Positions 1-64,000 of a DNA stretch of 64,000 bases are shown one piece after another. Position 1 is the stretch's first letter; each line of letters opens with the position of its first letter. A program made the translations under genes and the position numbers. Below the pieces are notes generated by a model. It worked only from the letters and a program-made list of their open reading frames with translations, ran no database searches and was not told the origin of the DNA. The stretch is from Luteimonas aquatica (GTDB lineage Bacteria > Pseudomonadota > Gammaproteobacteria > Xanthomonadales > Xanthomonadaceae): positions 506,381-570,380 of the forward strand of contig NZ_JALBFU010000001.1 in the NCBI RefSeq assembly GCF_022662575.1, read 5' to 3'.

Positions 1-182
1 GAGCATTACGTTATCCGCCATGGCGGGTGGCTTTCAATCGACATCACGACCACGGGACATGGTCTACGATGGAAGATCGCGGCGAAGCGATCGTCGGCGC
101 CGCGAAGGCCGCGCGGTGCCAGGACGAGAGGCGCGGGGCATGGGCCGCATCTGTTTCCGGCGACTCAATCAAAAGGACTGAG

Positions 183-422
183 ATGAAGATCATCACCATC
201 AAAGGCATTGCAGCCACCTTGCTCGCGGCCAGCATGACCTTCGGCGGCAGCGCGTACGCGGAGCCGACGCAGCCTTGCACGGCGGACAACGAAGGCCAAT
301 CCACCTGGGTGTGGCGCAGCCAGGGCAGCTATGACGTGGGCGAACTGTACGTCTGCACGTCCGGCTACTGGGAGCTGCGCCGGCGCTGCTTCAGCAACAG
401 CCCGGTCTGCATGGAATTCTGA
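183..422 (+). CDS. small secreted Cys-containing protein
   Basis: A 79-residue protein of unknown function. The first 26 residues form a clear Sec signal peptide (MKIITIKG start, hydrophobic core, cleavage after SAYA), so the mature product is about 53 residues and periplasmic or secreted. It has four cysteines (C32, C58, C69, C76), enough for two disulfides, and is rich in Trp and Tyr. The ATG at 183 is chosen because a purine-rich site (AAAGGA) precedes it and the signal peptide starts there; the longer frame from 27 has no such support. It sits alone ahead of the copper genes with a hairpin behind it. I recognise no family. Confidence 0.7.
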   Translation: MKIITIKGIAATLLAASMTFGGSAYAEPTQPCTADNEGQSTWVWRSQGSYDVGELYVCTSGYWELRRRCFSNSPVCMEF

Positions 423-434
423 TCGATCGGGCCC

Positions 435-466
435 GGAGCCCCGCCGGTGGGATCGGTCGGGGCTCC
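435..466 (+). terminator. hairpin downstream of the small secreted protein
   Basis: A 9-bp perfect stem (GGAGCCCCG / CGGGGCTCC, 435-443 with 458-466) lies 13 bases after the stop at 422. No U-run follows, so termination is only suggested by position. Confidence 0.35.
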
Positions 467-545
467 ATTGCCGCCAAGTCCGGCGCACGCACGGACAGCA
501 TCGACCGCCGTCCCGGAAAGATCCGGCAGGCGACGCTGCGACAGC

Positions 546-755
546 TCATCGGGAGGCCTGAAGCACCTCGGCGGGATGCCCGATACGCTCCAGCAGCGTC
601 AACACTTCGTTCTTGGAGAGCTTCGTCGTCAGCTGGACGCGACGCGTCGACGCGGAGGCGTCCACGACGGCCTCGGGATCCACGGCGGTGACGGCCCTGC
701 GGATGGCGCCGGCACAGCCGCCGCAAGTCATGGAAGGAACCTCTAGCTCAAGCAT
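546..755 (-). CDS. copZ: CopZ-like copper chaperone (HMA domain)
   Basis: A 69-residue single heavy-metal-associated domain. It starts [14 protein letters not shown] and so carries the M-x-C-x-x-C copper(I) site at residues 9-14; its length is typical of stand-alone chaperones. Proteins of this type carry Cu(I) in the cytoplasm and hand it to the P-type ATPase. It is transcribed divergently from copA, with a CueR-type operator facing it at 791-813, which supports copper control. The family is clear; the exact partner is inferred from the neighbour. Confidence 0.85.
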
Positions 756-790
756 CGTCGTACTCCGATTGGTGGGGACGACAGGCTGCG

Positions 791-813
791 GCTTGCCGCC
801 GGGGGAAGGTCAA
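791..813 (-). promoter_or_regulatory. CueR-type operator/promoter for copZ
   Basis: On the minus strand a TTGACC -35 box runs straight into ACCTTCC, then a 6-base spacer and GGCAAG. This matches half-sites of known CueR/MerR-family copper promoters. It lies 36 bases upstream of the copZ start. The second half-site is less perfect than in the copA-side copy. Confidence 0.6.
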
Positions 814-838
814 CCGGGGGCGCGAACGGGGGGCCGTC

Positions 839-869
839 TTGACCTTCCTATCGCGGCAAGGTCCAAGCT
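839..869 (+). promoter_or_regulatory. CueR-type operator/promoter for copA
   Basis: TTGACC (839-844) overlaps a dyad with arms CTTGACCTT and AAGGTCCAAG. A -10-like element would sit about 19-20 bases downstream, the long spacing typical of MerR-family activated promoters. It lies 30 bases upstream of the copA start. cueR itself is encoded at 3747-4307. Confidence 0.7.
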
Positions 870-898
870 CCGGGCTGTCCTTGCGTACGGAGGCCGCC

Positions 899-3430
899 AT
901 GAGCGCCGCGTTTCCATCCAGTGCCCACGTGTTGAACCTGCCGATCGAGGGCATGAGCTGCGCTTCCTGCGTCGCGCGCGTAGAAAAAGCGCTGCGTGCG
1001 GTGCCGGGCGTCGCGCATGCCAGCGTCAACCTGGCCACCGAGCACGCCGAAGTGCGTTTCGCCGGGCCCGCCGACGCGGCGGCCGCGGTCGCCGCGATCG
1101 AGCAGGCCGGCTACGGCGTGCCGATGCGCACGTTCGAACTCGCCATCGAGGGCATGACGTGCGCCTCCTGCGTGGGGCGTGTCGAGAAAGCGTTGGCCGC
1201 CGTGCTCGGGGTCCGCGCGGCGAGCGTCAACCTGGCGACCGAGCGGGCGCAAGTCCGGCTGGTGCCGGGTACCGCGACGCCGCAGGCGCTGGTCTCGGCG
1301 GTCGCATCCAGCGGCTATGCGGCGCATATCGTCGACGACCTCGCGCAAAGCGCCGATCCGGAGGGAAAGCGCCGCGCCGAGGAGCTGCGCTCGCTCAAGC
1401 GCGCACTGTGGATCAGCGCCGCGCTCACCTTGCCGGTGTTCGTGCTCGAGATGGGCAGCCACCTGGTTCCCGCCTTCCATCACTGGGTGCAGCACACCCT
1501 CGGCACCGGGCCTTCGCGCGTGTTCCAGTTCACGCTCGCCTCGGCCGTGCTGTTCGGGCCGGGCCTGCGTTTCCTGCGTAAGGGATTCCCCGCGCTGCTG
1601 CGCGCCGCGCCGGACATGAACTCGCTGGTCGCCATGGGCACCGGCGCGGCCTGGGGATACTCCGTGCTCGCCACCTTCGCTCCGCAGTGGCTGCCGGCCG
1701 GCACCGCGAACGTCTACTTCGAGGCGGCCGCGGTCATCGTGACCTTGATCCTGCTCGGCCGCTACCTGGAAGCCAAGGCCAAGGGCCGTACCAGCGAGGC
1801 GATCCAGAGACTGGTGGGCCTGCGGGCCAGGACAGCCCGCCTCGTGCGCGACGGGCGGATCGTCGAGGTCCCCATTGCCGACGTCCTGCCCGACGACCAC
1901 GTGCAGGTCCGGCCGGGCGAGCGCGTGCCCGTGGACGGCATCGTCGTCGAGGGGCGTTCCTTCGTGGATGAATCGATGATCACCGGCGAGCCCGTGCCGA
2001 CGGAAAAGGACGCCGGCGCCGAGGTGGTGGGCGGCACCGTCAACACCTCGGGCAGCTTCACCTTCCGCGCCACCAAGGTGGGCGCGGACACGATGCTCGC
2101 GCAGATCATCCGCATGGTCGAGAGCGCGCAAGGCGCCAAGCTGCCGATCCAGGCGCTGGTGGACAAGGTCACGTCCGTCTTCGTCCCGATCGTCATGGGG
2201 CTCGCCGCGCTGACCTTCGCCGTCTGGCTCTTCTTCGGGCCGGCGCCGGCGCTGTCGTTCGCGCTGGTCAACGCGGTGGCGGTGCTGATCATCGCCTGTC
2301 CGTGCGCCATGGGCCTGGCGACGCCGACCTCGATCATGGTCGGGACCGGTCGCGCGGCCGAGCTCGGCGTGCTGTTCCGCAAGGGCGAGGCGCTGCAGGC
2401 GCTGCGCTCGGCCAAGGTCGTCGCGCTCGACAAAACCGGCACCTTGACCCGCGGCAAGCCGACGCTGACCGATTTCATGGTGACCGGCGGATTCGCCGAG
2501 GACGAAGTCCTGGTGCTGGTCGCTGCCGTGGAGGCGCGCTCCGAGCATCCGATCGCCGCTGCCATCGTCGAGGGCGCCCAGGCCCGCGGGCTGACGCTGC
2601 AGGACGCCGAGTCGTTCGAGTCGCTGGCGGGCCTCGGTGTGGCGGCGAAGGTGCGGGGTCGCTTCGTGCAGGTCGGCGCCGATCGCTTCATGGCGAAGAT
2701 CGGCGTCGATATCGATGAGGGCCGGCCCCGGGCCCAGCGCCTGGCGGGGGAGGGCAAGAGCCCGCTGTACGCCGCGATCGACGGACGCCTGGCGGCGACC
2801 ATCGCGGTCTCCGACCCGGTGAAGGCATCCACGCCGGCGGCGATCCAGGCCTTGCACGCGCTCGGACTCAAGGTCGCCATGATCACCGGGGACAATGCCG
2901 ATACCGCCCGGGCGGTCGGCGGCAGGCTCGGCATCGACCACATCGTGGCCGGCGTGCTGTCCGATGGAAAGGTCGAGGCGCTGAAGGCGCTGCGCCGCGA
3001 ACACGGCGCGGTGGCGTATGTTGGCGACGGCATCAACGATGCACCGGCGTTGGCCGATGCCGAAATCGGCCTGGCGATCGGCACCGGCACCGATATCGCC
3101 ATCGAGTCGGCCGACGTGGTGCTGATGTCGGGAGACCTGCGCGGCGTGGTCAACGCCATTGCGCTGAGCCGGGCGACCCTGCGCAACATCCGCCAAAACC
3201 TGTTCTGGGCTTTCGCTTACAACGCCACCCTGATTCCGGTGGCCGCGGGCGCCCTGTATGCCGTGAACGGCACGCTGCTGTCGCCGGTCCTTGCCGCGGG
3301 CGCCATGGCGCTGTCTAGCGTGTTCGTGCTCGGCAATGCGTTGCGCCTGCGGCGATTCCGGGCCGCGCCGGCGTACCCGCATGCGACGAACGCCGATGCG
3401 CCGGCGCGCCTGGCCGGAGGCCGGCCATGA
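899..3430 (+). CDS. copA: copper-exporting P1B-type ATPase CopA
   Basis: Inner-membrane ATPase that pumps Cu(I) out of the cytoplasm. The 843-residue product has two N-terminal HMA domains (GMSCASC, C21/C24; GMTCASC, C88/C91), the intramembrane CPC copper site (C467-P-C469), the TGEP actuator motif, the phosphorylated Asp in DKTGTLT (D511), SEHP in the nucleotide domain and GDGINDAP near residue 710. The ATG at 899 is preferred over the frame opening at 839 because GGAGG lies 5 bases upstream and the earlier start overlaps the operator. It overlaps the next gene by ATGA, so the two are co-translated. Confidence 0.95.
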
Positions 3431-3687
3431 GCACCTCCGTTGCGCCGCCCGTGATCGTGTACTCGACGCCGGCTTGCCCGGACTGCGCGGCCCTCAAGGC
3501 CTGGCTGGATCGTCAGGGAATCGCCCATGAAGTGCGCAACCTGACTGACCCGGTCGTCATGGCCGAGGCCAAGGCGCGTACCGGCGTGCGGATCGCGCCG
3601 ATCACCCTGGTCGGCGACCAGGTGTTCTACGGTACGTTTGCCGAACAGCGGCCACGCCTGGCGGCCGCCTTGCGCGGCCAGGAATGA
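3427..3687 (+). CDS. glutaredoxin-like protein with CPDC motif
   Basis: An 86-residue thioredoxin-fold protein with a C-P-D-C motif at residues 17-20 and a cis-Pro-type segment ([10 protein letters not shown]). It resembles NrdH/glutaredoxin-3-like small redox proteins. The start overlaps the copA stop (ATGA), so it is expressed with the copper exporter; a role in reducing thiols damaged by copper is an inference from that linkage. No other domain is visible. Confidence 0.75.
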
Positions 3688-3746
3688 CGAAATCGGATTC
3701 CCGGAGGGCGAGGGCGGCCGTGCGAGCCCTCCAGCATGCGGCCCGC

Positions 3747-4307
3747 TCAGGGCTTTGCGGGGCGCGCGACGGCGGTTGATGGCCGCCTTCCCGAATCCTC
3801 GTGCGGACGATCGTGCGCGGTGTTCTCGAGCGAAGCACCGAGCTGCTCCAGGATCGGGCATTCCGGCCGATCGTTGCCGTGGCAAGCATCCGCCAGCGCC
3901 ACCAGCGACTGGCGCATGTCCTGCAGCCCTGCGATTTTCTCCTCGAGCATCCTGATATGGCCCTGCGCGAGCGCCTTGACCTCGGAACTCGCTCGGGACT
4001 GGTCGTTCCACAACCCCAGCAGCATCTGGATGTCGTCGATCGAGAATCCGAGAGAGCGTGCGCGCTTGATGAAGCGCAGCGTGTGCAGGTCATTCTCGTT
4101 GTAGATGCGATAGTTCGCGAACGTGCGTGTTGCCGGCGGAATCAAGCCGATACGTTCGTAATGGCGAACCATCTTGGCCGAAACGCCAGACGCGGCAGCC
4201 GCCTCGCCGATCTCATAGAACCCGCGCGTCCTGGCCTCGTTGAGTTCGAGAGACGCATGCGGATCGCGCCGACGGGACGGAGGAGCTGAGCGTTTGGCGA
4301 TCGCCAT
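3747..4307 (-). CDS. cueR: MerR-family copper-responsive regulator CueR
   Basis: Cytoplasmic transcription activator expected to bind Cu(I) and unwind the long-spacer copper promoters. Of 186 residues, about 31-70 are the MerR winged helix (GVSAKMVRHYERIGL), then a long dimerisation helix, then the metal loop with Cys142 and Cys150 in C-x7-C spacing (CHGNDRPEC), the CueR signature. The N-terminal 30 residues extend beyond usual CueR proteins (about 135 residues) and the C-terminal tail is long and Arg/Pro-rich, so the true start may lie further in. It converges on the copA operon; two matching operators are at 791-869. Confidence 0.85.
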   Translation of the reverse strand: MAIAKRSAPPSRRRDPHASLELNEARTRGFYEIGEAAAASGVSAKMVRHYERIGLIPPATRTFANYRIYNENDLHTLRFIKRARSLGFSIDDIQMLLGLWNDQSRASSEVKALAQGHIRMLEEKIAGLQDMRQSLVALADACHGNDRPECPILEQLGASLENTAHDRPHEDSGRRPSTAVARPAKP

Positions 4308-4518
4308 GGTTGGGAGTCCGGCTCGGCCAGATCAGACGGAAAGACGAAGCCATCCTACACATTCCAATTATGGGAAGGTCAAGCGATTGCCGCTTGAGCC
4401 GCGAACAGCATGGACCGCCTCGAACAGCGGCTACAGCTGGTTGGCGCGCGTGGCGTGCTGGTTTGGTTGCCGCGTTCTGAGAAGCTCGAAATCAGGCTCC
4501 GCGCCAGTGCGAGCGTCC

Positions 4519-4554
4519 GACGTTCAGATCGGCGATGACGTTCAGATCGGCGAT
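4519..4554. repeat. exact tandem duplication of 18 bp
   Basis: The unit GACGTTCAGATCGGCGAT occurs twice head to tail (4519-4536, 4537-4554) without a mismatch. It may be a recent slippage product or a pair of protein-binding sites. Confidence 0.8.
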
Positions 4555-4597
4555 AGGGCTGCGGGGGGAGTACGTTGCTGCAAGATAGATAATTTCG

Positions 4598-4613
4598 CAT
4601 AATGTACATTATG
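4598..4613. promoter_or_regulatory. 16-bp perfect palindrome, candidate operator
   Basis: CATAATGTACATTATG is perfectly self-complementary and lies in an AT-rich pocket of otherwise GC-rich DNA. It could be an operator, for example for the TetR protein at 5742, but there is no copy near that gene's own promoter, so the link is a guess. Confidence 0.4.
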
Positions 4614-4737
4614 TTCAATACGAATATAGCCAAGTCAGGCATGTCTCCCCCCCAGACCCGACCTAGCGCTATCTGGTGAATCCCCACCTGTGTGTCGCTG
4701 GCGGCGTCGCCCAGCCATCCTGAGGCTCTGAACCGAC

Positions 4738-5394
4738 TTATCCGAGCCGCATCGAGAGCTCGACGTCATCCGCGAATGGGATGGACAAATACCCGGATTT
4801 CGGCGAACGGACGTGCGCCAGGTACTCGGGACTGAAATCGGCGTTGTCGGCCACGATGAGCGCGCCCGGCCGCAAGCGGGCTTCGACCAGGGCCAGCACC
4901 TCGCCGTACAGCGACTTGGCGCCATCGAGCAGCAGCAAGTCGATCGTCTCGGGCAAGTCCGCACTCAAGGTCCGCAGCGCGTCTCCGGCACGGACCTCCA
5001 CCAGATCGAGCAATCCGCCCTCGGCAATGTGCCGCTTGGCGCGTTCGACTTTGGACGGTTCGAATTCGGTGGTCAGGATGCGTCCGCCTCCGTTGTCGCG
5101 GACGGCCGCCGCCAGGTGCAGCGTCGAAATTCCGAAGGACGTGCCGAATTCGACGATGTGGCGAGCGCCGGAAGCGCGCGCCAGCATGTAAAGCAGATGT
5201 CCCGTCTCCCGGGAGACCGGCAGCCAAAGGTCCTTCAGGCGCTCGTAGAAATCGAGGTACTCGGTCTTGCTCTGCATCATGCGCAGGCGCTCGTCGCGCG
5301 ACAGCTCGGCAGCGGCCGGGCTGCTCGCGGCATCAGCCTCCGCGAAGAGCCGATCGAGCAAAGGAGCAACAGGTTCGGAAACAAGGGTGTTCAT
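4738..5394 (-). CDS. class I SAM-dependent O-methyltransferase
   Basis: A 218-residue cytoplasmic methyltransferase of the catechol/caffeoyl-CoA O-methyltransferase type. The SAM-binding motif I is VEFGTSFGISTLHLAAA, followed by an acidic residue after strand 2 (TTEFEPSKV) and the metal-site segment LLLLDGAKSLY. The start at 5394 (MNTLVSEP) is chosen because homologous sequence begins there; the frame extends 26 more codons upstream without family-like sequence. It is divergent from a TetR regulator across 347 bases, which suggests regulation by that protein. The substrate cannot be told from sequence. Confidence 0.8.
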   Translation of the reverse strand: MNTLVSEPVAPLLDRLFAEADAASSPAAAELSRDERLRMMQSKTEYLDFYERLKDLWLPVSRETGHLLYMLARASGARHIVEFGTSFGISTLHLAAAVRDNGGGRILTTEFEPSKVERAKRHIAEGGLLDLVEVRAGDALRTLSADLPETIDLLLLDGAKSLYGEVLALVEARLRPGALIVADNADFSPEYLAHVRSPKSGYLSIPFADDVELSMRLG

Positions 5395-5667
5395 GGCGTC
5401 ATCAGTCTCGAAATGAGTGGAATCTCGTGTCGGCAAACAATACGAATAAATCGTCACTTTTTGTATTCGCATTCGGCGACGCCTTGCCCCGCGGAATCCG
5501 GATCGTGCGTTTTCCGCCGGAATTCCCGCTTGCGTCGGATCGCTCTATCGCGCGCACGACGCGCATCGATGCGTCGTCATTCGCATTTCTCGACTGGCCT
5601 GCCGGGTCTCCGGCGGCATGCAGAAGCGAATTGCGCGGTCAACGTGCATTCCGAAGGCGCCGAAGCC

Positions 5668-5696
5668 TGCACGGCCGCGAACAGAAACCCTATGAT
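5668..5696 (+). promoter_or_regulatory. possible promoter of the TetR gene
   Basis: TATGAT at 5691-5696 is a good -10 box with a 17-base spacer from a weak -35-like TGCACG (5668-5673). It lies 45 bases before the chosen start at 5742. Confidence 0.3.
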
Positions 5697-5741
5697 GTGG
5701 AACAGACCTTCGCATCCATCGTCCAGATCGCCGAGCCGCCC

Positions 5742-6374
5742 ATGGCAGATCGCAAGCCCCCGAGGATTTCCTCGCGGAAACAGCCGAAGCAGGCCCGGTC
5801 GAACCAGCTCGTCGCCGCGATCCTGGAGGCCGCCGCCCAGGTCCTGGCGGCGGAAGGCGCGCAGCGGTTCACCACGGCGCGGGTGGCCGAGCGCGCCGGC
5901 GTCAGCGTCGGATCGCTGTATCAGTACTTTCCCAACAAGGCCGCGATCCTCTTCCGGCTGCAGAGCGACGAGTGGCGGCAGACGACGGACCTGCTGGGCG
6001 CCATCCTGAAGGACGCCGGGAAGCCGCCGCGGGAGCGGCTGCGAGCCCTGGTCCACGCCTTCATCCGTTCCGAATGCGACGAGGCGCGCATGCGCGTGGC
6101 GCTCAACGATGCCGCCCCGCTCTACCGCGACGCGCCGGAAGCCAAGCAAGCGCGAGCGACGGGCGAGCGTACGCTCCAGGCATTCATGCGGGAGATTCTG
6201 CCGAGCGCCTCCAAATCGACCCGCGTGCGTGCGGGCAGCCTGATCGGCACGACGCTGAGCATCGTGGGGAAACAATTCTCGGAGTCCCCGCGAACCCTGC
6301 CGGAGATCAAGGCCTACGCGGATGCCATGTCCGACATGTTCCTGGCCTATCTGGAACGCATCGAACGGGCGTGA
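5742..6374 (+). CDS. TetR/AcrR-family transcription regulator
   Basis: A 210-residue DNA-binding repressor. The TetR helix-turn-helix spans about residues 24-66 (ILEAAAQVLAAEG, FTTARVAERAGVSVGSLYQY, then FPNKAAIL). The rest is a helical ligand-binding and dimer domain. The frame is open from 5427 but only the part from MADRKPP looks like protein of this family, and a -10-like TATGAT sits upstream. The divergent O-methyltransferase is the likeliest target; the ligand is unknown. Confidence 0.85.
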   Translation: MADRKPPRISSRKQPKQARSNQLVAAILEAAAQVLAAEGAQRFTTARVAERAGVSVGSLYQYFPNKAAILFRLQSDEWRQTTDLLGAILKDAGKPPRERLRALVHAFIRSECDEARMRVALNDAAPLYRDAPEAKQARATGERTLQAFMREILPSASKSTRVRAGSLIGTTLSIVGKQFSESPRTLPEIKAYADAMSDMFLAYLERIERA

Positions 6375-6434
6375 GCGTCCGCTCCGGGTAGCATGTCGCG
6401 ATCGGCGATCGCGCGACCGCCGCGGAGACCGTGC

Positions 6435-7007
6435 ATGCCCTGGTTCGCCTACCACTTCCCTTGCCTGGGCGGCGAGGATCTGTGCAAGCTCGGATTCTCC
6501 CGGGATCCGCTGCAGCGGATCCGTTCGCTGCATTCGCGCTGGTACGAGTTCTTCGACCTCGACAACGGCCTGCTGGTCGAGGCCGAGAGCGAGCGCGACG
6601 CGCGCGACCTGGAACTGGCGTTGCGGCGTCCCGTCAGGCTGCACAACGCCCCGATGCCGATGACCGTACGCGGCGCGGCCGGAGGCGAGACCGAATGGTA
6701 CCGTGGCGTCTCCGGACACGTGCGCGAAGCGGCCCGGCTGCTGGCGCGTGACGGCTACCGCGTGCATGCGCCGATGTCGGGATGGCTCCGGGACGCGCTG
6801 GTCCGGCGTGTCGATCTGCTGTTCGAATGGGCGGGCGCGCAACGGCCGCTGCTGCTGCAAGCGGAAAACGGCCAAGGCCGGCTGTTGCAGCCGCTGCTCG
6901 ACGAACTGGACGCGTACCCGGCGCTGTCAATCCCGCTCGATGCCGCGCTTCCGGACGACGTGCTCGCCTGGTATGCGGGCACCAGGCGTGCTCGCGGGCT
7001 GGGCTAG
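6435..7007 (+). CDS. hypothetical protein with GIY-YIG-like N-terminus
   Basis: A 190-residue protein of unknown function. The first 70 residues (WFAYHFPCLGG, then CKLGFSRDPLQRIRSLH and a conserved-looking Glu in VEAESERDARDLE) resemble the T5orf172/GIY-YIG-type fold seen in small nuclease-like proteins (K-x-G-x-[ST]-x-D-P-x-x-R). The C-terminal half is predicted helical with no motif I know. The ATG at 6435 is preferred because GGAG lies 9 bases upstream; the open frame begins at 6393. It follows the TetR gene on the same strand. Whether it cuts DNA is unknown. Confidence 0.6.
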   Translation: MPWFAYHFPCLGGEDLCKLGFSRDPLQRIRSLHSRWYEFFDLDNGLLVEAESERDARDLELALRRPVRLHNAPMPMTVRGAAGGETEWYRGVSGHVREAARLLARDGYRVHAPMSGWLRDALVRRVDLLFEWAGAQRPLLLQAENGQGRLLQPLLDELDAYPALSIPLDAALPDDVLAWYAGTRRARGLG

Positions 7008-7067
7008 CCTCCCCTGCCCCGCGCAGCCCGGGCGCGAGGGCCGCGAGGAGCCGGCTGTCCCGCCGGA

Positions 7068-8393
7068 TCAGCTCTTCAGGTTCAGCGCCCGGTTCACGCC
7101 CAGCGCGGCCAGCGTGCCGATCGCGCCGGAGAGCAGATAGACGCCGACGAAGGCCAGGCCGAAGTGCGCGCACAGGCCGAGCGCCACCAGCGGCGCGAAC
7201 GCGGCACCGATCAGCCAGGCCAGGTCGGAGGTCAGCGCCGCGCCGGTGTAGCGGTACTTCGAGCCGAAGTTGGCCGTGACCGAGCCGGCCGCCTGGCCGT
7301 AGGACAGGCCGAGCAGGACGAAGCCGACCAGGATGAAGACGTCCTGCCCCAGCGTGCCCGAACCCAGCAATGTCGGCGCGAAGCCGCTGAACATGGCGAT
7401 CGCGGCGGCCAGCGCGCCCAGGGTACGCGGGCGGCCGAAGCGGTCGGCGATGAAGCCGGACGCGACCACGCCACCCGCCGCGAGGAAGGCACCAAGAATC
7501 TGCACGCCGAGGAACTGCGCGATCGACTGGTCGGAGTACAGCAGGATCCACGACAGCGGGAAAATCGTCACGATGTGGAACAGCGCATAGCTGGCCAGCG
7601 CCGCGAAGGCGCCGATCACCACATGGCGGCCCTTGGCCGAGAACAGCTCCAGCACCGGCGTGGGCTCGAGCTCGTGCTCACCCAGCTCGCGCTCGTACTC
7701 GTGGGTCACCACCAGGCGCAGGCGCGCGAACAGCGCCACTACGTTGATGGCGAACGCGGCGAAGAAGGGATAGCGCCAGCCCCAGTCGAGGAAGTCCTGC
7801 TGCGACAGGCTGGTGATCAGGAAAGCGAACAGCCCCGCGGCGATGATGAAGCCGGCCGGCGCGCCGAGCTGGCCGAGCATGGCGTACCAGCCGCGGCGGC
7901 CCTTGGGCGCGTTGAGCGCCAGCAGCGACGGCAGGCCGTCCCAGGAGCCGCCCAGCGCCACGCCCTGCCCCACGCGGAACAGCGATAGCAGCACGATCGA
8001 CAGCGCGCCGATCTTGCCGTAGCCCGGCAGGAAGGCGATGCCGGCGGTGCAGGTGCCGAGCAGGAACAGCGCGATGGTGAGCTTGGTGCTGCGCTCCCAG
8101 CGGCGCTGGATCCACATGAACAGCATGGTGCCGAACGGGCGGGCGACGAACGCCAGCGCGAACACGGCGAAGGACCACAGCGTGCCCTCCAGCCTGTCGA
8201 GGAAGGGAAAGAACACCGACGGGAACACCAGCACCGAGGCGATGCCGTAGACGAAGAAGTCGAAGTATTCCGAGGTGCGGCCGATCACCACGCCCACCGC
8301 GATCTCGCCGGGCGCCACCTCCGAATGCGCGGCCTGGTCGCGCGGCGGCGGATGCAGGGGAGAGCCGGGGGTGACGTGGTCGTGGACGTGCAT
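7068..8393 (-). CDS. MFS transporter, MHS (metabolite:H+ symporter) type
   Basis: A 441-residue inner-membrane carrier with about 12 membrane helices. The loop between helices 2 and 3 (FVARPFGTMLFMWIQRRWERS) and the Asp/Arg motif in FIADRFGRPRTL are major-facilitator signatures. The order resembles the ProP/KgtP/ShiA family of proton symporters for organic acids and osmolytes. The start MHVHDHV at 8393 has a His-rich cytoplasmic tail. The much longer open frame upstream is antisense to the cytochrome operon and is not coding. The substrate is unknown. Confidence 0.8.
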   Translation of the reverse strand: MHVHDHVTPGSPLHPPPRDQAAHSEVAPGEIAVGVVIGRTSEYFDFFVYGIASVLVFPSVFFPFLDRLEGTLWSFAVFALAFVARPFGTMLFMWIQRRWERSTKLTIALFLLGTCTAGIAFLPGYGKIGALSIVLLSLFRVGQGVALGGSWDGLPSLLALNAPKGRRGWYAMLGQLGAPAGFIIAAGLFAFLITSLSQQDFLDWGWRYPFFAAFAINVVALFARLRLVVTHEYERELGEHELEPTPVLELFSAKGRHVVIGAFAALASYALFHIVTIFPLSWILLYSDQSIAQFLGVQILGAFLAAGGVVASGFIADRFGRPRTLGALAAAIAMFSGFAPTLLGSGTLGQDVFILVGFVLLGLSYGQAAGSVTANFGSKYRYTGAALTSDLAWLIGAAFAPLVALGLCAHFGLAFVGVYLLSGAIGTLAALGVNRALNLKS

Positions 8394-8609
8394 GGGCGAA
8401 CGGCGTCTGCGGGGAGCGGCGGAGGATGGCCTCACGGCACGGCGCGGGCGCCCGGGCGCCTCCGTCGCGGACCTGGGCGGATCATAGCTTCTCACCGGCG
8501 CCCGGCCGGGACCATAGGACAAAACGTCCAATCGTCTGCCGGCGGCGCCGGGACTACAGTGCGCGCCATGCGGAGCCCCCACGGCTCGACACATGCCCTC
8601 GCAGCATTC

Positions 8610-9659
8610 ATGAACGTCCCCAAATCCCTGCGCCGCCTGTCGCTGGCCGCCGTCGCCCTGCTCTCGCTGACCGGCTGCAACACCATTCTGCTCAATGCGC
8701 CCGGCGACATCGCCGCGCGCCAGGGCGATCTGATCGTGGTGTCGACCGTGCTGATGCTGCTGATCATCGTGCCGGTGATCGCGCTGACCCTGGTGTTCGC
8801 CTGGCGCTACCGCGCCTCCAACACCCGCGCCACCTACCGGCCGGACTGGGACCATTCCACCCAGCTGGAACTGCTGATCTGGGCCGCGCCGCTGCTGATC
8901 ATCATCGTGCTGGGCGCGATCACCTGGGTCAGCACGCATACGCTCGATCCCTACCGCCCGCTGGACCGCATCAAGGCCGGCCAGGCGGTCAAGCCGGAGA
9001 CCAGGCCGCTGGTGGTCGAGGTGGTGGCGCTGGACTGGAAGTGGCTGTTCCTCTATCCCGAGCAGAACATCGCCACGGTGAACGAGCTGGCCGCGCCGGT
9101 GGACCGGCCGATCCGGTTCAAGATCACCTCGTCCACGGTGATGAACTCCTTCTACATCCCCGCCCTGGCCGGCCAGATCTACGCCATGCCGGGCATGGAG
9201 ACGACGCTGCACGCGGTGATGAACGCCCCGGGCGAATACGAGGGCTTCTCCGCCAACTACAGCGGCGCCGGCTTCTCGGGCATGCGCTTCAAGTTCCATG
9301 GCCTGAGCCAGGACGGTTTCGAGCGCTGGGTGCGGACCGTGCGCGGCGGCGCCGAGCTCGGGCGCAGCGACTACCTGCAGCTGGAAAAGCCGAGCGAGCG
9401 CGAGCCGGTGCGCCATTACGCCGGCGTCGCCAGCGGCCTGTACCGCGCGATCCTCAACCGCTGCGTGGACACCGACCGCATGTGCATGGACGAGATGATG
9501 GCCATCGACTCGGCCGGCGGCCTGGGCCTGGGCAGCGTCGAGGCGCTGCTGCCGCGCCGCAAGGGCGACGTGCGCGGCGGCCCGTTCGTGGCCTCGGCGA
9601 TGTGCACCGCCGAATCGGCCGCGGCCAGGCCGTGGAACCCGGTCAACCTCACCCCCTGA
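8610..9659 (+). CDS. cyoA: cytochrome bo3 quinol oxidase subunit II
   Basis: Subunit II of a quinol-oxidising haem-copper oxidase; 349 residues. It opens with a lipoprotein signal (LLSLTGC lipobox), two membrane helices (VLMLLIIVPVIALTLVFAW; LLIWAAPLLIIIVLGAI) and a periplasmic cupredoxin domain. The CuA ligand motif of cytochrome c oxidases is absent, as expected for a quinol enzyme. It is first in a tight cyoABCD-surf1-regBA run. The start at 8610 is chosen over 8568 because it directly precedes the basic signal sequence. Confidence 0.9.
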   Translation: MNVPKSLRRLSLAAVALLSLTGCNTILLNAPGDIAARQGDLIVVSTVLMLLIIVPVIALTLVFAWRYRASNTRATYRPDWDHSTQLELLIWAAPLLIIIVLGAITWVSTHTLDPYRPLDRIKAGQAVKPETRPLVVEVVALDWKWLFLYPEQNIATVNELAAPVDRPIRFKITSSTVMNSFYIPALAGQIYAMPGMETTLHAVMNAPGEYEGFSANYSGAGFSGMRFKFHGLSQDGFERWVRTVRGGAELGRSDYLQLEKPSEREPVRHYAGVASGLYRAILNRCVDTDRMCMDEMMAIDSAGGLGLGSVEALLPRRKGDVRGGPFVASAMCTAESAAARPWNPVNLTP

Positions 9660-9716
9660 CGCAACCAGGCGGGCCCGGCGCGCGCGCCGCCCGCGTTCAA
9701 GATTCCTGGAGCTTCC

Positions 9717-11744
9717 ATGTCCGTCCCCGTCGAACAACCGCATCCCTCGGGAAGCCTCGCCCGGCTGATCTTCGGCCGGCTCAGCTGGGACGCGATCCCG
9801 CTGCACGAGCCGATCCTGCTGATCACCTTCGCCATGGTGGCGGTCGGCGGCCTGGCCCTGCTGGCGACGATCACCCGGTACCGCCTGTGGGGCTACCTGT
9901 GGCGCGAGTGGTTCACCAGCATCGACCACAAGAAGATCGGCATCATGTACATCGTGCTCGGCCTGGTGATGCTGCTGCGCGGCTTCGCCGACGCGATCAT
10001 GATGCGCCTGCAGCAGGCGATGGCCTTCGGCGACAACCTCGGCTACCTGCCGCCCGAGCACTACGACCAGATCTTCACCGCCCACGGCGTGATCATGATC
10101 TTCTTCGTGGCCATGCCGCTGGTCACCGGCTTCATGAACTACATCGTGCCGCTGCAGATCGGCGCGCGCGACGTCGCCTTCCCGTTCCTCAACAACTTCA
10201 GCTTCTGGATGACCGCCTGCGGCGCGGGCCTGGTGATGGCCTCGCTGTTCCTGGGCGAGTTCGCCAAGACCGGCTGGCTGGCCTATCCGCCGCTGTCCGG
10301 GATCGCCTACAGCCCCGGGGTCGGCGTCGACTACTACATATGGGCGCTGCAGATCGCCGGCGTCGGCACATTGCTGTCGGGCATCAACCTGATCGCCACC
10401 ATCGTCAAGATGCGCGCGCCGGGCATGTCGATGATGAAGATGCCGGTGTTCGCATGGACCTCACTGTGCACCAACGTGCTGATCGTGGCCGCGTTCCCGG
10501 TGCTGACCGCGGTGCTGGTGCTGCTGTCGCTGGACCGCTACGCCGGCACTAACTTCTTCACCAACGACCTTGGCGGAAACGCCATGATGTACGTGAACCT
10601 GATCTGGATCTGGGGCCATCCGGAGGTCTACATCCTGATCCTGCCGGTGTTCGGCATCTTCTCCGAGGTGGTGTCTACCTTCAGCGGCAAGCGCCTGTTC
10701 GGCTACGCCTCGATGGTCTACGCGACGGTGGTGATCACGATCCTGTCGTACCTGGTGTGGCTGCACCACTTCTTCACCATGGGCTCGGGCGCCAGCGTCA
10801 ACTCGTTCTTCGGCATCACCACGATGATCATCTCGATCCCGACGGGCGCGAAGATCTTCAACTGGCTGTTCACCATGTACCGCGGCCGCATCCGCTTCGA
10901 GGTGCCGATGCTGTGGACGGTGGGCTTCATGGTCACCTTCGTGATCGGCGGAATGACCGGCGTGCTGCTGGCGGTGCCGCCGGCCGACTTCGTGCTGCAC
11001 AACAGCCTGTTCCTGATCGCGCACTTCCATAACGTGATCATCGGCGGCGTGCTGTTCGGCCTGTTCGCCGGCATCAACTTCTGGTGGCCGAAGGCATTCG
11101 GCTTCAAGCTCGACCCGTTCTGGGGCAAGTGCTCGTTCTGGTTCTGGCTGACCGGCTTCTGGTTCGCCTTCGCGCCGCTGTACGTGCTGGGCCTGATGGG
11201 CGTGACGCGGCGCATGAGCCATTTCGACGATCCCTCGCTGCAGATCTGGTTCCAGATCGCCGCCTTCGGCGCGGTGCTGATCGCCATCGGCATCGCCTGC
11301 ATGCTGATCCAGTTCTACGTCAGCATCCGCCGCCGCCACCAGCTGCGCGACGAGACCGGCGATCCCTGGCAGGGCCGCACCCTGGAGTGGTCGACGTCCT
11401 CGCCGCCGCCGGACTACAACTTCGCCTTCACCCCGGTGGTGCACGACAACGACGCCTGGCACGACATGAAGCAGCGCGGCTTCGAGCGCCCGACCGCCGG
11501 CTTCCTGCCGATCCACATGCCCAGGAACACCGCCGCCGGCTTCGTGATCGCGATCCTGAGCACGCTGTGCGCGTTCGCGCTGATCTGGCAGATGTGGCTG
11601 GTCGCCGGCGTGTCGTTCGCGGCCATGCTGGCCGCGGCCATCGCCCACACCTTCAACTACAAGCGCGACTACCACATCCCGGCGGAGCAAGTGATCGCCG
11701 TGGAGAACGCGCGCACGCAGCAATTGGCCGCCGCCCATGTCTGA
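9717..11744 (+). CDS. cyoB: cytochrome bo3 quinol oxidase subunit I
   Basis: Catalytic subunit (675 residues, 14-15 membrane helices) that reduces O2 to water and pumps protons. The CuB/haem-copper signature [12 protein letters not shown] (with the His-Tyr crosslink), the HHFFTMG histidine pair and the haem ligands in HGVIMIFF and AHFHNVI are all present. GGAG lies 9 bases upstream of the start. The reading frame runs 8 bases into cyoC, so the two subunits are translationally coupled. Confidence 0.95.
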
Positions 11745-12372
11745 CGCCCACGCCATCGCCCTCCATCACCCCGACGGGCGCCCGGTCTTCCTCGACGCCG
11801 CGGGCAGGCACCATCCGGAGAACGGCACCCTGCTCGGGTTCTGGCTCTACCTGATGAGCGATTGCCTGGTGTTCGCCTGCCTGTTCGCCGTCTACGGCGT
11901 GCTCGGGCGCAGCTACGCCGCCGGCCCCTCGGGCGCGGACCTGTTCGACCTGCAGCTGGTGGCGATCAACACCTCGATGCTGCTGCTGTCCTCGATCACG
12001 TATGGATTCGCGATGATCGCCATGCAGCAGCGCAAGGTCGGCGCCGTGCAGGCCTGGCTCGCGGTCACCGGGCTGTTCGGCCTGGCCTTCATCGGGCTGG
12101 AGCTGTACGAGTTCGCGCACCTCATTCACGAGGGCGCCGGTCCGCAGCGCAGCGCCTTCCTGTCGGCGTTCTTCGCCCTGGTCGGCACCCACGGCCTGCA
12201 CGTCACCTTCGGCATCGTCTGGCTGGTGACGCTGATGGCACAGGTCGGCAAGCACGGCCTGACCACGGAGAACCGCCGCCGCCTGACCTGCCTGTCGATG
12301 TTCTGGCACTTCCTCGACGTCGTCTGGATCGGCGTCTTCACCTTCGTCTACCTGATGGGAGTGCTGCCATGA
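11737..12372 (+). CDS. cyoC: cytochrome bo3 quinol oxidase subunit III
   Basis: A 211-residue membrane subunit with five predicted helices, matching the short CyoC form. Family features include the [14 protein letters not shown] segment, the conserved Glu in GLELYEF and the [13 protein letters not shown] helix. It overlaps cyoB by 8 bases and cyoD by 4 (ATGA). It stabilises subunit I in the inner membrane. Confidence 0.92.
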
Positions 12373-12773
12373 GCTCGCCCGCCAACCGCGACCATCCCCA
12401 CGATCACGCCGGACACGGCCACGACGGGCACCACGACGAGGGCGCCCACGGCAGCCTGCGCGGCTACGTCATCGGCTTCGTGCTCTCGGTGGTGCTGACC
12501 GCGATCCCCTTTTGGCTGGTGATGGGCAAGGTCATCCCCGGCTCGGGCATGACCGCGTTCGTGATCCTCGCCTTCGCCGTCGTGCAGATCCTGGTGCACA
12601 TGGTCTACTTCCTGCACATGAACACGAAATCGGAAGGCGGCTGGAACATGCTGGCGCTGATCTTCACCCTGGTGCTGGTGGTGATCCTGCTGGCCGGCTC
12701 GCTCTGGGTCATGCATCACCTGAACACCAACATGATGCCGATGTCGCCGCACGACATGCGCAACATGCCCTGA
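12369..12773 (+). CDS. cyoD: cytochrome bo3 quinol oxidase subunit IV
   Basis: A 134-residue protein with a His-rich N-terminal tail (residues 9-30), three membrane helices and the CyoD motif [12 protein letters not shown]. The tail is more histidine-rich than in enteric CyoD and could bind metal, which is an inference. The start ATG overlaps the cyoC stop. No haem O synthase gene (cyoE) follows; a SURF1 gene takes its place. Confidence 0.9.
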
Positions 12774-12831
12774 GGCGGAACGGAGCGGCGAGCCGCAGGC
12801 ACGCGTCCGCGTCCGCCCTCCTTCGCCGATC

Positions 12832-13593
12832 ATGCAGATGCGCCAGCACACCCCCAAGCGTCCGCGCGGCCCGATCGCCCTGGCCGCGATGTCGCTGCTG
12901 TTCCTGATCGGCATCGCCGGCTTCCTGGCGCTCGGCATCTGGCAGGTCGAGCGCCGCGCCTGGAAGCTGGCGCTGATCGAACGCGTGGAATCGCGCATCC
13001 ATGCCGCACCGGGCGCCGCGCCCGGGCCCGCCGAATGGCCGCAGGTTTCCGCCGCCCGCGACGAGTACAGGCACGTGCGCCTGCGCGGCCGCTTCCTTTC
13101 CGGGCACGACACGCGCACGCAGGCGGTCACCGAGCTCGGCCCGGGTTTCTGGCTGCTGTCGCCGTTCCGCACCGACGACGGCGCGCTCGTGCTGGTCAAC
13201 CGCGGCTTCGTTCCTGCCGGCTGGAACGAGTCCGCGGATGCGAATCCCGCCCTCGCCGCCGGCGTGACCGGCCTGCTGCGCATCAGCGAGCCGGGCGGCG
13301 GCTTCCTGCGCAGGAACGACCCCGCCCGCGACCGCTGGTATTCGCGCGACGTCCAGGCCATCGCCGCCGCGCGCGGACTGGGGCCGGTGGCGCCCTATTT
13401 CGTCGACGCCGACCGGGAAGGCGCCAGGGACGCGACCGGGCCGCGCTGGCCGGTCGGCGGCTTGACGGTGGTGCGCTTTCGCAACAACCATCTGGTGTAC
13501 GCGCTGACCTGGTTCGGCCTCGCGTTGATGGTCGCGGCCGCCGCCTGGCGCGTGGCGCTGGAGGAGCGCAGGCGTCGCGCCGCGCTCCTCTGA
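12832..13593 (+). CDS. SURF1-family oxidase assembly protein
   Basis: A 253-residue inner-membrane protein with one helix at each end (about residues 17-35 and 228-246) and a periplasmic domain between, the SURF1 architecture. The N-terminal GIWQVERRAWK and the C-terminal RNNHLVYALTWFGLAL are the family's two conserved blocks. SURF1 proteins help insert haem into haem-copper oxidases, which fits its place 58 bases after cyoD. Confidence 0.88.
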   Translation: MQMRQHTPKRPRGPIALAAMSLLFLIGIAGFLALGIWQVERRAWKLALIERVESRIHAAPGAAPGPAEWPQVSAARDEYRHVRLRGRFLSGHDTRTQAVTELGPGFWLLSPFRTDDGALVLVNRGFVPAGWNESADANPALAAGVTGLLRISEPGGGFLRRNDPARDRWYSRDVQAIAAARGLGPVAPYFVDADREGARDATGPRWPVGGLTVVRFRNNHLVYALTWFGLALMVAAAAWRVALEERRRRAALL

Positions 13594-13655
13594 CCCTCTC
13601 CCGCAGGCGGGAGGGCGCTATTGTTGCGGCCCGACCGCGTTCGTCCGGAAAAACG

Positions 13656-14993
13656 ATGCAGGCCCCCCCCCCAGCCCGCCCGCTCCAGTACGCCGCACCC
13701 TCGGTGATCGGGCCGCGCGGCGGCGTGCCGTCGATGCATCCGCTGATCCAGTTGCGCTGGATCGCGGTGATCGGGCAGATCGCGACGATCGTCTTCGTCC
13801 ACTACGGCTTCGGCATCCGCCTGCCGTTGCTGCCGATGGCGGTGGTGCTGGCCTGCCTGGTGGCCTTCAACCTGTTCAGCATGCTGCGCTGGCGCAACCG
13901 CGAGGAAGTCGGCAACAACGCGCTGTTCCTCGCCCTGCTGGTGGACGTGGTCACGCTCACCGCCCAGCTCTACCTCAGCGGCGGCGCCGCCAATCCCTTC
14001 GTGTTCCTGTACCTGCTGCAGGTGGCGCTGGCGGCGGTACTGCTGCGCTCCTGGTCGAGCTGGGCGGTGGCCGCGGCGGCCAGCCTCGGCTTCATCGGGC
14101 TGGCCATGTTCCCGGGCCCGGTGACGATCCCCGCGCACCCGGACCGCGGCCTGGCCGATCCCTACGTGCAGGGCTTGCTGCTGTGCTTCGTGCTCAACGC
14201 CACGCTGCTGGTGGTGTTCATCACCCGCATCGGCCGCATGCTGCGCGCCCGCGACGCGCGCCTGGCCGACCTGCGCCAGCGCGCCGCCGAAGAGGAGCAC
14301 ATCGTGCGCATGGGCCTGCTCGCCTCCGGCGCCGCGCATGAGCTGGGCACGCCGCTGGCCACGCTGTCGGTGATCCTGGGCGACTGGAAGCGCATGCCGC
14401 CCTTCACGCAGCAGCCCGAGCTGCTGCAGGAACTGGACGAGATGCAGACCCAGCTCAACCGCTGCAAGGCCATCGTCACCGGCATCCTGCTCTCGGCCGG
14501 CGAGGCGCGCGGCGAGGCGCCGGCGCAGACCACGGTCGGGGCCTTCCTCGACGAGCTGGTCGCCGAATGGCGCAACACCCGCCCGGTGCGCGTGTTCGAC
14601 TACGCCAACCGCTTCGGCGAGAATCTGGCCATCGTCTCCGATTCGGGCCTGAAGCAGATGATCTGCAACGTGCTCGACAACGCCCTGGAAGCCTCGCCCG
14701 GCTACGTCGCGCTGGAGGCCACGCGCGAGGGCGACGACCTGGTGCTGACGGTGCGCGATGCCGGTCCCGGTTTCGCGCCGGCGATGCTGTCGCACTTCGG
14801 CAAGCCCTACCAGTCGAGCAAGGGACGCCCCGGCGGCGGCCTCGGCCTGTTCCTGGCCCTGAACGTGGCGCGCACGCTCGGCGGCAGCATCACCGCCGGC
14901 AACCGCGAGGCCGGCGGCGCGGCCGTGGTCGTCACCCTGCCCCTGTCCGCGCTCACCCTGACGGACCCTCCCCTCAATGGACATGCGCGATGA
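13656..14993 (+). CDS. regB: RegB/PrrB-type redox sensor histidine kinase
   Basis: A 445-residue kinase with six predicted N-terminal membrane helices including the quinone-site-like GGAANPFVFLYLLQ, a RegB hallmark. The phosphorylated His228 sits in GAAHELGTPLATL; a Cys at 270 in LNRCKAIV matches the redox-active Cys of RegB. The C-terminal ATP domain has N and G boxes (NVLDNALEAS, DAGPGF, GGGLGLF). Such kinases sense quinone redox state and control respiratory genes; its place behind the oxidase operon agrees. The start at 13656 is uncertain (13734 is possible). It overlaps the regulator gene by ATGA. Confidence 0.88.
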   Translation: MQAPPPARPLQYAAPSVIGPRGGVPSMHPLIQLRWIAVIGQIATIVFVHYGFGIRLPLLPMAVVLACLVAFNLFSMLRWRNREEVGNNALFLALLVDVVTLTAQLYLSGGAANPFVFLYLLQVALAAVLLRSWSSWAVAAAASLGFIGLAMFPGPVTIPAHPDRGLADPYVQGLLLCFVLNATLLVVFITRIGRMLRARDARLADLRQRAAEEEHIVRMGLLASGAAHELGTPLATLSVILGDWKRMPPFTQQPELLQELDEMQTQLNRCKAIVTGILLSAGEARGEAPAQTTVGAFLDELVAEWRNTRPVRVFDYANRFGENLAIVSDSGLKQMICNVLDNALEASPGYVALEATREGDDLVLTVRDAGPGFAPAMLSHFGKPYQSSKGRPGGGLGLFLALNVARTLGGSITAGNREAGGAAVVVTLPLSALTLTDPPLNGHAR

Positions 14994-15529
14994 CCGCTGA
15001 ACCGCGCCGATTGCTGATCGTGGAGGACGACCTCGCCTTCGCGCGCACCCTCAGCCGTTCCTTCGAGCGGCGCGGCTACGAGGTGCGCACGGCGACCGCG
15101 CTGGACGAGATCGCGCCGGTGCTGCGCGACTATTCGCCCGGTTTCGCCGTGGTCGACCTCAAGCTGGCAGGCGGCAGCTCCGGCCTGGCCTGCGTGCAGG
15201 CGCTGCACGCCCACGACCCGGCCTTGCTGATCGTGGTGCTGACCGGCTACGCCAGCATCGCCACCGCGGTCGAGGCGATCAAGCTCGGCGCCTGCCATTA
15301 CCTCGCCAAGCCGTCCAATACCGACGATATCGAGGCGGCGTTCGAGCGCGCCGAGGGCGACGCCACGGTGCAGCTCACCGAACGCCAGACCTCGATCAAG
15401 ACGCTGGAATGGGAACGCATCCACGAAATGCTCGCCGCCACCGACTTCAATATCTCCGAGGCCGCGCGGCGCCTGGGCATGCATCGCCGTACCCTGGCCC
15501 GGAAACTCGGCAAGCATCGGGTGAAGTGA
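14990..15529 (+). CDS. regA: RegA/PrrA-type response regulator
   Basis: A 179-residue regulator: a receiver domain (VEDD acidic pocket; Asp56 in VVDLKLAGGSSG as the phosphate acceptor; T and K in TGYAS and LAKP) joined to a short Fis-type helix-turn-helix (FNISEAARRLGMHRRTLARKL). This compact receiver plus Fis-like HTH is the RegA layout. Its start overlaps the regB stop. It probably controls the adjacent oxidase operon in response to redox state, by analogy with RegBA. Confidence 0.88.
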   Translation: MTAEPRRLLIVEDDLAFARTLSRSFERRGYEVRTATALDEIAPVLRDYSPGFAVVDLKLAGGSSGLACVQALHAHDPALLIVVLTGYASIATAVEAIKLGACHYLAKPSNTDDIEAAFERAEGDATVQLTERQTSIKTLEWERIHEMLAATDFNISEAARRLGMHRRTLARKLGKHRVK

Positions 15530-15754
15530 ACGCTGGCCGCGGCACGATGTCCTGTCCGGCCGCCTCACCGCGAATGCACGGAGGAGCGAGATTGGAAACG
15601 GGAGTATCGGCGAAGCCAACCATGCGGTCGGGGGATCTTTCGATTGCGACGACAGCCCGCTTTGCCGGCGCAGGCCGGTACGCACTAGAGGCGCAAGGCG
15701 CATGATATCGATGCCAATGCCCATCTCCTCCCCCGCCATGCCCCGGCGTTCGCC

Positions 15755-18658
15755 ATGACCACGCCATCGGTGGCGGCCCGTGCGCTGGCGGCATTCGATG
15801 CCTACGCCGAGCTGGACGAACCCGGACGTACCCAGGCGCTCGACCTGCTGCAGGTCAGCGATCCGGAACTGCATGCCGAGCTGCGCCTGCTGCTGCACGC
15901 CGATGCCCACCCGGGGCTGCTGCAGACCTCGCCGGTCGACATCCTGGCCCACTGCCAGTCGCCGGCCACGGCGGCGGGCGAAGCCGCCTCCGACGCGCGG
16001 ATGGGCACCCTGCTCGGCCCCTGGCGCATCGACGCCATCCTCGGCTCCGGCGGCATGGGCACGGTGTACCGCGCCCATCGCGACGACGGACAATACCTGC
16101 AGACGGTCGCGCTCAAGTGCGTGCGCACCGAGATCCCCTCACCCGTGCTCGCCGATGCGATCCGCAACGAGCGGCACGCGCTCGCCCGCCTCAGCCACCC
16201 CAACATCGCCTCGCTGCTCGATGGCGGCATCGATCCCCAGGGGCACCCCTGGTTCGCCATGCAGCTGGTGCAGGGCGAACCGATCGACCGTTGGTGCGAT
16301 GCGCGCACGCTCGGCCTGCGCGAGCGGGTGGCGCTGTTCGTGCAGGCCTGCGAAGGCGTGGCCTACGCGCACGGCAAGGCCACGCTGCACTCGGACATCA
16401 AGCCCTCCAACGTCCTGGTCGACGACGACGGCCGGCCGATGTTGCTCGATTTCGGGCTGTCCTCGCTGACCGCGCCCGACTGGACGCAGGCGCAGCCGCG
16501 CGTCGCGATGACCCTCGGCTACACCGCTCCCGAAGCCCTGCACGGCGCCGGGAACAGCGTGGCCGCGGACGTCTATGCCCTGGGCGCGGTGCTCTATCGC
16601 CTGCTCTGCGATCAATGGCCCGCCGATGTCATGCCCTTGCGTGCCGGGTTGCCGCCGCCACTGGAAGATCCGCGATGGCGGCCCCGGCCGCCAAGCAAGC
16701 TGGTGGCGAACATGCCGGCGAAGGCGGTCGAACTTCGCCGCGCGACCTCGGCCGCTGCGCTGCGGCGCCAGCTTGCCGGCGACCTGGACAGCATCGCCAT
16801 GAAATGCGTCGCGCCCGACCCGGCGTACCGCTACCGCTCGGTCGCCCAGTTGCAGGACGAGTTGCGCCGCTGGCTGTCGCTGCGCCCGCTGCAGGCGCGC
16901 GAGGGCGACGCGGGCTATCGGCTGCGCCTGTTCGTGCGCCGCAACAGGCTGGCCGTGGCCCTGGGCGTGGGAGTCGTCGCCTCGCTGGCGCTGGGCGCGG
17001 GCATCGCCTACCGGCACAGCTATCTTGCCGAACGGGAAGCGGAGTCGGCGCGCGACATCAATCGCCTGTTCGAGGACACAATCGGCGCCATGACCCTCAC
17101 CGGGCTGAGCCAGGCACCGCTGGCGTCGGCGGAAATGCTGCGGGTGGCCGAGCGTCGCCTGCGCGAGCGAGGCGCCTCGGCGCCTCCTCCGATCCGCGCC
17201 CTGGGCCTGATGGCGCTTGCCAGGAACTACGCCACCCTCGGCGACTACCGCCATGCCATGAGCATGGTCGAGGAAGTCCAGGGCATGCATCTGACGCAGG
17301 CCGACGAGCAGGCCGGCCTGCACGCCACGCTCGCGCGCCTGCTCAACATCCAGTCGCGCTATCCGGAAGCCGCGCGCGCGGCGAACACCGGACTTGAGGC
17401 CGCCAGGGAATTGGACGGCCTGGATGGCGACATGGCGCGCCTGTCGCTCACCACCGAGCTGGCGCGCGCGCAATGGGGCATGGCGCGGCTCGACGATGCC
17501 AATGCCACGCTGAACCAGGCGCTGGCCTCGGCCGAGGCGATGGCGTCGCGCGACCCCGTCCCCCTGGCCGAACTGCTGACCCAGCGCGGCGCGTGGCGCG
17601 CGCAACTGCTGCACTATCAGGACGCCGAACGCGACCTCGCGCGCGCCATCCGGCTGACCGAGAAAAGGGATCCGGTCGCCGCCGACAACGTCCGCGCCGA
17701 ACTGGCGCATACGCTGTATCTGATCGGCAAGGGCGAGGGAGCGATGGCCGTGGCGCAGACCCTGCTCGCCAACCGGCGCCGCATGCTCGGCGAGAACCAT
17801 CCGGAAACCGGCAAGGCCTGGGTGCGCCTGGCCGAGAGCCAATACACCAACTCGCAGCTTTCCGCGGCCATGGACTCGGCAAAGAAGGGCGAGGCCATCC
17901 TGCGCACGGTGCTCGGCCCCGAACATCCGGAGGTCGGCCAGGCGCTGCAGGTGCTCTCCAGCGTGCATCTGTTCCTGGGCGAGCACGCGGCCAGCCTGGA
18001 CGAAGCCCGGCGCGCGTTCGACATCGCGATGCGGGCGCATGGCCCCTCGCACCAGGAAACGATCATGGCGATGCGCGGCCTGGCGGCGACGCTGGCCAGC
18101 AAGGCTTCCCAGAACCCCGGCAATCCGAAGCCCTGGCCGGAGATCATCGACCTGTTCACGCGCGTGGTCGGCGAAAGCGAACGGCAAGGCCTGCCTGCGT
18201 GGGGCGCACGCCTGATGCTGATCAGGGCGCGCCTGCGCTACGGACAGGACCAAGGAGCCGATGCCGAGCTCGAGCGCATCGCCACCGCCCTGACCAAGCT
18301 GCTTGGCCCCGGCAACGATCGCGCCCTGCATGCGCGCTATATCCAGGTGGAGCTGTATCAGAAACAGAACCGGCCGCAGGATGCCGAGCGCGCCGCCCGC
18401 ATCCTGCTGCGCAACGCGGAACAGGCGCTGCCGAGCCTGGCCGGATCCTCGATGGTGTTCAACTCGCACGACATCCTCGGCGACATCGCGCTCGCGCGCG
18501 GCGACAGCGCGGCCGCGCGCGCGCATTGGCAAAAGGCTTCCGAAGTCGGACAGCAGCTCGGCGCCACCAGGCAGACGGCGGTGGTCGGCGTGCAGAAGAA
18601 GCTGGCGATGCTGGAGCAGACGTCCGCTGCGACGGCCATGAAGCCGCGCGGGCCATGA
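15755..18658 (+). CDS. membrane Ser/Thr protein kinase with TPR sensor half
   Basis: A 967-residue Hanks-type kinase. A short leader is followed by the kinase domain at about 88-370: glycine loop GSGGMGTVY, catalytic Lys in VALKC, catalytic loop HSDIKPSN (about 210-218, Ser where Arg is usual) and DFG near 232. One membrane helix (about 400-420) leads to a 540-residue tetratricopeptide-like region with repeats such as EAARAANTGLEAARELDG and PEVGQALQVLSS. The kinase is thus cytoplasmic and the TPR part periplasmic. It converges on an ECF sigma gene whose family works with such kinases. HSD instead of HRD may mean activation-loop-independent activity. Confidence 0.88.
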   Translation: MTTPSVAARALAAFDAYAELDEPGRTQALDLLQVSDPELHAELRLLLHADAHPGLLQTSPVDILAHCQSPATAAGEAASDARMGTLLGPWRIDAILGSGGMGTVYRAHRDDGQYLQTVALKCVRTEIPSPVLADAIRNERHALARLSHPNIASLLDGGIDPQGHPWFAMQLVQGEPIDRWCDARTLGLRERVALFVQACEGVAYAHGKATLHSDIKPSNVLVDDDGRPMLLDFGLSSLTAPDWTQAQPRVAMTLGYTAPEALHGAGNSVAADVYALGAVLYRLLCDQWPADVMPLRAGLPPPLEDPRWRPRPPSKLVANMPAKAVELRRATSAAALRRQLAGDLDSIAMKCVAPDPAYRYRSVAQLQDELRRWLSLRPLQAREGDAGYRLRLFVRRNRLAVALGVGVVASLALGAGIAYRHSYLAEREAESARDINRLFEDTIGAMTLTGLSQAPLASAEMLRVAERRLRERGASAPPPIRALGLMALARNYATLGDYRHAMSMVEEVQGMHLTQADEQAGLHATLARLLNIQSRYPEAARAANTGLEAARELDGLDGDMARLSLTTELARAQWGMARLDDANATLNQALASAEAMASRDPVPLAELLTQRGAWRAQLLHYQDAERDLARAIRLTEKRDPVAADNVRAELAHTLYLIGKGEGAMAVAQTLLANRRRMLGENHPETGKAWVRLAESQYTNSQLSAAMDSAKKGEAILRTVLGPEHPEVGQALQVLSSVHLFLGEHAASLDEARRAFDIAMRAHGPSHQETIMAMRGLAATLASKASQNPGNPKPWPEIIDLFTRVVGESERQGLPAWGARLMLIRARLRYGQDQGADAELERIATALTKLLGPGNDRALHARYIQVELYQKQNRPQDAERAARILLRNAEQALPSLAGSSMVFNSHDILGDIALARGDSAAARAHWQKASEVGQQLGATRQTAVVGVQKKLAMLEQTSAATAMKPRGP

Positions 18659-18679
18659 ACGGCGCCGGCGCCGCTTCTC

Positions 18680-19336
18680 TCAGATCGCCGCCTGCCCCAT
18701 CTCCTCGCCCAGCTGCTTGAGCAGGTAGGCCCGCGCACGGCGCCAGTCGCGGCGCACGGTGCGCACGGTCAGGCCGAACACGTCCGCGATCTCCTGTTCG
18801 CTCAGGCCGCCGAAGTAGCGCAGTTCCACCACCTGGGACAGGCGCTCGTCGATGTCCGCCAGCCCGTCCAGCGCCTGCCCGAGCACCAGCAGCTGTTCCA
18901 GGCGCGGCTCCGCGCTCGGCTCGGCGACGTCGTCGAGGTTGGCCTTCTCGGCGCCGCCGCCGCGCTTGTCGGCGAGCATGCGGCGGGCCTCGTCTAGCAG
19001 CACGAAGCGCATGGCGCGCGCAATCAGCGCGGTCAGGTGCGGACGGTTCTCCACCGCCAGCTTGGAGCCGGACAGGCGCAGCCACGTTTCGCTGATCAGC
19101 GAGGTGGGCGACAGGTGCGGGCCGATCTGCTGGCGGATCTGCGAGCGCGCGATGCGATGCAGGTCCTCGTAGAGCAGCGCGTAGATCCGATGCCAGGCGT
19201 CCTCGCGGCCGTCGTGGGCGGCGACCAGCAGCTGCGTGACGCTGTCGGCGAGTTCGGCGTCGGCGCGCACGGGCGCCGGCGGGACGACATCGTGTCCCGC
19301 CGAGGGACATGCCTCAGCCTGATTTCCCCGGGTCAT
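18680..19336 (-). CDS. ECF sigma factor (TIGR02999-like, kinase-linked type)
   Basis: A 218-residue sigma-70 family factor with regions 2 (about 30-100) and 4 (about 155-215; LSEQEIADVFGLTVRTVRRDW is the region-4 helix-turn-helix). In region 2.2, where most ECF factors have an acidic D-A-E-D RNA-polymerase contact, it has S76-P-T78-S79 before LISETWLRL. That pattern marks ECF groups that lack an anti-sigma factor and depend on a Ser/Thr kinase. No anti-sigma gene is nearby, but a kinase gene ends 21 bases away on the other strand. The start at 19336 (MTRGNQ) is preferred; the frame opens at 19390. Confidence 0.85.
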   Translation of the reverse strand: MTRGNQAEACPSAGHDVVPPAPVRADAELADSVTQLLVAAHDGREDAWHRIYALLYEDLHRIARSQIRQQIGPHLSPTSLISETWLRLSGSKLAVENRPHLTALIARAMRFVLLDEARRMLADKRGGGAEKANLDDVAEPSAEPRLEQLLVLGQALDGLADIDERLSQVVELRYFGGLSEQEIADVFGLTVRTVRRDWRRARAYLLKQLGEEMGQAAI

Positions 19337-19415
19337 GTCCGGAGTGTGCCCCGAAGACCGAAACGAATACAAACGGCCGGCACCATTCACGTTGCGCCCC
19401 TGTCACGGAATTGTC

Positions 19416-20372
19416 ATGAACAGAATCGGCGACCCCATCCCCGGCAGCCACGTCTTTTCGGACGTCCTGCGTTTTCCGCCCTCCGGCTTGCCTGGACGGC
19501 CCCTGCCCGGCGGTCTCGACGAGGCCATCGGACAGTTGCGCACGAGCGTCGAGCACATGGGGACCAGGCTCGAGCAGGCCTCCAGGACATTGCCGCAGCA
19601 GCCGGGCGGCCGGGCAGATGCGCTCTCCAGCCGGCTGAACGACGCCCTCGCCCGCGGCGACCGCGCCGTGCGAGGAATTTCCTCGGCCTCGACGCCGGCC
19701 ATCGAGCGCTTCCCGCTTGCGCAGAGCGACGATGTCGTGCGCGACGGCGTGGCCGCGATCGACCAGGTCACCAACGCCGTCAGCCAGGCCGCCACGGCGG
19801 TCGGCGACATCGCCTCCGTGGTGCAGCGGATCGCCGCCCAGATCAGCGCCATTCCCGGCCCCGTGGGCCAGGTCGCCGGCGCGGTATCGCAGGTCGCAGG
19901 CGCGGTCGATCGCCTCTCCGGTGCCGTCGACCAGTTGTCCGGCACCACCGACCGGCTGGCCAATGCGGCCGGTCGCGGCGATCCGGCCGAGCTGCTCGGC
20001 GAGGTGGTCGGCGCGGCCAGCGAGATCGCCGACGCGGTGTCGCAGATCGCGCTCGCCGTGGGCGACGTCGCCGATGCGGTGGAGAACCTGTCCGGCCTGG
20101 TGAGCTGGATCCCGGGCCCGGTCGGCCAGATCGCGGGCGCGGTCGGCAATATCGCCGGCGGCGTCGACGAGATTTCAGGCGCGGTGAGCAGCCTCTCCGG
20201 CGTGGTGAGCCGCATCTCCGGGGCCGCGGCGGATGGCGACTCCGCCGGCGCGCTGTCGGAGGCCTTCGGCTCGATCGACGACGTGGTCGACGCGGCCGTG
20301 CAGGTGGCCGGCGCCGCCGGCCGGATCGCGATCGCGGTCGGCCAGATCTCGGCGGCTTCCTCGGGTCTCTGA
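19416..20372 (+). CDS. protein of tandem 86-residue heptad-rich repeats
   Basis: A 318-residue protein of unknown function. Residues 114-199 and 200-285 are two repeats of exactly 86 residues, and 286-318 starts a third. Each repeat has a central IPGPVGQ turn (146 and 232) followed by heptads such as SQVAGAV, DRLSGAV, DEISGAV. The composition (Ala, Val, Gly, Ser, Ile, Asp) and 7-residue spacing suggest long amphipathic helices, perhaps membrane-surface binding or self-associating. No signal peptide or cysteine is visible. The start at 19416 is the first Met with protein-like sequence. It is divergent from the ECF sigma gene, 79 bases apart, and may be its target. I recognise no family. Confidence 0.7.
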   Translation: MNRIGDPIPGSHVFSDVLRFPPSGLPGRPLPGGLDEAIGQLRTSVEHMGTRLEQASRTLPQQPGGRADALSSRLNDALARGDRAVRGISSASTPAIERFPLAQSDDVVRDGVAAIDQVTNAVSQAATAVGDIASVVQRIAAQISAIPGPVGQVAGAVSQVAGAVDRLSGAVDQLSGTTDRLANAAGRGDPAELLGEVVGAASEIADAVSQIALAVGDVADAVENLSGLVSWIPGPVGQIAGAVGNIAGGVDEISGAVSSLSGVVSRISGAAADGDSAGALSEAFGSIDDVVDAAVQVAGAAGRIAIAVGQISAASSGL

Positions 20373-20380
20373 CGCCACCG

Positions 20381-21673
20381 TCAGGACCGGCCCGCCCCGT
20401 CGGCCGAGCCGTGCTCGATGCGCCGATGGGCGCGCGCCAGGGCGCTGCCGTTGAAGGCCCACAGCAGCGCCAGCGCCGCGCCGAGCAGCGCCGCGATCGT
20501 CGGCTGCTGCGCCAGCGCGTCGACGCCGGCCTTGAGCCAGCTGCTCAGCGCGTCGGCGCCGCGATAGACCACCGAGTCGACGAAATTCTTGGCCTTGTAC
20601 TTGGCCTCGGGCGTGGTCACGGTCCACAGCATCTCGCGTCCCGGCCGGATGAAGGCGTATTCGCCGGCGCGCCGCACCACCATCACCACCGCCAGCACGG
20701 CGAAGGTCGGCGCCAATGCCAGCCACAGGAAGCCGAACACCGTGATCAGCGGCACCGCCACCAGCAGCACGCCCACGCCCAGGCGCTGCGCCAGGCGCCC
20801 GGTGACGAACAGCTGCGACAGGATCGCCAGCGCCTGCACGACCGCGTCGATGGTGCCGAACACCTGCGTCTGCGTGCGCTTGTCGGGGAAGTTGAGCTCC
20901 ACCAGGCGCGCCTGCTCGAAATAGAGGAAGGTGGTCACGCTCGCCAGCAGCAGCACGAACGCGGCGATGCCGAGCATGAACGGCGAGCGCAGCACGTCGG
21001 TGGCGCCGGCCAGCGGGCTGCCGCCGAGCGGGCGCTGCCGCTGCGCGACGTCCTCCGCCGAGAGCGGCCGCGCGTCGCGCCAGCGCTGCGCCGCGCGCGC
21101 GGCGAATGCGGCCGCCAACAACAACAGCGCCGACAGCAGCAGCAGTCCGGCATGGCCGACGCTCTGCACCAGGCCCACGCCGAGCAGAGGCCCCACCAGC
21201 CCGCCGAGGCTGGCGCCGGCCGCCATCAGCCCGAACAGCCGCCTGGCCTGCCCGGTCGCGAACAGGTCGACCAGCACGCTCCAGGCCACCGAGATCGCGA
21301 TCATGTTGAAGACCGACAACCAGATGTAGAACACGCGCGCCAGCCAGACGTCGTCGGGCGAAGCCAGGAAGCCGGCGGCGAAGGCGGCCAGATTGATCGC
21401 GAAGAAGCCGAACACCCAGTAGAGGATGCGCCGGCGCTGCACGCGCGCGGCGATCCAGCCGAACAGCGGCATCGCCGCCAGCGTGGCGACGAACGTTCCG
21501 GTGAACAGCCATTGCAGGTTGTTCACGCCGCCGGTGATGCCCATCGTCTCGCGCACCGGACGCAGCATGAAATAGCCGGCGAACAGCAGGAAGAACAGCG
21601 AGAAGCCGGCGACCACGCCGCCGATCTCGTCGTCGGCCAGGCCGAACAGGCGCGCGAGCAGGCGGCGCGGCAT
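20381..21673 (-). CDS. ATP/ADP-carrier-like MFS transporter
   Basis: A 430-residue inner-membrane protein with about 11-12 helices. The segment GYFMLRPVRETMG near residue 34-46 and the layout resemble the nucleotide-transporter (NTT, ATP/ADP antiporter-like) branch of the major facilitators found in free-living bacteria. The gene starts 10 bases after the aldo/keto reductase stop, so the two form one transcript. The substrate is unknown; free-living members need not carry ATP. Confidence 0.7.
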   Translation of the reverse strand: MPRRLLARLFGLADDEIGGVVAGFSLFFLLFAGYFMLRPVRETMGITGGVNNLQWLFTGTFVATLAAMPLFGWIAARVQRRRILYWVFGFFAINLAAFAAGFLASPDDVWLARVFYIWLSVFNMIAISVAWSVLVDLFATGQARRLFGLMAAGASLGGLVGPLLGVGLVQSVGHAGLLLLSALLLLAAAFAARAAQRWRDARPLSAEDVAQRQRPLGGSPLAGATDVLRSPFMLGIAAFVLLLASVTTFLYFEQARLVELNFPDKRTQTQVFGTIDAVVQALAILSQLFVTGRLAQRLGVGVLLVAVPLITVFGFLWLALAPTFAVLAVVMVVRRAGEYAFIRPGREMLWTVTTPEAKYKAKNFVDSVVYRGADALSSWLKAGVDALAQQPTIAALLGAALALLWAFNGSALARAHRRIEHGSADGAGRS

Positions 21674-21683
21674 CTCCCCGCCC

Positions 21684-22697
21684 TCAACCCAGCGCCGCGA
21701 CCAGGGCCGCGCGCTGCTTCGCGTCGAGCACGGCGCCGATGCCGGCTCGCAGATTGTCGGTCTGGTTGTCGGGTTTGGAGGTGGCGGGGATCACCGCCGT
21801 CACGGCGGTCGGACCGAGGGCGAATTTCAGGAACAGCTGCGCCCAGGACGTCGCGCCCACCTCCCCGGCCCACGCCGGCACCGGCTTGCCCTTGACCCGG
21901 GCGAAGAGCCGTCCGTCGTCGAAGGCGCGGTTGACCATCACCGCGATGCCCAGTTCCTGCGCCAGCGGGAAGATGCGCTGCTCCGCCCCGGGCGCGGCGG
22001 GGGAATAATTGATCTGCACGAAATCGGGCTTGAACCGGCGCATGGCTTCGGCCAGTTCCTCATGCGCGCGCTCCAGGTAATGGGTCAGTCCGACGTAGCG
22101 GGTCCTGCCCTGCTGCTTCAGCTCCCGCGCCAGCGCCAGCTGCGTCCGCGTGTCGCCCAGATTGTGGACCTGCAGCAGTTCCACCTTGTCGGTGCGCAGG
22201 TCGCGCAGCGACTGCTCGAACTGCGCCAGGCCGGCCTCGCGCCCGTCGACGCCGGAGAGCTTGGTCGCCAGGAACAGCTTGCCGCGCACGCCCGCCTCGG
22301 CCACCAGCGCGCCCAGCACCCGCTCGGCGTTGCCGTAGGTCGGCGCGGTATCGATCACGGTGGCGCCGGCGTCGACGAAGCGCCTGAGCACCTCGCGCAG
22401 CGCGTCGCGGCTGCCGCGCGCCGCGTCGCCGTCGAAATCGGCGACCTCGAACGAGCCCGACGTGCCCATGCCGATCGCCGGCACCTGTTCGCCGCTGGCG
22501 GGAATGGTGCGCTTGAGCAGCGTGCCCGCGAACGGCGCGGCGGCGGTTTTCGCGGCTTCGCCGCCGCGCGCGGCCGGCGCGGCGTCGTGGCTGCAGGCGG
22601 CCAGCGGCGACAACGCGAGGGCGGCCAGCGACAGCGTACTGCCGGAAATGAAGGCCCGGCGCGAAAGTGGATATGACGGCAGCGGATGTGACGGCAT
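21684..22697 (-). CDS. Tat-exported aldo/keto reductase
   Basis: A 337-residue aldo/keto reductase with a twin-arginine signal (SRRAFISGS, hydrophobic stretch, SPLAACS, which could also be a lipobox). The catalytic tetrad is visible as Asp and Tyr in VIDTAPTYGN, Lys in LATKLSG and His in LLQVHN. Export by Tat implies it folds with NADP(H) in the cytoplasm. It is first in a two-gene operon with an NTT-like transporter 10 bases downstream. The substrate is unknown. Confidence 0.82.
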   Translation of the reverse strand: MPSHPLPSYPLSRRAFISGSTLSLAALALSPLAACSHDAAPAARGGEAAKTAAAPFAGTLLKRTIPASGEQVPAIGMGTSGSFEVADFDGDAARGSRDALREVLRRFVDAGATVIDTAPTYGNAERVLGALVAEAGVRGKLFLATKLSGVDGREAGLAQFEQSLRDLRTDKVELLQVHNLGDTRTQLALARELKQQGRTRYVGLTHYLERAHEELAEAMRRFKPDFVQINYSPAAPGAEQRIFPLAQELGIAVMVNRAFDDGRLFARVKGKPVPAWAGEVGATSWAQLFLKFALGPTAVTAVIPATSKPDNQTDNLRAGIGAVLDAKQRAALVAALG

Positions 22698-22879
22698 GTG
22701 CGACCTCCGGAAAGGCGGCGGCGTCGGCCGAGGAGACGCCAGCCTGCGCCACGGTCAGGGCGCCGTGCAGTGCCATTCGCCATGGCGGCCGATCGCATTC
22801 GCGCCCGGGCGATTGCAGCCGCGCCTCGCGCTTGCAGTTCCGCGCCTGGATCGCCGCGGCGCGGCGGCGCGGGCGCCCG

Positions 22880-23284
22880 TCAGCCGGCCGGATGCAGCAT
22901 CGCCGCCGCGCGCGAGCCCGCCCAGACCAGCAGCAGGCCGAGGAACACGCTCGCCGACAGGTATACCAGCGTCAGTTCGCCGCGTTGCGAGCGCGCGTAG
23001 AGCAGGCATTCGAGCATCAGCGCCGAGAACGTGGTGAGTCCGCCAAGGACGCCGACGATCAGGAAGGCGCGCAGGTACAGCGCCGACGGTCCGCGTCCTT
23101 CAAGCATGACCGCGACGAAACCCACCGCAAACGAGCCCGCGAGATTCACCGCGAAGGTGCCCCAGGGAAAACCGTCGCCGAACTGGCGCAGCAGCCAGCC
23201 GCCCGCCCAGAAGCGCCCGGCGGCGCCGAGCGCTCCGCCGGCCATCACCAGCAGCAATTGCCACCACCACCCCGCCGGGGTCAT
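22880..23284 (-). CDS. crcB: fluoride channel CrcB/Fluc
   Basis: A 134-residue inner-membrane fluoride channel with four helices. Family motifs are GGALGAAGRF, the conserved Asn in NLAGSFAVGF and the central GGLTTFSAL loop with its Phe/Ser/Thr fluoride track. The start at 23284 gives the normal length; the frame runs on upstream into riboswitch sequence. About 95 bases before the start lies a fluoride riboswitch, which independently supports the call. The dual-topology subunit dimerises to exclude toxic fluoride. Confidence 0.93.
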   Translation of the reverse strand: MTPAGWWWQLLLVMAGGALGAAGRFWAGGWLLRQFGDGFPWGTFAVNLAGSFAVGFVAVMLEGRGPSALYLRAFLIVGVLGGLTTFSALMLECLLYARSQRGELTLVYLSASVFLGLLLVWAGSRAAAMLHPAG

Positions 23285-23345
23285 GGAAGCACCCTGAAAG
23301 ATGAGGAAAAATACATAGTTAGCCCTTGTATTTGATGTGATTTCA

Positions 23346-23369
23346 AAGGGCGCGCGCCTGCCGCCCTTG
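23346..23369 (-). promoter_or_regulatory. expression-platform hairpin of the fluoride riboswitch
   Basis: Minus-strand AAGGGCG pairs with CGCCCTT across a 9-base loop. The sequence GGCAGGC inside this hairpin is also complementary to GCCTGCC at the 3' edge of the aptamer, so the two structures exclude each other. No long U-run follows, so control could be of termination or translation. Confidence 0.5.
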
Positions 23370-23377
23370 CTGGGTTC

Positions 23378-23433
23378 GGCAGGCATCATCAGCTGGCGCG
23401 TCGGGCCGGCGGTTCGGGGAGGATGCCATCTCC
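23378..23433 (-). promoter_or_regulatory. fluoride (crcB motif) riboswitch aptamer
   Basis: Read on the minus strand, GGAG-ATGGCATC-CTCC forms helix 2 with the conserved GATGG core. GGCATC (23422-23427) pairs with GATGCC (23382-23387) as helix 1. The linker has the conserved GAACC, and GCCGGC/GCCAGC forms helix 3 with one mismatch, followed by CTGATGATGCC. Layout and conserved bases match the known crcB motif, and crcB lies directly downstream. Confidence 0.85.
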
Positions 23434-23608
23434 GCGTTCGGGTGCAGCCCGCGCATTATGCCTGCGGGCGCCGTGCGCATGCGCATGGCCTCACGTGCCG
23501 CGCGGCGCTCGTCATCGCCGTCGCCGATGCGCGATCATTGCGCCCCCCTTCGCGAAATCCGCGGCGCCGTCGCGGGCTTCCGAGAACGGAAGAGCCTCCC
23601 CCGCTTCC

Positions 23609-25999
23609 ATGACGATTCTCCGTTATCGCTTCGGCGATCATTCGCTCGACCTGGGCAAGCGCGAGCTGCGCCGCGCCGAGGTTCCGGTGCTCCTCCCGGC
23701 ACGGGTGTTCGAGTGCCTGTGTTTCCTGATCGAGCATCGCGACCGCGCCGTCAGCCGCGACGAACTGGTGCAGGCCGTGTTCGGCCGCGCCGACGTGTCC
23801 GACGCGCAACTGGCGCAGATCGTGGTGCGCGCCCGGCGCGCGGTCGGCGACGACGGCCACGAGCAGCGCTCGATCCGCACCGTGCCGCGCTACGGCTTCC
23901 GCTGGATGGAGGAAACGTCCGTCGAAACGGACGCAGAGCCTGCGCGGGTCGTGCCCGCCGCCGTCCCGGCGCCGACATCGACATCCGCATCCGTGCCGAC
24001 GTTCGCGCAGGCCGACGGCGCGCGCGTGGCGCCGGCGCCTCCGTCACCGGCGCGCGCCCGACATCGCTGGCGCTGGCTCGCCATCGCGGCCCTGCTGCTG
24101 GTCCTGGCGGCCTGGGGCATCGCGCGCCTGGACTCGTCGCGCACGCAGCCGGCACCGGCCGCGGCGCTTCCGCCCGCCGGCCGCGCGCTGATGGTGCTGC
24201 CCAGCGAGATCGAGGACCGCGAGAACGCCAGCTGGGCGCGCCTGGGCCTGATGGATTTCGTCGGCGACCGCCTGCACCGCGCCGGGCTGCGGGTGCTGCC
24301 CAGCGAGGCGGTGCTCGGCGTGCTGCGCGAACACGGTGCGGACGATCCGCAGCTGCTGCGCCGCGCCTCGCGCGCGGACTGGATCGTCAGCAGCCGCGCC
24401 GAGCGCCTGTCCGACGGCTGGCGGGTCACCCTGGTGGCCAGCGACGCCGGCGGCATGGAGCAGCGCGGCCAGGCGCGTCACGCGGACCTGCTCGAGGCCG
24501 CGCGGCTGGCCGCCGACCGCCTGCAGGCGGCGCTGGGCGGGCGCCTGCCTGCCGGCGAGACCGGGCAGCCGGGCCTGGCCGAACGCCTGCAGCGCGCCCG
24601 CGCGGCGATGCTGGCCAACGAGATCGAGACCGCGCGCCGCATCCTGGCCGAAGCGCCGGAACTGCAGCGCGCCCAGCCGCTGCTGCGCTACCAGCTGGCG
24701 CGCGTGGATTTCCGTGCCGGCGAGTACGCGCGCGGCCTGGAGACGCTCGACGGCCTGCTGGCCAGCGAGGAAGTGCGCCGCGACCCGGTGTTCCGGATGC
24801 GCGTGCTCAACGCGCGCGGCGCGATGCTGATCCGGCTGGAGCGCTACGACGCCGCCGAGCGCGACTACGACGCGGTGGTGGCGCTGGCCGGCGACGGCGG
24901 CCGCCATCCCGCCGAGCTGGGCCAGGCGCTGAGCGGACGCGCGGTGGTGCATTCGACGCTGCGCCGCTTCGACCGCGCGCTGGCCGACTACGGCAATGCC
25001 CGCGTGCAGATGGCCGCGGCCGGCGACGCGCTGGCGGTGGCGCGGGTGGATGCGAACCTCGGCATCCTGGAGATCGATCGCGAACGCCCCGCCCAGGCCC
25101 TGCCCTATCTGCGCAAGGCGGTCGAGGATTTCCGTTCGATGGGCGCGGTGAACGAACTGGCCACGCTGCGGCGGATGCTGATCGCCGCGCACCTGCAGCT
25201 GCTGCGACCGGACGCCGCGCTGGCCGAGAGCGAGCGCGCCTGGGCGATGCTGGAGCGCGTCCGCGACCCGATGCAGCGCGCCGACCTGATCCTGGTCCGC
25301 GCCGAGGCGCTGATCGCCGCCGGCGGCCTGCGCGAGGCGGCGCGGCTGCTGGAGATGCCCGAGGCGGCCCACCTGGCGGCCGCCGACCACGGACGCCTGG
25401 ACTACCTGCGCGTGGAACTGGCCCTGCGCGGCGGCGCGCTGCGCCAGGCGGTCGCGCTGGCCGACCGCAGCCTGCGCGACTGGCCGCGGCAGCAGAACCC
25501 GCGCCTGCGCGGCTGGATGCGGCTGCGCCGGCAGCAGGCGGCGCAGGAGGCGGACCTGGACACGGCGCCGGGCGCGGTGGCCAGCCAGGATGCGTCCCTG
25601 CCCGGCCGCCTGCTCGGCGCCCTGGAGCAGGCCGCCGTGGAACCCCGGGCGCCCGGCGACACCGCCGCCGAGGACGGCTACCGCGCCGCGCTCGCCCTGG
25701 CCGAACAGCGCGGCATCCCCCAGGAGATCGCCGCCGTGGTCGAGCCCTACGCGCTCTGGCTGCTGCGTCGCGACCGCCGCGACGAGGCCGCCGCGCTGAT
25801 CGGCCGGGTCGCGCCTTGGGCCGAATACGACTTCGACATGGCGCTGCTGCAGTTGCGGCTGGCGCGCGGCGACGGGCAGCGCGGGCAATGGCGCACCGCC
25901 TTCGCGCACGCCGCGGCCCTGGCGGGCGAGCGCCGCATCCCCGCCGAGCTCGATCCGGACGCCGCCGCGCGCGCCGAAAATCGTGACCGGTCGCAATAA
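23609..25999 (+). CDS. CadC/ToxR-like membrane regulator with TPR-type C-terminus
   Basis: A 796-residue one-component regulator. Residues 1-105 are an OmpR-type winged helix (LGKRELRRAEV, LPARVFECLCFLI, RTVPRYGFRW). A Pro/Ala linker leads to one membrane helix at about 155-173 (WLAIAALLLVLAAWGIA), and the remaining 600 residues are a helical, TPR-like periplasmic domain. This is the CadC design, in which a membrane-bound DNA-binding domain answers a periplasmic signal. It is divergent from the fluoride riboswitch-crcB gene and 111 bases upstream of an exported propeller gene, its most likely target. The ATG at 23609 begins the winged helix. Confidence 0.82.
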   Translation: MTILRYRFGDHSLDLGKRELRRAEVPVLLPARVFECLCFLIEHRDRAVSRDELVQAVFGRADVSDAQLAQIVVRARRAVGDDGHEQRSIRTVPRYGFRWMEETSVETDAEPARVVPAAVPAPTSTSASVPTFAQADGARVAPAPPSPARARHRWRWLAIAALLLVLAAWGIARLDSSRTQPAPAAALPPAGRALMVLPSEIEDRENASWARLGLMDFVGDRLHRAGLRVLPSEAVLGVLREHGADDPQLLRRASRADWIVSSRAERLSDGWRVTLVASDAGGMEQRGQARHADLLEAARLAADRLQAALGGRLPAGETGQPGLAERLQRARAAMLANEIETARRILAEAPELQRAQPLLRYQLARVDFRAGEYARGLETLDGLLASEEVRRDPVFRMRVLNARGAMLIRLERYDAAERDYDAVVALAGDGGRHPAELGQALSGRAVVHSTLRRFDRALADYGNARVQMAAAGDALAVARVDANLGILEIDRERPAQALPYLRKAVEDFRSMGAVNELATLRRMLIAAHLQLLRPDAALAESERAWAMLERVRDPMQRADLILVRAEALIAAGGLREAARLLEMPEAAHLAAADHGRLDYLRVELALRGGALRQAVALADRSLRDWPRQQNPRLRGWMRLRRQQAAQEADLDTAPGAVASQDASLPGRLLGALEQAAVEPRAPGDTAAEDGYRAALALAEQRGIPQEIAAVVEPYALWLLRRDRRDEAAALIGRVAPWAEYDFDMALLQLRLARGDGQRGQWRTAFAHAAALAGERRIPAELDPDAAARAENRDRSQ

Positions 26000-26110
26000 A
26001 CCGTCGATGGGCACGGCCTTGTCACGCGATCGTCAAGCGCTTGGAATGCCGCCGGCGCGGCGCGGCGGCAGGGTCCGGTCACCGACATCCCCTCCAGGAG
26101 TGCGAGACCC

Positions 26111-28126
26111 ATGACCCACAAGCTGCTAGCCGCCGCCCTGCTGTCCGTCCTCGCCGCTGCCGCTCCGGCCTCCGCCGCCACGGCCCCCGCCGCGCAGGCC
26201 TCGGCCAGCAGCCGGCCGCTCGAACTGTCGCTGATCCGCGGCGGCGCGGTGCGCGCCGCGCCGATCGCCAACGGGCGCTTCGTCTACATCGCCACCGGTC
26301 GCGTGCTGGCGACCTGGGACTACCGACGCCCCGAGCGCCCGTTGCGCCTGGGCGTCACCTCGCCGGCCGAGGGCGCGATCAACGCGCTCACCCGCAACGG
26401 CGACTATCTCTACGCCACCTGGCGCGGCCACGACGGCACCGGCGGCGTGACCGTCTACTCGCTGGTCAATCCGGCCAGGCCCAGGCTGGTGGCCGACCTG
26501 CCCTATTCGCCGGACGGGGACCAGTTCGCCATCGGCGTGGTCGCCGCCAACGGCCACCTGTTCCTGTTCGACAACAACCAGGGCGTGTTCGTCGGCGACC
26601 TGTCCAACCCGCGCAAGCCGGCGTTCTCGCCGGCCGGGATCGGCGTGCCCGTGCAGTACAACAAGCTGGTCGCCTACGGCAATACGGTCTACGCCACCGG
26701 CCGCAGCTGGCTCGGCGGCACCGTGCTCGACCTCTACGACGTGAGCAACCCGCGCGCGCCGGCCAAGATCGCCAGCCACCTGGTCGACGGACTGGACAGC
26801 TTCAGCCTGACGCCGGAGAAAGGCGGCGCGGTGGGCGTGGGCAACCAGCTCAGCCTGTTCGACCTCAGCAACCCGCAGCAGATGGTGCGCCGCGGCTTCC
26901 TCGACATCGCGCCGGCCACCTACGGGCTGCGCCTGGGCGCGTATTTCTACAGCTTCGGCTACAGCGACGGCCTGGACGTGTGGAACATCGGCAACGCCGA
27001 TGCGCCGCGCGCGGTCGGCCATCTCGACGTCTCCTCCCTGGGCGGCCACCACGCGCTGGCGCTGGGCGACACCGTCCTGCTGCAGACCGACACCGACCTG
27101 GTGCATTCGCTGGACGCGCGCACGCCGGCCAAGCCGCGCCGCGTCGCCACCTCCTGGCTGCCCGGCGGCGTCGGCGCCCGCGACATCGCCCTGTGGCGCG
27201 GAGCGCCGCTGCTGCTGCAGCCCAACTACGGCTTCACCCTCAACGATCCGCGCGAGCTGACGCCGCTGGTGCGCGTGGAGGCCGACCTGCCGCCGTACCT
27301 GCAGTCGCGCAGCTTCGAGCAGACGCAGGTGGTCGGCGACCGCGCCTACCTCGCGGCCTGGGGCTACGGGCTGCTGATGTACGACCTGTCCAATCCCAGG
27401 CGCCCGCGCGAGAGCGGCCGGCTGTCCTTCCCCTTCGCCGCCACCTTCGACGTCCAGGGCAAGTACGCCTACGTCGCCAAGTGGACCAACGGCGGCCTGC
27501 TCGGCGTGGCCGACGTGTCCAAGCCGGAGACGGCGGAACTGGTGTGGGCCGACGGCCTGGCCTCGCAGCCTTACCGGGTCAAGGCCGACAAGGGCTACCT
27601 CTACATCGCCGAAGGCCGGGAGATGGGCGCCGCGGACACCGGCGGCCTGCGCGTGTACAGCCTGCGCAATCCGGCCGATCCGGTGCTGGTGCGCCGCTTC
27701 GACCAGGGCTGCGGCTCGGCCTTCGATCTGAGCATCGACAGCGACGTCTCGCTGGCCTATCTGGCCTGCGAGAGCGGCATGCAGATCATCGACGTCTCCA
27801 AACCCGAATCGCCGGTGCTGGTGGGCAGCTACGCCTCCAGCGGCGGCTCGGACTACAACAAGGTGGCGCAGCGCGGCGACCGCGCCTGGTTCGCCGACAC
27901 CGAAGGCCTGCACGAGTTCGACGTCTCCGACCCGGCGCGGCCGAAGCTGCGCAAGACCACCAATGTCGGGCACCAGGTACCGCAGCGGCTGTTCGCCGAT
28001 CCCTATGGCCGCCTGTGGGTGCTGGGCGGGGAAACCGGCGTGCAGGTGTTCGGCCATGGCCGGCCCTGGCCGCTGCCGCACGGATTGGATCCGCTGCCGA
28101 TGGACGGCGGCGGAATCGCCCGCTGA
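26111..28126 (+). CDS. exported LVIVD-repeat beta-propeller protein
   Basis: A 671-residue exported protein: Sec signal peptide (residues 1-23, cleavage near ASA-ATA) followed by at least eight LVIVD-type repeats, recognised by the [VL]-x-[LIV]-[VYF]-D-[VL]-S-[NKD]-P pattern (LDLYDVSNPRAP, LSLFDLSNP, LMYDLSNPRRP, MQIIDVSKPESP, LHEFDVSDPARP). Such repeats form beta-propellers on bacterial surfaces or in the periplasm; ligands are unknown. AGGAG precedes the start. It follows a CadC-like regulator on the same strand and ends at a strong terminator. Confidence 0.85.
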   Translation: MTHKLLAAALLSVLAAAAPASAATAPAAQASASSRPLELSLIRGGAVRAAPIANGRFVYIATGRVLATWDYRRPERPLRLGVTSPAEGAINALTRNGDYLYATWRGHDGTGGVTVYSLVNPARPRLVADLPYSPDGDQFAIGVVAANGHLFLFDNNQGVFVGDLSNPRKPAFSPAGIGVPVQYNKLVAYGNTVYATGRSWLGGTVLDLYDVSNPRAPAKIASHLVDGLDSFSLTPEKGGAVGVGNQLSLFDLSNPQQMVRRGFLDIAPATYGLRLGAYFYSFGYSDGLDVWNIGNADAPRAVGHLDVSSLGGHHALALGDTVLLQTDTDLVHSLDARTPAKPRRVATSWLPGGVGARDIALWRGAPLLLQPNYGFTLNDPRELTPLVRVEADLPPYLQSRSFEQTQVVGDRAYLAAWGYGLLMYDLSNPRRPRESGRLSFPFAATFDVQGKYAYVAKWTNGGLLGVADVSKPETAELVWADGLASQPYRVKADKGYLYIAEGREMGAADTGGLRVYSLRNPADPVLVRRFDQGCGSAFDLSIDSDVSLAYLACESGMQIIDVSKPESPVLVGSYASSGGSDYNKVAQRGDRAWFADTEGLHEFDVSDPARPKLRKTTNVGHQVPQRLFADPYGRLWVLGGETGVQVFGHGRPWPLPHGLDPLPMDGGGIAR

Positions 28127-28167
28127 AAGCGCCGCGGGCGCCCCGTCCCGCACGATTTGCGATGACA

Positions 28168-28197
28168 CGCGCCCCGGTCTTCGGGGCGCGTTTTTTT
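28168..28197 (+). terminator. strong rho-independent terminator
   Basis: A 9-bp perfect stem (CGCGCCCCG / CGGGGCGCG, 28168-28176 with 28182-28190), a 5-base loop and seven U residues (28191-28197). It ends the propeller gene transcript just before the convergent rarA. Confidence 0.92.
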
Positions 28198-28213
28198 CGG
28201 ATCGCGCCTTCCG

Positions 28214-29605
28214 TCAGGACTCACCTTCGCCGCGCGCCCGCTCGCGCGCCTGGCGCAGCGCGTCGAGCTTCTCCTTGAGCTTGATCTCCAGACCGCGCGC
28301 GACCGGCGCGTAGTACACGCGCTCGCCCATCGCGTCCGGGAACCCGGTCTGGTCGAGCGCGATGCCGTCCTCGGCGTCGTGGTCGTACTGGTAGCCCTTC
28401 GAGTAGCCGAGCGCCTTCATCAGCTTGGTCGGCGCGTTGCGCAGGTGCAGGGGCACGTCCTGCGTGCCGTACTCGGCCACGTCGCGCCTGGCGGCGTTGA
28501 AGGCGGCATACGCGGCATTGGACTTGGCGGTGCTGGCCAGGTAGATCGCCAGCTGCGCCAGCGCCAGCTCGCCTTCCGGGCTGCCCAGGCGGTCGTAGGT
28601 GTCCCAGGCCTCGATGGCCATCGCCAACGCGCGCGGATCGGCCAGGCCGACGTCCTCCACCGCCATGCGCGTCAGGCGCCGCGCCAGGTAGCCGGGATCG
28701 CAGCCGCCGTCGAGCATGCGCGCGAGCCAGTACAGCGCCGCGTCGGGGTTGGAGCTGCGCACGGACTTGTGCAGCGCCGAGATCTGGTCGTAGAACTGCT
28801 CGCCGCCCTTGTCGAAGCGGCGCGTGCGGTCGGCCAGCACCTGCTCGAGGATGGAGTCGGTGATGGCGCCGGTCGCGTCCGCGCCGCCCTCGCCGCCCCC
28901 GTTCCCGTCGGCGAGCTCGGCGGCGATCTCCAGCAGGGTCAGGCCGCGGCGCACGTCGCCGTCGGCGGCGGTGGCGATCAGTTTCAGCTGCGCCTCGCCG
29001 ATGACCAGGCCGCGCCCGCCGAGGCCGCGTTCGGCGTCCTCGAGCGCGTGGCGCAGCGCGCGCGCGATGTCCTCGGCCGAGACCGCCTCCATCACGTGCA
29101 CGCGGCAGCGCGAGAGCAGCGCCGAATTGAGCTCGAAGGACGGGTTCTCGGTGGTGGCGCCGACGAACAGGATGGTGCCGCGCTCGATGTGCGGCAGGAA
29201 CGCGTCCTGCTGCGCCTTGTTGAAGCGATGCACCTCGTCCACGAACAGCACGGTGCGCCGTCCCTCGGCGAAACGGTGCGCGGCCTCGGCCAGTACCTGG
29301 CGCACCTCCGGCAGGCCGGAGAGCACCGCCGAGATGGCGTGGAAATGCGCGTCGGCGTACTTGGCCAGCAGCAGCGCCAGCGTGGTCTTGCCGCAGCCGG
29401 GCGGCCCCCACAGCACCATCGAATGCACGTGCCCGGCCTCGATCGACTTGCGCAGCGCCGTGCCGGGCGCGAGCAGGCGGCGCTGCCCGACCATGTCGTC
29501 GAGCGTGCGCGGGCGCATGCGCTCGGCCAGCGGGCGCAGCGCCTCGCGGTCCACCGTCAAGAGGTCGCCGGCATCGTCGGCCGGCCGGGCCTTACGTTTC
29601 GTCAC
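28214..29605 (-). CDS. rarA: replication-associated recombination protein A (AAA+ ATPase)
   Basis: A 463-residue AAA+ ATPase of the RarA/MgsA (Mgs1/WRNIP1) family, acting at stalled replication forks. Visible parts are the start block RPRTLDDMVGQ, Walker A GPPGCGKTT, Walker B VLFVDEVHRF, sensor 1 in VGATTENPSFELN, and the C-terminal KAKS-type tetramer region. Length is slightly above the E. coli protein (447). A 14-residue Gly/Glu insertion (ELADGNGGGEGGAD) sits after the AAA core. Members of the family usually sit near lolA and ftsK, as here. Confidence 0.93.
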   Translation of the reverse strand: MTKRKARPADDAGDLLTVDREALRPLAERMRPRTLDDMVGQRRLLAPGTALRKSIEAGHVHSMVLWGPPGCGKTTLALLLAKYADAHFHAISAVLSGLPEVRQVLAEAAHRFAEGRRTVLFVDEVHRFNKAQQDAFLPHIERGTILFVGATTENPSFELNSALLSRCRVHVMEAVSAEDIARALRHALEDAERGLGGRGLVIGEAQLKLIATAADGDVRRGLTLLEIAAELADGNGGGEGGADATGAITDSILEQVLADRTRRFDKGGEQFYDQISALHKSVRSSNPDAALYWLARMLDGGCDPGYLARRLTRMAVEDVGLADPRALAMAIEAWDTYDRLGSPEGELALAQLAIYLASTAKSNAAYAAFNAARRDVAEYGTQDVPLHLRNAPTKLMKALGYSKGYQYDHDAEDGIALDQTGFPDAMGERVYYAPVARGLEIKLKEKLDALRQARERARGEGES

Positions 29606-29968
29606 GCGGCTGTGATTCCTGTCGTGGTTAGCATTCGCGGTGTGACCGGCGGCTTGTGCTTGGTTCCTTCATCGGTCGTTGCACGCCGCCACGGTTTGCA
29701 CGGCGCCATTTGCACGGCGCCACACGTTGCACGCAGGCCACTAGTGTAATCCCGCTGCAATGGGGCGGGTGCGGACGATGATCCGGCGCTGCCGTCGCAG
29801 CGCCTGCGTCGCGTTGCCCCGCGGGGGCGGGCGGCAGGCGCGGGACCGGGATCGTCATCGGCGGCGCCGGTGGCAGGGACTGCAGGGAGCATGCTCGGCC
29901 GGGGGGGCCGCCAAGGTGCCGTCCGGTCGCCACGACCACGCTGCAAACGCAGCATTCCGGGGGTAGTC
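29606..29968. other. 363-bp gene-free interval with TTGCAC repeats
   Basis: Divergent promoter region between rarA and a secreted protein gene. It contains four spaced TTGCAC boxes (listed separately). I see no gene in it; the open frames there are shadows. Confidence 0.6.
29679..29732. repeat. four TTGCAC boxes with GGCGCCA spacers
   Basis: TTGCAC begins at 29679, 29696, 29710 and 29727, spaced 17, 14 and 17 bases. The two middle copies extend to TTGCACGGCGCCA exactly, the outer two match in part. Regular spacing suggests a binding array for a regulator, or slippage. Confidence 0.65.
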
Positions 29969-31000
29969 ATGAAAAAGACCGTGATGGTATCGGCCGTCGC
30001 CATGGGCCTGTCGCTGGCGTTTTCCGCGAACGCGCAGGCCGCGCAGCCGTCGGTGACGAAGGGATATGCGGAAGGCGTCTACGCCGAATACTCGGCCGCC
30101 AGCGACCGCGACATGCGTTTCGAGGTGAAGACGCTCGCGTCCGGGAACCTGAAGGAACTGGAGGGCCGTTCGTTCGGCGAGATCGTGGGCATGCCGCGCT
30201 ATCACATCGAGGCCAGCGAGGACCGCTTCAAGCTGCGCAACGGCAGGTTCAACGAGGACCTCGGGCAGTTCGACCGCAGCGATCTCGACGGCGGGGTGGA
30301 AGGCTTCGACGAAGTCGGATTGCCGGTGGCCATGGGCAGCTACCGCCGTCTGGCGGTCACCGCCTCGGTCGGCGGACGCGCGCGCGTGCACGAGGCGCTG
30401 GAAATGTGCTGGCAGGAGCAGGCCCATTGCGTGGTGTTCGATCCGAGCATCGTGTTCCTGGATTCGATCGTGCAGAACCGCAGGCAGGCGGCGGCCGCCG
30501 GCTACGCGCCGACCGTGCGCTACGAACTGCGTCCGCAGCCGGTGCGCCCGCTCGACGGCAGGGCGACGGCGACGCTCGCCGCCTGCGCCCTGGCCAGCGA
30601 TCCGCGCTACATCTCCAAGTGGCTGACCTGGGCGCCTTGGACGCAGAAGTACAAGAACGTCTACGGCATGACCCTGGTCACCAAGAACCTGGGCGGCCAG
30701 CAATCGGGAATCCGCTGCGATGCCAGCTGCAATCCCGCTCCCTTCGGCTACAGCAACAGTTCGAGCGCCTCGGGCACCCTGGGCTACGGCACCGACTGCG
30801 GCAACAAGTACACCTACGGCAAGAGCGGCCGCACCGGGCGCTGGGTGGCGGAAACCAAGTGCGCGCACCGCTTCTCGGGATCGGCCAGGGCCGACGTCAC
30901 CGTCAAGGGCACCGGCGCCAGCGTCAACCTGGCCTGGGACACCAACGGCGGCATCGATTCCAACGGCGGCTACTTCACCGACACCTGCGGTTATTTCTGA
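29969..31000 (+). CDS. secreted protein of unknown function
   Basis: A 343-residue exported protein. MKKTVMVSAVAMG and a hydrophobic core give a standard Sec signal cleaved after NAQA (residue 24). The mature part has an N-terminal domain without cysteines up to about 125, then a cysteine-bearing C-terminal part with a Gly/Ser/Thr-rich beta-type stretch (SGTLGYGTDCGNKYTYG, GGIDSNGGYFTDTCGYF). The C-terminus looks like an extracellular beta-sandwich, but I know no matching family. The start is set by the signal peptide. It stands alone between rarA (divergent) and a GNAT gene. Confidence 0.75.
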   Translation: MKKTVMVSAVAMGLSLAFSANAQAAQPSVTKGYAEGVYAEYSAASDRDMRFEVKTLASGNLKELEGRSFGEIVGMPRYHIEASEDRFKLRNGRFNEDLGQFDRSDLDGGVEGFDEVGLPVAMGSYRRLAVTASVGGRARVHEALEMCWQEQAHCVVFDPSIVFLDSIVQNRRQAAAAGYAPTVRYELRPQPVRPLDGRATATLAACALASDPRYISKWLTWAPWTQKYKNVYGMTLVTKNLGGQQSGIRCDASCNPAPFGYSNSSSASGTLGYGTDCGNKYTYGKSGRTGRWVAETKCAHRFSGSARADVTVKGTGASVNLAWDTNGGIDSNGGYFTDTCGYF

Positions 31001-31053
31001 GGACCGCCGGTCCCAAAGCCCGTTTGGTCCGAAAGCCCGTGTCGCAACGACGG

Positions 31054-31081
31054 CATGGCAGGCGTTCAGGCGCCTGCCATG
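31054..31081. repeat. perfect 11-bp inverted repeat
   Basis: CATGGCAGGCG (31054-31064) and CGCCTGCCATG (31071-31081) flank a 6-base loop. It lies 53 bases after the secreted protein gene. No U-run follows on either strand; it may be a factor-assisted terminator or a binding site. Confidence 0.5.
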
Positions 31082-31155
31082 TCGGCGACGCGTTCTTCTG
31101 CGCGGCTGGCTTTTTCCGGCAAGGGCCGCGGCCGACGGCGGTATAAGCTGGCGCC

Positions 31156-31731
31156 ATGAACCGATCGCGATCGCCGTCCGTGCCGCATGCTCCGCCGCCG
31201 ATCCGCGGCGCGTGCGCGCAGGATACGCAAGCCTTGCATGCCCTGCTCCTCGACACCTTTGAGCGCACATGGCGCGCGCAGCTCACGCCCGCGGCGATCC
31301 AGGCCTACTTCCGCGACCGCATCGCGGAGCGCTACGTCGAGGACCACTCCGGTGAATTCCTGGTCGCCGAGATGCATGGCCGCGTGATCGGCATGGTGCA
31401 CCAGCGCGCGGGCTTCATCGAGGCATTGCACGTGCTCGGCGCCTGCGAGCGGCGCGGCCTCGGCCGGGCGCTGATGGCCGCGGCCGAGGCGCAGATGCGG
31501 GATCGGGGCGTGCGCCGCGCCAGCCTGGAGACCGACACCTTCAACCTGGCCAGCCAGCGCTTCTACGAGGCGCTCGGCTACCGCGAGGCGGCGCGCTATC
31601 CCGATACCGAATGGAACAGCGGGCTGACCACGATCCGCTACGAGAAGGACCTGGGCGACGAAAACGGCATCGGCGCACTCGCCGCGGATCAGCCCTCGCC
31701 CACCACGTCCACGCCCTTGCCGGGCACGTAG
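31156..31731 (+). CDS. GNAT-family N-acetyltransferase
   Basis: A 191-residue acetyltransferase. The acetyl-CoA pyrophosphate loop is seen as CERRGLGRALMAAAEAQ (R-R-x-G-x-G/A type), with ASLETDTFNLASQRFYEALGYRE as the following strand-helix-strand. Substrate unknown. The last 43 bases overlap the 3' end of lolA on the opposite strand, and the last 20 residues or so (Pro/Ser/Thr-rich) look unlike the family; they may be a read-on caused by loss of an earlier stop. Confidence 0.75.
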   Translation: MNRSRSPSVPHAPPPIRGACAQDTQALHALLLDTFERTWRAQLTPAAIQAYFRDRIAERYVEDHSGEFLVAEMHGRVIGMVHQRAGFIEALHVLGACERRGLGRALMAAAEAQMRDRGVRRASLETDTFNLASQRFYEALGYREAARYPDTEWNSGLTTIRYEKDLGDENGIGALAADQPSPTTSTPLPGT

Positions 31732-32312
31732 CGGAAGGTGTCCTTGGCGAAGGCCGGATTCTTCTTCCAGCCGCTGAAGGAGATCTCGGTGCGCTGGCCC
31801 AGCGAATCCACCACCTGCATCCTGGCCAGCCCGTCGGCGCCGAAGCCCAGGCGCGCGTTCTGGAAGCCGGCGTCCTGGTCCTGCTTGGGCGTGAGCACCA
31901 GCCATTGCAGGCCGCCTTCGGCGCCGGCCTCGGCCACGTCGAAATCGCGCTCCAGCTTGCCGGGATCGATCAGCGCGGCCAGCGGGCTGTTCTGCTCCTC
32001 GGCGCCCTGCGGGCGCACGGTGACCTGCGACAGGTCGGGGTCGTAGACCCAGACCTTCTTGCCGTCGGCGACGATCAGCTGCGCATAGGGCTTGGCGTAT
32101 TCCCAGCGGAACAGGCGCGGCGCGGACAGCGCCACGCGCCCGCTCGAGGATTCCTTGAGCTTGCCATTGGTGTCGAAGACCTGCTGCGAGAACTGCCCGT
32201 CCAGGCCCTTGAGGTCCTTGGTGAAGCTGGCTAGGCTGTCGCGCGCGCCGGCGGAGGCGCCGGCGGCGAAGAGCAGCGCGGCGAGCGCTGCGGCGAAACG
32301 GAATGCGGGCAT
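31689..32312 (-). CDS. lolA: outer-membrane lipoprotein carrier LolA
   Basis: A 207-residue periplasmic chaperone that takes lipoproteins from LolCDE to the outer membrane. It has a signal peptide (residues 1-21, cleaved near ASA-GAR), then LolA features: DLKGLDGQFSQ, the RFRWEYAKPY-like block (LFRWEYAKPYAQLIVADG) and the hydrophobic-cavity Arg (in FRWEY). Length matches the family. Position between rarA and ftsK is conserved in related genomes. It overlaps the GNAT gene tail to tail. Confidence 0.93.
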   Translation of the reverse strand: MPAFRFAAALAALLFAAGASAGARDSLASFTKDLKGLDGQFSQQVFDTNGKLKESSSGRVALSAPRLFRWEYAKPYAQLIVADGKKVWVYDPDLSQVTVRPQGAEEQNSPLAALIDPGKLERDFDVAEAGAEGGLQWLVLTPKQDQDAGFQNARLGFGADGLARMQVVDSLGQRTEISFSGWKKNPAFAKDTFRYVPGKGVDVVGEG

Positions 32313-32530
32313 GGCATCGGGTTCCTGTTGTCTGCGCGCCAGTGTGTGGCGGAAAAGCTGAATCCGGACTTGCGCCGCGCCCGCGGCCGTCCGTGTGGTT
32401 CATGTCGCGGCCGGCGGCCGTGCCGGCGCGGCAGGTCCTCGGAGCAGAGGCAGGCCGCCCGGGCCAGACCCGGGCGGCCCTCGCTCTTCGTCCAGTCGGC
32501 GGCGAGCGCGACGGGGTTGCGCCTCGACGG

Positions 32531-33031
32531 TCAGTAGGCCATCGACCAGATCACCGAGCTGATCTTCCAGCCGTCGTCGGTGCGCACCAGCTGCCAGGCC
32601 TCCTTGCCCCAGTTGGTCTTCTTCTCGCCGCTGTGATAGCTGTAGTCGAACCAGACCGAGGCGATGCTGCCGTCGGTTTCGATGCGGACGTTGTCGAACT
32701 TCTCTTCCTGGCGGTCCTTTTCCTGCACGATCGAATCGATGAAGCCGATCGGCCCCTCGCTGGCGTCCGCGAAGACCCGCTTGGCCTGCGGTTTCTTCCG
32801 GCGCTCGCGATCCAGCGTTTCCTGCTCCAGCACCGCGGTCCAGGGAATGTTCTCGGAGAACAGCAGCGCGGTGAATTTCGGCTTGTCCTTTTCGATGATC
32901 GAGGTGCGGAAGGCTTCGACCACCGCCTCGATCTGGCGCGTGTGCTCGGCCTGGTCCTGCGCGAAGGCGCAGCCGGCGGGTGCGAGAAAGGCGCCGATCG
33001 CGCAGACGACCGGCGGTAGGAGTTTGTGCAT
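32531..33031 (-). CDS. exported NTF2/SnoaL-like protein
   Basis: A 166-residue exported protein. The signal peptide (MHKLLPPVVC start, cleaved near AFA-QDQ) could also be a lipoprotein signal, since LAPAGC precedes the end. The mature part begins with a helix (HTRQIEAVVEAFRTSII) and ends with strands WQLVRTDDGWKISSVIWS, the pattern of cystatin-like NTF2/DUF4440 domains. Function unknown. The start at 33031 is the first Met with a signal peptide. It lies between ftsK and lolA on their strand. Confidence 0.7.
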   Translation of the reverse strand: MHKLLPPVVCAIGAFLAPAGCAFAQDQAEHTRQIEAVVEAFRTSIIEKDKPKFTALLFSENIPWTAVLEQETLDRERRKKPQAKRVFADASEGPIGFIDSIVQEKDRQEEKFDNVRIETDGSIASVWFDYSYHSGEKKTNWGKEAWQLVRTDDGWKISSVIWSMAY

Positions 33032-33175
33032 GCGTTTCTGTCCTTGGAAATGAAAAAGCCGGCACCCGGAGGGCATCGTCGACCGCCTTCCTGGCGGCAA
33101 GCATCTTCGCACGCCGTTCGGACGGCGCGCACGGCGGCCGACGTAACCGGTGTCGCCGCCCGGCGAGGAGCAACG

Positions 33176-35542
33176 CTACTTCGGCGGCGGCGGCGCCAGC
33201 ACCGAGCGGTCGCCGTTGTGCTCGGGCGGCGAGACGACGCCGGCCGCCTCCATCGCCTCGACCAGGCGCGCGGCGCGGTTGTAGCCGATCTTCAGGCGCC
33301 GCTGCACGCCTGAGATCGAGGCGCGCCGGGTCTCGGTGACGATCTTCACCGCCTCGTCGTAGAGCGGATCGCTCTCGTCGCCCGAGCCGCCGCCCGATTC
33401 TGGCAGGCCGGTGGCGCCGACCACGGTGCCGTCGCCCATGGTCTGCACCTCGTCGAGCACGCCCTCGATGTAGTCCGGGCCGTTGCCGCTCTGCTTGAGG
33501 TGGTCGACCACGCGGTGCACCTCCTCGTCGCTGACGAAGGCGCCGTGCACGCGCTCGGGCAGCGCGGTACCCGGCGGCAGGTAGAGCATGTCGCCGTGGC
33601 CGAGCAGCGTTTCCGCGCCTGACTGGTCGAGGATGGTGCGCGAGTCGATCTTGCTCGACACCTGGAAGGCGATGCGCGTAGGGATGTTGGCCTTGATCAG
33701 GCCGGTGATCACGTCGACCGACGGACGCTGGGTGGCCAGGATCAGGTGGATGCCGGCCGCGCGCGCCTTCTGCGCCAGGCGCGCAATGAGCTCCTCCACC
33801 TTCTTGCCGACGATCATCATCATGTCGGCGAACTCGTCGATGAACACGACGATGAAGGGCAGCGTCTCCAGCGGCCGCGGCGCCTCGCCCAGTTCCGGGC
33901 TGGGCTTGAACAGCGGGTCCATCATCGGCTGGCCGCTGTCCTGGGCGTCCTTGACCTTCTTGTTGAAGCCGGCCAGGTTGCGCACGCCCACCGCCGACAT
34001 CAGCTTGTAGCGGCGCTCCATTTCCGCCACGCACCAGCGCAGGCCGTTGGCGGCCTCCTTCATGTCGGTGACCACCGGCGCCAGCAGGTGCGGGATGCCC
34101 TGGTAGACCGAGAGCTCCAGCATCTTCGGATCGATCATCAGCATGCGCACGTCCTGCGGGCCGGCCTTGTACAGCAGGCTCAGCACCATCGCGTTGACGG
34201 CCACGGACTTGCCCGAACCGGTGGTGCCGGCCACCAGCAGGTGCGGCATGCGCGCCAGGTCGGCCACGGTCGGCCGGCCGGCGATGTCCTTGCCCAGCGC
34301 CAGCGTCAGCGGGCTGCCGGACTTGTCGTATTCCTTGGAGCGCAGCAGCTCGCTGAGATAGATCATCTCGCGGTGCGTGTTCGGCGTTTCCAGGCCGATC
34401 ACCGACTTGCCGGGAATCACGTCGACCACGCGCACCGACTTCACCGACAGGCCGCGCGCGATGTCCTTGTCGAGCGAGCTGATCTGGCTGACCTTCACGC
34501 CCGGCGCCGGTTCGATCTCGAAGCGGGTGATCACCGGGCCCGGATAGGCGCCGACCACCTGCGCGTCGATGCGGAAATCCTTGAGCTTGAACTCGATCTG
34601 CCGCGACAGGGTCTCCAGCGTGTCCTCGTCGTAGCCCTTGGGCTGCGGCTTGGGATCGTCCAGCAGGGCCAGCGGCGGGATGCCCGAGCCGTCGCCGACG
34701 TGGAACAGCGGGATCTGCTGCTCGCGCTTGGCACGGTCGCTCTTCTCCACCTGCGCCGGCGCCGGCGGCTCGATCTTGACCGGCGCCCGCTTGGCGCGCA
34801 GCTCGGTCTCGATCTTGCGGGTCTCCTGGCGCTCCTCGCGGTGCTGGCGCGCCTCCTGCCATTCGGCCGCCTGCTGGCTGCCGCGGCGGAACAGGGCCGG
34901 CAGCTTCAGGATCCAGCCGCCGATGCGATCCATCACCGCGAACCAGGACACCCCGGTGGCCAGGGTCACCGAGATCAGCAGCAGCGCCAGCAGGAAGAGG
35001 TTCCCGCCGATCGGGCCGAACCCGTTGTACAGCGAGTTGCCGACCAGGCGGCCGAGGATGCCGCCGCTGCCGGCGGAGAAGTTCTCGGCCGGCCCCAGGC
35101 GCAGGTACAGCAGTCCGGTGGCCGAGACCAGGAAGCCGACGATGCCCATCAGGCGCAGCGCCGGACCGAGGTCGGCATTGCCGTCGCCGTCCTTGTCCAT
35201 GCCGAACAGCGCGATCCAGGCGATGGCGCCGAGCATGACCGGCAGCAGGAAGGCGACGTAGCCGGTCAGGTACAGCAGCACGTCGGCCAGCCAGGCGCCG
35301 ACGCGCCCGCCCAGGTTGTGCAGCGGCGCGGTCACGCTGCCCGAGTGCGACCAGCCGGGGTCGCCCGGCGAGTAGGTGAACAGGCTGACCAGCAGGTACA
35401 GCAGCAGCGGCCCGATCAGGATCAGCGCGATGTCGCGCAGCAGGCGCTGGCGCCGCGGATCCGGGGCGTTCTCGGGCGCGGCTTTCTGGGACGCGGCAGC
35501 GCGCGGTCGTTTGCTGCGTTCCGGGAGCGGGCGGGATGCCAC
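33176..35542 (-). CDS. ftsK: DNA translocase FtsK
   Basis: A 788-residue divisome-anchored DNA pump. Four to five membrane helices (residues about 30-190), a short linker, then the RecA-like motor with Walker [13 protein letters not shown] and Walker [15 protein letters not shown], and the C-terminal gamma winged helix ([20 protein letters not shown]) that reads KOPS sites. Short linker and total length agree with Xanthomonas-type FtsK. It coordinates chromosome dimer resolution with cell division. The upstream gap (35543-35677) is AT-rich with a TAGAAT -10-like box on the minus strand. Confidence 0.95.
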
Positions 35543-35677
35543 CGTGCGATTAAACCTTAGGAAAACCCTGCAATATTATGATTCTACGCGATTATTTGCA
35601 GAAAAGTGACGTCTTGCCGTTTCCGGCCCCGCGCCGCCGGCTCAGGCCGGGGCGCGGAGACGGGAATTGCCGGCACT

Positions 35678-36745
35678 TTACAGCTTCATGCCCTGCAGGG
35701 CCGGGTGCACCAGCTTGCCGCCCTCGACGTTGATGCCGCGCACCAGCGCTTGGTTGTCGCGCCACTTGCCGGAGGCCAGCTTGTTCACCCACGGCAGGAT
35801 CGCCGCGCAGATCGCCTGCGAGGAGGTCTGCGGCACCGCGCCCGGCATGTTGGTGACCGCGAAGTGGGTCACGCCCTCCTCCACGTAGGTCGGCTCCTTC
35901 CAGGTGGTCGGACGCGAGGTCTCGAAGCAGCCGCCCTGGTCGATGGAGATGTCCACCACCACGCTGCCCGGCTCCATGCCCTTGAGCATCTCGCGCGTGA
36001 GCACGTGCGGGGCGACCGCGCCGGTCACCAGCACGGCGCCGATCACCAGGTCCGCCGAGGCCACCTCGCGCGCGACCACGTCGTCGTAGGGATACAGCGC
36101 GGTGACGTTGTTGCCCAGGCGCATCATCTCGTCCATGCGGTCCTGGCGCTTCTCGAACACCACCACGTTGGAGCCGCCGGCCGCGGCCAGCGCCGCGGAA
36201 TTGCCGCCGGCCTGGCCTGCGCCGAACACCACCACCTTGCCGCGCTCGGTGGACGGCAGGCCGCCGAGCAGCTTGCCCTTGCCGCCCATCGGCTGGTGCA
36301 GCAGGTGGGTGCCGACCTGCACGCCGATCTTGCCGGCGATCACCGACATCGGCGCCAGCAGCGGCAGGTCGCCGTTGTCGAGCTCGACCGTCTCGAACGC
36401 CACGCCGGTCAGGCCGATGTCGAGCAGGCGCCTGGTCAGCTCCGGCAACGGCGCCAGGTGCAGGTAGCAGAACAGCAGGTGGTCCTTGCGCAGCAGCGCC
36501 AGGTCGCCCTCGATCGGCTCCTTGACCTTGACGATCAGCTCGCCCTTCTCGTACAGGGCCGCCGCGTCCGGCGCGATCTTCACGCCCAGGCGGGTGTACT
36601 GCTCGTCCTTGAAACCGGACTTCACGCCGGCATCCTTCTCCAGCCAGACCTCGTGGCCGCGCTTGACGAGATCGCCCGCCGCCGCCGGCACCAATGCCAC
36701 GCGGCCTTCGAGGGTCTTGGTTTCCTTGGGTACGCCGATACGCAT
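35678..36745 (-). CDS. ald: alanine dehydrogenase
   Basis: A 355-residue NAD-dependent enzyme interconverting L-alanine with pyruvate and ammonia. The N-terminal block MRIGVPKETKTLEGRVALVP and the Rossmann segment VVVFGAGQAGGNSAALAAA are diagnostic, with the catalytic His in HLLHQPMGG and Lys/Arg at the pyruvate site. The start at 36745 gives MRIGVPKE exactly; the open frame runs 14 codons further. It ends slightly shorter than the common 370 residues. A terminator-like hairpin lies 57 bases upstream on the same strand, which may point to attenuation. Confidence 0.93.
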   Translation of the reverse strand: MRIGVPKETKTLEGRVALVPAAAGDLVKRGHEVWLEKDAGVKSGFKDEQYTRLGVKIAPDAAALYEKGELIVKVKEPIEGDLALLRKDHLLFCYLHLAPLPELTRRLLDIGLTGVAFETVELDNGDLPLLAPMSVIAGKIGVQVGTHLLHQPMGGKGKLLGGLPSTERGKVVVFGAGQAGGNSAALAAAGGSNVVVFEKRQDRMDEMMRLGNNVTALYPYDDVVAREVASADLVIGAVLVTGAVAPHVLTREMLKGMEPGSVVVDISIDQGGCFETSRPTTWKEPTYVEEGVTHFAVTNMPGAVPQTSSQAICAAILPWVNKLASGKWRDNQALVRGINVEGGKLVHPALQGMKL

Positions 36746-36801
36746 GTGCTTGTTCTCTAACTGTAGGTTGGGAGGGCACCGCCGCACCGGGCCAAGACGG
36801 C

Positions 36802-36829
36802 AAAAACCCGCACGCGGGCGTGCGGGTTT
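36802..36829 (-). terminator. terminator-like hairpin upstream of ald
   Basis: An 11-bp perfect stem (AAACCCGCACG / CGTGCGGGTTT, 36804-36814 with 36819-36829) with a 4-base loop. On the minus strand it is followed by a U-run (TTTTTG), the form of an intrinsic terminator. It would stop transcripts heading into ald. Confidence 0.65.
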
Positions 36830-36842
36830 CGGCTGCGGAACA

Positions 36843-36864
36843 CCGCACGGGGGAGTACGGGTTT
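36843..36864. repeat. second copy of a 22-bp element near ald
   Basis: CCGCACGGGGGAGTACGGG plus TTT matches the element at 36808-36829 at 19 of 22 positions, in the same orientation, 35 bp away. A copy one base shorter is at 47610-47627 in the opposite orientation. Confidence 0.6.
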
Positions 36865-37024
36865 CGCGCGACGGCCCCGCGCGGCATCCGCACGGGGTAG
36901 CGCGGACGCCCGCCAGGCAGTCGCATCGTAGCGCTGCGACGAACTGTTCGTTTCAGCGCCGTCCCCCATCGCCGCCTTGAGTTGGCGCTTCCGCGCCGCC
37001 AAGCTATACGACCCGAGACGCTGA

Positions 37025-37999
<975 letters not shown>

Positions 38000-38018
38000 T
38001 CCCCATGCCGCGGCCGCA

Positions 38019-38615
38019 ATTAAGACCCATTACGTTCTCATCGACTACGAGAACGTGCAGCCCAGGAACCTGGGCCTGCTCAAGGACGAGAAGTTCCGCG
38101 TCCTGGTCTTCCTCGGCAAGAACAATACTCGCCTGCCGGTGGAACTGGTGACGGCGCTGCAGGCGCTCGGCCCGCGCGCCGAATACGTGCAGATGGCCGG
38201 CAGCGGCCCCAACGCGCTCGATTTCCACATCGCCTACTACATCGGGAAGATCGCCGCGACCGATGCCGACGCCTCGTTCCACATCGTCTCCAAGGACACC
38301 GGCTTCGACCCGCTGATCGCGCACCTCAAGGACCAGGGATTCTCGGCCAAGCGCACCGCCACGCTCGAGGCGGTGCCGGTGCTCAAGCCGCTCACGCGCG
38401 CGCCCGGCGACGCGCAGGTGGACGCGGTGATCGAGAACCTGCGCGGCATGCCCAAGAGCCGGCCGCAGACCGAGAAGACGCTGCGCGCGATGGTGGCCAA
38501 CTGGTTCGGCAAGAGCCTGGACGAAGCGGCGATGGACCGCATCATCCGCGAATTGGCCGAGCGCAAGATCCTGAGCCTGGACGGCACCCGGGTGAAATAC
38601 CTGCTCAAGGCGTGA
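38019..38615 (+). CDS. NYN/PIN-domain protein, atypical start
   Basis: A likely RNase-fold protein of about 199 residues. From GTG 38055 it would start MQPRNLGLL, but in-frame codons 38022-38054 upstream read KTHYVLIDYENV, the first strand of an NYN domain with its catalytic Asp. The real protein therefore begins earlier, yet no ATG, GTG or TTG is in frame between the trxB stop and 38055; the only initiator-like codon is ATT at 38019. An ATG at 38005 is in another frame, so a one-base loss is the alternative. The C-terminal KSRPQTEKTLRAMVANWFG is an OST-HTH-like segment. Boundaries are set at ATT. Confidence 0.7.
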   Translation: MKTHYVLIDYENVQPRNLGLLKDEKFRVLVFLGKNNTRLPVELVTALQALGPRAEYVQMAGSGPNALDFHIAYYIGKIAATDADASFHIVSKDTGFDPLIAHLKDQGFSAKRTATLEAVPVLKPLTRAPGDAQVDAVIENLRGMPKSRPQTEKTLRAMVANWFGKSLDEAAMDRIIRELAERKILSLDGTRVKYLLKA

Positions 38616-39748
38616 CGACGTCCGCCGCCACGATCCGCATGCTCGCCTCGCTGGAGGAGATCGATGCGTCCGCCTGGGATGCGCTGCAAGAAGGCGGCAA
38701 CCCCTTCCTCCGCCACGCCTTCCTCGCCGGCCTGGAGCGCCACGGCTGCCTGCGCCCCGACTGGGGGTGGACGCCGCAGCACCTGACCCTGTGGCGCGGC
38801 GGCGCGCTGGTCGCGGCCGCGCCCGGCTACCTCAAGGACAATTCCCACGGCGAGTTCGTCTTCGACCACGCCTGGGCGCATGCCTACGCCCGCCACGGCC
38901 TGGACTATTTCCCCAAGTGGCTGTGCGCGGTGCCCTACTCGCCCGTCACCGGCCCGCGCCTGTTGGCGCGCGAGGCCGACGACCGCCGGCACCTGCTGGA
39001 AGCCATCCGCGCGATGGCCGAAAGCCGGGGGCTGTCCTCGGCGCACGTGAACTTCCATCGCGAGGATGAGGACGCGGCCTTCGGCGACGCCTGGCTACCG
39101 CGCATCGACGTGCAGTACCACTGGCGCAACGAAGCCGGCTGGCGGGACTTCGACGACTTCCTGGCGGCCATGGACCACAAGCACCGCAAGAACATCCGCC
39201 AGGAGCGCGCCAAGGTGGCGCGCGCCGGCGTCACGTTCCGGACGCTGCACGGCGACCAGGCCCAGGCGCGCGATCTCGAGGCCATCCACGGCTTCTACCT
39301 GCAGACCTTCGCCGAATACGGCAACGCGCCGGCGCTGACCCTGGCGTTCCTGCGCCACCTGGCGACGGAGATGCCGCGCGACCTGGTGCTGATCCTGGCC
39401 GACCAGGACGGCGAGACCGTCGCCGGGGCGTTGTGCCTGCGCGGCGGCGATACCTTCTACGGACGCTACTGGGGCGCCAGCCGCCAGATCCCCGGGCTGC
39501 ACTTCGAGACCTGCTACTACCAGGGCATCGAATACTGCCTGCGCGAGGGGCTGCGGGTGTTCGAGCCCGGCGCGCAGGGCGAGCACAAGATCGCGCGCGG
39601 CTTCCTGCCGGCGCTGGTGCGCAGCCGGCACTGGATCGCCGATCCCGACTTCGCCGCCGCGCTCGCGGCCTGGTGCCGGGACGAGGCGGCCTCGGTGCGG
39701 GGCTATGCGAAGATGCTGCAGTCGCATACGCCGTTTCGCCGGGAGTGA
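38612..39748 (+). CDS. DUF482/GNAT-like peptidoglycan-type acyltransferase
   Basis: A 378-residue protein of the DUF482 family, related to the FemAB/GNAT fold. Visible features are NPFLRHAFLAGLERHGC, the block HAWAHAYARHGLDYFPKWL, the basic helix DHKHRKNIRQERAKVARAGV and the ending GEHKIARGFLP. Members are annotated as N-acyltransferases but their substrate is not settled. Translation starts at GTG 38612, overlapping the previous stop (GTGA), with AAGG upstream; the first ATG is at 38639. Confidence 0.8.
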   Translation: MTTSAATIRMLASLEEIDASAWDALQEGGNPFLRHAFLAGLERHGCLRPDWGWTPQHLTLWRGGALVAAAPGYLKDNSHGEFVFDHAWAHAYARHGLDYFPKWLCAVPYSPVTGPRLLAREADDRRHLLEAIRAMAESRGLSSAHVNFHREDEDAAFGDAWLPRIDVQYHWRNEAGWRDFDDFLAAMDHKHRKNIRQERAKVARAGVTFRTLHGDQAQARDLEAIHGFYLQTFAEYGNAPALTLAFLRHLATEMPRDLVLILADQDGETVAGALCLRGGDTFYGRYWGASRQIPGLHFETCYYQGIEYCLREGLRVFEPGAQGEHKIARGFLPALVRSRHWIADPDFAAALAAWCRDEAASVRGYAKMLQSHTPFRRE

Positions 39749-39760
39749 GGGCATGGGCGC

Positions 39761-40507
39761 ATGAGCTATCACCTGCCCAGGCTCGGCGAGGATCCGCTGG
39801 CGCCCTTTCCGGACGCCGGGACCGCCCTGCGCCGTCCCGACGGCCTGCTGGCCTTCGGCGGCGACCTCTCGCCGCCGCGCCTGCTCAATGCCTACGCCAA
39901 CGGCGTCTTCCCCTGGTTCTCGGCCGGACAGCCGATCCTGTGGTGGTCGCCGGATCCGCGCACGGTGTTTCGCACCGACGGCGTGCGCCTGTCCTCGCGC
40001 TTGCGCCGCGGCCTGCGCCGCGTGCCGTGGACCGTCCATGCCGACACCGCGTTCGAGGCGGTGATCCGCGCCTGCGCCGCCGTGCCCCGACGCGGCCAGG
40101 ACGGCACCTGGATCACCGAGGAGATGCAGGCCGCCTACGTCGAGCTGCACCGGCGCGGCCACGCCCACAGCATCGAGGTCTACGGCGAAGGCGGACCGGA
40201 CGGCGGCAGGCTGGTCGGCGGCCTGTACGGCGTGGCCCTGGGACGGATGTTCTTCGGCGAGAGCATGTTTTCGGGCGAGAGCGGCGGCTCCAAGCTCGCC
40301 CTGGCCGGAGTGGCGCGGCGCCTGGCGCAATGGGGCTGGCCGCTGATCGATGCCCAGGTCGCCAGCGCGCACCTGTCCAGCCTGGGGGCGCAGGACTGGC
40401 CGCGCGCCGCCTTCCTCGCGCGGGTCCGCGCGCTCACGGCGGCCGCGGAACCGCCGGGCCGCTGGACCGCGCGCTTCGGCGCCCTGGCCGTCCGCGACCT
40501 GGGCTGA
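39761..40507 (+). CDS. aat: leucyl/phenylalanyl-tRNA--protein transferase
   Basis: A 248-residue cytoplasmic enzyme that adds Leu or Phe to N-terminal Lys/Arg of proteins, marking them for ClpS-ClpAP. Family blocks are [48 protein letters not shown] and GGSKLAL. Encoding it close to infA, clpA and clpS joins the N-degron pathway parts in one stretch. It starts 12 bases after the DUF482 gene. Confidence 0.95.
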
Positions 40508-40631
40508 ACCGCCCGCCGCGGGCTCCCCCGCCCGGGCAGGAATAACGAAATTTTGCCGGCAGCCCCGTCTCGTGGCAGAATGCCGCGCTCTTTACGGCGC
40601 TCCGCGCCGGGCACCCACGACTAAGATAGGC

Positions 40632-40850
40632 ATGGCGAAAGACGACGTCATCGAATTTGAAGGCACGGTTTCCGAAACGCTCCCGAACACCATGTTCCGG
40701 GTGAAGCTGGAGAACGGCCACGAGATCATCGCCCATATTTCCGGGCGCATGCGCAAGAACTATATCCGCATCCTGACCGGCGACAAGGTCAAGGTGGAAA
40801 TGACGCCCTACGACCTGACCAAGGGCCGGATCACCTACCGCATGCGCTGA
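40632..40850 (+). CDS. infA: translation initiation factor IF-1
   Basis: A 72-residue OB-fold protein that occupies the ribosomal A site during initiation. The sequence begins [13 protein letters not shown] and ends KGRITYRMR, almost the consensus. The open frame is longer, but the 72-residue start is fixed by homology, with AGATAGG as ribosome site. It ends at a strong terminator. Confidence 0.97.
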
Positions 40851-40870
40851 GCATCGCGGTCCATGCGACA

Positions 40871-40901
40871 GAAGGGCGGCCAATGGCCGCCCTTTTGTTT
40901 T
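40871..40901 (+). terminator. rho-independent terminator of infA
   Basis: A 10-bp perfect stem (AAGGGCGGCC / GGCCGCCCTT), 3-base loop and a U-rich tail TTTTGTTTTT. Confidence 0.92.
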
Positions 40902-41142
40902 TGCCGCGCGCGCATGGGGAAACCGTCAAGACCGCGCCGCGTTTCCGACCGCGGCGGCACGGACGTCTCCGCGCCGCGGAACAGCGGGACGATCGATACA
41001 AGGCGATCGATACAGGACGATCGGCACAGGACGAAAGTCATCGGTGGCGAACGTCACGCCGACTTCCAGCAGATTCCGCATTCCGGCGCAGCCCGTAGCT
41101 TTCCCCATGCTCGCTTCGAGCTCGCCCACCGAGATCGCCACC

Positions 41143-41511
41143 ATGCTCCAGATCAATATGTCCCAGATCAAGAAGATCGTCCTGGCCGGTTCGCTCTGCC
41201 TGTGCGCCGGAAGCGCGCTTGCCGCCTCGGCCGACGAGAGCGGCTGCGTCGCCCTCGGCCAGACGCGCGCCGTATCCGCCTTCGGCACCCAGCACGCGCT
41301 CGTGCGCGACAACGACGCCTACTACAAGCTCGGCTTCCGCGGCGGCGGCTGCGACGCGCTGACGCTGGCCTCGCGCGTGGAGGTCTCGACTCCGGACGGG
41401 CGCCTGTGCCCGAAGAGCAGCGTGGTCACCACCAAGCGCGGCAGTTGCGAGGTCATGAAGATCGAGAGCATCGACCAGAAGACCTACGAGCGCCTGCGTC
41501 GGCGCCGCTGA
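41143..41511 (+). CDS. small exported protein, possibly DUF6491-like
   Basis: A 122-residue protein with a signal peptide (IKKIVLAGSLCLCAGSALA, cleaved near ALA-AS), then four cysteines in the mature part. The spacing C-[VALGQTRAVSAFG]...YYKLGFRGGGC...C...C resembles small exported proteins of Xanthomonas relatives often labelled DUF6491; that is from memory, not a search. The start is unsure: ATG 41143 is used, ATG 41158 would shorten it by five. It is followed by a 13-bp hairpin terminator. Confidence 0.6.
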   Translation: MLQINMSQIKKIVLAGSLCLCAGSALAASADESGCVALGQTRAVSAFGTQHALVRDNDAYYKLGFRGGGCDALTLASRVEVSTPDGRLCPKSSVVTTKRGSCEVMKIESIDQKTYERLRRRR

Positions 41512-41537
41512 GCGCAACGCCGTTCCCCGGACATGCC

Positions 41538-41571
41538 AACGCCGGCGCGGATCCCGCGCCGGCGTTCGTTC
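41538..41571 (+). terminator. hairpin terminator after the small exported protein
   Basis: A 13-bp perfect stem (AACGCCGGCGCGG / CCGCGCCGGCGTT, 41538-41550 with 41554-41566) with a 3-base loop, then CGTTCTT. The stem is strong though the U-run is short. Confidence 0.75.
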
Positions 41572-41613
41572 TTGCGGCTGCCGTACCGCGAAACGGCGGT
41601 CTTTGGCCGGCCG

Positions 41614-43890
<2,277 letters not shown>

Positions 43891-44068
43891 GGGGCGGAAG
43901 CCTCCTAAACGTCTGCTACCCAGATGGGGCCGCCGACCGGAATTTCCATGCCCGCCCCATGGCCTCCGTTGTAGGCCTAACCCCCGTGTTGCGCAAGTCG
44001 TGCATGCCGCGGGACGCAGAATCCCATACCGGGGATTCACGGAGCGCGCGCCGCCCCCGTTTCCCGGC

Positions 44069-44389
44069 TCAGGCCTTTTCCATCGTGCACAGCAGCGGGT
44101 GCTGGTTGAGGCGGGAATACTCGTTGACCTGCGCCACCTTGGATTCGGCCACCTCGCGGGTGTAGACCCCGCAAACGCCGCGCCCCCGGGTATGCACGTG
44201 CAGCATGACCTGGGTGGCCTTGTCGAGGTTCATGGCGAAAAAGCGCAGCAGCACGTCGACCACGAAATCCATCGGCGTGTAGTCGTCGTTCAGCAACAGG
44301 ACGGAATACAGCGGCGGGCGCGCCAGCTCCGGCTTGCTGGTTTCCACGGCGATGCCGTGATCGTGCTCATGTTCGGGGGGCTTGGCCAT
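44069..44389 (-). CDS. clpS: ClpAP adaptor ClpS
   Basis: A 106-residue N-recognin that delivers proteins with destabilising N-termini to ClpA. The binding-pocket segment [16 protein letters not shown] and the [15 protein letters not shown] helix region are diagnostic; the N-terminal 25 residues are a flexible His-rich tail. clpA lies just downstream. The aat product, upstream in the same pathway, is encoded nearby. Confidence 0.95.
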
Positions 44390-44500
44390 CCGCGAATTAT
44401 ACGAAGGTCGCCGCATCCTTGAAAAACGCGCCCCGGCGCGGAACGCGGGACGGTCCGGAGCGCGGCAGACGTTGCGCGCGGAGCATGTGACAATAGGCCC

Positions 44501-44983
44501 ATGAGCTATCGCGAAGGCCGTTTCTGGCAACCCGACGTGACCGTCGCCACGCTGGTGGTGGACGGCGGGCGCCTGCTGTGCGTGGAAGAGCGCGTGAACG
44601 GCGACCTGGTGCTCAACCAGCCCGCGGGCCATCTCGAGCCCGACGAGAGCCTGGAACAGGCCGCGCTGCGCGAAACGCGCGAGGAAACCGGCTGGGAGGT
44701 GCGCCTGACCGCGTTCGTCGGCGCCTACCAGTGGAAGGCGCCGCCGCGCCACGGGGAGGACGACGGCCGCCACTACCTGCGCTTCGCCTTCGCCGCCGAG
44801 CCGGTCGCGCACGATGCCGCGCGCCCGCTCGACGAGGGCATCGTGCGCGCGCTGTGGATGACCCCGGCCGAACTGCTGGAGGCGCGCGAGCGCCATCGCA
44901 GCCCGCTGGTGTGGCAGGCGGTGGTCGACCACCTCGCCGGGCAGCGCTATCCCCTGTCGATGCTGACCCACCTGGTGGCGTGA
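44501..44983 (+). CDS. NudJ-like Nudix hydrolase
   Basis: A 160-residue pyrophosphatase. The Nudix box [20 protein letters not shown] with TGWE (G-x5-E-x7-R-E-U-x-E-E-x-G-U) spans about residues 48-71. Proteins of the NudJ type next to mnmA hydrolyse nucleoside and thiamine pyrophosphates. It ends two bases before mnmA and is likely cotranscribed with it. It is divergent from clpS by 111 bases. Confidence 0.88.
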
Positions 44984-44985
44984 GC

Positions 44986-46158
44986 ATGGCCTCGCCCTCC
45001 CCCGTCCGCACCGTGGTCGGCATGTCCGGCGGCGTGGACTCGTCGGTGGCCGCGCTGCTGCTGCGCGACGCGGGCGAGCCCGTGGCCGGCCTGTTCATGC
45101 AGAACTGGGCCGACGACGGCAGCGGCGAGTGCCGGGCCGAAGACGATCGCCGCGACGCGGTGGCCGTCTGCGGCCGGCTCGGCCTGCCGATCCACTTCCG
45201 CGACTTCTCCCGCGAATACTGGGACGGCGTGTTCGCCCATTTCATCGCCGAATATGCCGCCGGCCGCACGCCCAACCCGGACGTGCTGTGCAACCGCGAG
45301 ATCAAGTTCAAGCACTTCCTCGACGCGGCGCATGCGCTCGGCGCCGAGCGCATCGCCACCGGGCACTACGCCCGCGTCGCCCGCGCCGGAGGCCGCTGGC
45401 AACTGCTGCGCGCGCGCGACCGCGCCAAGGACCAGAGCTACTTCCTGCACCAGCTCGGGCAGGCGCAGCTCGCCGCCACCGTGTTCCCGCTGGGCGAGCT
45501 GGCCAAGCCCGAGGTCCGCCGCATCGCCGCCGAGGCCGGGCTGCCGACCGCGGCCAAGAAGGACTCCACCGGCATCTGCTTCATCGGCGAGCGCGATTTC
45601 CGCGAGTTCCTGTCCCGCTACCTGCCGGCACGGCCCGGCGAGATGCGCACCCCGGACGGGCGCAAGGTCGGCACGCATCCGGGCGTGTTCTATTTCACCC
45701 TCGGCCAGCGCGAGGGCCTGCAGCTGGGGGGCGTGCGCGGCTTCGACGCCGCGCCGTGGTACGTGGTGGGCAAGGACGTGGAACGCAACCTGCTGTTCGT
45801 CGATCAGGGCAGCGACAGTCCCTACCTGCTGTCCCGCCTGGCCCGCACCGAGGCCGCGCACTGGATCGCCGGCGCCCCGCCCGCCGCCGCGTTCGCCTGC
45901 ACCGCGCAGATCCGCTACCGCCAGACGGACGAGGCCTGCGAGGTGCGCGTGGCCGACGACGGCACGCTCCAGGCGCGCTTCGCGCGGCCGCAGCGCGCCA
46001 TGACCCCCGGCCAGTCGCTCGTTCTCTACGACGGCGAGGCCTGCCTGGGCGGCGCGGTCATCGCCGCCACCGATGCCGCCCTGGAACAGCCGCGCCCCCT
46101 GTCCCCGCCTTCGCAACCGTCACCTTCACAATCGCCGCACCGGGAGGCGGCGGCATGA
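44986..46158 (+). CDS. mnmA: tRNA-specific 2-thiouridylase MnmA
   Basis: A 390-residue cytoplasmic enzyme that installs 2-thiouridine at U34 of Lys, Glu and Gln tRNAs. The PP-loop [14 protein letters not shown], the first catalytic Cys in [12 protein letters not shown] and the second in [12 protein letters not shown] are present. The C-terminal 25 residues are a Pro/Ser tail unusual for the family. The start ATG is at 44986, two bases after the Nudix gene; its stop overlaps hflD (ATGA). Confidence 0.95.
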
Positions 46159-46757
46159 TGCACGAACGCATTCTCGCCCTCGCCGGCCTGCTGCAGGCGC
46201 TCAAGCAGGTCCGTCGCGTCGCCGAGACCGGACAGGCGGAAGGCTCGATCCTGGAGACCGCGCTCGACAGCGTTTTCCGCATCGACGCCGATTCGCCGGA
46301 AGCGGTCTACGGCAGCGCCGACGCGCTGCGTCCCGGACTGCGCCTGCTGCAAGAGTACTTCCGCAACGACAACAAGGACGAGGCGCTGCCGCGCCTGGCG
46401 CTGGCGGTGCTGCAGATCGAGCGCCGCTTCGTGCGCGACGGCGCGATGGCCGAGCGCGTGCACGAGGGCATCCTCGCCGCCGCGCCGCTGGCGGCGCGCG
46501 TGGGCAGCACGCACCCCGAGGTGCTCACCGTCCTGGGGCAGCTGTACGCGGACACCATCAGCCACCTGCGCCCGAAGGTGATGGTGCAAGGCAACCCGCA
46601 CTATCTCGGGCAGAGCGATATCGTCTCGGAAATCCGCGCGGTGCTGCTGGCGGCGCTGCGCTCGGCGGTGCTGTGGCGACAGATGGGCGGAAGCCTGCTC
46701 GACTTCCTGCTGCGCCGCCGGGAAATGCTGGCCACGATCGAGCGATCGCTGGGCTAG
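46155..46757 (+). CDS. hflD: high-frequency lysogenisation protein HflD homologue
   Basis: A 200-residue helical protein typical of the gene after mnmA. It begins [19 protein letters not shown] and has the conserved [15 protein letters not shown] block. In E. coli it binds the lambda CII protein and is membrane-associated; its cellular role is unclear. The start overlaps the mnmA stop by four bases. The neighbour conservation strongly supports the name. Confidence 0.92.
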
Positions 46758-46811
46758 GCGGGATTGCGCCGGACCGGCGGACGGGAATCTGCGTCGAGGC
46801 GACGGCGCCGC

Positions 46812-47216
46812 TCAGCGCGTGGGCACGATCAGCTTCAGGCCCTTGAAGTAATCGCGGTAGAAGCCGTCGTCGCGGGTGATCAGGCCATTGCACTGCAGCA
46901 TCGCGTGGGCACCGATCAGGAAGTCCGCCACCACCCGTTCGCGCTTGCCGCCGCGCGCGCGAAAGCGCTTGTTCATGTGGCCGGCGCGCATCGCCGCGGC
47001 CTCCGACGTGGGCTCGTAGCGCACGCCGATCGAGGTCAGGATCTCGGTCAGGTTGACCGAGGTGTCGAGCATCGCCTGCACCTCGGCGACCACCGCCTCG
47101 CAGACCACCACGTCCTCGCGCGCCAGGGCGTCGCCGATGCAGGCCTCGGAAGCCTCCGCGTAGCGCGGGTCGCCGACCAGGACGTCGAGCAGGACGGGCG
47201 AATCCAGGGCGATCAT
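46812..47216 (-). CDS. vapC: VapC-type PIN-domain toxin
   Basis: A 134-residue PIN-domain RNase. The acidic metal site is seen as D5 (IALDSPVLLD), E45 (EAVVAEV; E40 is also near), D98 (VADFLIGAHA) and D116 (ITRDDGFY). The start ATG at 47216 is 23 bases after the antitoxin stop. It converges on hflD. Targets, typically tRNA or rRNA, cannot be read from sequence. Note the longer open frame upstream overlaps the antitoxin in another frame and is not real. Confidence 0.85.
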   Translation of the reverse strand: MIALDSPVLLDVLVGDPRYAEASEACIGDALAREDVVVCEAVVAEVQAMLDTSVNLTEILTSIGVRYEPTSEAAAMRAGHMNKRFRARGGKRERVVADFLIGAHAMLQCNGLITRDDGFYRDYFKGLKLIVPTR

Positions 47217-47239
47217 CTGCCTGTCGGGCGGAAGCCGCC

Positions 47240-47485
47240 CTACTCCAGGGGATCGCCGGGGGCGCGGCCGCGGATGGCGCGCATCGCCTCGTCGGTGCCG
47301 GCCAGGCCGTCCACCAGGCGGAACTTGCCGCGCACCTTGCGCAACGCCTCGCTGACATCCTTGCGCAGGATAATGCGCCCGGCGTCGAGCTCGACCTTCA
47401 GCACCGTGCCCTTGGTCAGGCCGAGCGCGTCCCGCACCGCCTTGGGCAGGGTGATCTGGCCGCGTTCGGCAACGGTGGCTTCCAT
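47240..47485 (-). CDS. vapB: VapB-type AbrB/MazE-fold antitoxin
   Basis: An 81-residue swapped-hairpin AbrB-type protein: MEATVAERGQITLPKAVR then DALGLTKGTVLKVELDAG form the DNA-binding N-terminus; the acidic-basic C-terminus (DGLAGTDEAMRA) would wrap the toxin. The start at 47485 is used; an ATG 14 codons upstream (47527) is also possible and begins inside an inverted repeat that may be its own operator. It is upstream of vapC with a small gap, the usual order. Confidence 0.82.
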   Translation of the reverse strand: MEATVAERGQITLPKAVRDALGLTKGTVLKVELDAGRIILRKDVSEALRKVRGKFRLVDGLAGTDEAMRAIRGRAPGDPLE

Positions 47486-47517
47486 GATCTGCGCTCTCCG
47501 GATCAGGGGTACGCCAG

Positions 47518-47545
47518 GAGTATACATACTTCAAATTTCATACTC
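47518..47545. promoter_or_regulatory. candidate VapB operator
   Basis: GAGTAT (47518-47523) and ATACTC (47540-47545) form an inverted repeat around an AT-rich core with further GTAT/ATAC halves. It lies upstream of the vapBC start, where such antitoxins autoregulate. Confidence 0.4.
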
Positions 47546-47579
47546 AATCCGCCATACTATGCGTCGATCCTCCGCAGGA

Positions 47580-47627
47580 ACCCGCCGCAGGCGGGTCCTC
47601 CCGCAGGAGCCCGTACTCCCCGTGCGG
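47580..47627. repeat. hairpin plus CCCGTACTCCCC element upstream of acnA
   Basis: A 7-bp stem (ACCCGCC / GGCGGGT, 47580-47596), followed by CCCGTACTCCCCGTGCGG (47610-47627), the reverse complement of the element near ald (36843-36861) with one base fewer. Confidence 0.55.
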
Positions 47628-47700
47628 ACTTTCCGGTGCAAAAGCGGACAATCACCACCATCGCCAGGGCGTTCGCGCGCCCCCGCCAAAGGAGTCCCCC

Positions 47701-50481
<2,781 letters not shown>

Positions 50482-50965
50482 ATCGCTTCGCAACGAGCGG
50501 AAGATGGCGCCCCCGCAGCGCGGCGGGCGCCCGGAAAGGCCAGGGACGGCCTTCCCTTGCTCCGCCGCGGCCTGGCACGCCCCTGCAAAATCCCTGGCGA
50601 TTCCACGATCCCCGCCCCGGCGGGGATCGCGCGTTTGCGGGCATCGTCGGACGAACTGGTATCCATATCAGCGCCCGGACCGGCCGCGGACGGGAATCGG
50701 GCAAGGTTCGTCCGCAGGCGCCTGCGCGACTGACGCAGCCGCACGCGAACGGGCAAATTTTCGTCCCTTGCCGCCGTGTTTTTGTCCCTGGAATCCCGCC
50801 CTGTCCGATGCCGGCGGCGGACCCCGAAATGCAGTTCGCCGCGACCGGCGGTCCGACGCGGCGCATCGCGCCGAGCACGCGCTTGCTCCCCCCTAGAGCC
50901 TATGCTCCAATCGGATCAACGCCACCCCCGGGGCGCCCGCCAACCACGAAAATGGAGAGAGCCGC
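50482..50965. other. 484-bp gap between acnA and rpfB
   Basis: No gene is convincing. It holds a hairpin at 50606-50629 and the leader of rpfB, whose ribosome site GGAGAGAG is at about 50953. Open frames here are GC-driven shadows. Confidence 0.6.
50606..50629 (+). terminator. hairpin after acnA
   Basis: CGATCCCCGCC and GGCGGGGATCG form an 11-bp stem with a two-base apex (probably four in practice). Only GCGTTTG follows, so it is a weak intrinsic terminator at best. Confidence 0.4.
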
Positions 50966-52645
<1,680 letters not shown>

Positions 52646-52701
52646 CAATTGTCCAAATCGCCCCGACTTTGGTGGCGACCGGCCAAAAACGTGAATTCCG
52701 C

Positions 52702-52732
52702 TTGCGGATTATGGGAATCAGGCGCATAGAAT
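52702..52732 (+). promoter_or_regulatory. possible rpfF promoter
   Basis: TAGAAT at 52727-52732 is a good -10 box; TTGCGG at 52702-52707 gives a 19-base spacer, rather long. A second -35-like TTGACA overlaps the rpfB stop, inside the palindrome GACAATTGTC (52644-52653). Either could start rpfF. Confidence 0.35.
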
Positions 52733-52811
52733 CGCCGATCGGGCGCCTTTGACCTCTCGATGGCGACGTGTCGGAGCCCGGCCGGCCTGCCGCCAGCCAT
52801 AGGGGATTCCC

Positions 52812-53711
52812 ATGCACAACGTCGGCTTGCTCCACCGCGATACATTTTCCACGATACGCATCCAGCAGGATCCGTCCAACCACTCCCACTGGTGCTTCAT
52901 GCATGCCCAGCAGGCGTATTCGGATCCCGCCTATCGCCCCTGCTTCTCCCCCAAGCTGCTGCGCGAACTGCGCCTGTTCGCACAGCAGACCATCGACTCG
53001 GTGTCCGACGAAGCGGACGAGTCGTTCCAGCACCTGGCGCAGATCGTCATTGCGTCCGATGCCCACGTATTCAATCTCGGCGGCGACCTCGGATTGTTCG
53101 CCGAGCTGATCCGCAAGCGCGATCGCATGGCGCTGGCGCGCTACGCGCGCGAATGCGTGGACAGCATCCATCTGCTGCATACGCGCCTGCATCCGAACGC
53201 GCACACCATCGGCCTGATCGAGGGCGATGCGCTCGGCGGCGGCTTCGAGCTTGCGCTCGCGTGCCAGACCATCGTCGCCGAAAGCGGCGTGCAGATGGGC
53301 TTCCCGGAAGTGCTGTTCGGCCTGTTCCCGGGCATGGGCGCGTATTCCCTGCTTTCGCGCCGCGTCGGCCCCAAGCTGGCCGAGCAGATGATGCTCAACG
53401 GCGTGATGTACAGCAGCGACGAACTGCACCGCATGGGCATCGTCGATGTGCTCGTCCCCAAGGGCGAAGGCGTCCGCGCGGTTTACGAGGTGATCCGCCA
53501 GAACCGCCGGATCGCCTCGGCGCGGCTCGCCCTGCATCGCGTGCGCGAAACGGTGTCCCCGATCACGCATGACGAGCTGGTGCGCGTTGCCGAAATCTGG
53601 GTGGACGCGGCCATGCAGCTCGGCGAGAAGCAGCTGCGTACGATGGAGCGCCTGGTGCGCGCCCAATCGCGTCGTCAGGAGAACGAGACCAGCAGCATCT
53701 CGGCGATCTGA
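52812..53711 (+). CDS. rpfF: DSF synthase RpfF (crotonase fold)
   Basis: A 299-residue crotonase-family enzyme that makes the diffusible signal factor, cis-11-methyl-2-dodecenoic acid in Xanthomonas, from acyl-ACP by dehydration and thioester cleavage. The two catalytic glutamates are E146 (in GGGFELAL) and E166 (in MGFPEVLFG); both are shifted by five from Xanthomonas E141/E161. The oxyanion-hole Gly-rich EGDALGGG segment is intact. The N-terminus is slightly longer than the 289-residue relatives. It stands between rpfB and the divergent rpfGC operon. Confidence 0.94.
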   Translation: MHNVGLLHRDTFSTIRIQQDPSNHSHWCFMHAQQAYSDPAYRPCFSPKLLRELRLFAQQTIDSVSDEADESFQHLAQIVIASDAHVFNLGGDLGLFAELIRKRDRMALARYARECVDSIHLLHTRLHPNAHTIGLIEGDALGGGFELALACQTIVAESGVQMGFPEVLFGLFPGMGAYSLLSRRVGPKLAEQMMLNGVMYSSDELHRMGIVDVLVPKGEGVRAVYEVIRQNRRIASARLALHRVRETVSPITHDELVRVAEIWVDAAMQLGEKQLRTMERLVRAQSRRQENETSSISAI

Positions 53712-53721
53712 GCCTGCCCTC

Positions 53722-55860
53722 TCAGTTGCCGTCGGATTCGGCTTCGTTCTTGGCCAGATCGCCGCGCTCGCGGAGCGCGGTGCAGGCCTGTTGCAATTGT
53801 TGCCGCAGCTGGTCGCAGATCCCGCGCCACTCCAGGGTCAGCCGCGTCGACGACATGCGCATGCCGGACGAGGCGCTTTCGGCCAGACGCATCGCGCCCA
53901 TGTTGCTGGCCGTGCCTTTCAGGGCATGGCAGGCGTCGCGGAACATTTCCCATTGCGCCGCGGCGCCGGACACCTCGAGGTCGGCGATGCTCTTGCGCGC
54001 ATCGCGAATGCACTCTGACAGGAAACGGCGGAAGAACTCCTCGCCGAGCCCCATGTCACGCAGCTCCTCGAGGATATGCTCGGAAATGGCCCCGGATCCG
54101 GCGGCATGCGCGGATACGTTCTCAGGATCGATCTCGCGCACCGGCGGCGCGCCCTCGGCGATTTCCGCCAGCTTTTCCAGCAGCTTGTCGACGGCCAGCG
54201 GCTTGGTCATGAAGGCATAGGCTCCGGCGCGCTCGCATTCCAGTCGCGCCTCGGCTGTGGCATCGGCGGTCAGCACGATGAACGGCGTGCGCTTGCGCCC
54301 CGCCTCCATGAACCGCACCTGCTTGATCACCTCCAGACCGCTGATCCCCGGCATGTGCAGGTCGATGATCACTGCGTCGAAGCCCTGGGTCTCCAGCGTG
54401 GCCAGCACGTTCTCGCTGTCGTTGAGGATGAAGGCGCGATGTCCCGCCTTCTCCAGCAGGCGCTGCAGCACAGTCAGGTTGGCGGGCTGGTCGTCGGCCG
54501 CCAGCACGCGCAGCGGCCGCACCCTGGCGCGATGGCGCACGAACGGGTCGCTGAAGGCGATGATGTTGCTCGCCATCGTCGCCTGGTCCTGGCCTGGCGC
54601 CTGGGCCGGCTTGAACGGCACCTTGATCCAGAAATGGGAGCCGGCGCCCTCGCTGCTCTCGACCCCGATCTCGCCCTCCAGCAATTCCGTCAGCGCCTTG
54701 GCGATCGTGGTGCCGAGCCCGGTGCCACCGAAACGCCGGCCGCGGCCGGTCTCGACCTGTTCGAAGGCATCGAAGATGCGCTCGGTCTTGCCTTCGGGAA
54801 TACCGATGCCGGTGTCGCGCACCGAGAACTGCAGCCAGACCGGCTCCTCCATGTCCGCGGTCCGCGAGATCTCCAGCGAAACCCGCCCGCGTTCGGTGAA
54901 CTTGATCGCGTTGGAAAGCAAGTTGGTGAGGATCTGCCGCAGGTAGCTGCTGTCCCCGTGCAGCAGGTTGGGCACGTCCTTGTCCACCGACATCTCGAAG
55001 GCGATCGACTTGGCCTGCGCGCCAGGCTGCAGCATCACATGGATGCTCTTGAGCAGGTCGGACAGCGAGAAATCGCCATCGTTGCGCCGGAACTTGCCGG
55101 CCTCGATGGCCGAGATGTCGAGCACGTCGTCGACCAGCAGCTGCAGAGCACGCGCGGAGGTCTGGATCACCTGCGCGCTGTCGCGCTGCTCCGGCGACAA
55201 CGGCGTGGTGCCGAGCAGCTGGGCCATGCCGACGATGCCGTTGAGCGGCGTGCGCAATTCGTGGCTCATGTTGGCCAGGAACCGCGTCTTGGCGTCGCTG
55301 GCCGCCTTGGCGGCTTCGGTGGCGCGCACCAGCGCCCGCAGCAGCGAGCTCAGGTACAGCGGGATGGCCACCAAGCCGACCAGCAGTCCCCAGGCCAGCC
55401 ACGGATTGTCCAGCCAGTACGGCGTGGTCAGGATCACGCACAAATGGGTGAACACCGCGAAGCCGACGGCGGCGTAGAGGAAGCGCGGTCCGAAGCGCAG
55501 GCCGTTGCCCACCGTCACCCAGAGCACGATCACGTACATCGGCGCCAACAGGTCGCCGATCAGATGCATGCCGGTGCCCATCATGCTGTAGTCGGCGATC
55601 ATGCCCAGCACGCGGCGCGGATAGGAAATCCCCGGCGCCAACGCCAGCCAGACCAGGATGGCGAAGGCGACCACGAACTCGAGCGCCAGGAACCGGTAGG
55701 ACAGCCCGAGGCCGTAGGCCACGCCGGGGCGCCCGTCGATCACGATGTAGAGGTAGGCGACGACCACCACCAGCATGGCCATGCGGATCAGCGCCTGTCC
55801 GTGCTCGCTGTCCGGGCGATTGCTGAAACGCGACTTGATCCAGGTCAGCGCGCGGTTCAT
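53722..55860 (-). CDS. rpfC: DSF-sensing hybrid histidine kinase RpfC
   Basis: A 712-residue membrane sensor. Five or so helices (residues about 25-175) are followed by the kinase with His200 in [15 protein letters not shown] and G boxes ([20 protein letters not shown]), a receiver domain with Asp500 (IIDLHMPG) and a C-terminal Hpt domain with His645 (HALKGTASN). This order and size match Xanthomonas RpfC (726). The free form also holds RpfF inactive at low DSF. It is 7 bases downstream of rpfG in one operon and converges on rpfF. Confidence 0.94.
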
Positions 55861-55867
55861 CGCGGGA

Positions 55868-56926
55868 TTACTGCAGCTTGGGCAAGAGCGAGACGTCGGA
55901 GGTTCGCTCGCAGATCGACAGCAGGCGCTGGCGGTTGTGCAGCAATGCGTCGACGCAACGCGGGTCGAACAGCTTGCCGCGCTGCTGCGAGAGGTAGCTC
56001 AATGCTTCGTCTATGGCCCATGCATCCTTATAGGGACGTTTCGAGATCAGGGCATCGAAGACGTCCGCGACCGCGACGATCCTGGCCTCGACCGGGATCT
56101 GCTCCCCGGCCAACCCGTCCGGATACCCGCTGCCATCGTAGCGCTCCTGATGTCGAAGCGCGATGATGGCGCTGATCTGGACGAAGCGGTTCTGGCTGCC
56201 GTTCAGCAGCTCGTAGCCGATCTGCGGATGCCTGCGCATGATCGCCGACTCCTCCGCAGTCAAGGGCCCGGGCTTCATCAGCACCGCGTCGGGAATGGCG
56301 ATCTTGCCGATGTCGTGCAAGGGCGCGGCCAGCTCGATCATGCGCACCTCGTCCTCGAACAGCCCCATCTCCTCGGCGACCAGGCCGGCGACCTGCGCGA
56401 GCCGCTCGAGGTTGGCGTTGGTGCCGGCGTCGCGGTAGGAGATCGCGCGCGCCAGCCGGGTCAGCGTTTCGCGCTCGCGCTCCTCCACCTCGTGCATGCT
56501 CGCCAACAGGCGCTGCTCGAGCGAGAGCGCGCGCTGCTTCACCGATTCCGATTGCTGGCGCAGCTGCAGCAGGTTGCGGCAGCGGGCGCGCAGCTCGCGC
56601 GGGCGTACCGGCTTGACCAGGAAGTCGATCACGCCGGCATCGAGCGCCGCCTGCCGGATCGGCTCGTCGCCGACCACCGTGACCAGCACGATCGGCACGT
56701 CGCGATGCAGCAGCGGACGGCGGAAGCGGCGCGCGAATTCCAATCCGTCCATGCCGGGCATGCGGTAGTCCAGGAGCAGCAGATCCGGCCGGTTGCTCTC
56801 GCACCAGCGCAGCGCCGCCTGCGGATCGCCGAAGTCGTGCACCTCGAGCTCGGGGCTGATGTCCTCGAGGATATGCCGCAGCATCGTGCGTGCGGAGGTC
56901 TGGTCATCGACGATGACGATGTTCAC
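55868..56926 (-). CDS. rpfG: HD-GYP cyclic-di-GMP phosphodiesterase regulator RpfG
   Basis: A 352-residue response regulator. The receiver domain has the acidic pair VDD and phospho-acceptor Asp53 ([13 protein letters not shown]), followed by a helical linker and an HD-GYP domain: HD at 204-205 ([10 protein letters not shown]), [13 protein letters not shown] from 259 with GYP at 267-269. It degrades cyclic di-GMP when phosphorelay from RpfC reaches it. It is transcribed first, with rpfC 7 bases behind. No rpfH is present between them. Confidence 0.95.
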
Positions 56927-57120
56927 TGATGATCCCGCCCCGCTTGAGGGTCATTTCCCCGATCCAAACTTCCTCATACTCGCCCGTTCCATAGTTGCAG
57001 GCAAGTGCTGCGCCGGGCGGTTCGCGCCGGACGCGGATTCGGGTCCGGCGCGGCCTTGGTTGCGGGAGCAGGCGGTCACAATTTGACCCCACGCGTCGTC
57101 TTCCGCGCCCGCCGGAACGG

Positions 57121-58629
<1,509 letters not shown>

Positions 58630-58733
58630 GGGGCTGGCAGCGGATCGGGGTCTAAAAGGGGGATTTGGAGGGCGCGGGCAAGGCGTCGCGGGGGCGGGCG
58701 ACCCGCCTCATTCCCCGCCGCCCCTGCCCGCCT

Positions 58734-59862
58734 TTATACCGCGTCGACGCGCTTGGAACCCGCCTCCAGGCCGGACTTCAGACTGGCCTCGACGAACTCG
58801 TCCAGGTCCCCGTCCAGCACCTTCTGCGTGTCGGTGCGCTCGATGCCCGTGCGCAGATCCTTGATGCGGCTCTGGTCGAGCACGTAGTTGCGGATCTGGC
58901 TGCCCCAGCCGATGTCGGACTTGGTGGCCTCCAGCGCGTCCTTTTCGGCGTTGCGCTTCTGGATTTCCATCTCGTAGAGCTTGGCCGCCAGCATCTTCAT
59001 GGCGCGGTCGCGGTTGGCGTGCTGGCTGCGCTCGGTCTGGCAGGCGACGACTATGCCGCTGGGCACGTGGGTGATGCGCACCGCCGACTCGGTCTTGTTG
59101 ACGTGCTGGCCGCCGGCGCCGGAGGAGCGGTAGACGTCGGTCTTGAGGTCGGCCGGATTGATGTCGATATCGATGTCGTCGTCGACCTCGGGCGAGACGA
59201 ATACCGAGGTGAACGAGGTGTGCCGGCGGTTGTCCGAGTCGAACGGCGACTTGCGCACCAGGCGATGCACGCCGATTTCGGTCTTCAGCCAGCCGTAGGC
59301 GAATTCGCCCTCCACCCGGAAGGTGGCCGACTTGATGCCGGCCACGTCGCCGCCGCTGACTTCCAGCAGCTCGGTCTTCCAGCCGCGGCTCTCGGCCCAG
59401 CGCAGGTACATGCGCAGCAGCATTTCCGCCCAGTCCTGGGCCTCGGTGCCGCCGGCGCCGGCCTGGATGTCGACGAAGGCATTGTTGGCGTCCATCTCGC
59501 CCGAGAACATGCGCTGGAATTCCAGCTTGCCGACCTCGACGGCGTAGCGCTCCACGTCCTCGACCACCGCCTGCGCGGTGTCGTCGTCGCTTTCGGCCTC
59601 GGCCAGGTCGAGCAGCTCGCCGGCGCCGCCCAGGCCCTCGATCAGCGTGCGGATGCCGTTGACGGTCTTGTCGAGCATGGAGCGCTCGCGGCCGAGCGCC
59701 TGCGCGCGCTCCGGGGCGTTCCACACATCGGGATGTTCGAGCTCGCGCTCGACTTCCTCTAGACGCTCGCGCTTGGCGTCGTAGTCAAAGATACCCCCTG
59801 AGCGCGACCAGCCGTTCGGTGAGATCGGCGATGCGCTGGCGGATTGGATTGAGTTCGATCAT
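58734..59862 (-). CDS. prfB: peptide chain release factor 2, programmed frameshift
   Basis: Release factor for UGA and UAA. It is read in two pieces: 25 codons from ATG 59862 (MIELNPIRQ) to an in-frame TGA at 59787-59785, then 350 codons from 59786 after a +1 shift (total 375 residues; E. coli has 365). The stop-recognition tripeptide SPF (in RKSPFDS) and the GGQ motif ([12 protein letters not shown]) are present. The shift site is listed separately. Without the frameshift the second part would start only at 59726 (MWNAPE), lacking the domain 1 N-terminus. Confidence 0.95.
59785..59799 (-). promoter_or_regulatory. prfB +1 programmed frameshift site
   Basis: On the minus strand an internal Shine-Dalgarno AGGGGG (59799-59794) lies three bases before the slippery CTT-TGA (59790-59785), followed by C. 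This is the classic autoregulatory site: low RF2 favours slippage from CTT to TTT. Confidence 0.95.
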
Positions 59863-60085
59863 GACGGCGGAAGGAAATGGCGAAAAAGATCGGAAATTGT
59901 AGCGCAAGGACGCGGCTTTCGAGGGCGCGGACGGCCGGCGGCAGGCATCGGTCGAGAGGCATCCAGCCGGCCCGCAGCCGGCATCCGAAATCCGATTGCG
60001 ATGCCTTGCCGCGCCATGCCTGGGAAAGGGCCCTGCCAGGCCATGCGCCCGCGCCGAAGCCCAAGCGCCGCCGCGCGGCGGCGAA

Positions 60086-61822
60086 TCAGGCGGTCGCCTC
60101 GCGCCCGTCCGCGCTCTCGCGATGCACGACGATGAGCTGGATCGCCTCGCCTCCCCGGTACTCGTCCAGCGCCAGCCGGTAGGCGATGCGGACGCGTGCG
60201 CCAGGCGGCGTGCCCGTCCAGCCGCCGAACTCGATGGCATTCAGGCGCAGCGGGCCCAGCCCGAGTTCCAGCTTCAGGTGCTGTGTGCCCACCGGACGCC
60301 AGGCCAGCACCGCGAACTCGCCGTCGAACACCGGCTCCGGAAAGGCCTGCCCCCACGGCCCGCCGTCGCGCAGCGCCAGCGCGTTGGCGGCGACGAAGGC
60401 CTCGGGCATCAGCTCGCCGTCGCTGGCGATCACGTCGCACAGGGACTCGGCATCGAGCGTGCGCGCCGCGCAATCGGCGAACGCGGCGGCGAAATCGGCC
60501 AGGTGCGCCTGCCGCAGGCTCAGCCCGGCCGCCATCGCATGTCCGCCGAAGCGTTCGATGAGCGAGGGATGGGCCGCGTCCACCGCCGCCAGCGCGTCGC
60601 GGATGTGGAAGCCCGGGATCGAGCGCGCCGAACCGCGCAGCCACTCGCTGCCGGGCTCGCTGGGCGCGAAGGCGATCACCGGGCGATGCAGGCGCTCCTT
60701 CATTTTCGAGGCGACCAGTCCGACCACGCCGGGATGCCAGCTGGCGTCGAACAGGCAGTGCGCGGCGCTCGCGGTCTCGGCCAGCGCCAGCATGGAGAGC
60801 GCGGCCTCGGCCTCGTCCACCATCTGCTGCTGCACGGCACGGCGTTCGGCGTTGATGCCGTCGAGCGTCTGCGCCAGTTCGCGCGCGCGCCGCGGATCGT
60901 CGCACAGCAGGCATTCGATGCCCACGGCCATGTCCTCCAGCCTGCCGGCGGCATTGATGCGCGGCGCCACCGCGTAACCGATATCGGCCGCCGACAGGCT
61001 GGCGGCCTTGCGCCCGGACACCTCGATCAGGGCCTGCAGCCCGGCGCAGCCCTGCCCCGCGCGCAGGCGGCGCAGGCCGGCGGCGACCAGGGCGCGGTTG
61101 TGCACGTCCAGCGGCACCAGGTCGGCCACCGTGCCGACCGCGACCAGGTCGAGCAGCACGGTCAGATCGGGTTCCGCGCCGGCGGCGAACGCGCCGGCCT
61201 CGCGCAGGCGTTTTCGCAGCGCGAGCAGCACGTAGAAGATCACGCCCACGCCGGCCAGCGCTTTGCCGGCGAAGCCGTCGCCCGGCTGGTTGGGATTGAC
61301 GATGGCATCGGCCGGCGGCAGCGCGTCGCCCGGCAGATGGTGATCGGTGACCAGCACCTGCCAGCCCATCGCCTTGGCCGCGGCGATGCCGGCATGGCAG
61401 GCGATGCCGTGGTCGACCGTGACCAGCAGCTCCGGCTGCAGCGCGGCCAGGTCGGCCACCAGCGCCGGCGACAGGCCATAGCCATGCACCATGCGATTGG
61501 GCACCGCATAGGACACGCGGCGCGCGCCGAGCAGGCGCAGGCCGCGCACCGCCACCGCGCAGGCGCTGGCGCCGTCGCAATCGAAATCGCCGACCACCAC
61601 GATGTGCCGGTCCGCGGCGATGGCCGCGGCGAGCAGTCCCGTGGCCGGCTCGATGCCGTGCAGGCCGTCGGGGACCGGCAGCTGCCCGAGCCGGGGCTGC
61701 GCGCTGGACAGATCGTGCGCGCCGCGTGCGGCATAGACCTGGCGCAGCAGCGGCGGCACCTGTTCCGGCCAGGCCGCGCCGACATCGCAGGCGCGTCGGC
61801 GGATCGTGCGCAGCGGCTTCAT
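60086..61822 (-). CDS. recJ: single-stranded-DNA exonuclease RecJ
   Basis: A 578-residue DHH-superfamily 5'-3' exonuclease used in recombination and mismatch repair. Motif I GDFDCDGASA and the DHH motif VTDHHLPGD are present, with the DHHA1 domain and SRFGGHAMAAG-type block (ERFGGHAMAAGLSL) towards the C-terminus. The start at 61822 (MKPLRTIRRR) matches family N-termini; the long open extension towards 63094 overlaps another gene and is spurious. It overlaps rpfE by 4 bases. Confidence 0.94.
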   Translation of the reverse strand: MKPLRTIRRRACDVGAAWPEQVPPLLRQVYAARGAHDLSSAQPRLGQLPVPDGLHGIEPATGLLAAAIAADRHIVVVGDFDCDGASACAVAVRGLRLLGARRVSYAVPNRMVHGYGLSPALVADLAALQPELLVTVDHGIACHAGIAAAKAMGWQVLVTDHHLPGDALPPADAIVNPNQPGDGFAGKALAGVGVIFYVLLALRKRLREAGAFAAGAEPDLTVLLDLVAVGTVADLVPLDVHNRALVAAGLRRLRAGQGCAGLQALIEVSGRKAASLSAADIGYAVAPRINAAGRLEDMAVGIECLLCDDPRRARELAQTLDGINAERRAVQQQMVDEAEAALSMLALAETASAAHCLFDASWHPGVVGLVASKMKERLHRPVIAFAPSEPGSEWLRGSARSIPGFHIRDALAAVDAAHPSLIERFGGHAMAAGLSLRQAHLADFAAAFADCAARTLDAESLCDVIASDGELMPEAFVAANALALRDGGPWGQAFPEPVFDGEFAVLAWRPVGTQHLKLELGLGPLRLNAIEFGGWTGTPPGARVRIAYRLALDEYRGGEAIQLIVVHRESADGREATA

Positions 61823-62766
61823 GCCCGCGCCCGCGAGGACGGGCCGCGCCAGAAACGCAGGCGATGCCAGCGGTCCAGCCGCAGCACGCGGCCGGCCTCG
61901 TCGTCCAGTTCCAGGCGCCCGATGGCGCCGCGGCGCAGGGCCGCCAGCGCCGGCTGCAGCCATTCGTGTTCCACCCAGGCCAGATCGCGGGTCTGCGTCA
62001 GATCGAACAGCAGATCCCCCTCGCCGCCCGGATAGCGCGCAGGCAATGCGGCCACCTGGCTCGTGCCGGCCGCCAGCGCCTGCGCCGTGGCATCGTCGCT
62101 GAACATGCCCGCATGCGGCGATGGCATCCGCACGCCCGCGGCGGGCAAGGTGCCGCCGCCCCAGAACCACAGCGCGTTGATGGGCGGCAGGCCGCGCGCC
62201 GCGCGCTGCGCGTTCCAGGGATGGTTGTGCAGGACGATCTGCGCCTCGTTCTCCAGCGCGCGCCAGCGGCGCGCCTCGGCGCCGGCGTCCATGTGCTCGA
62301 ACAGATCGTCGCCCAATGCCTCGGCGGGATCGGCGAAGGCGGGAATTCTGGCCTCTCGCGGCAGGCGCAGGTACCAGCGCGCGGGCAATGGCGCGTCGAG
62401 CGCGAAGCCGGCGTCGCCGAACACCGGCTTGAGCGCAGGCAACAGCGCCTCGCAATCCGCCTGCGTGGCCTGCAGCGCCTCGCCGTGCGCCATCAGCCGC
62501 ACGCCGTTGATGTCGGGGCGCAGCCATACCGGATCGGCGCGCAGCCACGCCGCGCCCTCGGCATCGCCCGCGTCGGCCTGCCGCGACAGCGCGGCGATCG
62601 GCCACTGGCCTTCGGGCAGCGCGAAATGGCGCAGCAGTTGCGCGCGCCGGCCCGGGGATTGCGGCGGCAGCCGGTCGCCGCGCCCCAGGGCGGCATCGCA
62701 GGCGGCCGAGAGACGTTGCGCGCCGAAGCGGGCGGCGGAGGGCAGCAGGAAGGTGGCGCGTGACAT
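61819..62766 (-). CDS. rpfE: RpfE-type protein (phosphoglycerate-mutase-like)
   Basis: A 315-residue protein beside recJ, in the position of rpfE in Xanthomonas. The blocks NEAQIVLHNHPWNAQR and RGLPPINALWFWGGG are typical of RpfE-type proteins, which databases often call phosphoglycerate-mutase-like. The catalytic residues of true mutases are not obvious. Its link to DSF signalling is by name and position; the function is not known. It is translated just before recJ (ATGA-type overlap). Confidence 0.72.
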   Translation of the reverse strand: MSRATFLLPSAARFGAQRLSAACDAALGRGDRLPPQSPGRRAQLLRHFALPEGQWPIAALSRQADAGDAEGAAWLRADPVWLRPDINGVRLMAHGEALQATQADCEALLPALKPVFGDAGFALDAPLPARWYLRLPREARIPAFADPAEALGDDLFEHMDAGAEARRWRALENEAQIVLHNHPWNAQRAARGLPPINALWFWGGGTLPAAGVRMPSPHAGMFSDDATAQALAAGTSQVAALPARYPGGEGDLLFDLTQTRDLAWVEHEWLQPALAALRRGAIGRLELDDEAGRVLRLDRWHRLRFWRGPSSRARA

Positions 62767-62793
62767 GGTCAGGGCCGGCTGGCGGCGACGCGG

Positions 62794-63097
62794 TTTGCGT
62801 TCGTTGCGGCAGCCTCCGCCGACAGGGCATCGGTCTTGCTTGGGAGGTGTATTGGTCGCCGTCCGCGGCGCGACAGGGCTGGCTTCGGAACGTCCGGCCC
62901 CCTCGCCGCGCTGACGGCGCGGCTCGAAGTCCGTGGCCGGGCGTTCGCAACCGCAGCCGATGCCGATAGGGCATCGGTCTTGCTTGGGAAGTCTTTTGGC
63001 CGCCGTCCGTGGCGCGACAGGGCTGGCTTCGGAACGTCCGGCCCGGCCGTCCGTGGCCGGGCGTTCGCAACCGCAGCCGATGCCAATAAGGCATCGG
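62794..63097. repeat. tandem degenerate repeats with hairpins after greA
   Basis: Three copies (the last partial) of a unit containing GGGCATCGGTCTTGCTTGGG and GGCTGGCTTCGGAACGTCC, spaced 144 and 120 bp. Copies 2 and 3 carry perfect 8-bp hairpins CCGATGCC / GGCATCGG at 62957-62977 and 63077-63097; copy 1 has a decayed one. They fill the gap between greA and rpfE. Confidence 0.75.
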
Positions 63098-63111
63098 CTA
63101 AGCGCGGTTGC

Positions 63112-63585
63112 TCACCCATAGTTGACCGCGACGATCTCGTATTCGCGGGTGCCGCCCGGGGCCTCGATGGTGACGCTGTCGCCCTCGTGCTTGCCGATCA
63201 GCGCCCGCGCCACCGGCGAGGAAATGGCGATCAGGCCCTGCTTGATGTCCGCCTCCAGGTCGCCGACGATCTGGTAGCGGCGCTCCTCGTCCGTGTCCAT
63301 GTCGGCCAGGGTGACGTTGGCGCCAAAGACGATCTTGGAGCCGGCGTTCAGTGTCGACACGTCGATCACCTGGGCGTGCGACAGCTCGGCCTCCAGCTGC
63401 TTGATGCGGCCTTCGATGAATCCCTGCTGCTCGCGCGCGGCGTGGTACTCGGCGTTTTCCTTCAGGTCGCCGTGCGCGCGCGCCTCGGCGATCGCATTGA
63501 TCACCGCCGGGCGCTGCACGCTCTTGAGTTCTTCCAGTTCCGCACGCAGGCGCTGCGCTCCTTGCGTTGTCAGTGGCGCTCTCAT
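63112..63585 (-). CDS. greA: transcription elongation factor GreA
   Basis: A 157-residue factor that rescues backtracked RNA polymerase by stimulating transcript cleavage. The coiled-coil tip has the acidic pair in [20 protein letters not shown], and the FKBP-like C-terminal domain ends [16 protein letters not shown]. The start at 63585 overlaps the carB stop (ATGA). Length and order (carB-greA) match relatives. Confidence 0.96.
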
Positions 63586-64000
63586 GCTGGTTCGTGTTCC
63601 TCTGGCTTCGAATCCGGGTGCTTCAGTGTCTGATGCAGTTCCTGCAGCGCCCACACCGGGCCGCTGCCGCGATACTGCAGAGAATGCAGCAACGCCTTCG
63701 CGCCGGCAATGGTGGTGGAGTACGTCACCCGCTGCTGCAGCGCCTCGCGGCGGATCGAGAACGAGTCGGCGATGGCCTGCTTGCCCTCGGTGGTATTGAC
63801 GATGTAGGCGATCTCGCCGTTCTTGATCAGGTCGACCACGTGCGGCCGCCCTTCGGTGACCTTGTTGATCTGCTCGCATTCCACGCCGTGCGCGCGCAGC
63901 CAGGCGGCGGTGCCGCCGGTGGCGACCAGCGCGTAGCCGCGCCGCACCAGGTCCTGCGCCACCGGCAGCACGCGCGGCTTGTCCGGATCGCGCACCGAGA
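63582..64000 (-). CDS. carB: carbamoyl-phosphate synthase large subunit, C-terminal part
   Basis: Only the last 138 or so residues lie in the window; the gene begins beyond position 64000. The visible part is the MGS-like allosteric domain ([36 protein letters not shown]), which binds UMP and ornithine in the E. coli enzyme. A 20-residue C-terminal tail ([18 protein letters not shown]) is extra relative to common CarB. It overlaps greA by 4 bases. Confidence 0.93.

Follow-up and report, generated by a model that had tools for sequence, protein, structure and literature searches.

Gene organization of the locus

The window, the whole stretch of 64,000 nucleotides from Luteimonas aquatica that was analysed here, encodes a Hanks-type Ser/Thr kinase, an ECF sigma factor and a repeat protein next to each other. 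These genes and their surroundings comprise the following features:

13656-14993: histidine kinase gene, upstream of the response regulator gene
14990-15529, plus strand: response regulator (Response_reg and HTH_8 in Pfam), found directly 5' of the repeat gene in genome G123
15755-18658, plus strand: TPR-kinase gene, 967 amino acids (P0002), Hanks-type Ser/Thr kinase with Pkinase and TPR_12 matches
16388-16411, plus strand: catalytic loop H212-S213-D214-I-K-P-S-N of the kinase, with HSD instead of HRD (non-RD), from alignment
16949-17005, plus strand: predicted transmembrane helix, kinase residues 399-417 (hydropathy maximum of 2.27 over 19 residues)
18680-19336, minus strand: sigma factor gene, ECF43-type, 218 amino acids (TIGR02999, PF07638, alignment)
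19100-19111, minus strand: S76-P77-T78-S79 of region 2.2, which takes the place of DAED, with T78 as predicted phospho-acceptor
19337-19415: spacer of 79 bp between the divergent sigma and repeat genes, without a sigma-70-type promoter match
19416-20372, plus strand: gene of the 86-residue-repeat protein, 318 amino acids (P0001), predicted to be alpha-helical and probably not part of the kinase-sigma pair
20381-21673, minus strand: MFS transporter (Pfam), next after the repeat gene here and in G123

The coordinates, strands, lengths and arrangement of the three central genes, as given in an initial annotation, proved correct in a check of sequence and open reading frames. The genes for the kinase and the sigma factor, whose reading frames are both open, are convergent with 21 bp between their ends, and the start codons of the sigma and repeat-protein genes lie 79 bp apart in divergent orientation. 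The annotation had also noted the absence of an anti-sigma gene, and indeed, none was detected with Pfam among the eight genes between 12832 and 22697, i.e., the three genes and five neighbors.

The sigma factor and its altered region 2.2

The sigma factor matches TIGR02999 (Sig-70_X6) with 179.5 bits (cut-off 126.15) and PF07638 (Sigma70_ECF) with 130.4 bits (cut-off 21.1), in both cases over nearly its full length. We take the members of ECF43 to fall into these two families, which are wider than the subclade described below: six sigma factors of the window genome exceed the TIGR02999 cut-off, and SPTS is present solely in that of the window. As proposed in the initial annotation, the D-A-E-D of region 2.2 is replaced by S76-P-T78-S79 (19111-19100, minus strand; sequence and alignment). 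The third position of the motif, T78, is a threonine in 87 and a serine in one of 88 related sigma sequences, which comprise the window sigma, five paralogues from its own genome and 82 sequences from the best 80 of 89 loci, sequences below 70 bits having been dropped.

According to excerpts of two reports, a kinase partner is the hallmark of ECF43, the DxxD motif is replaced and a threonine is conserved in 88% (PMC8999054, PMC13147305). The window sigma combines an ECF family match with an adjoining Hanks-type kinase, loss of DxxD, a threonine in the motif and the lack of an adjacent anti-sigma gene. Judged from sequence, kinase and sigma factor are thus an ECF43-type pair of the EcfP-PknT or EcfK-PknS kind, assigned through family match, kinase linkage, motif and missing adjacent anti-sigma gene. 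The published ECF43 features, as far as the excerpts describe them, support the earlier view of a kinase-activated sigma factor of the EcfP-PknT type without adjacent anti-sigma gene, in which the activating step would be phosphorylation (PMC8999054, PMC13147305). Together with the near-invariant threonine and the correlated sigma and kinase distances reported below, they also favor T78 as the prime putative acceptor; S76 and S79 are possible acceptors as well.

The kinase

The 967-amino-acid protein consists of a kinase domain and a C-terminal TPR half (Pfam: Pkinase, TPR_12), and its best match in the PDB is 9EED, residues 1-364 of PknS (E 4e-53). Residues 399-417 are its only strong hydrophobic stretch. 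A periplasmic location of the TPR half, which had been assumed in the initial annotation, is supported by analogy with PknS as it is described in excerpts of PMC13147305. Alignment revealed that K121, D214, N219 and the DFG motif (232-234) are retained, and the arginine of the HRD motif is replaced by serine, which places the kinase outside the canonical RD type. A role as a defence kinase was considered and rejected: the PADLOC matches PD-T4-6 and MAD6 span roughly the kinase domain only, and the Pfam domains of the neighbors do not suggest defence.

Linkage and joint divergence of kinase and sigma factor

In the genus, kinase matches with E<=3e-136 were found in seven of 51 other genomes, and the same seven carry a sigma match with E<=6e-52 on the same contig. 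Among 247 genomes of the family, including the own one, all 33 genomes with a kinase match (E<=1e-105) also have a sigma match (E<=1e-44), the latter being present in 34 genomes in total; these thresholds were chosen after the genus results were known. Only the top first-look candidates were scored per genome (three for the kinase and twelve for the sigma factor in the family), and the counts are therefore lower bounds. The two genes are not close together in all relatives: for G206, G242 and G078, the nearest strong kinase match is about 5, 10 and 15 kb away from the sigma gene, respectively, and for G117 the distance exceeds 500 kb. Within the best 80 of 89 loci, nine of 39 clade sequences have no kinase in the surrounding 9 kb or in the DNA that was fetched. 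Sigma and kinase distances are correlated, with a Mantel r of 0.84 for 67 pairs and of 0.82 within the 30 clade pairs; in both cases, none of 999 permutations reached as high a value.

Two quick trees were built from 83 sigma sequences, 67 of which have a kinase; L239, L245, L246 and the second copies in L220 and L233, all of them non-clade and with HRD, were left out. The S[P/A]TS sigma factors, including that of the window pair, are monophyletic (30 sequences, SH-aLRT 100 in both trees). Among the best 80 of 89 loci, the HRD arginine is missing in 24 of 30 kinases of this clade, whereas it is never missing in 42 kinases outside. An earlier set of 81 loci, obtained after removal of identical stretches, gave 30 of 35 non-RD kinases inside versus three of 42 outside (HLD twice, HCD once); it overlaps the later set, and the two are not independent. 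Inside the S[P/A]TS lineage, the seven sequences with a face-to-face gene order, that of the window among them, also form one clade (SH-aLRT 93 in the sigma and 100 in the kinase tree).

An alternative explanation for these features is that the pair has decayed or was rewired, the loss of the HRD arginine resulting in a weak or constitutive kinase and the sigma factor being set by its expression level or by another kinase. The HSD loop, a convergent gene order that excludes co-transcription and five other such pairs in the window genome point in this direction, and with six TIGR02999 sigma factors over the cut-off, cross-talk is possible. However, Lys121, Asp214, Asn219 and DFG are intact, non-RD loops recur across a clade in which sigma factor and kinase diverge together, both frames are open and an alignment of 13 clade sigma factors shows little or no variation at residues 76-79. 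We regard decay or rewiring as very improbable. We tentatively suggest, with less than even confidence, that S[P/A]TS sigma factors and their mostly non-RD kinases make up a branch of their own among the sigma-phosphorylating systems of the Lysobacterales. In this branch, the periplasmic TPR half would release the kinase without autophosphorylation of the activation loop, the target threonine would mostly follow a proline (S-P-T-S) in region 2.2, and the pair would occur in several gene orders, including the convergent one, as a portable module beside varied envelope, adhesin or peptide-export genes.

The repeat protein

The 86-residue repeat described in the initial annotation is real: at offset 86, 132 residue pairs show 42% identity and a mean BLOSUM62 score of 2.04, and in none of 500 shuffles did the best offset score as high. 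Offset 86 is also the best one in the relative from G123 (36% identity). The start at 19416 was taken over from the annotation; a longer reading frame begins at 19335, and the alignment with the G123 protein is consistent with 19416 without proving it. The G123 protein (57%) is the sole near-full-length relative found, and near-full-length copies are confined to G000 and G123 among the candidates scored in 247 family and 52 genus genomes (nine per genome in the family, up to 43 in the genus). The other 18 matches were discarded as partial (19.5-31.8 bits, 21-29% identical). No relative was obtained at E 0.001 from the 7,996 proteins of a large set that shared most words with the query. An AlphaFold model based on two sequences (mean pLDDT of 63.9) matched nothing in the PDB at E<=0.001; no inference was drawn from the weak top matches (E >=0.012), which are long-helix proteins including alpha-pore subunits. 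Similarly, weak matches to MCPsignal, TigB, SlaB and ZorA (Pfam, NCBIfam, PADLOC) fit an Ala/Gly/Val-rich helical composition and were set aside.

The initial annotation regarded the repeat gene as the third member of the circuit and a target of the sigma factor. Adjacent targets are common for sigma factors. The phosphorylated sigma factor could transcribe the divergent repeat gene as a local target, which the pair either took over on landing or which G123 kept while losing the pair. The distance of only 79 bp between the divergent starts and purifying selection on the repeat gene (dN 0.33, dS 0.90) speak for this scenario, and loss of the pair in G123 is compatible with occurrence in two genomes only. 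However, G123 has the order response regulator, repeat gene and MFS transporter with neither sigma factor nor kinase in between. Furthermore, none of the best 80 of 89 related sigma loci contains a relative of the repeat protein at E 1e-3, and of all proteins predicted from 26 fetched loci, the G123 protein is the only one related to it at E 1e-12. A local target is thus improbable, and neither the proposed third member nor the expected recurrence of the three-gene set is supported by the genomes searched. The island, encountered a single time, probably arose by chance through an insertion or a loss. Since the pair would have entered, or survived at, an older locus of response regulator, repeat protein and MFS transporter, a bystander role is the most likely one for the repeat protein.

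Candidate targets of the sigma factor

No sigma-70-type promoter match is present within 15400-20500. The sequences preceding the sigma and amidase genes of the convergent clade, a small sample, were aligned and read by eye. The element GTTTCGTTNCGTC, derived ad hoc from the regions before two amidases, was found neither before the repeat gene nor, with one mismatch allowed, at three loci of the window genome that hold amidase relatives. A second ad hoc pattern gave a one-mismatch match near 19367, which was judged not meaningful.

The sigma factors of the convergent clade might normally control a divergently oriented gene for an LGFP-repeat N-acetylmuramoyl-L-alanine amidase (in one case also a LysM protein), amidase relatives elsewhere in the genome then being the regulon here. 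An Amidase_2 and LGFP gene is divergent from the sigma gene in five of the six other convergent loci, directly adjoining in four and past the LysM gene in one, and the window genome has relatives at C2:345758 (65%, query residues 17-707 of 708) and C13:249705 as well as, about 17 kb away from the kinase, a piece with the LGFP half at C2:504021. However, a catalase occupies that place in the nearest relative of the window, Lysobacter sp. ISL-50 (L154/L167), no common element was found in the upstream regions of the clade amidases and the loci of the window-genome relatives, and the five loci belong to one clade, which may share the neighbor by descent alone. Control of these amidases is rather unlikely. 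Probable targets of the sigma factor are envelope or secreted proteins encoded elsewhere.

Proposed mechanism and comparison with known systems

Taken together, we consider it likely that kinase and sigma factor constitute a phosphorylation-switched module of the ECF43 kind in the S[P/A]TS lineage, with the repeat protein as a bystander and with targets elsewhere. What the analysis itself established are homology, motif, correlated divergence, clade, gene order and the presence or absence of the genes. In the mechanism that we infer with regard to phosphorylation, topology, cue and regulon, the sigma factor would be inactive as made because its region 2.2 is devoid of the acidic residues that hold the beta-prime subunit of RNA polymerase. 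The periplasmic TPR half of the kinase would receive an envelope cue, whereupon the cytoplasmic kinase domain would phosphorylate T78, and the new negative charge would enable the sigma factor to bind core polymerase. To our knowledge, very few examples of direct phosphorylation activating a sigma factor have been worked out, EcfP and EcfK. The clade offers a natural experiment, in which the position of the switch, T78, is the same and the motif and the catalytic loop of the kinase are altered; it could be used to test threonine alone as a switch and the need for activation-loop phosphorylation. The negative result for the repeat gene corrects a guess that was based on adjacency.

The pair resembles EcfK-PknS of Xanthomonas citri. 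In that system, according to excerpts of PMC13147305, the Hanks kinase spans the membrane, has an extension at its N-terminus and TPRs at its C-terminus, and is found next to an ECF sigma factor in which the acidic motif of region 2.2 is incomplete. The kinase domain of PknS (9EED) is the best solved match of the window kinase; however, PknS has HRD and the window kinase HSD. According to the same excerpts, EcfK carries the motif QATE, in contrast to SPTS here, and additionally uses linker residue T106; EcfK T51A still works in X. citri, where a linker site can take over (PMC13147305), and T78 may therefore not be the only switch. The linker of the window sigma is acidic (LDDVAEP). EcfK-PknS is encoded in a T6SS cluster (PMC13147305, excerpts), whereas the eight genes scanned with Pfam include no T6SS gene and the order of the window pair is convergent. 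The ECF43 consensus QTTA likewise differs from SPTS. Compared by published description, the motif resembles the STTA of EcfP from Vibrio parahaemolyticus: in the EcfP-PknT system as in the window pair, no acidic residue is left and the threonine occupies the same third position. For EcfP, whose regulon leads to polymyxin resistance, the excerpts propose a gain of charge by phosphorylation (PMC8999054, PMC13147305).

Organization of the locus

The locus comprises three open reading frames in the window, which spans G000:C2:506381-570380:
15755-18658, + strand, TPR kinase (967 aa)
18680-19336, - strand, ECF sigma factor (218 aa)
19416-20372, + strand, repeat protein (318 aa)

The ends of the kinase and sigma genes are 21 bp apart, the starts of the sigma and repeat genes are separated by 79 bp, and S-P-T-S occupies sigma residues 76-79. 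Coordinates, spacings and residues agree with the initial annotation, which had proposed a single island in which the kinase phosphorylates sigma region 2.2 and the sigma factor then drives the repeat gene.

The repeat gene

The repeat protein is encoded by a genuine gene under constraint (dN 0.33, dS 0.90), and the 86-residue period is present in both copies of the protein. Near-full-length relatives were only found in the window's own genome (G000) and in G123 when first-look candidates from 247 family and 52 genus genomes were scored. The gene order of the window, SURF1 - histidine kinase - response regulator - repeat gene - MFS - aldo/keto reductase, is also that of G123, whose neighbouring genes encode proteins with 70-94% identity to those of the window. 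No sigma or kinase gene lies between the shared genes in G123, and the sigma-kinase matches listed for this genome are located on contigs C1 and C77. No relative of the repeat protein was detected at E 1e-3 in 80 named sigma loci (the best 80 of 89; flanks up to 7 kb). The same three-gene set was looked for in related genomes and found once, in the window; it is the kinase-sigma linkage alone that recurs. The repeat gene as part of the circuit is therefore not supported. Since G123 carries the repeat gene without the pair and the 80 sigma loci lack a relative of it, the three-gene set would reflect an older locus that either acquired the pair or, in G123, lost it; a comparison of two genomes does not distinguish these routes. 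Composition does not settle the matter either, as the G+C content of the pair (0.71; third-position values of 0.88 for the kinase and 0.91 for the sigma gene) is near that of the neighbours (third position 0.95-0.96). In both genomes, the repeat gene has as neighbours the genes for SURF1, for a histidine kinase resembling PilS and for a regulator of the Response_reg/HTH_8 type (12832-15529 in the window), the latter two being RegB/RegA-like; the repeat protein may be part of this locus.

Linkage of kinase and sigma factor

Six TIGR02999 sigma factors of the window's own genome score over the cut-off, and the other five each have a kinase with the catalytic-loop motif HRD encoded downstream. 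Within the genus, 7 of the 51 other genomes contain kinase matches (E<=3e-136), and the same seven contain sigma matches (E<=6e-52), each on the contig of the kinase; the two matches are separated by less than 0.8 kb in five genomes, by 4.8 kb in G248 and by 7.7 kb in G244. At least 33 of 247 family genomes, own genome included, pass the kinase threshold of the family search (E<=1e-105), all 33 of which also pass its sigma threshold (E<=1e-44), and at least 34 pass the latter; these counts rest on the top first-look candidates per genome, and kinase and sigma genes are not adjacent in all. Sigma and kinase distances are correlated over 67 pairs (Mantel r 0.84) and over the 30 pairs inside the clade described below (r 0.82), with 0/999 permutations as high in either case.

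The S[P/A]TS subclade

S[P/A][T/S][S/A] is found at the region 2.2 site in 39/88 sigma rows. The 30 such sigma factors for which a kinase is in reach make up a single clade, as do their kinases (SH-aLRT 100 for each). The Arg of HRD is absent in 24 of these 30 kinases (HQD 15, HSD 5, HGD 4) and kept in six; outside the clade, HRD is present in all 42 kinases found, which do not include seven rows without a kinase in reach. In an overlapping set compiled earlier, 30/35 kinases inside and 3/42 outside were non-RD, so that the association between clade and Arg loss is strong, but not absolute; it also depends on few evolutionary changes, namely three between RD and non-RD on the kinase tree. The window kinase (HSD) retains Lys121, Asp214, Asn219 and DFG, so that it is more likely to be an active non-RD enzyme. 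No description of the Arg loss in this clade was found in the accessible part of PMC13147305 (RD terms) or in literature searches, whose coverage did not extend to Iyer et al. 2020.

Seven rows are convergent (window, L167, L168, L181, L183, L185 and L188) and group together as a clade, with SH-aLRT support of 93 for the sigma factors and 100 for the kinases. The remaining 32 rows of the S[P/A]TS clade comprise three divergent rows, 20 with sigma followed by kinase and nine without a kinase in reach. At L160:17618-17875, L161:1918-2133, L162:8600-8767 and L169:7756-8010 (the last from Pseudoxanthomonas), an open frame of 55-85 aa resembling the kinase N-terminus lies directly downstream of sigma, and the full kinase is several kb or more away; these frames look like remnants of a rearranged pair.

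Neighbouring genes and possible regulon

An amidase with LGFP repeats is encoded on the divergent side in 5/6 other convergent loci. It adjoins sigma in L155/L181, L156/L185, L157/L183 and L188 (paired L numbers denote one contig, matched by length), and a LysM gene intervenes in L168; most of these amidases have a signal-peptide-like start, judged by eye. ISL-50 (L154/L167) has a catalase on this side. Other neighbours in the clade include a patatin/Omp85 protein, a C39 peptidase ABC transporter and the following frames, all adjoining a pair:
L159:2096-11890, YadA-type frame of 3,264 aa with stalk and head repeats
L166:2166-6131, large repetitive surface-type protein, SpaA/DUF11 domains
L160:3625-5637, large repetitive surface-type protein, SpaA/DUF11 domains
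L105:11053-13374, large repetitive surface-type protein, SpaA/DUF11 domains
L163:2-7933, large repetitive protein, putatively of surface type, 2,643-aa frame

It is a fair, though unproven, guess that the regulon consists of envelope or secreted proteins. By eye, an ATTCG element is visible on the strand of the sigma gene, roughly 25-35 nt before its start, in the window (~19360-19370), L155, L156, L168 and L188 (4/5 other upstream regions compared; not seen in L154), and may be part of a promoter of this gene.

Several further arrangements were observed. In L164:11771-16000 (G013) and L165:10491-16000 (G048), several small peptides that resemble one another and may carry double-glycine leaders are encoded next to the pair, accompanied in L164 by the C39 peptidase ABC transporter mentioned above; the one peptide scanned matched no Pfam family, and the genes may represent an exported-peptide cluster. 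In two genus-mates, the divergent kinase and sigma genes are separated by small genes that are paralogous to one another and in some cases have a lipoprotein-like start (L100:7220-13650, L101:8095-11043), together with the patatin/Omp85 gene in L100. In the window's own genome, G000:C2:504021-504806 is 74% identical to residues 443-708 (LGFP half) of the clade's amidase; it is part of an open frame of 447 aa and lies some 1.6 kb to the left of the window and about 17 kb from the kinase.

Comparison with known kinase-dependent sigma factors

The sigma factor matches TIGR02999 and PF07638, both over cut-off, and the best solved relative of the kinase is 9EED (E 4e-53), identified in the accessible part of PMC13147305 as X. 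citri PknS. As far as PMC13147305 and the review PMC8999054 were accessible, the hallmark of ECF43 is a kinase partner; the acidic DxxD of region 2.2 is lost, and phosphorylation of a conserved Thr provides the charge. In EcfP the motif is STTA, the second Thr of which is phosphorylated (same sources), and T78 of the window sigma occupies this same third position, which is Thr in 87/88 and Ser in 1/88 related sigma rows. The kinase-sigma half of the original proposal is sound, with T78 as the predicted phospho-acceptor: the pair belongs to a known kind and carries variant forms of the motif and the catalytic loop.
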